From Ignavibacteriales bacterium (GTDB lineage: Bacteria > Bacteroidota > Ignavibacteria > Ignavibacteriales > Ignavibacteriaceae): a DNA stretch of 40,641 nt. Under the pieces are notes generated by a model. The model worked only from the letters and a program-made list of their open reading frames with translations. It did not search any database and had not been told where the DNA came from. Both the position numbers and the translations under genes were made by a program. The first letter of the stretch is position 1, and every line of letters starts with the position of its first letter. The DNA lies in contig JAAYVN010000083.1 in assembly GCA_012517155.1 (NCBI GenBank), forward strand, positions 1-40,641. Reading direction: 5' to 3'. Shown here in pieces: positions 1 to 40,641 of this stretch.

Positions 1-1072
1 CACCAGAATTATCGAGCTGAATACGGTGTAAAAGATCAACAAACTCAGAATTACCAAAATAAGAATTTCTTGTTGATACCGGATGTTCAAGCACACCTAT
101 CTCCTTGGAGACGAATTCTTCAGCGCCGGAAAAGTAGTCATTAAACTTTGCTAAAAATTTCTCATCCGGTATGTAATTCTTCATACTCACGATTTCGCCG
201 TTGATTTTCTGAAAATCCCCGAGAAGTATGGTGGCGATAGCTACATTATTAGCGTGACTACCGGGACCGAGAATAAGAGTTTTGTTAATCATTTTATTTG
301 CCACTTTATGATCGTGACCTGAGAATATCACATCGAATCCAGGAACATTAGCGGCAACTAATTCAACTGCATTTTCATTTTTGAAGGAGTTTTCGTTCTG
401 ATTACCATAATTGTAATCAAGTCCTGAGTGAAAAAGACCAATGATATAATCAGGATTCTCTTTTTCTGTGACAATTTTAATCCACTTACGGGAAGATTCG
501 ATCAAATCTTCAAAATAAATACCAGCCCAAAGCTTTTCCGGTAACCAGTCGGGAATAAGGGGAGTAACCATACCGATAACGGCAATTCGTTTTCCCAGTT
601 TTTCAATAATTTTATATGGAGTAAAGTAGGGGGCAGAACTATCATTTTTCATTGCATTTGCAGCAAGCCAGGGTATCTTGAGTTCCCTTATAATCTTATC
701 ATAAACCGGGTGTCCGGCTTCAATATCATGATTTCCGATGGTTGCCGCATCGTAACCCATGTAATTAAAAACCTGTGAAACCAGGTGAGGAATACCAGTA
801 TTTATATAATTTGAATAATAGACTGCCGGATCACCCTGCAGGATATCCCCGTTATCTAAAAGAACAATTGCATCTCCATTATTCCTAAGTTCCGAGACAT
901 AAGACATTACAGTAGCCAGCGAGTTATTTGTTTCAATATTATTTGTCAAATCGTACGGAAAGATTCTTCCGTGCACATCGCTAGTTACAATCACTTTAAT
1001 TGCCTTCTGTGCAAGAATAATAGCTGAGCTACAGATGAGGATAACGAAAAACAATCTGATTCCGGTTAACAT
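1..1072 (-). CDS. Secreted 5'-nucleotidase / metallophosphatase (UshA/CpdB type), 3' end cut off
   Basis: The first 357 codons are visible; the gene runs off the left edge, so the C-terminal nucleotide-binding domain is mostly missing. The protein starts with a signal peptide (MLTGIRLFF..., likely cut after A21). Two-metal phosphoesterase motifs follow in order: SDVHGR (D32, H34), DNGD (73-76), GNHD (113-116) and GHDH (252-255). Family members hydrolyse nucleotides or cyclic nucleotides in the periplasm to release phosphate and nucleosides. The last visible residues (HRIQLDNSG) look like the entry to the C-terminal 5'-nucleotidase domain. The gene diverges from hemH across 139 bases. The exact substrate cannot be told. 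Confidence 0.88.
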   Translation of the reverse strand, partial: MLTGIRLFFVILICSSAIILAQKAIKVIVTSDVHGRIFPYDLTNNIETNNSLATVMSYVSELRNNGDAIVLLDNGDILQGDPAVYYSNYINTGIPHLVSQVFNYMGYDAATIGNHDIEAGHPVYDKIIRELKIPWLAANAMKNDSSAPYFTPYKIIEKLGKRIAVIGMVTPLIPDWLPEKLWAGIYFEDLIESSRKWIKIVTEKENPDYIIGLFHSGLDYNYGNQNENSFKNENAVELVAANVPGFDVIFSGHDHKVANKMINKTLILGPGSHANNVAIATILLGDFQKINGEIVSMKNYIPDEKFLAKFNDYFSGAEEFVSKEIGVLEHPVSTRNSYFGNSEFVDLLHRIQLDNSG

Positions 1073-1142
1073 TTTTATACTTTTTCCATTATTAATTGGT
1101 AAATTTACAATTACAAGTTAATAATAAAATAGCAAACAGATA

Positions 1143-1186
1143 AATCCCATAATAATTGAATTTAATCCCGGGTGGGATTGTTTTTT
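1143..1186 (+). promoter_or_regulatory. Terminator-like hairpin in the hemH leader
   Basis: AATCCC (1164-1169), loop GGGT and GGGATT (1174-1179) form a 6-bp stem, followed by G and six T (1181-1186), 25 bases before the hemH ATG. An earlier AATCCCA (1143-1149) can pair with the same 3' arm as TGGGATT (1173-1179), giving a competing 7-bp stem. No plus-strand gene lies upstream, so this is not a normal end-of-gene terminator. It could be an attenuator if transcription starts upstream. It could instead be an operator if the promoter overlaps it. Confidence 0.4.
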
Positions 1187-1211
1187 ACTTAATAGAAAAT
1201 TAAGAAAGCAA

Positions 1212-2171
1212 ATGAAAACAGCAGTAGTTTTATTTAATCTTGGAGGACCTGACAGCGTTGATGCAGTACAGCCTTTTTTAGAGAATTTATTCAATGACCC
1301 GGATATTTTCAAACTTCCTTTTCAAAAGCGACTGGCAAAGTTTATTTCCAGGAAGCGTGCCCCAAAAGTAATAGAAGAATACAAGTTGATCGGGGGGAAA
1401 TCTCCTATTGGAGATTGGACAGAACTGCAAAGAAAAAGACTGGAAGATTTGCTGCGTTTAAAATCTGTTAATGCCGATGTATTCGTGGCAATGAGGTACT
1501 GGCATCCTTTAACGGAGGAGACGGTAAAAAAGGTGGAATCCGGAGGATACGACAAAGTAATACTTCTTCCACTTTATCCACATTATTCGATTTCCACAAC
1601 CGGGTCATCCTTTAATGAATGGAAGCGGTTTTACCGGGGGGATACAACAAAACTTGTTTATGTAAATTCATATTTCAAAGACGAGTTGTACTTAAAAGCA
1701 GTAAATGAAAAAATAGAAGAAGGGCTAAAAAAATTTCCAGAGAAGATCAAGGGAGAAGTTAATTTAGTATTCAGTGCACATGGAACCCCAAAAAGTTATA
1801 TAAAAAAGGGGGATCCCTATCTATGCGAGATAATGGTAAGTGTTGAGGAAATAATGAAGTTAAGGAATAACGATCTTCCCCATCATCTCTGTTTTCAAAG
1901 CAAAGTGGGACCAATGAAGTGGCTTGAGCCTTCGACTGATTCAATGATTGAAAAACTTGCGTCAGAGGGGAGAAAACATCTGCTTATAATTCCCATAAGT
2001 TTTGTATCGGACCATGTGGAAACCCTATTCGAGCTGGATATAGAATACCGTCACATTGCCGACGAGCACAAAATAGAGAACTATATTGTAATGCCGGGAT
2101 TGAATGATTCGAAAATTTTCGCAGACTCCCTTGCAAACCAGGTTATTAACTTAGTCAAGGAGACAAAATAG
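1212..2171 (+). CDS. hemH: Ferrochelatase (protoheme ferro-lyase)
   Basis: Inserts ferrous iron into a porphyrin (protoporphyrin IX or coproporphyrin III) at the end of heme synthesis. The 319-aa protein has the normal length of bacterial ferrochelatases without an added domain. Family marks are LFNLGGPDS at the N terminus, GGKSPI (61-66), FSAHGTPKSY with the metal-site histidine H190, FQSKVGPMKWLEP, and SFVSDHVETLFELDIEY with the acidic partner E270. There is no signal peptide. The start is the first ATG after a weak purine-rich stretch (AAGAAAG). The gene stands alone, diverging from the 5'-nucleotidase and 289 bases before porQ. No other heme gene is in the window. A terminator-like hairpin precedes it, so heme- or iron-linked control is possible but unproven. 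Confidence 0.95.
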   Translation: MKTAVVLFNLGGPDSVDAVQPFLENLFNDPDIFKLPFQKRLAKFISRKRAPKVIEEYKLIGGKSPIGDWTELQRKRLEDLLRLKSVNADVFVAMRYWHPLTEETVKKVESGGYDKVILLPLYPHYSISTTGSSFNEWKRFYRGDTTKLVYVNSYFKDELYLKAVNEKIEEGLKKFPEKIKGEVNLVFSAHGTPKSYIKKGDPYLCEIMVSVEEIMKLRNNDLPHHLCFQSKVGPMKWLEPSTDSMIEKLASEGRKHLLIIPISFVSDHVETLFELDIEYRHIADEHKIENYIVMPGLNDSKIFADSLANQVINLVKETK

Positions 2172-2402
2172 TCAAAGTTGGGGAAAGCCGGAAGGATAGT
2201 CAGGAAAAGACCAGAAGCCGAGCAGAACGAGAAGGTTATTCAAAAAGACTCCATTGATCCCCCGGAATATTTTTGTTTTTGACAAAAATGACATAAAATG
2301 TGACAATTTTACACTAAGCTTTCCTTGAGAGGGTATGAGATGCCCAAACCCGACAGAAATGGATTACAACTATAATCCTTTGAATAAACTCTCTTTTTCC
2401 CC

Positions 2403-2433
2403 TTGTTTAAATTCTGTTTTTAGGTTAAATTTG
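2403..2433 (+). promoter_or_regulatory. Predicted -33/-7 promoter of porQ
   Basis: TTG (2403-2405), a 20-base spacer and TAAATTTG (2426-2433) match the Bacteroidota housekeeping promoter (TTTG/TTG, about 20 bases, TAnnTTTG). The box ends 27 bases before the ATG at 2461. It lies downstream of the longer candidate start at 2335, which supports 2461 as the true start. Confidence 0.5.
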
Positions 2434-2460
2434 TCAAATAGTTTAAAATTAATAGGCTTT

Positions 2461-3393
2461 ATGAGAAAAAGTGTTTTTGCAGCAATAATTGTAATAAGCG
2501 GAATAATAAATATAAGCGCCCAGAACACATTCGAGTTTCTTAGAATGGATTTAAGTCCACGTGCCGCAGCGCTTGGCGGTAGTTTTTCAGCAAATCAGGA
2601 TGATCCGGATGTTATTTTCTATAATCCTGCCGGTATAAAAGAGCTTTCTGCTACACCGGTCTCTTTTTCTTTTACAAAGCACCTGATGGATATAAATTTT
2701 GCCTCATTTTCGATGTCGAAAGAATTTGAAAACATTGGACGTTTCGGGGCAGCCGTGCGATATGCCAATTACGGAACTTTCACAAAAGCTGATGAATATG
2801 CAAACAAAACCGGGGAATACAGTGTGAATGAAGTAGCACTGGTAGTTGGTTACGCAGACAGATTTGATGAGAACTTCAATTATGGTGCAAACATAAAATT
2901 TATACACAGTGCCATATCCGAGTATTCATCTTCCGCCATTGCACTAGACTTCGGACTACAGTATTATTTTCCTGAAGAAAACATCAGCATTGCCCTGTCA
3001 GCACTTCACCTTGGTACCCAGCTTTCGTCATACATTGAAACGAAAGAAGATCTGCCATTAGATATAACTTTAGGCGTATCTTATAAACTCAAACACCTCC
3101 CTCTAAAAGGATATCTGGACTTTCACCGGTTGAATGAGAAATCAGATGGTTTTGCGGAAAGGTTCAAATACTTTACAGCCGGAGCTGAATTTCAGATAAG
3201 CAAAGTCTTAACACTCAGGTTAGGATACGAAAACCAAAAGAGAAAAGAATTGAAAATCGATGACTTCTCCGGCTTAGCAGGATTCAACCTTGGTGTAGGA
3301 GTGACTATAAAAAGTTACCAATTCAATTATGCGTACTCATCGCTCGGAGAAATAGGGGCGATACACAGAATCGGAATAGCTACTTCCTTCTAA
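2461..3393 (+). CDS. porQ: PorQ-like type IX secretion outer-membrane protein
   Basis: The 310-aa protein begins with a signal peptide (MRKSVFAAIIVISG..., cut near NISAQ). PorQ-type features follow: TFEFLRMDLSPRAAALGG with FYNPAGI near the mature N terminus, then GEYSVNEVALVVGY, EYSSSAIALDFGLQYY and LPLDITLGVSYKLKH. Alternating hydrophobic strands indicate a beta-barrel of the PorV/PorQ class. In T9SS, PorQ belongs to the outer-membrane machinery that attaches cargo to the cell surface. An in-frame ATG at 2335 would add 42 residues with no signal-peptide character and would start upstream of the predicted promoter, so 2461 is preferred. Its last four bases overlap the end of the opposing TPR gene. 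The T9SS cargo proteins encoded nearby are plausible clients. Confidence 0.8.
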   Translation: MRKSVFAAIIVISGIINISAQNTFEFLRMDLSPRAAALGGSFSANQDDPDVIFYNPAGIKELSATPVSFSFTKHLMDINFASFSMSKEFENIGRFGAAVRYANYGTFTKADEYANKTGEYSVNEVALVVGYADRFDENFNYGANIKFIHSAISEYSSSAIALDFGLQYYFPEENISIALSALHLGTQLSSYIETKEDLPLDITLGVSYKLKHLPLKGYLDFHRLNEKSDGFAERFKYFTAGAEFQISKVLTLRLGYENQKRKELKIDDFSGLAGFNLGVGVTIKSYQFNYAYSSLGEIGAIHRIGIATSF

Positions 3394-4532
3394 AACCTTT
3401 TATACGGATTCTGAATATATTGTTCTGCCTGTTTCCTTGAACTTGCGAAATCCCTTAAATCGAGCACGCGGTGGTAATATTCAAGAGCTTTTTCCCTATT
3501 GCCGAGTTCATCATTAATCATTCCGAGATAAAGAACTGCGTTGACAAGAAAACCCGAAGTTTCCTTCTTATCAATTTTTTCGGATAGCTCAAGAGTCCGC
3601 TGAAGATAAAATTTGGCTGTATCAAGCTGATAACTATCCTTGGCAAACACTCCAAGATAGTAAACCGCTTCTCTTTCAGACTTTTCATAATAGCCGGCAT
3701 ATCTCTGAGCACACTTAAAATATACTTTTTGAAAGACCGTATCAGCGATATAAGTTTGTCCCATCCTTACCGCAATTCTCCCTCTCCATCTTTCGAAAAT
3801 GGGGTTGTCGGGAAATTTCTCATAGAGTTCCTGTGAATACTCTGCCGCCTTAGTAAAATTATTTTCATACTGATAATAGAGGGTCATAAGAAAATATTGA
3901 GCTTCAAAATTCGCATATTTCCCATAGTTAGCAGTATTCATCAAATGTCCAATCCCCTTTTCCTTATTTCCCTTGGGGAAAAAAATCATCAGCGGTTTTA
4001 TTAACGGATATCTATCGGGAATAACGGAGGCATAGTAATCATAAATTCCGAAACCGAGTTCAACATCCCTATTTCCGGGATCCAGTTTAGAAGCGTACTG
4101 CACAATGGGGAGGGCAGTTCTGCCATCATCAGCAGCTTTGAGCCAACTCTCCCGCAGCGCCCTTAGCCTGCCTCTAAAACCAATTGCCCCGCCTTTAAAG
4201 AAGAGAGCATCAACGTTTTTATCATCTTTATCAAGGATCTGGTCGCACTGGAAAATCACATCTTCAAGTTTCTGATAGAAAATATCATCATACCCCTCAT
4301 AATCAAGATCAATTAATATTTTCCACCAGTCTATCATAGCCAGAAAGAATCTACCTGCGGGAGATTCGGGATAGTCTGCCATGAGTTTCCTAAAAGTAGT
4401 TTCAGCCTCAGAAAACTTGATGTTATAGATTTCCTTAATTCCTTTAGAGGTAAGACTGTCAAAATCAGAAGCGACAGTCTTACCGGTTGAAGTAAGAAAA
4501 AACAAAGAGATAAAAATAAGTAGTAATTTCAT
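3390..4532 (-). CDS. Secreted tetratricopeptide-repeat protein
   Basis: This 380-aa protein has an N-terminal signal peptide (MKLLLIFISLFFL...) and is otherwise helical. TPR-like units are seen near the N terminus (GIKEIYNIKFSEAETTFRKL), in the middle (NFTKAAEYSQELYEKFPDNP) and at the C terminus (LGMINDELGNREKALEYYHR). The central ALFFKGGAIGFRGRLRALR segment is known to me from Bacteroidota TPR proteins without an assigned role. It follows glyS by 18 bases on the same strand and probably shares its transcript. It converges on porQ with a 4-base stop-to-stop overlap (3390-3393). The likely site is the periplasm, as a protein-binding scaffold; no enzyme motif is visible. Confidence 0.75.
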   Translation of the reverse strand: MKLLLIFISLFFLTSTGKTVASDFDSLTSKGIKEIYNIKFSEAETTFRKLMADYPESPAGRFFLAMIDWWKILIDLDYEGYDDIFYQKLEDVIFQCDQILDKDDKNVDALFFKGGAIGFRGRLRALRESWLKAADDGRTALPIVQYASKLDPGNRDVELGFGIYDYYASVIPDRYPLIKPLMIFFPKGNKEKGIGHLMNTANYGKYANFEAQYFLMTLYYQYENNFTKAAEYSQELYEKFPDNPIFERWRGRIAVRMGQTYIADTVFQKVYFKCAQRYAGYYEKSEREAVYYLGVFAKDSYQLDTAKFYLQRTLELSEKIDKKETSGFLVNAVLYLGMINDELGNREKALEYYHRVLDLRDFASSRKQAEQYIQNPYKRF

Positions 4533-4550
4533 AAATTTGATTAATAATAA

Positions 4551-6032
4551 CTATAAAGTTGCATCCAAGAGATAGCTTTTTACCTTAGATGCATCGATCC
4601 TTATCTGTTCCATTGAATCCCTCTCGCGTATTGTCACACTATTATCCTGCAAGGTTTGAGTGTCAATAGTCACAGAATAAGGAGTTCCGATTTCATCCTG
4701 TCTGCGATATCTTCTTCCAACAGCTCCCTTGTCATCATAAAATACACGCAGATTTTTACGAAGTTCTGCAACAAGTTTTTCGGAGAATTCAGGCATACCA
4801 TCCTTATTAACCAATGGAAGGACGGCTGCTTTAACAGGAGCAAGTTTAGGATTCAAGCCGAGGACAACTCTTTGCTCATTATTAACCATTTCTTCTCTGT
4901 ATGAGTCAACAAGGAAAGCCATAAAGGATCGGCTTGCACCCGCAGAAGTTTCAATTATGAAGGGGGTGAATTTCTCCTTACTCTCTTCATCATAATACTT
5001 CAATGATTTTCCCGAATATTCCTCATGTCTGGCAAGGTCAAAGTTTGTGCGGTTATGTATTCCTTCAATTTCCCCCCAGCCAAACGGGAACAGGTATTCG
5101 ATATCGGTAGCTTCTTTAGCGTAATGAGCAAGCTTATTTTGCGGATGGTCATGATATCTAAGTTTATCCTTATTCATGCCGAGATTAAAGAACCATTCCA
5201 TTCTTGCATTTTTCCAATAGTCATACCAGTTTTTATCATCCGCCGGTTTAACGAAGAACTGCATCTCCATTTGTTCGAATTCTCTTGTTCTAAAAAGGAA
5301 GTATTTGGTGTTAATCTCATTGCGAAAAGCTTTTCCGATCTGGGCAATACCAAACGGAAGCTTCTGCCGAGAGGATGATTGAACATTCAGGAAGTTAACA
5401 AAAATACCCTGAGCTGTTTCAGGGCGCATGAAAACAACGGCTCCTGAATCCTCCACAGGACCTATGAATGTTTTGAACATTAAGTTAAATTGTCGTGCTT
5501 CAGTAAATGTGGCTTTATTCCCACACTGCGGACAATTCATAACCGCAAGAAGTTTATTGCTTGTCTCCTTATTATCGAGAAGCGAGTCGAAAAGTTCGTT
5601 GACTTTCTCTTCATCTTTAGGAGCAACATCATTAAAATTCGCAGAGCTGAAAGACGGATCAGATTTAACTTCCTCAAGATACTTAAACTTCTTTTTAGGA
5701 GCAATACCATCAGCGAGCACATCAAGACGGAAACGGCTTTTACACTGCTTACAGTCAATCATAGGATCAGTAAAATTCTCCACATGGCCAGAAGCTTCCC
5801 AAACCCTTGGATGCATCAAGATGGAGGCGTCCAAACCTTCCACATCATCGCGGTATGTCATGAACTTCCACCACTCTTCCTTAATATTTTTCAGCAGTTC
5901 AACACCAAGCGGACCGTAATCCCAGCATCCATTAAGACCACCATAAATTTCGCTGGATTGAAACACAAAGCCTCTTCTTTTAGCCAACGACACAATTTTT
6001 TCTAAAACGTCATTATTCTTTTTGTCGCTCAT
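4551..6032 (-). CDS. glyS: Glycyl-tRNA synthetase, homodimeric type
   Basis: Charges tRNA-Gly with glycine. The 493-aa chain is the single-polypeptide class II form found in archaea, eukaryotes and many bacteria, not the two-subunit GlyQ/GlyS form. Visible marks are the N-terminal KRRGFVFQSSEIYGGLNGCW, a zinc-type insert with CKQC and CPQC pairs, motif 2 in the region RPETAQGIFVNF...FRTREFEQMEMQ, and motif 3 (ETSAGASRSFMAFLVDSYR). The C-terminal part is the anticodon-binding domain (VLPLVNKDG...). A predicted promoter lies at 6081-6112, giving a leader of about 40 bases with no T-box or other riboswitch that I can see. The TPR gene follows closely. Confidence 0.96.
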   Translation of the reverse strand: MSDKKNNDVLEKIVSLAKRRGFVFQSSEIYGGLNGCWDYGPLGVELLKNIKEEWWKFMTYRDDVEGLDASILMHPRVWEASGHVENFTDPMIDCKQCKSRFRLDVLADGIAPKKKFKYLEEVKSDPSFSSANFNDVAPKDEEKVNELFDSLLDNKETSNKLLAVMNCPQCGNKATFTEARQFNLMFKTFIGPVEDSGAVVFMRPETAQGIFVNFLNVQSSSRQKLPFGIAQIGKAFRNEINTKYFLFRTREFEQMEMQFFVKPADDKNWYDYWKNARMEWFFNLGMNKDKLRYHDHPQNKLAHYAKEATDIEYLFPFGWGEIEGIHNRTNFDLARHEEYSGKSLKYYDEESKEKFTPFIIETSAGASRSFMAFLVDSYREEMVNNEQRVVLGLNPKLAPVKAAVLPLVNKDGMPEFSEKLVAELRKNLRVFYDDKGAVGRRYRRQDEIGTPYSVTIDTQTLQDNSVTIRERDSMEQIRIDASKVKSYLLDATL

Positions 6033-6080
6033 ATATTACTTTTCCTATTCATTTAGTATGTAGTTTTACAAATAAAGTTT

Positions 6081-6112
6081 CAAATTTAGCCAGAAATCGT
6101 GTAAAATTCAAA
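6081..6112 (-). promoter_or_regulatory. Predicted -33/-7 promoter of glyS
   Basis: Read on the minus strand: TTTG (6112-6109), a 20-base spacer, then TAAATTTG (6088-6081). This is a full match to the Bacteroidota pattern. Transcription would start near 6074, about 40 bases before the glyS ATG. Confidence 0.6.
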
Positions 6113-6124
6113 GATAACTCACTT

Positions 6125-6556
6125 CTATTCCACACTATTTCCATCATTAAAGAACATTTTAACCCATTCAAGATCCGAAATCAGCATCTGAATATTTGCA
6201 AAAGCGTTTTCATGCTTTCCAAAGTATCTCTCAAGAAGAATTTCCTTTTCAGTGGCGAGGGACAAATAGTTTTGAAGCAACGACGCAAACTTCTTAATTT
6301 GGTCCGCCAGTTCGTTTTTAAGAAACTGCAAGTTATTGACCTCCGGATTACCGGCAAGTTTATCTACACCTCTTAAAACACCCAAAATATACTTGGCAGT
6401 AAAAGTCAATTCTTTCAGTTGCGGCTCATTCCCACATTCGAACATAACCGCAATTATTTCTTTCAAAGCAGATTTGTCAACTAATCTGGTGTCTGAAAAG
6501 ACGGTTATCTTTTCAACTAATTCCGAGGCTTTAACTCTTGCCTGATCAATTCGCAT
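6125..6556 (-). CDS. Unknown 143-aa helical protein, last gene of the lepA operon
   Basis: I do not recognise this protein. It is soluble-looking, without signal peptide or membrane segment, and is rich in Leu, Lys and Glu in heptad-like spacing (for example LKNELADQIKKFASLLQNYL), which suggests a helical bundle. It has one Cys (in MFECGNEPQL) and no metal or nucleotide motif. Its ATG overlaps the stop of the upstream O-methyltransferase by one base (TAATG), which implies translational coupling and a shared transcript. The stop lies just before the glyS promoter. The tight coupling argues that it is a real gene and hints at a partner role for the methyltransferase. Confidence 0.7.
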   Translation of the reverse strand: MRIDQARVKASELVEKITVFSDTRLVDKSALKEIIAVMFECGNEPQLKELTFTAKYILGVLRGVDKLAGNPEVNNLQFLKNELADQIKKFASLLQNYLSLATEKEILLERYFGKHENAFANIQMLISDLEWVKMFFNDGNSVE

Positions 6557-7212
6557 TATTTACCTCTTTTACTTTTCTTTATTGCCAATCCAATTCCATC
6601 ACCAATACTCAATATCAATGAATCGAGTTTTTTGTGGGTCATAAAAAGTTCGTTAAACTCCCGAACCTGTTTAGCCGAGCGTTTAAATCCCTTAGCGGGG
6701 TTTTCCAAAGCAGCCTGTCCATGCCAAAGTAAGTTATCCACAAAAAGAATTCCATTTTTCTTAAGCAGTCTAAGAATATGAGGCAGAAATTTGACATAAT
6801 CTTTTTTATCAGCATCAAGAAATATCAAGTCATATTTTTTGTTTAAGCCGGGAAGGATATTGAATGCGTCTCCCTCAAAAAGTTTGATTTTTTTATTCAT
6901 TCCGGATTTAGCAAAGTTTTCTAAAGCTAAAGGGATATTATCTCTACTAATTTCTACAGTGTGGATGACTCCCTTTTTAGGAAGAGCCGCTGCCATTCTA
7001 ATAGTTGAGTATCCAATTGCCGTCCCGATTTCAAGAACTCTCCTGGGTTTAATTATTTTAATAAGAAGCTCCAGAAATTCGACTGAGTGTCCATCTAAAA
7101 CGGGGATTCTTTTTTCTTTTGCTAAACTTTCCATTTCCCCGATAAGATTGCCAGTTTTCTTTTTAAAAGTATTTAGGTACTTGATTTGTTCTTCATACAA
7201 AATCTTATCCAT
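6556..7212 (-). CDS. SAM-dependent O-methyltransferase (COMT/TrmR-like)
   Basis: The 218-aa protein has a class I methyltransferase fold. Motif I is VLEIGTAIGYSTIRMA (59-74), the acidic residue after strand 2 is in TVEIS (85-89), the metal/SAM region is LIFLDADKKDY (129-139), and FVDNLLWHG (157-165) follows. This is the cation-dependent O-methyltransferase family. It includes catechol and caffeoyl-CoA enzymes and bacterial TrmR, which methylates 5-hydroxyuridine in tRNA. TrmR-like tRNA modification would fit the lepA operon, but sequence alone does not settle the substrate. A GGAG ribosome site precedes the ATG. The start lies 13 bases after the protease stop. Confidence 0.85.
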   Translation of the reverse strand: MDKILYEEQIKYLNTFKKKTGNLIGEMESLAKEKRIPVLDGHSVEFLELLIKIIKPRRVLEIGTAIGYSTIRMAAALPKKGVIHTVEISRDNIPLALENFAKSGMNKKIKLFEGDAFNILPGLNKKYDLIFLDADKKDYVKFLPHILRLLKKNGILFVDNLLWHGQAALENPAKGFKRSAKQVREFNELFMTHKKLDSLILSIGDGIGLAIKKSKRGK

Positions 7213-7225
7213 TGCAATCTCCGGG

Positions 7226-9184
7226 TTATTTCATTAAAATGACTTTTTTATTATACATTTCGCCTCTTACACTCATTAAAGCTATATAAACGCCAGGGGA
7301 AAGAGACTTTCCAGATTCATTTTTCCCGTCCCATTTAAACTGTAAAAGCCCGGGGAATAAATACCCTTTGTAGAGAGTTTTAACCCTCTCGCCCAGAACA
7401 TTAAAAAGCTCAAGAGAAGCATATCCCGAACCAAGAGAAGCAATTTCAAAAGTAGTGGCGCTTATACCCGGATTAAAAGGGTTCGGGTAGTTCTGAAGCA
7501 GATTAAATTCCTTACTTCCTTCAATGCGATTTCCCTCAATAGTTGTTTTTTCGTTATAGTACCGGTAAAAGGTATTTTCTGAAATCGGATCCCTAATAAC
7601 ATTATTCGAAGAGTCTCTGTAGGTAAAATAAAAAAAGAAGTTATTTCCGTAATCCTGTGCCGGAATCGAGAACGTAAATTTAGCAGAATCGCGTATGTAA
7701 GTGTTCTCGACTGTAAACTCATATCCAGAGATTGAGAAGAATAATTTAACAGAATCTTTGAGTGGAGCGAATATATACTTGTAAATATTGTTACGAAAAT
7801 CGATTTGTTTGACCACCGGAAAGGAGATTGCTTTTAGTGCAGAAGAAAGTCCGTATCCCCTTGAATTATTCGGAGATGTGGAGTTATCTCCCGTCGCCAG
7901 TAAGATTTGCCGAACTTCCGTATTACTAAGATATGGGTGAGCCGAAAGCAACAGCGCCGCAACTCCTGCTGCAACAGGAGCCGAGAAGGATGTACCTCCG
8001 TTATAGTAATAAGAATTAACCGTTGATGCCTGAGCGACATAAACATTTTCTCCAAGCGCAAGGATTTCCGGTTTTATTCTACCATCGCTTGTGGGACCCA
8101 GTGAGCTAAACCCGGATACTTTATTTTGATTATTAACGGATCCCACTGCAATTACATTAAAACCATCTGCCGGCGCGGTTATATACTTCCAAGGTTTATT
8201 CCCCTCGTTACCCGCTGAGTTAATCATCACTATTCCTTTGTTAAATGCAATTTCGGAGGCTTTCGTTACAATAGTTGTTTTTCCATTCATATCGGCATAA
8301 GTATAAGAACCTCCGGAGTCGAATTCATTATAACCCAGAGATGCAGAGATAACATCAACTCCCAAACTCTCCATCCACTCAAGGGCAGCAACAAAATTAT
8401 CCTCCTCAATGTGAAGTTCGCTTCTGACATCCTCTGTCTTTGCAAGAATAAAGGAAGAGTTAAAGGCAGCTCCGATTAACTTGCCAGGTTTGTAAGCACC
8501 AATTACAGAAAGTACCGCCGTACCGTGATCATGCTGACTTGCAACATCCCCCTGCTGATTTGAAGTGACCGAGTCTTTAAAAACGAAATCATATTCAGCA
8601 AGAACGGTAGAATTAATCAAAGATTCATGTCTTTTCCAATCAAATCCAGTATCCAAAAGACCAATACGAACATTTTTCCCTGTGATACCAATAGAGTGCA
8701 CAATAGGAATATCCGAAAGGAGCAATTGGCCTAAGGATTGACCATAATCCAAATCAAAGAGAGAAGAGTTATATTGTTTATAAAGCTGTGACAATACCTG
8801 AGTGTCCGGAAACTTCCCTTTTAACTTTTTTACGCGTTGTACTCTTTCCACAAAGGGGAATGCTGAAATACGGGTTATCTGCTCATCATCCAAGTATGCT
8901 GAAAATGCATTCAGCCAATGCAGTTTATTAATAATTGTGACTCCGGTCTCTTTAATCAGATTAATATAAATACTATTAACCGGAATATCTTCAAAAGTTA
9001 CCATTTCGCTGATACCAAGAGCTTTCCTGCGTCTTTCGATAGTCTGCTCCCCAAAATTGTCTAGAGTTTTTTGAAGAAGTCCGGGGGTTATAATTCCTTT
9101 ATCCTTAAAAAAAACAAAGTATTTTTCCTGAGGAAATGAAACCGCAACAAAAATAAAAAACAGTATTGGAATTTTATAGTTCAT
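7226..9184 (-). CDS. Secreted subtilisin-like S8 protease with T9SS sorting domain
   Basis: The 652-aa protein has a signal peptide (MNYKIPILFFIFVAVSFPQ), an N-terminal inhibitor-like prodomain (about 20-120), and an S8 catalytic domain. The triad is D178 (GLLDTG), H220 (QHDHGT) and S399 (GGTSFSAPVAAG), with the oxyanion Asn in NSAGNEG. A beta-rich linker leads to a C-terminal sorting domain of about 90 residues (NYPNPFNPG, then SPGVYIALM and KKVILMK). Family and domain together predict an exported protease anchored or released by T9SS. A GTG at 9193 is in frame, but ATG 9184 begins a better signal peptide. It follows lepB by 10 bases, and signal peptidase I would process its own neighbour's product. 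Confidence 0.92.
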   Translation of the reverse strand: MNYKIPILFFIFVAVSFPQEKYFVFFKDKGIITPGLLQKTLDNFGEQTIERRRKALGISEMVTFEDIPVNSIYINLIKETGVTIINKLHWLNAFSAYLDDEQITRISAFPFVERVQRVKKLKGKFPDTQVLSQLYKQYNSSLFDLDYGQSLGQLLLSDIPIVHSIGITGKNVRIGLLDTGFDWKRHESLINSTVLAEYDFVFKDSVTSNQQGDVASQHDHGTAVLSVIGAYKPGKLIGAAFNSSFILAKTEDVRSELHIEEDNFVAALEWMESLGVDVISASLGYNEFDSGGSYTYADMNGKTTIVTKASEIAFNKGIVMINSAGNEGNKPWKYITAPADGFNVIAVGSVNNQNKVSGFSSLGPTSDGRIKPEILALGENVYVAQASTVNSYYYNGGTSFSAPVAAGVAALLLSAHPYLSNTEVRQILLATGDNSTSPNNSRGYGLSSALKAISFPVVKQIDFRNNIYKYIFAPLKDSVKLFFSISGYEFTVENTYIRDSAKFTFSIPAQDYGNNFFFYFTYRDSSNNVIRDPISENTFYRYYNEKTTIEGNRIEGSKEFNLLQNYPNPFNPGISATTFEIASLGSGYASLELFNVLGERVKTLYKGYLFPGLLQFKWDGKNESGKSLSPGVYIALMSVRGEMYNKKVILMK

Positions 9185-9194
9185 TAAAGGCACA

Positions 9195-10103
9195 CTATTT
9201 TATTACTGACGGCATTCTGTCAAATCTGAATGAAGGGAAAAAGCCCGGTTCTTCATAAGCCGAGCCACTCTCAACAGAGAGATATATAAATTCAGCCCTG
9301 CCGATAATCAGATTTTCCGGAACCAAACCCCAGAAGCGGCTATCCATACTATTATCCCTGTTATCGCCCATTACAAAATAGTAATTTTGTTCAAAAACAT
9401 AATTATCTGTCCTTGTGTTATTTATTTTAATTCCGGCTTCCTCAACAATCACAGAGTTATCGCCTGTTTCCTTTTCAATAAGTTCCCGCCACTCTCCGAC
9501 ATTTTCAAAAGTCAGTTTAACTTTCATTCCTTCTTTTGGCACGATCAGCGGTCCGTAAAAGTCCTCATTCCAATCTTTTCCCCGAGGATAGATTCGTTCA
9601 TTTCCATTTCCAGGAATCCTGATTCTTGAACTGTTAAACTTAACATTTTGAGATTCTTCGAAAGATTCTCCGTTAACATAAACAACCTTATTCACAATTT
9701 TCACTGTATCCCCCGGGATGCCTATAACACGCTTAACATAGATTAAATTATTTTCCTCTTTCAAATCGACTTTCTTATAAGGATAATAGAAAACAACCAC
9801 ATCCCTTCTAACAGGAGAAAAAAATGGAATAAGTTTATAAGAAGGGAGGATCACTGAAGTTAAAGGAATCCTGTCAGGAGTTCGGATACCGAATACAAGT
9901 TTATTCACTATAATATAATCACCAATCAGAAGAGTATTTTCCATTGAGGAAGTTGGAACTTTAAACGCCTCCACAAAAAACATTTTTAACACAACGGCAA
10001 GGACAACAGCAATAAAGATAACTTTTAGATAGTATTTGAGCTTTTTAGTCCGTTTGTTATCATGTGATACTCCAGATAAAATTCCGGTCAGTTTTTTCCA
10101 CAT
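9195..10103 (-). CDS. lepB: Signal peptidase I
   Basis: Removes signal peptides from exported proteins at the inner membrane. Starting at ATG 10103 the protein has 302 residues, with one membrane helix (about 27-44). Catalytic Ser53 is in PTSSMENTLLIGDY, Lys124 is in YVKRVIGIPGD, and the signature GDNRDNSMDSRFWG is at 246-259. The segment between the Lys region and the last box (about 140-240) carries a large insert, as in many Bacteroidota LepB proteins. A longer in-frame reading to 10166 would overlap the end of lepA and adds no recognisable sequence. The chosen ATG lies 13 bases after the lepA stop. The lepA-lepB order is widely conserved in bacteria. Confidence 0.94.
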   Translation of the reverse strand: MWKKLTGILSGVSHDNKRTKKLKYYLKVIFIAVVLAVVLKMFFVEAFKVPTSSMENTLLIGDYIIVNKLVFGIRTPDRIPLTSVILPSYKLIPFFSPVRRDVVVFYYPYKKVDLKEENNLIYVKRVIGIPGDTVKIVNKVVYVNGESFEESQNVKFNSSRIRIPGNGNERIYPRGKDWNEDFYGPLIVPKEGMKVKLTFENVGEWRELIEKETGDNSVIVEEAGIKINNTRTDNYVFEQNYYFVMGDNRDNSMDSRFWGLVPENLIIGRAEFIYLSVESGSAYEEPGFFPSFRFDRMPSVIK

Positions 10104-10116
10104 GATCCCAGTCCGG

Positions 10117-11910
10117 TTAATCTTCAATCTGTAAAACTGCCAGGAATGCTTCCTGGGGGATTTCAACGTTACCCACTTGTTTCATTCTTTTTTTCCCTTC
10201 TTTTTGTTTTTCAAGAAGCTTTCTTTTTCGGGAGATATCACCTCCATAGCACTTTGCCAAAACATTTTTTCGAAGTGCTTTTACAACAGATTTTGAGATA
10301 ACTTTTGTCCCGATTGCTGCCTGGATGGATACCTCGAACATCTGCCTTGGAATCAGGTCTTTGAGTTTTGTACACATTTTTCTTCCCCAGTCGTAGGATT
10401 TTGTTCTGTGGGAAATCATAGACAAAGCATCTACGGGTTCACTGTTCAGCAGTATATCCAGTTTAACAAGGTCGGATTCTTTATATTCAATGAACTCGTA
10501 ATCGAGAGAAGCATAACCCCGAGTAGTTGATTTCAGTTTATCGTAGAAATCAAATATGATCTCAGAGAGGGGAAACTCATACTGTAAATCCGCACGGGTG
10601 GGATCGAGATATGTTGTATTAATATAAATTCCCCGCTTATCCATAGCGAGTTTCATTATATTACCGACATACTCAGCAGGAGTTACGATTTGTGCTTTAA
10701 CGTAGGGCTCTTCAATATAGTCAAGATCGCCGACATTAGGCATCATAGCCGGATTATCGACTATCACCTTCTCACCATTACGTTTATAAGCAATATACTC
10801 AACATTCGGAAGGGTTGTGATTATAGACTGTTTGAATTCGCGATAGAGGCGTTCCTGTACTATTTCCATATGCAACAAGCCCAGGAAACCGCATCTGAAT
10901 CCAAAGCCAAGCGCGGCAGAGGTTTCGGGTTCGTAAGAGAGGGCAGAATCATTTAATCTAAACTTTTCCAGAGCATCTCGTAAGTTTTCGAATTCCTCGG
11001 AATCAGTTGGATACAACCCGCTATAAACCATAGGCTTGACTTCCTTGTATCCATGAAGCGGTTCACCAGCCCCTCCTTTAACAAGGGTAATAGTATCTCC
11101 GACTTTTGTATCATGGACATCTTTTATTCCGGAAATCAGATAACCGACATTTCCGGCAGTAAGGGAGCCGGTTCTGATTTTTTTTAATCCAAGTATTCCA
11201 ATTTCTTCAGCTTCATATGTTTTATCATGCGCAAAAAACCGGAGTTTATCTTTTTCTTTAATAGATCCATTCACAATTCTGATGTAGGCAATTGCTCCCC
11301 GGTATGGATCAAATACCGAGTCAAATATCAATGCCTGAAGGGGTTTGTTTTCTTCTCCAACCGGGGGAGGGATTTTTTCAACAATTCTCTCAAGCAGTTC
11401 ATCAATTCCGATATTTGCTTTTGCACTTGCGAGGACAATATCCTCATCCTTACAGCCAATAAGATCAATAATCTGATGCTTAATACGGTCCACTTCGGCA
11501 GAGGGAAGATCTATTTTATTAACCACCGGGATAATTTCAAGTCCGGCTTCGATTGCCAGGTAAAGATTACTGATGGTTTGAGCTTCTACTCCCTGAGCAG
11601 CATCCACAACAAGCAGAGCCCCCTCACAAGCAGCGAGAGACCGGGAGACCTCATAAGAAAAGTCCACGTGACCAGGGGTATCAATTAGATTCAGAGTATA
11701 TAGATTATTATCCTTCGCTTTATAGCCCATTTGAATAGCGTGGGATTTAATGGTTATACCTCTTTCTCTTTCCAGATCCATATCGTCCAGAATTTGAGCT
11801 TTGGCCTCGCGTTTGGTTATAGCACCGGTTCTCTCGAGAAGCCTATCCGCCAGAGTTGATTTACCATGGTCAATGTGTGCAATAATGCAAAAATTTCTAA
11901 TTTTTTCCAT
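10117..11910 (-). CDS. lepA: Elongation factor 4 (LepA), translational GTPase
   Basis: A ribosome-associated GTPase that acts on stalled or mis-translocated ribosomes and affects ribosome assembly. The 597-aa length is normal. Visible are the G1 loop [15 protein letters not shown], switch regions with [22 protein letters not shown] (G3) and NKIDLPSA (G4). The LepA-specific C-terminal region includes [20 protein letters not shown]-type sequence, here [18 protein letters not shown]. It is the first gene of an operon with lepB, the S8 protease, an O-methyltransferase and a 143-aa protein, with gaps from -1 to 13 bases. A predicted promoter lies at 11932-11962. Confidence 0.98.
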
Positions 11911-11931
11911 AAAATCTAAAATAATGAAGTG

Positions 11932-11962
11932 TAAACTTACGGATTTCGCAGGGTATTTACAA
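11932..11962 (-). promoter_or_regulatory. Predicted -33/-7 promoter of the lepA operon
   Basis: Minus strand: TTG (11962-11960), a 20-base spacer, then TAAGTTTA (11939-11932), seven of eight bases of TAnnTTTG. The box ends 21 bases before the lepA ATG. Confidence 0.45.
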
Positions 11963-11987
11963 TTCAGTAAAAAAGCAAGAATTTGCT

Positions 11988-12017
11988 TTTGTTTTTAAAC
12001 ATTTTTTTGTAAGTTTC
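11988..12017 (+). promoter_or_regulatory. Possible promoter of the kelch-type cargo gene
   Basis: TTTG (11988-11991), an 18-base spacer and TAAGTTTC (12010-12017) resemble the -33/-7 pattern with one mismatch. It sits in the divergent gap between lepA and the cargo gene, 29 bases before ATG 12047. The region is very T-rich, so a chance match is possible. Confidence 0.3.
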
Positions 12018-12046
12018 TTTTATAATAAACAAATTTTAGGATGGCT

Positions 12047-13633
12047 ATGAAAAAAATAGTTTCCCTTTTGTATTTGTTGTTTTTCTCCTCTCTTATATTT
12101 GCCCAACTGGATGTAATTACGCAAGCCGAATTAGAAGAGCACGGTAAAGCTACTGAAATAAGACCACCAAATGAACTGCATACTGATAGCGCTCAGTGGG
12201 CTCCACTTCAACCAGCCTCCACCGCTTTCGGGAGAACAGTAAACGGTGTTGTTGGTGAGTACCTTTATATATTCTCAAGCCAAGGTGCTACAAGTCTGGC
12301 AATTGCGATGCATCTTCCAACAAGAACGTGGGTACAATCAACCCCACCAGGTTCTCCCGGGTATAATGCAGCATCTTGCGTTGCCAACGGAGAAATCTAC
12401 AAGCTTTCGGGTTCAGGTTCCGTAAATGTTTTTGAGAAATTCACACCCACATCAAACGGGCTAGGTACCTGGACAACACTAACCGCAGGACCCTCAAATA
12501 TCATGAATGCTCAAAATGCCATAGCATATGACGGGTCAAGATATATTTATGCGTATAACGCGGATTACAATACACCGACTTCCTCCTATCTTGCGAGATA
12601 TGAAATATCAGCTGGAACATGGGAATCTTTGACGGGATCACCTCACCCCAAAAGATACCCCGGAATGGTAGGAATAGATGGCAAGATATATATAATTGGC
12701 GGATTGGTACCCTCGGGAGTCGATCCGCAGGTGTGTCAGGTTTATGATCCCGCCACCAAAGGGTGGAGCACAATTGCACCAATACCTGAAGCAATTAACT
12801 TTGCAAAGTGGTCAACGACTACAGACGGAAGGTTTATCTATTTGCTTGGATCCGGCGGCGGTTATTCAACTTATCCGGCATCAACAAATATTTACTACTA
12901 CAATCCTCAAACGAATACCTGGGGAAATGATGGGAACACTCCTGCCGAAAGAGGACTTGCAGTAGGTATATTTCTTACCGGATTTAACAAGGTATTTTTC
13001 GGTGGCGGCAATTCAGGAGGATCAGGCACTAATTACCAGGTGGATTGCTGGGAAGGTGACAGCCATATTTTCATCCCTGTCGAGTTGACTTCATTTACAG
13101 CCTCAATTTCGGGCAGCAAAGTAGGATTATCGTGGACTACGGCTACCGAAAAGAATAATAATTATTTTGAGGTAGAGAGAAGCAGCGATAAAGTAAAGTT
13201 CACTTCAATAGGCAGAATATCAGGCAACGGAAATTCAGTAATATCGAGTTCCTATAACTTTACCGATAATACTCCACCAAGTGGTTTGCTATACTACAGA
13301 TTAAAACAAGTTGATTTTTCCGGAGGTTTTGAATACAGTAGTATTGTGGAAGTTAGTCTTGAAATTCCCGTTATATTTGCAGTTAAGCAGAATTACCCTA
13401 ATCCTTTCAATCCGTCAACAAAAATATCATTCAGTTTACCAATGGCGGAGAAGGTATCTATTAAAATCTTTGATGCATTGGGTAGGGAAGTTTCTGTTTT
13501 AGCAGATGATTATCACGAAGCCGGAAACTTCGAAATTCCTTTCATTGCTGCAGATCTGCCGAGCGGGATATATTTCTGCAAAATCGTTGCTGGTGAGCAT
13601 GCCAAAACCATCAAAATGGTTTTAATGAAGTAG
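12047..13633 (+). CDS. Secreted kelch-repeat protein with T9SS sorting domain
   Basis: The protein has about 528 residues and a signal peptide (MKKIVSLLYLLFFSSLIFAQ). A beta-propeller of kelch-like units follows (for example DGKIYIIGG, VYDPATKGWSTIAPIP, YYYNPQTNTWG, KVFFGGGNSGG). Next comes a fibronectin-like linker (VELTSFTASISGSKVGLSWT, then NNNYFEVERSSD), and the last 80 residues are a T9SS sorting domain (QNYPNPFNPSTK, LPSGIYFCKI, KTIKMVLMK). No catalytic residues are evident, so binding or surface adhesion is likely. ATG 12041 is in frame two codons earlier, but an AGGA at 12038-12041 is well spaced only for 12047. A strong hairpin terminator follows the stop. Confidence 0.88.
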   Translation: MKKIVSLLYLLFFSSLIFAQLDVITQAELEEHGKATEIRPPNELHTDSAQWAPLQPASTAFGRTVNGVVGEYLYIFSSQGATSLAIAMHLPTRTWVQSTPPGSPGYNAASCVANGEIYKLSGSGSVNVFEKFTPTSNGLGTWTTLTAGPSNIMNAQNAIAYDGSRYIYAYNADYNTPTSSYLARYEISAGTWESLTGSPHPKRYPGMVGIDGKIYIIGGLVPSGVDPQVCQVYDPATKGWSTIAPIPEAINFAKWSTTTDGRFIYLLGSGGGYSTYPASTNIYYYNPQTNTWGNDGNTPAERGLAVGIFLTGFNKVFFGGGNSGGSGTNYQVDCWEGDSHIFIPVELTSFTASISGSKVGLSWTTATEKNNNYFEVERSSDKVKFTSIGRISGNGNSVISSSYNFTDNTPPSGLLYYRLKQVDFSGGFEYSSIVEVSLEIPVIFAVKQNYPNPFNPSTKISFSLPMAEKVSIKIFDALGREVSVLADDYHEAGNFEIPFIAADLPSGIYFCKIVAGEHAKTIKMVLMK

Positions 13634-13655
13634 TTCTTTCTTGAAAAATTTGAAG

Positions 13656-13686
13656 CCGCGTTATTTAAAGAAAATAACGCGGTTTT
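13656..13686. terminator. Bidirectional intrinsic terminator
   Basis: A perfect 11-bp inverted repeat, CCGCGTTATTT (13656-13666) and AAATAACGCGG (13672-13682), with a 5-base loop, is followed by TTTT on the plus strand. It lies between the convergent stops of the kelch gene (13633) and the metallophosphatase gene (13692) and can serve both. Confidence 0.85.
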
Positions 13687-13691
13687 CCTAA

Positions 13692-14828
13692 TTACTTCTT
13701 TGCTTGAATTTCGAACTCATCCAGAAGACGAATTTCAAAGGATTCGGGTTCACTTTGTGTACCTTCCTTAACGGGCAGGCCATATGTTTTAACATAGAAC
13801 TTATCGCCGGTTACCTCAATTACAGAGTAGTGAAAAGCCCTGAGACCAACAAAGTCATTTGATTTCTGAGCATTTCCTTCCGGTCCATAGTTATAGCCAA
13901 GTAATTTGTAATAAGGCAAGGCTTCATCATATGTGAGTTCCTGTCCGGGACGTTTTTTTTCCGGATTATCGCCAAATTTGCTGTTGTGATAATATATAGG
14001 AGCACCGGCACTTCCGGTAATTATCTGATAAACCCCATCAACAGTTTGTCGCGAATAGAGGTGTTCGTGTCCGGCAAAGTAAGCCACCACATTGTACTTG
14101 ACTAAAAGACTCCACATACTTTGGCACTGGTTAAAAAACCATTGACGTGTAGAATCAAGTTCCCCACCGGTATAGTTCATTCCAATGAAAGGCAGAGCAT
14201 CGCGTAAATGTCCGCCGGTTGGGAAAAACATATCATGCCCTATCACAAAAATATGTTTAATTTCTTCAGACTCCCTCGCTTCCTTCAGCACATTTTCAAG
14301 CCAGTCGAGATGTTTGAAGTAATGCCAATCCCGTCTATCATCTGTAGTATCTTCAGGATCGCCATAATACCAGCGGTTTGTGTTAAGTACAACAAATCTG
14401 GTTTTATCATGATCGAAATAATATGTCGTTCCTTTTTCGTCATCAGGACCATTCATAAAAGTGTTAGGAAAAGATTTAACGAAATTTTTCTCGTCATCTC
14501 TATGCTGAATTTCATGGTTTCCGACTGTAACCCAGATTTTGGGGAAAAGCATATTGCTTTTGTAAACCGGCTCCATAACTTTCTTCCAATACTCAAGTTC
14601 CTTCACAGTCTTTTCAGGCACATATTTATTTCCGTCGACCATGTCACCGGGGAAGAAAAGAAACTTTACATCTGTATGCTTTAAGACAAGGTCCTTTGTG
14701 AGAGCGGAAAGAACCGGTTCATTTACTCCATTGTATCTTCCGCGGCTATCGGACATTACTGCGAATTTGAAGTTTTGTGCAGTAATGGCAGAAGTAAGAA
14801 CCAAAAACGTTAATAAGCGTAATAACAT
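13692..14828 (-). CDS. Secreted calcineurin-like metallophosphatase
   Basis: The 378-aa protein has a signal peptide (MLLRLLTFLVLTSAITAQ) and the full set of metallophosphoesterase motifs: SDSRGR near the mature N terminus, FFPGDMVDG, VTVGNHEIQH, VIGHDMFFPTGGH and YFAGHEHLYSRQ. This pattern resembles the purple-acid-phosphatase-like group of periplasmic phosphatases. The substrate (phosphomonoester or diester) cannot be deduced. It is the last gene of a minus-strand set, starting 12 bases after the M24 peptidase stop behind a good AAAGGA ribosome site. The shared terminator follows. Confidence 0.85.
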   Translation of the reverse strand: MLLRLLTFLVLTSAITAQNFKFAVMSDSRGRYNGVNEPVLSALTKDLVLKHTDVKFLFFPGDMVDGNKYVPEKTVKELEYWKKVMEPVYKSNMLFPKIWVTVGNHEIQHRDDEKNFVKSFPNTFMNGPDDEKGTTYYFDHDKTRFVVLNTNRWYYGDPEDTTDDRRDWHYFKHLDWLENVLKEARESEEIKHIFVIGHDMFFPTGGHLRDALPFIGMNYTGGELDSTRQWFFNQCQSMWSLLVKYNVVAYFAGHEHLYSRQTVDGVYQIITGSAGAPIYYHNSKFGDNPEKKRPGQELTYDEALPYYKLLGYNYGPEGNAQKSNDFVGLRAFHYSVIEVTGDKFYVKTYGLPVKEGTQSEPESFEIRLLDEFEIQAKK

Positions 14829-14840
14829 TGAATTTTTCCT

Positions 14841-16031
14841 TTATTTGATTAGTAGTAATTCGGTTTGTGGGAACGATATATATTCAGCTCCGTCAGGAGT
14901 TACGATTATCTCGTCCTCTATTGTGACTACGCCTTTACCTTCAACGTAAAGACGAGGTTCAATAGTAAAAATCTGCCCGATCTCAATTGGTTGGAAGGGG
15001 GTTTTTCCATATCGTTCCCATTGAGGATAGAATCCAACACCTCCGTCATGAGCGGCTTTGCCGACTTGATGTCCCAGGGCATGCTGATATTCAGCATAAC
15101 CATTTGCCACAATGTAACTTCTTGCCTCATTATCTACTTCCCACCCTTTTATGCCGGGTTTAACCTTTTCCTTTGCAAGACGAATTGCTTCTTTTAAGAC
15201 ATCAAAACCTTTTTGAACATCAGAGGGTGCAGAAGTTTCGCCATCGCGCAAAATGTACCAGGTTCTCTGAAGGTCGGAGCAATAACCATTAATTTTAACA
15301 CCAAAGTCCATATTCACAATATGCCCCTTTTCGATAATCCGGTCAGTTGGTCCCGAGTGAGCCCCTGCAGTCTCCGGGCCCGAATAGACAGCCGGACAAT
15401 GCTCTTCATCCCATGCCGGTTCAAAGCCTCTCTCTTTAATTTTTCCACTTATAAATGCTGCAACTTGTTTCTCGGTTTGCCCGGGTTTCATAAAAGCAGT
15501 TACTTCGTCGTAAATTTTCAGAGTTTCTTTTACTGCCTGTTTCATAATTGATATTTCGGTTTCAGACTTTCGTCCCCTAAGGGCTGCAATAATTTCTTCT
15601 GAGGAAACCAGTCTTGCCTTGAATTCAGTTTCCTTAACAATATCAAGCAATGTCAGATATAAGCCGTGTGTTAACCCGTCAGCCTGAGGAGAATCAACAG
15701 AATAGTTAATAGCAATCTTACCGGGATTATGTTTTATAAGATAGTCCAGCAGAGGTTCGCGAACTGATTTAAGATACCCGACAACATTTTTATAAGTACC
15801 CACAAGAGTCATGTGAGGAACTTCAAGTGAACCCACTATTGCTGTTGTATCTCCATTCTTATTTATGAGGAAAGCTGACTGCCAGGTGGCATTCGTGCCC
15901 ACTACGACATTCATTACCGGATCCGGAGTTACTGAAGTTTCCCTCACAAAAATCAGCCATAGATCAATCTCTTTTTCCTTTAATATTCCTGCTGCCTGAT
16001 CTATTTTTTCTTTTATTAGTTGTAATTTCAT
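14841..16031 (-). CDS. M24 family metallopeptidase (Xaa-Pro aminopeptidase type)
   Basis: The 396-aa protein has the pita-bread catalytic domain after a creatinase-like N-terminal domain (1-150). Metal ligands are D242 (NMDFGV), D253 (YCSDLQRTW), H321 (HALGHQVG), E358 (FTIEPRLY) and E372 (VVTIEDEI). This complete set predicts an active dimetal aminopeptidase that removes N-terminal residues before proline, although substrate preference in the family varies. There is no signal peptide, so it is probably cytoplasmic. Its ATG directly abuts the TAG stop of the upstream hydrolase with no gap. Together they look like a small peptide and ester degradation operon. Confidence 0.9.
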   Translation of the reverse strand: MKLQLIKEKIDQAAGILKEKEIDLWLIFVRETSVTPDPVMNVVVGTNATWQSAFLINKNGDTTAIVGSLEVPHMTLVGTYKNVVGYLKSVREPLLDYLIKHNPGKIAINYSVDSPQADGLTHGLYLTLLDIVKETEFKARLVSSEEIIAALRGRKSETEISIMKQAVKETLKIYDEVTAFMKPGQTEKQVAAFISGKIKERGFEPAWDEEHCPAVYSGPETAGAHSGPTDRIIEKGHIVNMDFGVKINGYCSDLQRTWYILRDGETSAPSDVQKGFDVLKEAIRLAKEKVKPGIKGWEVDNEARSYIVANGYAEYQHALGHQVGKAAHDGGVGFYPQWERYGKTPFQPIEIGQIFTIEPRLYVEGKGVVTIEDEIIVTPDGAEYISFPQTELLLIK

Positions 16032-16742
16032 CTATTTCCTTTCTGAAGAAACGTTTTTCCTTTGTTTGAAAAGCCATTCATAAAGATCATCCTTATGAAA
16101 TACCCTGGCTATGGTACTATGGTTGTGTTCTGGGGATATTGTAAAAAGTAATTGTCCGTGTCCATTGCATTTTTTTATTCTTTCCACTATATTCTCAGAG
16201 TTAAAAAGAGGTACGTCGTAGTCCTTTTTTCCATGTATAACCCATAAGTTCACTTGTGAGAGCCGGCATGGATCAACCTCATTTCCCCTGCCTGCTATTG
16301 CAACTGCTCCTGCTACAAGATGCGGATATGCTCCGGCAAAGCGGAAAGTCCCCGAGCCACCGAGACTCATTCCGACAACATATATGCGGTTTGAATCCGT
16401 CGGGTACTTTTCCTGAACATATTTAAGCACTGACAGCACTTTCTGAGGTTCCCAGTGGTTCCCCGAGCGAACCTGTGGCGCAACAACTATTGCCGGAAGG
16501 CTTCGCCCATTCTCAATGGCTTCGATAACTCCGTACCTTTTAACTCTATTGAGGTCGGTTCCGGAGAGACTTCGACCATGAAGAAAAATCAAAACCGGGG
16601 GATTATTACTTAAAACCGAATCGGGGGGAAGATATAACCAGAAGGGATATTCCGCCAATCCGGTCACCTTAGTAAGCTGTGCTTCAGAAAAGCCATTTAG
16701 TCCCAGAAATAGTACAATTATAAAAATGTTTAAATTTTTCAA
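16032..16742 (-). CDS. Secreted alpha/beta hydrolase (esterase/peptidase-like)
   Basis: The 236-aa protein has a signal peptide (MKNLNIFIIVLFLGLNGFSEA) and an alpha/beta hydrolase fold. The nucleophile elbow is VVGMSLGGSG with S126. The probable acid is D174 (IHGKKDYDVP) and the base is one of H206/H208 (PEHNHST). PPVLIFLHGRSLSG forms the oxyanion region. It resembles the secreted predicted-peptidase/phospholipase-carboxylesterase group. The start must be TTG 16742: an in-frame TAA lies five codons upstream with no ATG or GTG between, and the signal peptide begins right there. It is the first gene of the set that continues with the M24 peptidase and the metallophosphatase. Confidence 0.8.
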   Translation of the reverse strand: MKNLNIFIIVLFLGLNGFSEAQLTKVTGLAEYPFWLYLPPDSVLSNNPPVLIFLHGRSLSGTDLNRVKRYGVIEAIENGRSLPAIVVAPQVRSGNHWEPQKVLSVLKYVQEKYPTDSNRIYVVGMSLGGSGTFRFAGAYPHLVAGAVAIAGRGNEVDPCRLSQVNLWVIHGKKDYDVPLFNSENIVERIKKCNGHGQLLFTISPEHNHSTIARVFHKDDLYEWLFKQRKNVSSERK

Positions 16743-17070
16743 ATCTTCGCTGACTTAATTATAAAATCTAACATGGTTAAGAAATATAGCAAAATATCCC
16801 CTGAAATTAAAACCGGATATACTATGACGTTTCTCCAAATATAAATTTGCTGATAAGAAGAGGTACTTTATACCGACTTTAAGTGTAAAATGTCAGGTTT
16901 TATATACCTATTGTCATCCCTAAAATTCAAAGAACACAATGTTTTGCTAATGTAAGTACGGGTTGTGATTTTCAGATTTAACAGGAAAATAAGGTAAACC
17001 CCCCAATCTTTGCTTTTCTCGCAATAATTTAATAGTTTTGCAGGGATAAATATATAAAAAAGGAAGTATA
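16743..17070. other. Divergent intergenic region, no gene seen
   Basis: This 328-base AT-rich gap separates the alpha/beta hydrolase (-) from the small thiamine-binding-type protein (+). I see no RNA gene or coding region. A TATATTTG (minus strand, 16843-16836) matches a -7 box but has no partner at the right distance. A better promoter for the plus-strand pair is at 17009-17040. Confidence 0.6.
17009..17040 (+). promoter_or_regulatory. Predicted -33/-7 promoter of the YkoF-like/FG-GAP pair
   Basis: TTTG (17009-17012), a 20-base spacer and TAGTTTTG (17033-17040) match the Bacteroidota pattern exactly. Transcription would start near 17047. A clear AGGAAG ribosome site precedes the ATG at 17071. 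Confidence 0.6.
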
Positions 17071-17331
17071 ATGCAAGCATCTATTGAAATGAGCCTTTAC
17101 CCGCTAAAGGAGAGTTATAAAGAAATAATAAAGAAATTTTTAGAAGATATAAGAAAATCAAATGAAAACCTTCTTATCGAAACAAACCCGATGAGTACGC
17201 AAATATTTGGCGATTATGACGAAATTATGGATCTTTTAAGAAGAGAAATAAAACCTGTACTGGAAAAAAACAAGGCAGTATTTGTCGTGAAGTTTCTGGG
17301 TACGAATCTTAAGGAGGAAAACAAAAAATGA
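17071..17331 (+). CDS. Small thiamine-binding-type protein (MTH1187/YkoF-like)
   Basis: The 86-aa protein matches the MTH1187/YkoF-like ferredoxin-fold family: QASIEMSLYPLKESY at the N terminus, NPMSTQIFGDYDEIMDLL in the middle, and a final strand AVFVVKFLGTNL. Members bind thiamine or its pyrimidine part (HMP) and are thought to act in uptake or supply of the vitamin. There is no signal peptide, so it is cytoplasmic. The start is backed by AGGAAG about 5 bases upstream. Its stop overlaps the start of the next gene (ATGA, 17328-17331). No thiamine transporter or TPP riboswitch is visible nearby. Confidence 0.8.
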   Translation: MQASIEMSLYPLKESYKEIIKKFLEDIRKSNENLLIETNPMSTQIFGDYDEIMDLLRREIKPVLEKNKAVFVVKFLGTNLKEENKK

Positions 17332-19343
17332 AACAGTTTATTTTAATTTTTCTGCTCCTGGGTAGCTCATTTTGTTTTAGTCAAAACTGGTTGCAGGTCG
17401 ATTCTGTATTTTCCCCAGATGGTGTAACCGTGGAAAGTTTTTCCGCTCCGGTTTTTGCGGATATTGATAATGATGACGATTTTGATCTCTTTTTAGGCAA
17501 TATAAACCTGAGAGTTGCCTTTTTCCGCAATATCGGTACTCAAGCTGCCCCGTTTTATCAAAAGGATACCTCTCTTCTAAGCGCAGTCTACGCAAACGGA
17601 TATCAATATACTAATTCTGACTACCCCGCAATAGTTGATATAAATGCGGATAGTTTGCTGGATTTGGTTATAGGAGGATACAACGGTATCCTGCTATATA
17701 TAAACAGGGGAACAAAGACAGAACCGGTATGGTATCAGGATACTTTGATATTTGCTACTGTTAATCCGCAGATAGGTACTGATGCACGCCCTGCTTTTGT
17801 TGATATTGATAATGACGGAGATATGGATTTGTACACTGGAATCGGAGAATCTTTATTTGGAGGACCGAATGCGGGAAGCACTTTTGGATTTAGAAATACT
17901 GGAACCGCTGTCGATCCTGTTTTTACACTGGATAATACCATCTCGATTAGTAATGATATCGGACTGAATTCCTATCCCGCTTTCGCTGATCTGAATAATG
18001 ACGGTGATTTTGATATGCTGTTAGGCAGAGATCTTTCAACGTTTGCATACTTCCAGAATAATGGTACCCCCCAGGCTCCTGTATGGCAGTCAAACGGTTC
18101 CCTGTTTGCAGGTGTTGAACAGGTGCGTTATTGGAAAGATCCCACATTCTGTGATTATGACAATGATGGGGATATGGATTTGATCTATGGATCTGATGCC
18201 GGACTTTTATATTATTATCAGAATACCGGAACTCCAACAACTCCTCAATTTCAATATAATGCTAATCACTTCAAGGTTATTAAACTGAGCGGTGGATCGG
18301 CAACTTCATTCCTATGCGACTACGACAAGGATGGGGATTTTGATATGCTTTCCGGTTCTTGGGATGGAAAGTTCGTTTATTTCAAAAACGACGGGACTTT
18401 TCAAAAGCCTAATTTCAGACAAACAGCAACTAATTTCTCAAATCTGGATCCGGGTTCATATAGTATTCCTGAATTCGTTGATATTGATGGAGATGGTGAC
18501 TTGGACATTGTGTCTGGAGCACTTGACGGAATTGTTTATCCGTTTATAAACAGTGGTACCGGATTTGCTCTTAATAATACCATCTTTTCGGGAATTGATG
18601 TGGGGTGGCAAAGCGCCCCTACTTTCTGTGATATTGATGATGACGGAGATCAGGATTTATTGATCGGAGCGGAAACCGGATCTAATACAAAATTTATGAT
18701 CAATAACGGAAACCTTAATTTCACGGAAGATAATTCAGTAATTGCTGGAATCACTCTGCTAAGTTATAGTCGCCCTTCATTTGCTGATGTTGATAATGAC
18801 GGAGACTTTGACCTTATGTTTGGACGGTCAAGTGGTAATGTAACTTATTATGAAAATACCGGGTCAAAAAAATCTCCGGTTTGGACACTGAACACAACTC
18901 TTTTCAACGGTATTAAGGTCAAGCAGAATGCCCGAATTGGTGTGGCAGATGTCGATGGTGATGGCAAGAAAGATTTAATTATTGGAGAGTATGACGGCAA
19001 CTTTACATTTTTCAAGAATCTGTTTGCTGTTGCATCTCACAGAGAAGAGATGACGGAAGTTGCTACTGATTTTCAAGTTTATCAGAATTATCCAAATCCT
19101 TTCAATTCACAGACGAGGATCAAGTATCATATCCCGGAACCTGCTGATGTGAAGATAGTGCTTATGAATACTATTGGAGAGGAAGTTCAGACAATCCTCA
19201 ATTCATATCTCGGTTCCGGATATCATGAGGTGGATTTCAATGCCAGCAGTTTGTCAAGCGGAGTCTATTTTTATAAGATTTCTTACACTTCAGCAACAGG
19301 TGATATGAAGCAACTGATTAAAAAACTGATACTTCTAAAGTAA
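17328..19343 (+). CDS. Large secreted FG-GAP/VCBS repeat protein with T9SS sorting domain
   Basis: The 671-aa protein has a signal peptide (MKQFILIFLLLGSSFCFSQ) and about ten repeats of the type FxDxDxDGDxDLxxG, for example FVDIDNDGDMDLYTG, FCDYDNDGDMDLIYG and FCDIDDDGDQDLLIG. The Asp-rich loops are typical calcium sites of FG-GAP/VCBS beta-propellers. The last 85 residues form a T9SS sorting domain (YQNYPNPFNSQTR, SSLSSGVYFYKI, KLILLK). It is likely a surface or secreted binding protein; no enzyme motif is seen. A strong AAGGAGG site lies inside the upstream gene (17311-17317), and the start overlaps that gene's stop, so the two are translationally coupled. A terminator follows at 19360. Confidence 0.9.
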   Translation: MKQFILIFLLLGSSFCFSQNWLQVDSVFSPDGVTVESFSAPVFADIDNDDDFDLFLGNINLRVAFFRNIGTQAAPFYQKDTSLLSAVYANGYQYTNSDYPAIVDINADSLLDLVIGGYNGILLYINRGTKTEPVWYQDTLIFATVNPQIGTDARPAFVDIDNDGDMDLYTGIGESLFGGPNAGSTFGFRNTGTAVDPVFTLDNTISISNDIGLNSYPAFADLNNDGDFDMLLGRDLSTFAYFQNNGTPQAPVWQSNGSLFAGVEQVRYWKDPTFCDYDNDGDMDLIYGSDAGLLYYYQNTGTPTTPQFQYNANHFKVIKLSGGSATSFLCDYDKDGDFDMLSGSWDGKFVYFKNDGTFQKPNFRQTATNFSNLDPGSYSIPEFVDIDGDGDLDIVSGALDGIVYPFINSGTGFALNNTIFSGIDVGWQSAPTFCDIDDDGDQDLLIGAETGSNTKFMINNGNLNFTEDNSVIAGITLLSYSRPSFADVDNDGDFDLMFGRSSGNVTYYENTGSKKSPVWTLNTTLFNGIKVKQNARIGVADVDGDGKKDLIIGEYDGNFTFFKNLFAVASHREEMTEVATDFQVYQNYPNPFNSQTRIKYHIPEPADVKIVLMNTIGEEVQTILNSYLGSGYHEVDFNASSLSSGVYFYKISYTSATGDMKQLIKKLILLK

Positions 19344-19359
19344 TTTACAATTTCCCAAC

Positions 19360-19387
19360 AAAAAAGCCGGTATGTCCGGCTTTTTTT
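19360..19387. terminator. Bidirectional intrinsic terminator
   Basis: AAAAAAGCCGG (19360-19370), loop TATGT and CCGGCTTTTTTT (19376-19387) form a GC stem flanked by A and T runs. It works on either strand, between the convergent stops of the FG-GAP gene (19343) and xdhC (19394). Confidence 0.88.
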
Positions 19388-19393
19388 ATAATA

Positions 19394-20356
19394 TCAAAAA
19401 TTCATATTCCGTATTTGAATTATTTTCGCCGCAATGCTTACGGCTATTTCCTCAGGTGTCTTGCTGTTTATTGCCACCCCAATTGGAGCATCAATTTTTT
19501 TTATTTTATCTTCTGCAACCCCCTTTTGCCTGGCTGAGTTTACAAGCTGCCCGATTTTGCTTCCGCTTCCCATTACCCCCACATATCGGACATTCAGGTC
19601 TAGGGCGATAATGGTAGCCTCCAAATCCAAATGCTGAGTATGTGATACAATAACCACAAAGGATTCATCACCCCCCTCTATATATTGCCCGATTTCCTCA
19701 ACTGGAGAGTGATGTATCTCGTCAGCAAAGATGTTCTCAGTTACGGTTGAAATATCCTTTCTCTCATCAAATAGCACTACCCGCCAGCCAAGTATTTTCA
19801 TTTGCCGCGAAACAGCAAGGCCAACATGTCCACCACCCACTATGTATATAGTCGTTTTGATGTTTATTGGTTCAGTGTACTTAAAATCATTTTCACTCAG
19901 CATATTGAAACCAATTTTAATAGAGTCATTAAAATCCTTTATTTCCAGGCCATGGTCACTTAAGGATAATACCCGTACTCTTCTATCTGAGAAGCAACGG
20001 TTGATTTCATGAAGGGCGGGAAGATCTTTTTCATCAAGGCTGTTTATACTGACGAACTGAGAACCTTCGCAGATTAACCCCGAGCGCTTTTCACTTTCAA
20101 TATTTTTATGGATAAACTCTCTGAGATAATTGAAATCGCCGGCAGCATTCAGTCTTTCTATAAGAGTATTAACAATTTTGTATTCCATGACTCCGCCGCC
20201 AATACTCCCGAACATTGATCCATCCCTAAAAACGGCCATTTTGAAGCCCTCCCGTCCTGGGGAGGATTCACTGGAGTTGCAGACAACCAGCAGAGCTCCT
20301 CTTTTTTTTATGCTTAATTCTTTTTGAAGCCTTTCAAAAAATTCAGCATTATTCAT
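19394..20356 (-). CDS. xdhC: XdhC/CoxI-type molybdenum cofactor maturation factor
   Basis: XdhC proteins bind molybdenum cofactor, help its sulfuration and insert it into xanthine dehydrogenase-type enzymes. The 320-aa protein has the N-terminal XdhC domain (LLVVCNSSESSPGREGFKMA, GSIGGGVME) and a C-terminal Rossmann domain (YIVGGGHVGLAVSRQM, VVLFDERKD, VIVSHTQHLD, YVGVMGSGSK). Its ATG overlaps the stop of the upstream membrane-protein gene (ATGA, 20353-20356). It is the last gene of the xdh operon, which places it as the dedicated maturation factor for the XdhAB pair. The shared terminator at 19360-19387 ends the transcript. Confidence 0.92.
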   Translation of the reverse strand: MNNAEFFERLQKELSIKKRGALLVVCNSSESSPGREGFKMAVFRDGSMFGSIGGGVMEYKIVNTLIERLNAAGDFNYLREFIHKNIESEKRSGLICEGSQFVSINSLDEKDLPALHEINRCFSDRRVRVLSLSDHGLEIKDFNDSIKIGFNMLSENDFKYTEPINIKTTIYIVGGGHVGLAVSRQMKILGWRVVLFDERKDISTVTENIFADEIHHSPVEEIGQYIEGGDESFVVIVSHTQHLDLEATIIALDLNVRYVGVMGSGSKIGQLVNSARQKGVAEDKIKKIDAPIGVAINSKTPEEIAVSIAAKIIQIRNMNF

Positions 20357-20853
20357 CTGAATATCACCTCACTTAATGAATAATAAATTGCCATCAACGC
20401 AGAAAATCCTGCGCTTGCAATAAACCGGTACTTTGCGTTTATATAATTCTGAATTACCCAATTTGCTGTCAGCGATACAGGTATGTTGAATGCGAATGAA
20501 AGAAGCCCTATGTGAAGCAGACCAAATTCTATACTGGAATAATTACCTGTAAAAATATTGATAAAAAGCAGATGCCTGGCAATCCATAAGGGATTGAAAT
20601 ATACTATCGCTAGTAATGTTCTTTTAATTTGGTCAATTGTCTTTTTATTATCAGCAACTTTTTTATTAATCCAGTTAAAGTAATTCGGAATTTCCGCCGC
20701 ATAAATAATTCCACCAACCAATACCATTCCCGCAAACCGGCTGATACTGAAATTACCCGCAATCAGACAGGCCACTGTATCCCCCGCACTGTATATAAGC
20801 ATCCCCCTTACTATGTTAGGGATTGTATACCATCTTAATATTTTTTTTATCAA
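20353..20853 (-). CDS. Small membrane protein in the xdh operon, possibly Mpv17-like
   Basis: The 166-aa protein has about four hydrophobic segments (near 15-33, 40-55, 80-105 and 110-160) and no signal peptide. Its layout recalls Mpv17/PMP22 membrane proteins: a GD near the first helix (IYSAGDTVACLIAG), a central P-x-Y/F-x-W-like turn (IPNYFNWINKK), a proline before the third helix (FNPLWIARHLLF), and a C-terminal NWVIQNYINAKYRF then a final helix ending SLSEV. This resemblance is by eye and tentative. The start is a TTG at 20853 whose last two bases begin the stop of xdhB (TTGA). The end overlaps xdhC by four bases, so its translation is tied to both. The role is unknown; transport or a membrane link for the enzyme is conceivable. 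Confidence 0.65.
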   Translation of the reverse strand: MIKKILRWYTIPNIVRGMLIYSAGDTVACLIAGNFSISRFAGMVLVGGIIYAAEIPNYFNWINKKVADNKKTIDQIKRTLLAIVYFNPLWIARHLLFINIFTGNYSSIEFGLLHIGLLSFAFNIPVSLTANWVIQNYINAKYRFIASAGFSALMAIYYSLSEVIFR

Positions 20854-23108
20854 ATCATTTCCGATGGATAGAGGTACTTTAACACGCGCTCCGGAGTAAG
20901 GGGTGAAGTTATTATCTCGGGCACACAGTTTCTGAAACTCTTGATAGCATTAAGAATGGCAAAGTAAACAGCTATTCCGTACATAAGGGGGGGTTCTCCA
21001 ATAGCTTTTGAATTCATAACTCCTTTTATGTTGGGAGAATTTTCTAAAAATTTGATGTTAATTTTTCGCGGAGTATAGTTAATATCTGGAACTTTGTATG
21101 TTGAAAGGGCATTGGTTAAAAGGATCCCTTTCGCATTAAATAGAATTTCCTCCATTGTCATCCATCCTATCCCTTGCATTAGAGCTCCTTCAGCCTGTCC
21201 CATATCAATTAGTGGATTCAGACTTTCCCCAAAATCATGAATTATGTTTACGCTTTCTACTGAATATGTTCCCTTCAGGCAATCCACTTCAGCTTCAATC
21301 ATCGCACTCCCAAACGAATAATAGGCAAAGGGATTCCCCTTGTTAATCCCCGGATCAAAACTAATTCCGGGCGTGGCATAATGAGCCTGCGCACAGAGAC
21401 TAACCCGGTTTACATATGCTTTGGAAATCAATTCCTTCCAGGTCATTTTAATTTCTTTCCCGATAAGAATGTTTTCATCCTTAAAATCCACTGATTCCTC
21501 TTTCACCTCGAATAAGTCACAGATGAAAGTGGTAAGTCGTTTTTTGATTTCCAATGAAGCTATTTCGGTTGCTTTACCATTCATGTCGAATCCCACACTC
21601 GCCGCTGTAGGAGATGTATTCGCAACAGTTTTTGTGGATGTGCTTTCGGTTTTAACTTTGGAAATATCAATGGAAAAAATCCGGGCTACCACCTGTCTTA
21701 TTTTCATGTAAACTCCCTGACCCATTTCAACTGCTGCCGTACTAACTGCAACAGTGCCATCAGTATAAATGTTTACAAGTGAAGCTGCCTGATTTAGCAT
21801 CGTGTTGGTGAAGGATATCCCAAAACAGATTGGCATAATTGCAAAGCCTCTTCTTTTATATCCTTCCTGCTGATTAAACTTTTCAGTCTCCGATTTAATC
21901 GCCTCAAGATCTACTATCTGTTTAAGTCCGGAAAAACATTTCTCCGCTGTAGAGTTTATCATTATCTGCCCATAGGGGAAAGATTTCCCGTCACTTATTA
22001 AATTCTTTTCCTGGATTACGTGTGGTGGAATTTTTAATTTTTCAGCTGCTTTATAAATAGCAGACTCAATAACAAACATTCCTTGAGGTCCTCCGAATCC
22101 CCTGAACGCTGTATTGGGAACCAGATTTGTTTTACAGGCGATACCTGTGGCTTTAACGTTTGGAATAAAATAACTGTTCGTGGAATGAAACAGAGTCCTG
22201 TCCAAAACCGCTGTGCTAAGATCCGCAGCAGCTCCGGAATTTTGATAAAACGTAACCTCGTATGATTTTATTATACCATCTTTGCTCAATCCAATCTTAT
22301 AATCAGAACTGTAGGGATGTCTTTTCCCGGTTATTTTAACATCATCTCCTCTTGGTAAAATAACCTTAACTGCGGTTTTGAGAGTATAAGCTGCTAAAGC
22401 ACTTAAAACACCCCAGACTGTTGCCTGATCTTCTTTGCCTCCGAATCCCCCTCCGAGACGCACTGCCTCAACCTCAATTTTATGCATGCCTATTCCTAAG
22501 ACATTTGCTATTGCCCTTTGAACCGCCGTTGGTCCCTGTGTCGAGGAAATAACTCGCAGGTTATCCCCTTCCAATGGGATTGCAAGCGCACCTTGTGTTT
22601 CTATATACAAATGTTCTTGTCCTCCGGAATCAACCCTCCCCTCAATCACGACATCGCTTTCCTCGAATCCTTTTATTGTATCTCCACACGCAAAGACTCG
22701 CGGTGGGGCTATCAAACTTCCCTTTTTAAATGCCTCTCTCGGATCAGTAATAACTTCGCTCGGAATATATCTGATTTCTATTTTTTTTCTTGCCTTGATA
22801 GCCAGATGCCTGCTTTTTGCTACTATTAGCGCAATTGGTTGCCCGATATAATGAACATATCTTTCAGCAAACAAAGGTTCATCCTTGATTATACTGCCGA
22901 TCTGATTCTCTCCCGGAATATCTTTATAAGTAAGTATACGAACTACGCCTTCGGATTTTATTGCTTCACCATAATCAACTCTCTGAATTTCCCCTGCTGC
23001 AATTGAAGAATAGAATACTGCCGCATGGAGTGTGCCGGAGGGTTCGCGATAATCATCCGCAAAAATTGATATGCCTCTGACATGATTTATTGTGTCATTA
23101 TTTATCAT
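20850..23108 (-). CDS. xdhB: Xanthine dehydrogenase-type molybdopterin-binding large subunit
   Basis: This is the molybdenum-cofactor subunit of a xanthine oxidase-family hydroxylase, 752 aa, covering the usual two Mo-binding domains. Active-site marks match xanthine dehydrogenases: GGGFGGKEDQ with E226, AFRGFGGPQG with R335 (equivalents of the purine-binding Glu and Arg of bovine enzyme), and the catalytic base Glu in AIGEPPLMYG near the C terminus. AAVEMGQGVYMK is another conserved Mo-domain loop. This supports purine (xanthine or hypoxanthine) hydroxylation rather than an aldehyde or CO substrate, though related purine enzymes cannot be excluded. It overlaps xdhA by four bases (ATGA) and the membrane protein by four. 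Confidence 0.93.
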   Translation of the reverse strand: MINNDTINHVRGISIFADDYREPSGTLHAAVFYSSIAAGEIQRVDYGEAIKSEGVVRILTYKDIPGENQIGSIIKDEPLFAERYVHYIGQPIALIVAKSRHLAIKARKKIEIRYIPSEVITDPREAFKKGSLIAPPRVFACGDTIKGFEESDVVIEGRVDSGGQEHLYIETQGALAIPLEGDNLRVISSTQGPTAVQRAIANVLGIGMHKIEVEAVRLGGGFGGKEDQATVWGVLSALAAYTLKTAVKVILPRGDDVKITGKRHPYSSDYKIGLSKDGIIKSYEVTFYQNSGAAADLSTAVLDRTLFHSTNSYFIPNVKATGIACKTNLVPNTAFRGFGGPQGMFVIESAIYKAAEKLKIPPHVIQEKNLISDGKSFPYGQIMINSTAEKCFSGLKQIVDLEAIKSETEKFNQQEGYKRRGFAIMPICFGISFTNTMLNQAASLVNIYTDGTVAVSTAAVEMGQGVYMKIRQVVARIFSIDISKVKTESTSTKTVANTSPTAASVGFDMNGKATEIASLEIKKRLTTFICDLFEVKEESVDFKDENILIGKEIKMTWKELISKAYVNRVSLCAQAHYATPGISFDPGINKGNPFAYYSFGSAMIEAEVDCLKGTYSVESVNIIHDFGESLNPLIDMGQAEGALMQGIGWMTMEEILFNAKGILLTNALSTYKVPDINYTPRKINIKFLENSPNIKGVMNSKAIGEPPLMYGIAVYFAILNAIKSFRNCVPEIITSPLTPERVLKYLYPSEMI

Positions 23109-24529
23109 ATCAGTTCCTCCGCTCTAATATCATTAGGAAAGAGTTTTATAAAATGCAAATATATTAACTGGCGCAGAAGCAGACGTTTATATTCCTTACT
23201 GCCGCGAGCATCACTGATTGGAGAGATCTCTTCCATTGCGACTGAGGCTGCTTTCTTAATAGTCTCAGGATTGATTTCTTTGTTTTTTAATTCTGCCGAT
23301 GTTTGTTTTAGGTATAATGGAATTGGTGCCACTCCACCTGCGGAAATCCTCACTTTATTTATTTTATTGTTATTCATTATTGCAAATAATGCCGAGTTAA
23401 CGGATGCAATATCAAGATACTCTCTTTTGCTTACTTTCTCAAAATTCATCTTAAAGTCTGGTCCCGGTAACTGGATTATTATTTTGTTTATTGTCTCATC
23501 CTCCGCACAATCCACAGTCTTGTACGAGATAAAAAAGTTTTCCAGTTCAATCTCCCGCGTTTTGGTGGAGGATGTGATTTCCAGTTTGGCACCGAGCGCC
23601 AGTAGTATGTTCGAGAAATCACCGATAGGAGATGCATTTCTGATGTTCCCGCCGGCGGTTGCTCTGTTTCTTATTTGTCTGGATCCAAAATATTTTAAAT
23701 ATTCTTTGATAGCCGGAAAAGTTTCGCTAATCATTTTGGAATTCTCTATTTCCGACATTGTGGTTAATCCGCTTATCTTCAAAGAACCATCTGCAATTTC
23801 GATTTTTTGTTCCGGAATATTTTCATTTAATATCTCCAGAACATAATCGGTAACCCCCTCCGATTGCTGCACATAAATATCTGTGCCCCCCGCAACTTTT
23901 GTAGTTCCCTTAGTTTGTTTTCTTATTCCCACTACCCCGGACGACATCTTTATTAATTCCTCTTTTACTCCCGCAAAATACTCCGGAATAAGGGAAAGTC
24001 TTATCAATTCGTTAATTCGATTTTCATCCTCATTTATCTTTGTTTCAGCCCAATCCGAAAAACGTTCAATCACCCGCTTTATCGAAATATGTCCGGTACA
24101 GCGACAGATATTTCCTGCAACCGAGTCGGTAAGCGTACTTGTTTCAACTTCAGCCCCGCTCAGCAAATGCCCGGTAATTGAGACTATAAAACCGGGAGTG
24201 CAAAAACCACATTGTGAAGCCCCCTCTTCCAAAAACAATTCTTGCACTTTTGTCAGCTGCTCTTTCTGAATTCCTTCAATCGTTACAAGATGCTTCCCTG
24301 CAATCTCTGCCACCGGGAAAAGACATGAGTTAATAGTCTTATAAATTATATCGTCCCCGTTCAATTCGCCAATTATTACAGTACAGGCACCACAGTCCCC
24401 CTCTTTACACCCTTCCTTTGTACCGGTCAATCTTAGATCATTACGGATTACATCCAGCAGCGGAGTTCCCGGTTTTACGGATATCTCTTTTATTTCATTG
24501 TTACACAGAAATTTAATTTCTTTTTTCAT
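23105..24529 (-). CDS. xdhA: Xanthine dehydrogenase-type small subunit, 2Fe-2S plus FAD
   Basis: The 474-aa protein fuses the two iron-sulfur domains with the FAD domain, as in XdhA of two-subunit bacterial xanthine dehydrogenases. The ferredoxin-like cluster uses C41, C46, C49 (CKEGDCGAC) and C69. The second cluster uses C107, C110 (CGFC), C142 and C144 (CRC). The FAD domain shows KVAGGTDIYVQ and RNRATAGGNIRNASPIGD. It carries electrons from the molybdenum site to NAD+ or another acceptor. It is the first gene of the operon xdhA-xdhB-membrane protein-xdhC. A possible promoter with a 23-base spacer lies upstream. No purine transporter or later purine-breakdown gene is in the window. Confidence 0.94.
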   Translation of the reverse strand: MKKEIKFLCNNEIKEISVKPGTPLLDVIRNDLRLTGTKEGCKEGDCGACTVIIGELNGDDIIYKTINSCLFPVAEIAGKHLVTIEGIQKEQLTKVQELFLEEGASQCGFCTPGFIVSITGHLLSGAEVETSTLTDSVAGNICRCTGHISIKRVIERFSDWAETKINEDENRINELIRLSLIPEYFAGVKEELIKMSSGVVGIRKQTKGTTKVAGGTDIYVQQSEGVTDYVLEILNENIPEQKIEIADGSLKISGLTTMSEIENSKMISETFPAIKEYLKYFGSRQIRNRATAGGNIRNASPIGDFSNILLALGAKLEITSSTKTREIELENFFISYKTVDCAEDETINKIIIQLPGPDFKMNFEKVSKREYLDIASVNSALFAIMNNNKINKVRISAGGVAPIPLYLKQTSAELKNKEINPETIKKAASVAMEEISPISDARGSKEYKRLLLRQLIYLHFIKLFPNDIRAEELI

Positions 24530-24562
24530 TATATGATTGATGTTTTACTGACTTACTGATTA

Positions 24563-24597
24563 CAAATTTACAAAAAAAGCAATTTGCCTCCTACAAA
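24563..24597 (-). promoter_or_regulatory. Possible promoter of the xdh operon
   Basis: Minus strand: TTTG (24597-24594), a 23-base spacer, then a perfect TAAATTTG (24570-24563), 33 bases before the xdhA ATG. The spacer is at the long end for this promoter class. It begins right after the terminator of the S9 peptidase gene. Confidence 0.4.
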
Positions 24598-24630
24598 AAT
24601 AAAAAAGCTGCACTATACTTAGTGCAGCTT
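24598..24630 (-). terminator. Intrinsic terminator read on the minus strand
   Basis: A perfect 11-bp stem, AAGCTGCACTA (24605-24615) and TAGTGCAGCTT (24620-24630), has a 4-base loop. On the minus strand it continues into TTTTTATTTT. The S9 peptidase gene ends at 24652 on the same strand, 21 bases upstream of the stem. It insulates that gene from the xdh operon, which starts just beyond. Confidence 0.88.
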
Positions 24631-24651
24631 AATCCCATTTACTTTAAACCT

Positions 24652-27321
24652 CTAAGGAAGGATTTCCATAATTAATAGCCCACCCCCCATATTTGCTGGA
24701 AGTTTTGTTTCCATTTTGATCAGATCACCGGTTGAATTGTCGAACCAGTATGTATTCACTTCATTACCGGATTCCTTCTCGGTGATGGTTATTTTTCGCA
24801 CATCAAAATCTTTTCCCCCTGTGGATATTTTTTCAATGCCTTTCAACTCGGCAATTTGTAATTTGATCTTTGGTGCGCGAAGTTCAAATTGCCCGATCTC
24901 AACTCTTTCACCCTGACTTAAATCCAGAGACCGCACTGCTAATTCTATCCCTGTACCTTCTGAAACAAAAGCCTTTTCATAGGTTACGTTGATGGGCATA
25001 TTTTGTGGTCCCATCGACATATTACCCTCAGCCTTATTGTTTTCGAACTTGACGTTTACCACAGCCATCGGTTTTCTTAATTTCATCTCGATGGGAAGCA
25101 GTGTCGACGCATCAACAATTAATGAATCCTTTCCTGCCATCATTCCGGTATATTCATCAAGAATAACAAAAACTTTCTTTCCATTAATCTCAGTTGCTGT
25201 TATATCCCTGTGCATTTTCATTTCGATATTGGCACCGCCGGTACTTATCTTAAATAAATAACTCTTCTTGCCCGGAGTTATTTTACCGCCGTTAAAGGAG
25301 GTTATGTACTCGGCATCCTTGATCTCTTCCTTCTTTTCAAGTTCCACGTTATTTATATCTACTGTTATTTCATTCAGTTTTTTGGCAATAGCTTCCCTTA
25401 CCTCAACCTGTACTCTTCCTTTAAGATGCTTGGCGAGAAATTGCTCCATTGCCACCGTCATCGCAAGCCGGTTTTCTACTCCCGCAAATCCGTGTCCCTC
25501 ATCCGAAGCAACCATATATTCAACGGGCAGTTTGTGCTCTCTTAGTGCAATCACGATCTGATCCGATTCTGCCTTTTTTACTCTGGGATCATTTGCTCCC
25601 TGAACAACATATAAGGGCGCTTTGATTTGATTTGCGTAATAAAGCGGTGATTGGAATTTTAACATCTCTTTTTCTTTAAGGTCATTCATATCCCCCACGC
25701 GTATGTCAAACATTTTCTTAACCGGTGCCCAGTAGGGAGGAATTGAATTTAAGAGGGTAAGTATGCTTGAGGGACCTACAATGCTGAATCCGCATGCATA
25801 TAGATCAGGCGTGAAGGCAAGTCCTGCAAGTGTTGCATATCCACCATATGATCCCCCGGCAATGGAGATCCTCTTGGGATCTGCTATTCCCTCTTTTATC
25901 AGCCAGTTTACTCCATCTGTTATATCGTGTTGCATTGCCCCTCTCCCCCAGGTTTTATTTCCTGAATTCAGAAACTTTTTCCCGTATCCGGTTGATCCTC
26001 TGAAGTTGGGTTGTAGAACCGCATACCCCCGGTTTGCTAGAAACTGTGCGTAGGAATTGTAACCCCAAAAGTCTCTTGCCCATGGACCGCCGTGAATAAA
26101 CATAACTACCGGCAGGTTTTTGTGCTCAATTCCTTTAGGCAGTGTCAAATAAGCCGGAATAACAAGCCCGTCACGCGCTTCATACCTCACGGCTTTCATA
26201 TTTGCAAGATGCTCCGTAGGAAGATTTGGCCTCGATTTATAAAGAAGTTCTGCTTCTTTTAAGTTACGGTCATAGATATATACTGAACCGGGATCCACAT
26301 CCCTGGAAACCGAAACAAGCCATACTCTCTCGTCGGCAGTCTCAGATCGGATGCTGATTTCCCCTTCGGGAAGCTTTTCCCTCAGTACATTTAGGTCTTT
26401 TTCGACTTCCTTGTTCTTCGGATAGATCCTGAGTCTGTCCCCTTCATATGTTGTTGCTAATATTTCATTCGTTATTTCGGAAAACAATACATTCCCGAAA
26501 TCTACCTCATCAAGCGGGTCCTTTTCAATAAATTCAGTTTTACCTGTGGATAAATCGAAAAGCAGTAATTCAGTCTTGTCTGCATTTCCCTTGTTGGAAA
26601 CCATGTAAAACTTTTTTCCGTCTGGCATAAACCTTATCGGATATGCTTCCTCCTCACTGCTCACTGAAAAAATCTGCTCGGTTTTATCATTGTCCAAGCT
26701 TAGGATTTCGCTTCCGCCATCCGGCAGCATTCTTATTCCAAGTCTTAATTTCCCTTCCAGATCAGTTATCCAGCCTGCTATGTTTTCATCATTCTGTCTT
26801 ATTAATTTTCGCTCTCCGGTGGTTAGATTGATGTTATAAACATCGTGTAATTCAGGATTTCTGTCATTTAGTCCTATAATAATCTCATTCGGTTTATTGT
26901 GCGGAACGTCAATTATCATTGCTCTTACGTTATTCATTGGTGTCAAATCCAGCGCGGGGGGAACTGGATCTCCCTTCTGCGTCGGATCAATTGCATATAC
27001 TCTGTAGTTTTCGTCCCCCCCTTTATCCTGTACATATAGGATGTATCTGCTGTCCCTTGACCAGAAATAACCCGTTATTGGTCTTTTATCATCTGCTGTT
27101 AAAGGCTTTGCCTCTTCGAATTTCTGATTTCTTTCTTTTACCCAGATGTTTCTGACATTATTTAACGGTTTAAGAAAGGAAATGTATTTCCCGTCAGGTG
27201 AAATCTGGGCTCCCGATATTTCGGGATCACCAAAAAAAAGCTCCCTGTCTATTATGGGGGGCAGTTGAGCATAAATATTCATTACTATTCCCAATATGAT
27301 TGTTAAAAATACTGCTTTCAT
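24652..27321 (-). CDS. Secreted S9 prolyl-oligopeptidase-family peptidase with extra C-terminal domain
   Basis: The 889-aa protein has a signal peptide (MKAVFLTIILGIVMNIYAQ), an N-terminal beta-propeller (about 30-370, with units such as ISPDGKYISFL), and the S9 catalytic domain (about 375-635). The triad is S491 (IAGGSYGGYATLAG), D578 (QGANDPRV) and H610 (SDEGHGFAG). FIHGGPWARDFWG is the oxyanion region. Most S9 enzymes of this group end near here; this one continues for about 250 residues. The extension is beta-rich (DASTLLPIEMKLRKP, YWFDNSTGDLIKMETKLP) and resembles DUF3108-like periplasmic domains. It likely cleaves oligopeptides in the periplasm or outside. It is a single gene with its own terminator. 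Confidence 0.9.
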   Translation of the reverse strand: MKAVFLTIILGIVMNIYAQLPPIIDRELFFGDPEISGAQISPDGKYISFLKPLNNVRNIWVKERNQKFEEAKPLTADDKRPITGYFWSRDSRYILYVQDKGGDENYRVYAIDPTQKGDPVPPALDLTPMNNVRAMIIDVPHNKPNEIIIGLNDRNPELHDVYNINLTTGERKLIRQNDENIAGWITDLEGKLRLGIRMLPDGGSEILSLDNDKTEQIFSVSSEEEAYPIRFMPDGKKFYMVSNKGNADKTELLLFDLSTGKTEFIEKDPLDEVDFGNVLFSEITNEILATTYEGDRLRIYPKNKEVEKDLNVLREKLPEGEISIRSETADERVWLVSVSRDVDPGSVYIYDRNLKEAELLYKSRPNLPTEHLANMKAVRYEARDGLVIPAYLTLPKGIEHKNLPVVMFIHGGPWARDFWGYNSYAQFLANRGYAVLQPNFRGSTGYGKKFLNSGNKTWGRGAMQHDITDGVNWLIKEGIADPKRISIAGGSYGGYATLAGLAFTPDLYACGFSIVGPSSILTLLNSIPPYWAPVKKMFDIRVGDMNDLKEKEMLKFQSPLYYANQIKAPLYVVQGANDPRVKKAESDQIVIALREHKLPVEYMVASDEGHGFAGVENRLAMTVAMEQFLAKHLKGRVQVEVREAIAKKLNEITVDINNVELEKKEEIKDAEYITSFNGGKITPGKKSYLFKISTGGANIEMKMHRDITATEINGKKVFVILDEYTGMMAGKDSLIVDASTLLPIEMKLRKPMAVVNVKFENNKAEGNMSMGPQNMPINVTYEKAFVSEGTGIELAVRSLDLSQGERVEIGQFELRAPKIKLQIAELKGIEKISTGGKDFDVRKITITEKESGNEVNTYWFDNSTGDLIKMETKLPANMGGGLLIMEILP

Positions 27322-27390
27322 TTTTACTCCAGAAAATATTAAGTTTCTAATTAGTTTAGATTTGAAAATTCTTTTCGTAAAGTACGGTTA

Positions 27391-27422
27391 TTCCCGGTTA
27401 ACCACACAACATTTCCCGGTTA
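27391..27422. repeat. Paired direct repeat upstream of the S9 peptidase gene
   Basis: TTCCCGGTTA occurs at 27391-27400 and 27413-27422, 22 bases apart, which is two helical turns. A third GGTTA lies at 27386-27390. The block sits 70-101 bases before the S9 start, in the 113-base gap after lptB. The spacing suits a regulator bound twice to one face of DNA; no known site is recognised. Confidence 0.45.
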
Positions 27423-27434
27423 CGGAAAATTCCT

Positions 27435-28172
27435 TTAATACCTGTCTAATTTGAATTTCTCTCCGAGATAAAGTTTTCTCACCTCTTCATCTTCGGCAAG
27501 GTAATCCGCACTGCCTGATCTGAAAATTATCCCGTTAATCAGTATATATGCATTGTCCACAATACTTAGTGTCTCATGCACATTATGATCTGTTATCAGA
27601 ACTCCTATTCCCCTGTGCTTGAGATTTGATACAATGTTCATTATATCCTCTACCGCTATCGGATCAACACCTGCAAAGGGCTCATCCAACAGTATAAAAC
27701 TCGGGTCCGTTGCCAATGCTCTCGCAATTTCTGTTCTTCTTCTCTCTCCTCCGCTTAATTGAAAACCCAAACTCTTTCTGATATGCGTAACACTCAGATC
27801 CTCCAGCAGTTTCTCCATCTTCTCTTTTCTCTCTTTACTGTTCAGGTTCATCATCTGTAACACTGCCATAATATTGTCCTCTACAGATAGTCTTCTGAAT
27901 ATGGACGCCTCCTGCGGTAAATACCCGATCCCCATCCTTGCTCTTTTGTACATAGGTACATTGGTGATGTTTAGATCATCAAGAAATACTTCTCCCGAAT
28001 TCGGTTTTATCATCCCCATCATCATATAAAATGTGGTCGTCTTTCCTGCTCCGTTTGGTCCAAGCAAACCTACAATTTCCCCCTTTGTTACTTTAACGGA
28101 AGCTTTATTCACCACCGTTCTTTTTTTGTATATCTTGACCAGATCCTTTGAACTTAATGTTGTTTCATTCAT
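27435..28172 (-). CDS. lptB: Lipopolysaccharide export ABC transporter ATPase
   Basis: LptB powers extraction of lipopolysaccharide from the inner membrane together with LptFG and passes it to LptC and LptA. The 245-aa length is usual. Visible are Walker A GPNGAGKTT, the Q-loop region GIGYLPQEASIFRRLSVEDN, signature LSGGERRRTEIARAL, Walker B FILLDEPFAGVDP and the H-loop ITDHNV. The strings EASIFR and LSGGERRR are typical of LptB rather than other ABC ATPases. It follows the OstA/LptA-like gene by 10 bases and is the last gene of the envelope operon. lptF and lptG are not in the window. Confidence 0.95.
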   Translation of the reverse strand: MNETTLSSKDLVKIYKKRTVVNKASVKVTKGEIVGLLGPNGAGKTTTFYMMMGMIKPNSGEVFLDDLNITNVPMYKRARMGIGYLPQEASIFRRLSVEDNIMAVLQMMNLNSKERKEKMEKLLEDLSVTHIRKSLGFQLSGGERRRTEIARALATDPSFILLDEPFAGVDPIAVEDIMNIVSNLKHRGIGVLITDHNVHETLSIVDNAYILINGIIFRSGSADYLAEDEEVRKLYLGEKFKLDRY

Positions 28173-28182
28173 ATCAGCATAA

Positions 28183-29622
28183 TCATTTTCTAATTGTTTC
28201 CAGTAACTTCTCTTTTACCGGTTTGTCTTCATAAATTTTGAATTTCGGAAGGACAAATTCTTTTTCTTTTCCCTTGATCAGATTTTCAGGATAATAATCA
28301 CTTTTCGGTTCTCCGTAAAGTCGTACTGTGCTTACTTTCCTGCTTTCAAATTCAATTATTGCTTCTTTCGAACTTGCTTTTATCAGCCCGTTCGGTTTAT
28401 TCTCCTCATACATGTTGTAAAGGCTTAAAACGTTCTCAAATACTTCCACCTTGCTGATCTCCCCCTCACGAAAGTGCATATTAATATCTCTTCCGGATAT
28501 TTGGTCATATCTTGTCAGCGCCAGTTCATTTTGTGAAACAATTAACGCATTTGTTCTGACTAGCACACGGTTGATCCTGTTCCCCTTAAGATATATACTC
28601 AACGAGTCCCCCGATAGTTGGGTGTAATCATACCACATGACCGGTGGATTGTTTTTCTCTCCCATTTTGTTGGTTATTATTTTTTCCTCGTTGCGGAAAT
28701 ATAGCGTCTGATCATTTCTCGAAGAGAAGTTCTTTCTTATGATCTCCACGGAATCCCTGGCAATAAATAAATTAACTGTATCACGGAAAGCTTCCATTAC
28801 CTCGGCTTTGATTATTAACGTGTCAATAGATTGCAATGTGTCCGGCGCTAGCGCAATCCTCTCCTTGATTACTGTAGAATCTTCTTCCGAAAAAACCACC
28901 GAATCTCGCCCCCCTCCATATACTGTGTCTATTTGTATTAACCGGGGATTTTTATCTATTATACTGAAATCCTGCAGTCGGTAATCTTCAATGTAATTCC
29001 CGAATATCTTAGTCCCGTTCTCCTTGTTTTCGATAACCACATCCCCGTAACCATATGTCTCCTGCTTTATTCTGAAATGAGTCAGACTGTCCGCATTTAT
29101 GCTGTTGGATTTATCGGTAATTTTTACTCTGCCATAGGCTGTCGCTTGGTCCAGAAATCTGTAATAGATCAACCTGTCTGCCGTCATGGTCGAAACAGTA
29201 TCGTACAATCTGACCCGCTCCCGAAAATCGGCTTTGTTTTCGTTAAACAGATATTCTCCGGTGTTGGCGGTTAAAATTACTTTACTGTCGTTAAGTTTAA
29301 CTCCTTTATCTGAAAATGCTTTTCTGATATTTCCGAAATAAAATCCCTCAGGTGTTTCAATTGTTAGTGTGTCCTGCGTTACTACAACGTTCCCAATCAG
29401 TTTTGCATCGTTCCTTGCCAGATACTGTATGGCTCTGTCACACGTTATTATTACGTTCCCCTGCGTAAGAATTACATTACCGCTTACTTCTCTTACCGAT
29501 TCCCCGTTCTCAACCCTCCCGGTAAGTTCATTTCCTATTACGGTTATACTCTTAGTTGTATCCTGCCCCCATAAACTCAGCGTCAGCAACAAGATTATAA
29601 ATAATATGGCCCTTCCTCTCAT
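28183..29622 (-). CDS. Large OstA/LptA-like periplasmic protein of LPS transport
   Basis: The 479-aa protein has a signal peptide (MRGRAILFIILLLTLSLWGQ) followed by repeated beta strands of the OstA/LptA type: VREVSGNVILTQGNVIITCD, AKLIGNVVVTQDTLTIETPE, ADFRERVRLYDTVSTMTAD and TYGYGDVVIENKENGTKIFG. These build the beta-jellyroll bridge that carries lipopolysaccharide across the periplasm. It is more than twice the length of E. coli LptA (about 185 aa) yet lacks an obvious LptD barrel, so it may be a longer single-chain bridge. Its start overlaps the lptC stop (ATGA), and lptB follows. The lptC-lptA-lptB order and the fold make the role fairly firm. Confidence 0.85.
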   Translation of the reverse strand: MRGRAILFIILLLTLSLWGQDTTKSITVIGNELTGRVENGESVREVSGNVILTQGNVIITCDRAIQYLARNDAKLIGNVVVTQDTLTIETPEGFYFGNIRKAFSDKGVKLNDSKVILTANTGEYLFNENKADFRERVRLYDTVSTMTADRLIYYRFLDQATAYGRVKITDKSNSINADSLTHFRIKQETYGYGDVVIENKENGTKIFGNYIEDYRLQDFSIIDKNPRLIQIDTVYGGGRDSVVFSEEDSTVIKERIALAPDTLQSIDTLIIKAEVMEAFRDTVNLFIARDSVEIIRKNFSSRNDQTLYFRNEEKIITNKMGEKNNPPVMWYDYTQLSGDSLSIYLKGNRINRVLVRTNALIVSQNELALTRYDQISGRDINMHFREGEISKVEVFENVLSLYNMYEENKPNGLIKASSKEAIIEFESRKVSTVRLYGEPKSDYYPENLIKGKEKEFVLPKFKIYEDKPVKEKLLETIRK

Positions 29623-30155
29623 CTCAGGGTATCCCTATTTGTTACATATGTCACCCTGTATATTGTGTAATTCTTAAGATTCCTGTCTGACTCAAATCCG
29701 AATCCCTCAATCACTTCTGTGGGGGAAGTTATTTTAACAAACTTATCACTAACGATTCTCTCTTCCTGATTTTTCCACATAAGTTCCTCTGTCCTTAAAA
29801 CAATCCCCGCAGAGTCGTTGGTTGCCACCACATTTCCGATAGCGTATAGGTTTCTGGTTGCCTCATCCATTTTGCCCCGCAGCGAGGTTAAGGTGGTAGT
29901 CTTCTTTTCAAAATCATTGTAAAAGTCCACTCTTAAATTGCTGTCTATTATAGTTTCTTCCTTGAACATTCTTACATGCCCAGCCCACATTATCGCCTTT
30001 GTTTTTCCCGAATCCGAAAAAATTATTGTGCTGCTCCAGCTTTCTTGTAATGGGATTTCCTGAACTCTCAGTGATTCGTTGATATTCGGTTTCACTTTCT
30101 GCCGGGTGCACCCGAAGAATACTAATATCATTAACAGGAAGAAAAGATACTTCAT
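29619..30155 (-). CDS. lptC: LptC, membrane-anchored LPS export protein
   Basis: The 178-aa protein has an N-terminal hydrophobic segment ending in a lipobox-like FFGC (C16), so it may be a lipoprotein rather than an LptC with a plain transmembrane anchor. The remainder is a single beta-jellyroll domain with LptC-like strands (KTKAIMWAGHVRMFKE, RVDFYNDFEKKTTTLTSLRG, YAIGNVVATNDSAGIVLRTE). LptC receives lipopolysaccharide from LptB2FG and hands it to LptA. It overlaps the kdsD stop and the start of the OstA/LptA-like gene, each by four bases (ATGA), so it is tightly coupled in the Kdo-Lpt operon. Sequence identity with E. coli LptC is low by eye; context supports the call. Confidence 0.85.
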   Translation of the reverse strand: MKYLFFLLMILVFFGCTRQKVKPNINESLRVQEIPLQESWSSTIIFSDSGKTKAIMWAGHVRMFKEETIIDSNLRVDFYNDFEKKTTTLTSLRGKMDEATRNLYAIGNVVATNDSAGIVLRTEELMWKNQEERIVSDKFVKITSPTEVIEGFGFESDRNLKNYTIYRVTYVTNRDTLR

Positions 30156-31117
30156 CTTCTCTCTAAACCCAGATTTATCAGGTCATGTAAATGCACTACT
30201 CCCTTGATATTTTTTTCTTCCGCAACTACCAATGCGGTTATCTTAAATCTCTCCATCTGCTGCAACGCAAATGAGGCTAAGAGGTCCGGACTTATTGTCT
30301 TTGGCTTACTTGTCATCATTTCGCCTGCTTTTATTCCGTTCAGATCCTGACTTTTCTCTAGCAACCTCCTTAGATCTCCGTCTGTGATTATTCCCGTCAG
30401 TTTATTTTCTTCATCAACAACACATGTCATTCCTAGTCTCTTCGACGTTATCTCGAAAATAGTCTCCTTAAATGATGTCTCTTCTCTCACGACCGGTACT
30501 TTATCCCCTTTTATCATTATCTCTTTTATTCTTAGTGATAATCTTTTTCCTAAACTCCCCCCCGGGTGCAGTTGTGCAAAGTCTTCCTGAGTAAAACATC
30601 TTAATTCTAAAAGACAAACCGCCAGTGCATCTCCTAAAGCAAGCATCGCTGTGGTAGATGATGTAGGCGCAAGATCAAGTGGACAAGCCTCCTCCGTTAT
30701 TCCCATTTCTAGCACTATATCCGCTTCACTTCCAAGTTTTGAATTTCTGTTGGACATTATTCCTATTATCGGAACGTGTAACCGCTGGATCATCGGAACA
30801 AGATTAATTACCTCCTCGGTGTTTCCGCTCTTCGAAAGGATTATAACTACATCATCCCGCCTTACCATCCCGAGATCACCGTGCAATGCATCTGTCGGAT
30901 GAAGAAATATTGCTGCCGTCCCCGTCGAATTCATAGTCGCAACTATCTTCCTGGCAATTAATCCTGACTTCCCCATTCCTGTCAATACCACCCTTCCCTT
31001 ACACTCAATTATCAGCTTTACTGCTTTTTCAAATTCATCGTTTATCATCCGCGATAAACCCGCAACTGCTTTTGCCTCTATCTCAACTACTTGACGCCCT
31101 TTTATTTTTATGTCCAT
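30152..31117 (-). CDS. kdsD: Arabinose-5-phosphate isomerase (KdsD/KpsF)
   Basis: Converts ribulose 5-phosphate to arabinose 5-phosphate, the first step to Kdo, the inner sugar of lipopolysaccharide. The 321-aa protein has an N-terminal SIS sugar-isomerase domain (VVLTGMGKSGLIARKI, FLHPTDALHGDLGM, IILSKSGNTEEV, and CPLDLAPTSSTTAMLALGDA) and two C-terminal CBS domains (about 205-321). All are as in KdsD. It lies between kdsA, which uses its product, and lptC. It starts 20 bases after the kdsA stop and overlaps lptC by four bases. Confidence 0.95.
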   Translation of the reverse strand: MDIKIKGRQVVEIEAKAVAGLSRMINDEFEKAVKLIIECKGRVVLTGMGKSGLIARKIVATMNSTGTAAIFLHPTDALHGDLGMVRRDDVVIILSKSGNTEEVINLVPMIQRLHVPIIGIMSNRNSKLGSEADIVLEMGITEEACPLDLAPTSSTTAMLALGDALAVCLLELRCFTQEDFAQLHPGGSLGKRLSLRIKEIMIKGDKVPVVREETSFKETIFEITSKRLGMTCVVDEENKLTGIITDGDLRRLLEKSQDLNGIKAGEMMTSKPKTISPDLLASFALQQMERFKITALVVAEEKNIKGVVHLHDLINLGLERR

Positions 31118-31137
31118 ATTTTTCGTTATCTTAAATT

Positions 31138-31935
31138 TTATTTAATCCTGTTTATCTCCAGCAACAGAGGTTCGAGTTCATCAAGACTCAACTGACTCCC
31201 CGCATCACTCAACGCTTTTGACGGCTCGGGATGCACTTCAAGAAATAACGCATCTACTCCAACAGCTACCGCTGCTTTTGCCAGTGGTTTTATAAATTTC
31301 GGCTGCCCACCGCTTACTGTTCCCTGACTTGGTAATTGCACTGAATGAGTTGCATCCATCACAACCGGATATCCGGTCTCCCTCATGATCACCAGTGAAC
31401 GCATATCAACCACCAGATTGTGATATCCAAATGTGGTCCCTCTTTCCGTCAGCATAATCTGATTGTTCCCGGTTGATGCCACTTTATCTGATACCTGTTT
31501 CATATCCTCCGGTGCAAGAAACTGCCCTTTCTTTATGTTTACAACTCTTCCGCTTTTCCCCGCCGCAATCAATAAATCCGTCTGCCGGCAAAGGAAAGCA
31601 GGTATTTGCAATATGTCGGCATATTCCGCTGCACTTTCCACCTCTTCAACTGTGTGTACATCTGTGATTATTGGAACATGCAGCGTTTCTTTTACTTCTC
31701 TCAGAATCTCAAGCGCTTCTTTCTCCCCTATTGTGGTAAAAGAGCTTACATTGGTTCGGTTTGCTTTCTTGTAGCTTGATTTGAATATGTATGGATAGTT
31801 ACATCTCTCCGCTATCTCTTTAATCCTCTCAGCGGTATTTAATATCATATCCCGCCCCTCAACTACACAAGGTCCTGCTATCAGCACCAGCGGACTTCCG
31901 TCCCCTATTGGTATTTTGTCAACTTTAATCTTCAT
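31138..31935 (-). CDS. kdsA: 3-deoxy-8-phosphooctulonate synthase (KDO-8-P synthase)
   Basis: Condenses arabinose 5-phosphate with phosphoenolpyruvate to KDO 8-phosphate. With the ATG at 31935 the protein is 265 aa, close to the family norm. Marks include [15 protein letters not shown] at the N terminus, [74 protein letters not shown] and [20 protein letters not shown] longer in-frame reading to 32106 runs backward through ruvB and adds no family sequence. The chosen start overlaps the ruvB end by 11 bases. kdsC, the next phosphatase of the pathway, is not in the window. Confidence 0.95.
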
Positions 31936-32968
31936 AGCTTTCAAATAATGGATTCGTTCCTTTTTTTGGTCTCTTACCGAATTTCTCATAAGCAAGTTTT
32001 GTTGCTTCTCTTCCCCTTGGTGTCCTTTGCAGAAATCCCTGCTGTATAAGATATGGTTCGTAAACTTCTTCAATTGTCCCCGCATCCTCATTAACGGCAA
32101 CTGCAAGGGAGTTTAATCCAACCGGGCCCCCGTTGAATTTTTCTATGATCGTCATTATTATTTCTTTATCCATCTCATCCAAACCGCTCTCATCAACCTC
32201 AAGTGCGTCCAGTGCTTTTTTTGCAATCTCCAGTGTAACGGATTTTTTATCCTCGAAGTCGGCAAAGTCCCTCGTCCTTCTTAAAAGCCTGTTTGCTATT
32301 CTCGGTGTTCCTCGCGACCTCTTTGCAATTTCCATCGATGCCTCCTTCTCAACAGCTATGTCCATTATCTTTGCTGATCTTAACAATATTTTATCTATCA
32401 GTTCGGCATCGTAGTAATCAAGCCGGGATTTGATCCCGAATCTGTCTCTTAACGGAGAGGTCAGCATTCCGGCTCTGGTTGTTGCACCGATTAAAGTGTA
32501 TTTCGGAAGTTGTATCTGTACACTTCGCGCATTTGGTCCGCTGTCTATCATTATATCCAACTTGTAATCTTCCATTGCCGAATATAAGAACTCTTCAACT
32601 ACCGGACTTAATCTGTGAATCTCGTCTATAAATAAAACCGATTTCTCTTCCAGATTCGTAAGCAGCCCCGCCAAATCCCCTGGCTTTTCCAGCACTGGTC
32701 CTGAAGTCGCTTTGATTTTCACTCCCAGTTCGTTTGCTATTATATACGATAGAGTCGTCTTTCCAAGCCCTGGCGGTCCTGTTAAAAGCACGTGATCAAG
32801 TGCCTCTCCACGTTTCTTTGCAGCGGTAATAAATACCTTCAGGTTATCGGTTATTTTCGACTGCCCGACAAAATCACTGAACCTGTGGGGACGGAGTGTC
32901 TGTTCCAATTTCCTCTCTTCTTCTAACGCCCGGTTATTCGTCAACTTCGATTTTCTGTTATTTTCCAA
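31925..32968 (-). CDS. ruvB: Holliday junction branch-migration helicase RuvB
   Basis: The ATPase ring that drives branch migration with RuvA during recombination and repair. The 347-aa protein shows Walker [13 protein letters not shown], Walker [19 protein letters not shown], sensor 1 with [18 protein letters not shown] (including the arginine finger), [16 protein letters not shown] (sensor 2) and the C-terminal winged helix ([12 protein letters not shown], then [14 protein letters not shown]). The start is TTG 32968, 4 bases after the stop of the upstream membrane-protein gene. Its 3' end contains the start of kdsA. ruvA and ruvC are not nearby. Confidence 0.96.
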
Positions 32969-32972
32969 ATTC

Positions 32973-34067
32973 TTATGTCACCAGTGCTTTGTTTTTAATG
33001 TTAAACTTGTTGATCAGCCATACCAGAAGCATCATCAATCCAATCATTACAAATGCACACCCTATCGTGAGTACAGGTCCGAATGCTTGCTTGAATAGCA
33101 GCGTTATCCCTGGATTCCACGTGCTTCCGTATAGGATCATTAAATGCACTACGTATATCAGCAATGTGTTCCTTCCTAATAGTATTAAAATCCTTGGGAT
33201 GGATTCAAGTCTTGCGGATATGTATGTAAATACCGCATTAAATATTAACACAATGCCCAGCCTCAGTACCACTAGCGCAGGACTCGTTGTCCAAAGGGTG
33301 CTTGTCCCGGTAAGCTGTTGTTCCACTATGTCTATTAACAGTGCCAGAATTATTAATCCCGATCCAATTCCTGCTAAGTAAACTGTGAATTTCTTTTGTC
33401 TGAAAACATTTGGCTTGTCAGCAAGAAAACTCCCCAGAAATGCCCCCGCAGTCAGATACGCTAAAAACGGGAATATCGGGAAAAAACTCCCTGCACTTCT
33501 CGACAAGTACCCCGCTAATCCCCTGTGCATATACTCCAGCCAGTTTACTTTTTCCGTAAAGTAATAAGCCACTATTATCATAATCGTAAATGTAAGGAAT
33601 ACTGTCTTATCCCGTCCTCCCAGTTTTTCTGAAATCCACGCTAAAAGTACAATGCTTGCTAGCCCTATACTTATTAAGTGTAGTACATCCACTGTGAAAA
33701 ATATATCGAGTTGCTGTTGTGTTACGAAACCCCAATATACTATTGTCGGCGTCGGATATCTCAGGATATAGGCCACAAAGAGAAGCAATAACGATCTTTT
33801 TAATCCTCGCATTACTCTCGGATTTTGCGCAAATGGTACTTTCTGCAATCTGAAAAGATAAGTGAATACAGTGCCGGCAGTAAATAAAAATATTGGAGCG
33901 GTAAGTCCCCTGTTTGTATGCCATAAAGCATATAACCAGTTGTCAAAACTCCTGTATTCAGCCGCAAGCAGAACATCTATTGTGTGTCCCTGAACCATGT
34001 TCAGCACTGCAAATGCTCTGATAAGGTCTATGAATATAATTCTGTTTTTACTTGCTACCGGCGTCAT
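32973..34067 (-). CDS. Polytopic membrane acyltransferase-like protein (DUF1624/HGSNAT group)
   Basis: The 364-aa protein has about nine to ten hydrophobic segments over its whole length. Its N terminus, [20 protein letters not shown], carries the D-x-x-R-x7-9-H pattern of the DUF1624/heparan-alpha-glucosaminide N-acetyltransferase fold, followed by [19 protein letters not shown]. Members are thought to move acyl groups onto sugars across the inner membrane. Its position between ridA (18 bases upstream) and ruvB, ahead of the Kdo-Lpt genes, would suit acylation of a cell-surface sugar, but that is inference. It could also be a related acyltransferase-3 type protein. Confidence 0.75.
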
Positions 34068-34085
34068 TCTCTCAAAATGCTTTTT

Positions 34086-34544
34086 TTATCCTTTGAGTTC
34101 AACTATCATTTCTATTTCAACCGCAGCTCCCTTGGGTAGTTCAGCTACTCCCACCGCACTTCTTGTATGCTTCCCGGCCTCTCCAAATATCTTACCTATT
34201 AATTCGGATGCCCCGTTCGCTACTTCAGGCTGATTTACAAATCCTTCCGCACTTGCTACAAATACAACAAGTTTTACTACCCTGCTGATTTTATCCAGAT
34301 CTTCAATAACTGACTTTACCGCTGCAAGGCAATTCAGTGCGCAAATTTCAGCCGCTTTTTTCCCTTCATCTTCACTAAGCTCCTTCCCGAGTTTACCTTT
34401 GTACATTATTGCTCCATCTACTACGGGTACTTGCCCTGAGGTCATAACAAGATTGCCTACTTTTAAAGCCGGTGTATAAGCTGCCAGTGGTTTTGCAACT
34501 TGCGGAAGTTTTATTCCTAATTCAAGCAATTTTTCTTCTGTCAT
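34086..34544 (-). CDS. RidA family enamine/imine deaminase (long subgroup)
   Basis: RidA proteins hydrolyse reactive enamine and imine intermediates released by PLP enzymes. The 152-aa chain belongs to the longer subgroup with [15 protein letters not shown] at the N terminus, [42 protein letters not shown] and the conserved arginine in [20 protein letters not shown]. It is cytoplasmic. An AAAGGA ribosome site precedes the ATG. It is the first gene of the minus-strand run into the membrane acyltransferase and ruvB, and diverges from mazG across 109 bases. I could not find a clear promoter match there. Confidence 0.92.
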
Positions 34545-34653
34545 TATTAATCCTTTTCTTTATTTGTTTTTTTGTTTAAGTTAAATACCATAATTAAAAA
34601 TTTTTATCCCTTTTTACTGGGGTATTATTCCTTCATTTCTTAGGAAATAAAAA

Positions 34654-35418
34654 ATGTACGAGTTTAAATTTAATGAATTTGTTGATATTGTAAAAAGATT
34701 ACGCAAAGAATGTCCCTGGGATAGAGCTCAGACTAACGACTCTATTAAAGCCGCTACTATTGAGGAGGCACACGAAGTAGTTGAAGCTATTGATAATAAG
34801 GATTTTGAAGAACTGAAAATTGAACTGGGAGATCTCCTTCTACACGTCGTTTTTCACTCTGTTATCGCAGAACAGGACGGTAAATTCAATCTTTCCGAAG
34901 TTATCGCCTCAATTCAGGAAAAGCTTATCCGGCGCCACCCTCACGTCTTTGGGGAAACCAAAATAGATAACCCCGATGATGTTAAGAAAAATTGGGAACA
35001 TATAAAACTTTCTGAGGGACGAAAGTCCGTTCTGGAAGGGGTCCCAAAATCCCTTCCCGCTCTTTATCGTGCTTTCCGACTTCAGGAAAAGGCTTCGAAA
35101 GTTGGATTTGATTGGAATGATAAAGCCCCGGTTTGGCAAAAAGTCGTTGAGGAAATGAACGAACTGCATACTGCAGAAAAAAAAGAATCACCTGAAAAGG
35201 TAATGGAGGAAATGGGTGATCTCTTGTTCGCCCTCGTTAATTATGCTCGTTTTATTAAAATCAATCCCGAAGAGGCTCTCTCAAAAGCTAATTCAAAATT
35301 CCAGCGCAGGTTTAATTACATTGAACAAAAATATTCGGAAATGAATAAAAGCATTACCGAATCCTCTCTGGAAGAACTCGATAAATACTGGGAAGAAGGC
35401 AAAAAACTCGAAAAATAA
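34654..35418 (+). CDS. mazG: Nucleoside triphosphate pyrophosphohydrolase MazG
   Basis: Hydrolyses NTPs or dNTPs to the monophosphate and pyrophosphate, cleaning the pool of altered nucleotides. The 254-aa protein has two MazG domains: the N-terminal one with KECPWDRAQTNDSIKA, EEAHEVVEAID and ELGDLLLHVVFHS, and the C-terminal one with GFDWNDKAPVWQKVVEEMNE and EEMGDLLFALVNYARF. The acidic EExxE and E-x-x-D residues that hold magnesium are present in both. The start follows TTAGGAAAT. The gene is alone on the plus strand, facing tetR. Confidence 0.95.
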   Translation: MYEFKFNEFVDIVKRLRKECPWDRAQTNDSIKAATIEEAHEVVEAIDNKDFEELKIELGDLLLHVVFHSVIAEQDGKFNLSEVIASIQEKLIRRHPHVFGETKIDNPDDVKKNWEHIKLSEGRKSVLEGVPKSLPALYRAFRLQEKASKVGFDWNDKAPVWQKVVEEMNELHTAEKKESPEKVMEEMGDLLFALVNYARFIKINPEEALSKANSKFQRRFNYIEQKYSEMNKSITESSLEELDKYWEEGKKLEK

Positions 35419-35443
35419 TCTGTATCTCCCCTGTCAGATTATT
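35414..35443. terminator. Possible shared terminator of mazG and tetR
   Basis: A perfect 9-bp inverted repeat, AATAATCTG (35414-35422) and CAGATTATT (35435-35443), with a 12-base loop, overlaps the mazG stop codon. On the minus strand, where tetR ends at 35503, it is followed by TTTTTCGAG; the plus-strand T tract is poor. The stem is AT-rich and the loop large, so strength is uncertain. Confidence 0.45.
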
Positions 35444-35502
35444 CTTGTTCAATGTCCCATTGTCCCTTTGGGTAAACCGGAACTCTGACTTGCATTATTT
35501 GC

Positions 35503-36105
35503 TTACTGTCTCAGAATTCCCCTTATCACTGCGTCACACATTGCCGTAAATTCCTGATAACTTGCCGGTTGGCGCCTGTTATTATAAAACAACAATAATC
35601 CCATAACTGCGTACCTCAGTTCATTCCGCTTACTCTCAGCAACCTCTTTCTTCAGTATTTTTTTCGTTTTGCAGTATTCCCACTCACTTGAGGTAAGCCT
35701 GTCCAGAAAATTATAGATCATCTCAAGCGTGTTGCTGTTGTTCGACATCTGATTGACCCGCTCAACAAAAAATAATTCGAAAATTCCCGGGTACTGAACA
35801 AAATATTTAATATACCCCTTCGCTATTTGCTCAATTGCAGGTAACCCCCTTACATCATCCTTGATTTCTGCTAACACAAAGTCCACACATTCATCCTGAA
35901 AATCCTTTACGCACTCAAAAACCAGTGTCTGAACATCCTTAAAATAGTTGTAAAGTGTCGCATAAGAATACCCCGCTCTTTCAGCAATGCTTCTCACACT
36001 CAGACTCTTCAACCCCTCTCCCTTTAACATATCCTTCGTTGCCTGAATAAAATATCCCCTTACCCGTTGTTCTTGAATCTCTTTTTTGTCCACTTTTTGC
36101 TCCAT
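35503..36105 (-). CDS. TetR family transcriptional regulator
   Basis: The 200-aa protein has an N-terminal TetR helix-turn-helix (LSVRSIAERAGYSYATLYNY, near residues 35-54) and a helical C-terminal ligand domain (about 70-200) with no recognisable ligand type. A longer reading from TTG 36111 adds two residues only; ATG 36105 is preferred. Two palindromes directly upstream (36123-36158) suit self-regulation. No efflux pump or fatty-acid gene adjoins it: mazG converges on it and the glycoside hydrolase lies behind it, so its targets other than itself are not evident here. Confidence 0.88.
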   Translation of the reverse strand: MEQKVDKKEIQEQRVRGYFIQATKDMLKGEGLKSLSVRSIAERAGYSYATLYNYFKDVQTLVFECVKDFQDECVDFVLAEIKDDVRGLPAIEQIAKGYIKYFVQYPGIFELFFVERVNQMSNNSNTLEMIYNFLDRLTSSEWEYCKTKKILKKEVAESKRNELRYAVMGLLLFYNNRRQPASYQEFTAMCDAVIRGILRQ

Positions 36106-36108
36106 TAA

Positions 36109-36158
36109 CAAAATTAAATAAAATTAACATTGTTAATGTTAATTAATGCGCATTAATT
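36109..36158 (-). promoter_or_regulatory. tetR promoter region with two adjoining palindromes
   Basis: ATTAACATT-GTT-AATGTTAAT (36123-36143) is a perfect 9-bp inverted repeat. AATTAATGCGCATTAATT (36141-36158) is a perfect 18-bp palindrome; the two share three bases and their centres are 16.5 bp apart. On the minus strand TAATTTTG (36116-36109) matches a -7 box, which would place transcription start at or next to the ATG. Dimer or paired-dimer TetR operators have this size. Confidence 0.6.
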
Positions 36159-36182
36159 CTGCAAATTAAATTTCCTTTTTTT

Positions 36183-37502
36183 TTACTCTTTGTATTTTAA
36201 TTCCTTCATCCCCCTCTCAAGGTAATCCCACCAACCGTGGTTTATCAAATGAACAATGTCAAATATCATCAGTCCATCTGTGCTCTTTAAACACATGTTC
36301 ACCGCTTTCGTAAATTGCTCTCCGTTGGGGAAATATTGCTCAACATATAACCCCCCTATTACCGGCAGCACCCCCATTATCACTTCCTTAGCAATTTCTG
36401 CCGACCCTTCAACCGAATACCACGGCTCTTTTATTTTCCCCAGTCCCGCCTCTCCGCTCTTAACCTGCTTATCGTTCAACTCAGCTACTTCCTCTTTTGT
36501 AACTTCATAAAAGTAACATCCGGTAGTATAAAGATCCAGCAACTCCGCATATCCTTGCACCTTGTAATCCTGCGTAGCCCAGTCATATTTTACTGAAGGA
36601 TCATAATTTCTGCTTGCCCAGTTAACCCCCAACTCATAATAAAGTGGATACCATGCACCTGTATATACCCCCAGCTTTATTTTTGGATTTGTCTGTTTTA
36701 TCACTATTCGCACATCCTCTAGAAATAACTTGATTATATAAGCCCGCCATTCAAGCCACTCCTTAAAGTACTCCCCTCTCTTCAATTCCCGCTTTTCCCC
36801 CTTTCCCTCCCACTTATATATATCCTCCGGATAATTCTTTAATTCTTTCCAATGGATGCTTCTGAGATAAGCGTCAAACGAATCCTTTGAAATATCACTG
36901 AAATCCGCCTCAATTCCGTCGAACCTCATCCTGTCAAGTATAACCCCGTCAAGTTCCGGATATAATCTCACTACTTCCTCAACAATGGAGGACTCATAAA
37001 ACCGCACAAGATAGCTCACAGGATTCAGCATCGCGGAATATTTATGCTTCAGTTTTGTTATCTCCACCATTCCGGAATCTGTATAATTTATTGACTGCCA
37101 GTCCTTTTTATCCTCCTCGCTATATACAATTCCCCTGTCCATATAATTATGCCCCCCGACAAAAATATTTAACGAAGCGTGAACCCGCATTCCCCGTTTA
37201 TGCCCCTCCCGTATAAATGTCCCTAAAAAATCAAAATCCGGACGCGTGAATCCATCCCATTCTTTCATCACCGGAGCAATCTCGCTCTTATACAACACCT
37301 CTCCCGTAATTGGTTTCACATCAACAACAATATCCGTAAACCCAAGCATTTCCACTTTATCCAGGTAATAAAGAATCGAGTCCATATAACTAAACCGCTT
37401 GAAATTCGCAGTTGCATCAAACCACATCAGCTTCTGTTTCTCCTGAGCGAATCCACTAGCTGTTAAGATGACCATAACAAAAAACATAATTAACTTTTTC
37501 AT
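36183..37502 (-). CDS. Secreted glycoside hydrolase-like protein (GHL10/alpha-amylase superfamily)
   Basis: From ATG 37502 the protein is 439 aa with a signal peptide (MKKLIMFFVMVILTASGFAQ). A TIM-barrel-like domain follows: LGFTDIVVDVKPITGEVLYK, GTFIREGHKRGMRVHASLNI, LDGVILDRMRFDGIEADFSD (acidic residues where catalytic ones are expected) and KLGVYTGAWYPLYYE. It resembles Bacteroidota proteins annotated as alpha-amylase or family 10-like hydrolases, whose substrates are mostly unknown. The in-frame TTG at 37529 lies within the predicted promoter and is unlikely. It is probably monocistronic and ends 24 bases before the tetR palindromes. No carbohydrate-uptake genes (SusCD) adjoin it. Confidence 0.75.
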   Translation of the reverse strand: MKKLIMFFVMVILTASGFAQEKQKLMWFDATANFKRFSYMDSILYYLDKVEMLGFTDIVVDVKPITGEVLYKSEIAPVMKEWDGFTRPDFDFLGTFIREGHKRGMRVHASLNIFVGGHNYMDRGIVYSEEDKKDWQSINYTDSGMVEITKLKHKYSAMLNPVSYLVRFYESSIVEEVVRLYPELDGVILDRMRFDGIEADFSDISKDSFDAYLRSIHWKELKNYPEDIYKWEGKGEKRELKRGEYFKEWLEWRAYIIKLFLEDVRIVIKQTNPKIKLGVYTGAWYPLYYELGVNWASRNYDPSVKYDWATQDYKVQGYAELLDLYTTGCYFYEVTKEEVAELNDKQVKSGEAGLGKIKEPWYSVEGSAEIAKEVIMGVLPVIGGLYVEQYFPNGEQFTKAVNMCLKSTDGLMIFDIVHLINHGWWDYLERGMKELKYKE

Positions 37503-37526
37503 AAATCCACTTTCAAATTTGACATC

Positions 37527-37556
37527 CAAAATTACTAAAAATTCCAGATTCTCAAA
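37527..37556 (-). promoter_or_regulatory. Predicted -33/-7 promoter of the glycoside hydrolase gene
   Basis: Minus strand: TTTG (37556-37553), an 18-base spacer, then TAATTTTG (37534-37527), a perfect -7 match. The box ends 24 bases before ATG 37502, which supports that start. Confidence 0.5.
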
Positions 37557-37728
37557 GATTTAAACCCCCTGCTTCTTTTCCCTCTCATCTCTCCGTATAC
37601 TGGTAATTATTTGACAATTTATGACACCGAAACCCGATATCCAACCCCTCAGCATTTCCATTATCCATCCCCCGACTCGATTTTGGTCCGGGCTCCGAAA
37701 CCGACTCCCTCCATTCTTCAAAACAGGC

Positions 37729-37772
37729 TATAAATAGGGTATAAATAAGGTACAAATAAGGTATAAACAAGG
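37729..37772 (+). repeat. Four tandem copies of an 11-base unit
   Basis: The units are TATAAATAGGG, TATAAATAAGG, TACAAATAAGG and TATAAACAAGG, back to back with one or two changes each. The 11-base period is close to one DNA turn. The block is a G-containing island in an otherwise C-rich spacer, about 160 bases before the cysS promoter. Confidence 0.85.
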
Positions 37773-37928
37773 TCTTAACTTTACCAGCCACCCTTTCCCG
37801 GCAACCATAAATTATCATAATTTCACCCCTCTCAATCCCTTCCTCCCTCCCCTCTGTCTGTTTTCTGACCTTTCAACTTATCTATCTTTTTACTGGTCAT
37901 CCTCTTCCTGAAGAAGCTTTCGGTAGGT

Positions 37929-37960
37929 TTTGTCTCTTTCCCCCCTTTTCCGTATTTTTA
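37929..37960 (+). promoter_or_regulatory. Predicted -33/-7 promoter of cysS
   Basis: TTTG (37929-37932), a 20-base spacer and TATTTTTA (37953-37960), seven of eight bases of TAnnTTTG. The box ends 28 bases before the cysS ATG. Confidence 0.45.
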
Positions 37961-37988
37961 CACATTAATTTTTAACATAAAGAAAAAA

Positions 37989-39398
37989 ATGTTGGTTATC
38001 CAAAACACCCTATCAGGCAAAAAAGAAGAATTCAAACCAATTAATCCCCCGCACGTCAGCATGTACGTCTGCGGCCCCACGGTTTACGACTACTTCCATA
38101 TTGGCAACGCCCGCTCATTCCTCATCTCCGATATGATCCGCCGTTACCTTGAATATAAAGGCTATAACGTGAAATTCGTTATGAACCTTACTGATGTAGA
38201 CGACAAAATAATCCACAAATCAAAAAAGGAAAACCGTTCTTTCTCTCAAGTCGCCGACACCTTCACTCAGGCTTTCTTCGAAGACATTGAAAAATTAAAA
38301 GTCAAACCGGCTACACTCTATCCCAAAGCAACCGGACACATTTCGGAAATTATCACCCTTATCTCAAATCTTATTGACAATGGTTTTGCCTACAATATTG
38401 ACGGTAATGTGTTCTACAACGTTGCCAGATTCAAAGACTATGGAAAACTTAGCGGCAAGAAGACCGACGAACTCGAAGTCGGTGCCCGCATCGAAATCAA
38501 TAACGAAAAACTCAACCCACTCGATTTCGCACTCTGGAAAAAAGCTAAGGAAGACGAACCATCCTGGAATAGCCCCTGGGGCAAAGGACGCCCGGGCTGG
38601 CATATCGAATGCTCTGCCATGAGTTGCAAACACCTCGGCGATACTTTCGACATCCACGCAGGCGGTAGCGACCTCATCTTCCCTCATCACGAAAACGAAA
38701 TCGCACAAAGCGAAGCCGCCACAGGTAAACCCTTCGTTAACTACTGGATGCACTTCGGCTTCCTTAACATAAATGAAGAAAAAATGTCCAAATCCCTCGG
38801 CAATTTCTTCACCGCACGCGATATACTTGCAAAATATCCTGCCGAGGCAATTCGTATGTTCCTCTTCCAGACTCACTACGCCAGCCCCCTCAACTTCTCC
38901 GAAGAAGCAATTCAGGCTGCACAAAAAGGACTCGAAAAATTCACTAACCTCGTTGACAAAATAAACTCTGAGCTCTCAGCCCCCTCTCAGGCCGCACCAA
39001 TGACGGACTTTGACTTCCCCACTTTCTATTCAGCCTTCGAATCCACAATGGATGACGACTTCAACTCCCCCAAGGCAATTGCAGTCCTCTTCGACTTCAT
39101 TAAGGAAGTAAACAGGAAAATTACCGAATCCCCTTCCCTCAACTCCGGATTTTATCTGAAAACCAAAGAATTTCTGGAGAAGACAGCCATTGGAGTCTTT
39201 GGCATAACCTCCTTCGAAAAAGAAGTTCCCGCCTCTTCCGGTATCGAGGATAAGTTAATAGAACTCCTCCTCTCAATTCGCGCCACTGCAAAGAAAGAAA
39301 AAAACTTCACACTCGCAGATCAGATAAGAGATGAACTTCTGAATCTTGGCGTTGCAATCCGTGATACTAAAGACAAAACTCTCTTCAAAAAGGTTTAA
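37989..39398 (+). CDS. cysS: Cysteinyl-tRNA synthetase
   Basis: Charges tRNA-Cys with cysteine. The 469-aa class I enzyme has YVCGPTVYDYFHIGNARS (zinc Cys and HIGH-type motif), the second zinc-binding segment ECSAMSCKHLG then DLIFPHHENEIAQSEA, and the KMSKS loop (EEKMSKSLGNF). The helical anticodon-binding part is at the C terminus. Its third codon positions are clearly richer in C than those of hemH or the FG-GAP gene, also on the plus strand. The stop TAA shares its last A with the ATG of the next gene (TAATG, 39396-39400). A predicted promoter lies at 37929-37960. Confidence 0.97.
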   Translation: MLVIQNTLSGKKEEFKPINPPHVSMYVCGPTVYDYFHIGNARSFLISDMIRRYLEYKGYNVKFVMNLTDVDDKIIHKSKKENRSFSQVADTFTQAFFEDIEKLKVKPATLYPKATGHISEIITLISNLIDNGFAYNIDGNVFYNVARFKDYGKLSGKKTDELEVGARIEINNEKLNPLDFALWKKAKEDEPSWNSPWGKGRPGWHIECSAMSCKHLGDTFDIHAGGSDLIFPHHENEIAQSEAATGKPFVNYWMHFGFLNINEEKMSKSLGNFFTARDILAKYPAEAIRMFLFQTHYASPLNFSEEAIQAAQKGLEKFTNLVDKINSELSAPSQAAPMTDFDFPTFYSAFESTMDDDFNSPKAIAVLFDFIKEVNRKITESPSLNSGFYLKTKEFLEKTAIGVFGITSFEKEVPASSGIEDKLIELLLSIRATAKKEKNFTLADQIRDELLNLGVAIRDTKDKTLFKKV

Positions 39399-40069
39399 TG
39401 CATTTCGAACTTACCGTCGGTGACCGGATCCACAAATGTCCCGTCAGAATAAGCGCCAAAGCTCGTTATCTTCAGATCCGCTTCATTCCCGATAAAGGTT
39501 TGGAACTCGTTCTCCCCCGTTTCGCTTCTTATGCCGATGCCGAAAAATTTCTGAAGAAAAATATCGACTGGGTCGAAAAGAAATTAAAATCCGCAAATCA
39601 CCCTCGCGATATTCATAGCCACTTTCTCTTCCTCGGCAAACAGTTTTCAATCAAAACAACCGTCACTCCTAAAGGTCACAGCTCATACAAATTTACAGAA
39701 GACTCCCTTGAAATCTCTCATCCCGAACCCGCAAGAATCAATTATTCCAAACTCTTCGACCTCATATACAAAATTGAAGGAAAAAAACTCCTCCCCCTCA
39801 TCACCCGCGAAATTGCCTCGGAATTCGGTTTCACTCCAAACAGAATTACCGTCCGCGGTCAGTCCTCCCGCTGGGGAAGCTGCTCCCGCAAAGGAAACAT
39901 AAACCTCAACTTCCGCATGATGAAATTCAGAAGAGAATTAATTAATTACATAATCATACACGAACTCTGTCATCTTCGCCACTTCGATCATTCCAAAGCC
40001 TTCTGGACCGAAGTCTCCAAACACTCCCCAAACTACAAACTCCTCAAAAAAGAAATAAAAAACTTCTGA
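39398..40069 (+). CDS. YgjP-like zinc metallopeptidase domain protein (DUF45/M48-like)
   Basis: The 223-aa protein has the zinc motif HELCH (in IIIHELCHLRHFDHSKAFW) near residue 187, preceded by RWGSCSRKGNINLNFRMM, the hallmark of the YgjP/DUF45 family. The N-terminal half is a beta-rich domain (KARYLQIRFIPDKGLELVLP) typical of the family. There is no signal peptide or membrane segment, so it is cytoplasmic. Family members are putative proteases related to SprT/WLM; their substrates are mostly unknown. It is translationally coupled to cysS by a one-base overlap and shares its C-rich codon use. No clear terminator follows. Confidence 0.9.
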   Translation: MHFELTVGDRIHKCPVRISAKARYLQIRFIPDKGLELVLPRFASYADAEKFLKKNIDWVEKKLKSANHPRDIHSHFLFLGKQFSIKTTVTPKGHSSYKFTEDSLEISHPEPARINYSKLFDLIYKIEGKKLLPLITREIASEFGFTPNRITVRGQSSRWGSCSRKGNINLNFRMMKFRRELINYIIIHELCHLRHFDHSKAFWTEVSKHSPNYKLLKKEIKNF

Positions 40070-40118
40070 TTCCCAATCTATTCCTTCTCCGCCTTGTACT
40101 ATCCCGCTCAACCCATTC

Positions 40119-40146
40119 AATTTACCATTAACAATTTACCATTAAC
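40119..40146. repeat. Two tandem copies of a 14-base unit
   Basis: AATTTACCATTAAC occurs at 40119-40132 and again at 40133-40146, followed by AATTA, the start of a third copy with a mismatch. Confidence 0.85.
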
Positions 40147-40175
40147 AATTATATTTATTTCCTTCCCCGTTATAA

Positions 40176-40197
40176 ACGTTACGGACGTTACGAACGA
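40176..40197. repeat. Two and a half tandem copies of a 9-base unit
   Basis: ACGTTACGG (40176-40184) and ACGTTACGA (40185-40193) are followed by ACGA. ACGT is self-complementary, so each copy also holds a small palindrome. Confidence 0.75.
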
Positions 40198-40437
40198 AAC
40201 TACTCCCGGTGTGGTCAGATAATCTTCTTAATTATTTTGTTATTGCATTTGAAATTAATATTTTGTACAATTACTTCTGATTTTTCATTATTATGGTGAA
40301 ATGCCTTATGCAACAAATTCTTTTCAATTCCAGAATTTATTTGGGAGGAAAGTATTATGTGACATCTCTGAATTCCATATCTCTCCATTTGATAATTATA
40401 TCTAAACCAATCGAACAACTAAAACAATGATAATCCT

Positions 40438-40641
40438 ATGAAAATACTAATAATTATAATATTATTTATCCGGTTGTTTTTTGCTGAGTATGTGAATGCG
40501 CAGAGCCAAAATCATATATATTATTTCAATCATCACTGGCGTACTATTGGAGTTGGTTACGGCTATAATATTGAGAAAGCTGATATGAACCGTGACGGCA
40601 AAGATGATATAATAGTCGGGAATTATAATGACACTTACCTG
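40438..40641 (+). CDS. Start of a secreted FG-GAP/VCBS-type protein, 3' end cut off
   Basis: The 68 visible codons run off the right edge. They encode a signal peptide (MKILIIIILFIRLFFAEYVN, cut near AQS) and the first calcium-loop repeat, KADMNRDGKDDIIVGNYND, which matches the FG-GAP/VCBS pattern DxNxDGxxDxxxG. It is probably another exported beta-propeller protein like the one at 17328-19343. Whether it carries a T9SS sorting domain cannot be seen. The ATG lacks a strong ribosome site. Confidence 0.7.
   Translation, partial: MKILIIIILFIRLFFAEYVNAQSQNHIYYFNHHWRTIGVGYGYNIEKADMNRDGKDDIIVGNYNDTYL

Follow-up and report, generated by a model that had tools for sequence, protein, structure and literature searches.

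The window analysed here, a stretch of 40,641 nucleotides from an Ignavibacteriales bacterium, carries within its xanthine dehydrogenase operon a gene for a 166-residue membrane protein. Judged from sequence profiles and predicted models, this protein appears to be a distant bacterial relative of Mpv17/PMP22, the pore-forming proteins of mitochondria and peroxisomes, and thereby a variant within a known fold family, one repeatedly tied to xanthine dehydrogenase. Our preferred reading, drawn by analogy and given a probability of about 40%, is that it forms a five-helix inner-membrane protein that would provide a small passage, selective or gated, for a purine of xanthine dehydrogenase, most likely urate on its way out of the cell.

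The operon lies on the minus strand and comprises xdhA (23105..24529), which encodes the 2Fe-2S/FAD small subunit, xdhB (20850..23108), which encodes the molybdopterin-binding large subunit, the membrane protein gene (20353..20853) and xdhC (19394..20356), which encodes the maturation factor. Each gene overlaps its neighbor by four bases. The TTG start of the membrane protein gene shares its four bases with the TGA stop of xdhB, and the ATG of xdhC does the same with the stop of the membrane protein gene. The preliminary description of this DNA had reported a membrane frame of 166 residues with a TTG start and four-base overlaps with xdhB and xdhC, all of which is borne out by reading the open frames; it had placed the frame correctly but gave no strand. 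Because there are overlaps on both sides, the membrane protein can fairly be expected to be synthesized in step with the products of xdhB and xdhC, and the TTG start suggests a low output. XdhC has a match to XdhC_C (1e-31), XdhB scores 787 bits against TIGR02965 (NCBIfam cut-off 849.5) and XdhA scores 359 against TIGR02963 (NCBIfam cut-off 467). With all three proteins below the NCBIfam equivalog cut-offs, xanthine dehydrogenase is their best-fitting name rather than a formal one.

The membrane protein gene, assigned from the open frame, the family alignment, the predicted model and a profile-profile match, is present as a single copy in the genome of the window. It is a real gene and not a chance frame, because it has 16 aligned homologues at 43-57% identity, and the resulting alignment of 17 members (A3) contains 29 invariant columns and has a mean column identity of 65%. 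Among the invariant columns of A3 are G24 (with D25 nearly so), E54-I55, F86-N87-P88-x-W90-I91-x-R93-H94, P125 and N131, together with Q135-N136, R143-F144, F150-S151 and Y157-Y158. The family as a whole is unnamed and has 20 distinct members, the last three of which (L183, L184 and L185) were found after A3 had been built; L185 deviates, as judged by eye, at N136 and S161. For the window protein, neither Pfam (E ≤ 10) nor NCBIfam (E ≤ 1) offers a matching model. A Pfam scan of further members returns scattered weak names, every match with a displayed cut-off falling below it, and PHROGs yields weak matches only. Searches of the PDB by sequence return two matches for the window protein (E of at least 0.027) and two for the family (E of at least 0.07), none of them meaningful.

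Counting the genome of the window in each case, relatives occur in 6 of 146 related genomes, and the gene is found in 8 of 395 genomes of a phylum sample and in 9 of 245 genomes of a class sample. The 226 genomes of the order to which G172 belongs give three matches, one of them weak and broken by stops and the other two already-known members. A species-wide genome collection yields six loci (Flavobacteriaceae, Olleya, Crocinitomix and Saprospiraceae), the scan being sensitive to close relatives alone and thus a record of finds within Bacteroidota rather than of absence elsewhere. No relative of the window protein is found in viral contigs, again by a scan reaching close relatives only, or in plasmids. 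In three flavobacterial members (L012 near 5989-6070, L013 near 5962-6064 and L015 near 5965-6067), the open frame offers no ATG, GTG or TTG codon ahead of the helix 1 GD, and for this reason these genes must have either an unusual start codon or coupling to the preceding gene, or else contain an assembly error.

Two structural models were predicted, one with the window protein and one with the L014 protein as the first sequence. The window-first model (seven sequences; pLDDT 69, pTM 0.66) contains five long helices and a short one at its low-confidence start, and the L014-first model (pLDDT 72, pTM 0.65) agrees with it, although both draw on the same seven sequences, are hence not independent, and are of middling confidence. 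All of the helices are encoded on the minus strand and the conserved columns of the alignment can be placed upon them. Predicted helix 1 (residues 11-32, 20758..20823) holds the pair formed by the invariant G24 and the nearly invariant D25, which aligns with the GD of Sym1. Predicted helix 2 (residues 37-65, 20659..20745) holds R39, G47 and the segment EIPNY (54-58), and predicted helix 3 (residues 72-102, 20548..20640) holds the stretch from F86 to H94. Predicted helix 4 (residues 110-137, 20443..20526) houses P125, N131 and Q135-N136, and predicted helix 5 (residues 140-165, 20359..20436) houses R143, F150-S151 and Y157-Y158. Charged and polar invariants are thus located within the predicted helices, which would fit the handling of a polar solute. 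Lysine and arginine are concentrated at the N-terminus (a mean of 1.35 over 17 members), in loop 2 (4.59) and in loop 4 (2.59), as opposed to loop 1 (0.06), loop 3 (0.12) and the C-terminus (0.24), and from this distribution the topology is, by the positive-inside rule, N-in and C-out.

The preliminary description had likened the protein to Mpv17/PMP22 channels, a guess that draws no support from Pfam but holds up better than Pfam alone indicates. The window protein has no match to PF04117 at E ≤ 10, the gathering score being 27 bits, and the model weakly matches only 2 of 12 members, with a best E of 0.49. The sole such alignment that was examined, for L009 (E 1.8, 9.1 bits), covers the wrong part of the protein, out of register. 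A scan of 149 genomes from the class, together with 14 controls, finds no PF04117 match over the cut-off. The model, however, has only 62 positions and covers the C-terminal part of the known members, and a full-length profile-profile comparison was made for this reason. The Mpv17 side of the comparison consisted of three Mpv17-type proteins, their identity judged by PF04117 alone, which each of them passes (98, 66 and 80 bits against 27).

With hhalign, the 17-member alignment matches these three proteins over 146 columns with a probability of 70, a P-value of 4e-5 and a score of 36.8, and the 20-member alignment gives a probability of 65.5 and a P-value of 5.9e-5. The reversed Mpv17 profile scores 13.8 and the reversed family 12.2, while 400 controls with columns shuffled inside ten-column blocks have a mean of 13.7 and a maximum of 25.6, none of them reaching 36.8. 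Taken singly, the Mpv17 proteins score 18.3-20.0 over 90, 120 and 142 columns. The best of 92 hydrophobic open frames from the fetched loci, used as decoys, scores 19.4, and none reaches 90 columns, such that for single Mpv17 proteins the scores are about those of the best decoy and a clear gap exists in aligned length only. The alignment keeps one register across all five helices. It brings together the GD pair in helix 1, one R and one G in helix 2, a P in helix 3, a P and an N in helix 4 and an R before helix 5; D, R, P, P, N and R are the residues conserved in both families. At the level of profiles, the family is hence related over its full length to known Mpv17/PMP22 members. The C-terminal motif WPxxQxxNF..P...R (cf. 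A4) is not retained as such: its P..N and its later R survive, its W and Q are lost, and the second P is present in some members only.

The predicted fold leads to the same family. In a search of BFVD, a set of predicted viral protein models, with the window-first model, the match at rank 2, and the best with a name, is a "Putative Mpv17/PMP22 family protein [Tetraselmis virus 1]" (TM 0.60/0.68, E 0.096, probability 1.00), the other top match being the unnamed M1I2L4 (TM 0.57/0.63, E about 0.1, probability 1.00). The L014-first model places the Tetraselmis virus 1 protein at rank 1 (TM 0.70/0.80, E 3.5e-3, probability 1.00) and M1I2L4 third (TM 0.51/0.57), with the other displayed rows at a TM of 0.38 or less by query length. 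The structural side of the comparison with Mpv17 proposed at the outset is thus supported, between models that are on both sides predicted. M1I2L4 is a viral protein of 147 residues with a predicted fold close to that of the putative Mpv17/PMP22 protein of Tetraselmis virus 1, and is possibly a further viral protein of the Mpv17 type. Three motif patterns for Mpv17 sequences find 1, 8 and 1 viral contigs, and the frames at and around the matches, in nine distinct contigs, contain no Mpv17.

Against the PDB, the best Foldseek match has an E of 0.35, and VIA-align gives best Z values of 5.6 (chain M3 of Tetrahymena complex IV, 7w5z) and 5.8 (a taste receptor), both helical chains in a range of Z that the tool calls common. 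This outcome would be expected if the PDB contains no Mpv17 structure; a sequence search with Sym1 (E ≤ 1) finds no similar chain there. Mitochondrial carriers termed COXMC1-3 are described for Tetrahymena complex IV in PMC10227065, and chain M3 may be one of them.

Compared with the known members of Mpv17/PMP22 (PF04117; human MPV17, yeast Sym1, mouse Pxmp2 and plant PMP22), the proteins described here share a length class, a full-length register and the predicted fold, along with the helix 1 GD, the helix 2 R and G, the helix 3 P, the helix 4 P..N and the R before the last helix. A further point of likeness is a link to urate, reported for the Pxmp2 branch in PMC2662417. In contrast, this family is bacterial, sits beside xdh genes and falls below PF04117. 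It is without the Q of GDxxxQ and the GPxxHxWY, DQ and WPxxQ motifs (cf. A4), having instead its own motifs EIPNY, FNPxWIxRH, IQN and YYxLS. Four helices are described for Mpv17/PMP22 in PMC6767901, as against the five in the models here.

Two other transporter families invite comparison. The NCS2 xanthine/urate permeases (PF00860) would handle the same substrates, if the purine reading is right, but most matches to them are frames of about 400-470 residues as opposed to 166. The L-alanine exporter AlaE (PF06610), which we take to be a small helical exporter with a resembling ADT near helix 1, RL at helix 2 and FQSPV at helix 3, is ruled out as the nearest kin by a profile comparison that gives 0.5%. 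PF06610 has no match in the window protein and none over its cut-off in 59 relatives.

The connection to xanthine dehydrogenase recurs across the family, with xdh genes adjoining the gene in 16 of the 20 members. The order xdhA-xdhB-gene-xdhC is found at seven loci (the window, L007, L014, L016, L072, L183 and L184), and the short contig of L017 shows xdhB-gene-xdhC. The order xdhA-xdhB-gene is seen in L013, L015, L070 and L071, and in L012 with an acetyltransferase gene in between. The remaining arrangements are xdhB-gene in L185, gene-xdhC-xdhA-xdhB in L073 and gene-xdhC at the end of a contig in L011. The last three members to be found, which came to light after the link to xdh had been proposed, all adjoin xdhB. 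Of the four members away from xdh genes, one (L074/L186) stands alone, with the xdhB of the same genome on a different contig. The other three, L008, L009 and L010, which come from the same bacterial family as the window, share a second setting, with no xdh gene within the stretch read, that has an AhpD-like gene upstream and, by our own reading, an rdgB-like gene downstream. The nearest relative of the L009 amidohydrolase is 5'-deoxyadenosine deaminase, and the second setting is again one of purine chemistry. The full order in these three loci is uvrA-like, AhpD-like, membrane protein, an amidohydrolase in L008 and L009, and rdgB-like, the uvrA and rdgB assignments having been made by eye.

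The preliminary description had called for a survey of xdh operons for this gene, and the pairing is seen for most members when viewed from the gene but for few genomes when viewed from xdhB. In the phylum sample of 395 genomes, XdhB occurs in 48 (E ≤ 1e-100), the gene in 8 and both in 6; the gene is thus carried by 6 of the 48 genomes with xdhB, compared with 2 of the remaining 347 (Fisher p 5.6e-5). Since the other 42 of these 48 genomes do without it, the membrane protein is optional for xdhB genomes. Two genomes with the gene, G016 and G020, are without a close XdhB. In the order of G172, XdhB and an intact membrane protein are confined to the same two of the 226 genomes; these two were known beforehand and the co-occurrence is therefore a check on 224 negatives. 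At the gene-less loci that were read, xdhC directly follows xdhB in 9 of 19. In a tree built from 35 XdhB proteins, seven changes are needed to account for the label of having the gene beside it, at least five of them forced by well-supported branches, and the link to xdh is for that reason not an accident of one lineage. The pairing of the gene with xdhB has, on this tree, been gained or lost several times. The label is more clustered than in shuffles (2 of 500 equally low), and the XdhB of the window is nearest to a gene-less XdhB from its own family.

Some properties of the eukaryotic proteins bear on what the bacterial one might do. In PMC6767901, MPV17 and Sym1 are reported to form wide pores that shut when the voltage is high, and Pxmp2 a pore for solutes of up to about 300 Da. 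Pxmp2-deficient mice are described in PMC2662417 as having a partly latent peroxisomal urate oxidase, uric acid raised in blood and urine, and a reported decrease in allantoin excretion (P 0.067 in the legend). The same text ascribes these effects to restricted permeability of the membrane, the loss of Pxmp2 limiting how urate enters peroxisomes, and also infers a second route for urate. Loss of MPV17 is reported to lower mitochondrial deoxynucleotides (PMC4711891), and a role as a dTMP transporter has been proposed for it (PMC7050145).

The preferred reading, a conduit for urate leaving the cell, would place these observations in the following sequence. Purine bases would be oxidized by XdhAB to urate, which a cell without OHCU decarboxylase, an enzyme of the common pathway of urate breakdown, would keep undegraded by that pathway, and the urate would then leave across the inner membrane through the membrane protein. 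That the protein conducts a solute, that the solute is a purine and that it moves outward are all three steps that we infer. Purines, with urate first, are the guess at a substrate because a relative of Mpv17/PMP22 sits in a urate-making operon. As an always-open wide pore would collapse the proton gradient of the inner membrane, the bacterial version would have to be narrower or gated, unlike a pore such as Pxmp2. E54, R93, H94, N131 and D25, all within predicted helices, are the natural candidates for such narrowing or gating.

The enzymes and permeases of purine metabolism were compared between genomes with the gene and xdhB genomes without it, the urate-breakdown routes covered being PF01014 and PF09349. 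These searches took in 17 of the 20 members' genomes (leaving out G786, G787 and G567) and 34 of the 42 gene-less XdhB genomes (leaving out eight with a more distant XdhB). None of the 17 gene-bearing genomes has OHCU decarboxylase, versus 10 of the 34 gene-less ones, and uricase (PF01014) is found in 1 of the 51 genomes of both groups together. PF00860 permeases occur in 5 of the 17 gene-bearing and 20 of the 34 gene-less genomes, each count including one weak match, and the genome of the window has two of them. Setting aside G016 and G020, which are without a close XdhB, and G039 and G045, in which XdhB was not tested or seen, leaves 13 genomes, of which 3 have such a permease versus 20 of 34 (p 0.049). 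Either trait is present in 3 of 13 against 30 of 34 (p 4e-5, kinship ignored). A kinship test has four independent pairs, with the trait differing in one or two; it has no power and lends no support to a pattern independent of kinship. Outside the class of the window, OHCU decarboxylase is found in 0 of 8 genomes with the gene versus 10 of 10 without, a split that follows families, named contigs having been placed by their titles. Within the class it occurs on neither side, and permeases are present in 2 of 5 genomes with the gene versus 20 of 24 without (p 0.07).

The same family and fold could also serve in the opposite direction, as an uptake conduit that feeds hypoxanthine, xanthine or guanine to XdhAB. 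In its favor, L070 has immediately before xdhA a gene whose best PDB match is "Guanine deaminase" (1tiy/1wkq, E 3.6e-59), similar genes, by eye, precede xdhA in L013 and L015 and stand one frame off in L071, and PF00860 permeases are less common in genomes with the gene. The genome of the window, however, has two such permeases of its own, and the permease pattern may reflect kinship; we regard uptake as unlikely. A more basic objection would be that the likeness to Mpv17 is a convergence of small helical membrane proteins, and that the family is unrelated and unnamed with a transport role of its own. This would account for the failure to reach PF04117, an hhalign probability of 70 and not 95, models of middling confidence and the missing WPxxQ, DQ and GP motifs (partly in A4). 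It sits poorly with the single register over five helices and its six shared residues, with the 400 block shuffles falling short in score and the 92 hydrophobic frames in length, with the recovery of the same viral Mpv17/PMP22 protein from two models and with the 0.5% given to the Escherichia coli AlaE control, and we find it quite unlikely.

The remaining explanations dispense with a solute. The protein might hold XdhAB at the inner membrane as a dock, perhaps so that electrons reach the quinone pool, which would agree with the overlaps on both sides and the recurrence beside xdhB. The conserved residues, however, are mostly within predicted helices, the gaps between helices, of seven residues or fewer, leave hardly any soluble arm, and three members have as neighbor an amidohydrolase or rdgB-like gene, the stretch that was read around them containing no xdh gene, all of which makes a dock decidedly unlikely. 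A helper in assembly or maturation that works with XdhC is suggested by the position of xdhC directly after the gene in the window, L007, L014, L016, L017, L072, L183 and L184, but no xdhC follows it in L013 and L070, and with so many xdhB genomes managing without the gene such a role is very improbable.

If the preferred reading of a urate conduit is correct, it would offer a hint at how these bacteria handle the urate made by their own xanthine dehydrogenase. It would also be of use for Mpv17, a protein of medical weight in that its defects are reported to deplete mitochondrial DNA, since a bacterial relative of 166 residues in an operon of known chemistry provides a guess at its substrate, namely purines and urate first. 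A broader proposition is that Bacteroidota hold a true prokaryotic branch of Mpv17/PMP22 that passes the urate of xanthine dehydrogenase, that the permeability of Pxmp2 to urate is an old trait and that the family is not a eukaryotic invention, which is conceivable but on balance doubtful. Rat PMP22 is listed as eukaryotic in origin in PMC1472686, and that listing of the peroxisomal protein would, if the proposition is true, be put in question. The authors of PMC4117752 place the first duplication of the MPV17 family before the radiation of eukaryotes and give for MPV17L2 no bacterial counterpart linked to protein synthesis. Among the matches listed from the open-licence literature, in the excerpts that they provide, no bacterial Mpv17 is described, and an earlier notice elsewhere is possible.

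Several smaller features of the loci were also recorded. Extra open frames part xdhA from xdhB in L073 (2372-3307) and in L169. The former is presumably a nuclease of the PD-(D/E)XK transposase type and the latter, we assume, a small transposase. Small deaminase genes lie near the flavobacterial xdh operons in L013 (1677-2180), L015 (1582-2091), L070 (1916-2386), L071 (11175-11648) and L012 (6476-7033); TadA is the nearest NCBIfam model for those of L012 and L013, below the TadA cut-off, and the copies in L015 and L071 were judged by eye. Elsewhere in the window, on the plus strand, 17071-17331 encodes a protein of 86 residues with a Thiamine_BP/YKOF match, just upstream of a same-strand gene for a 671-residue protein that looks, by eye, to be secreted.
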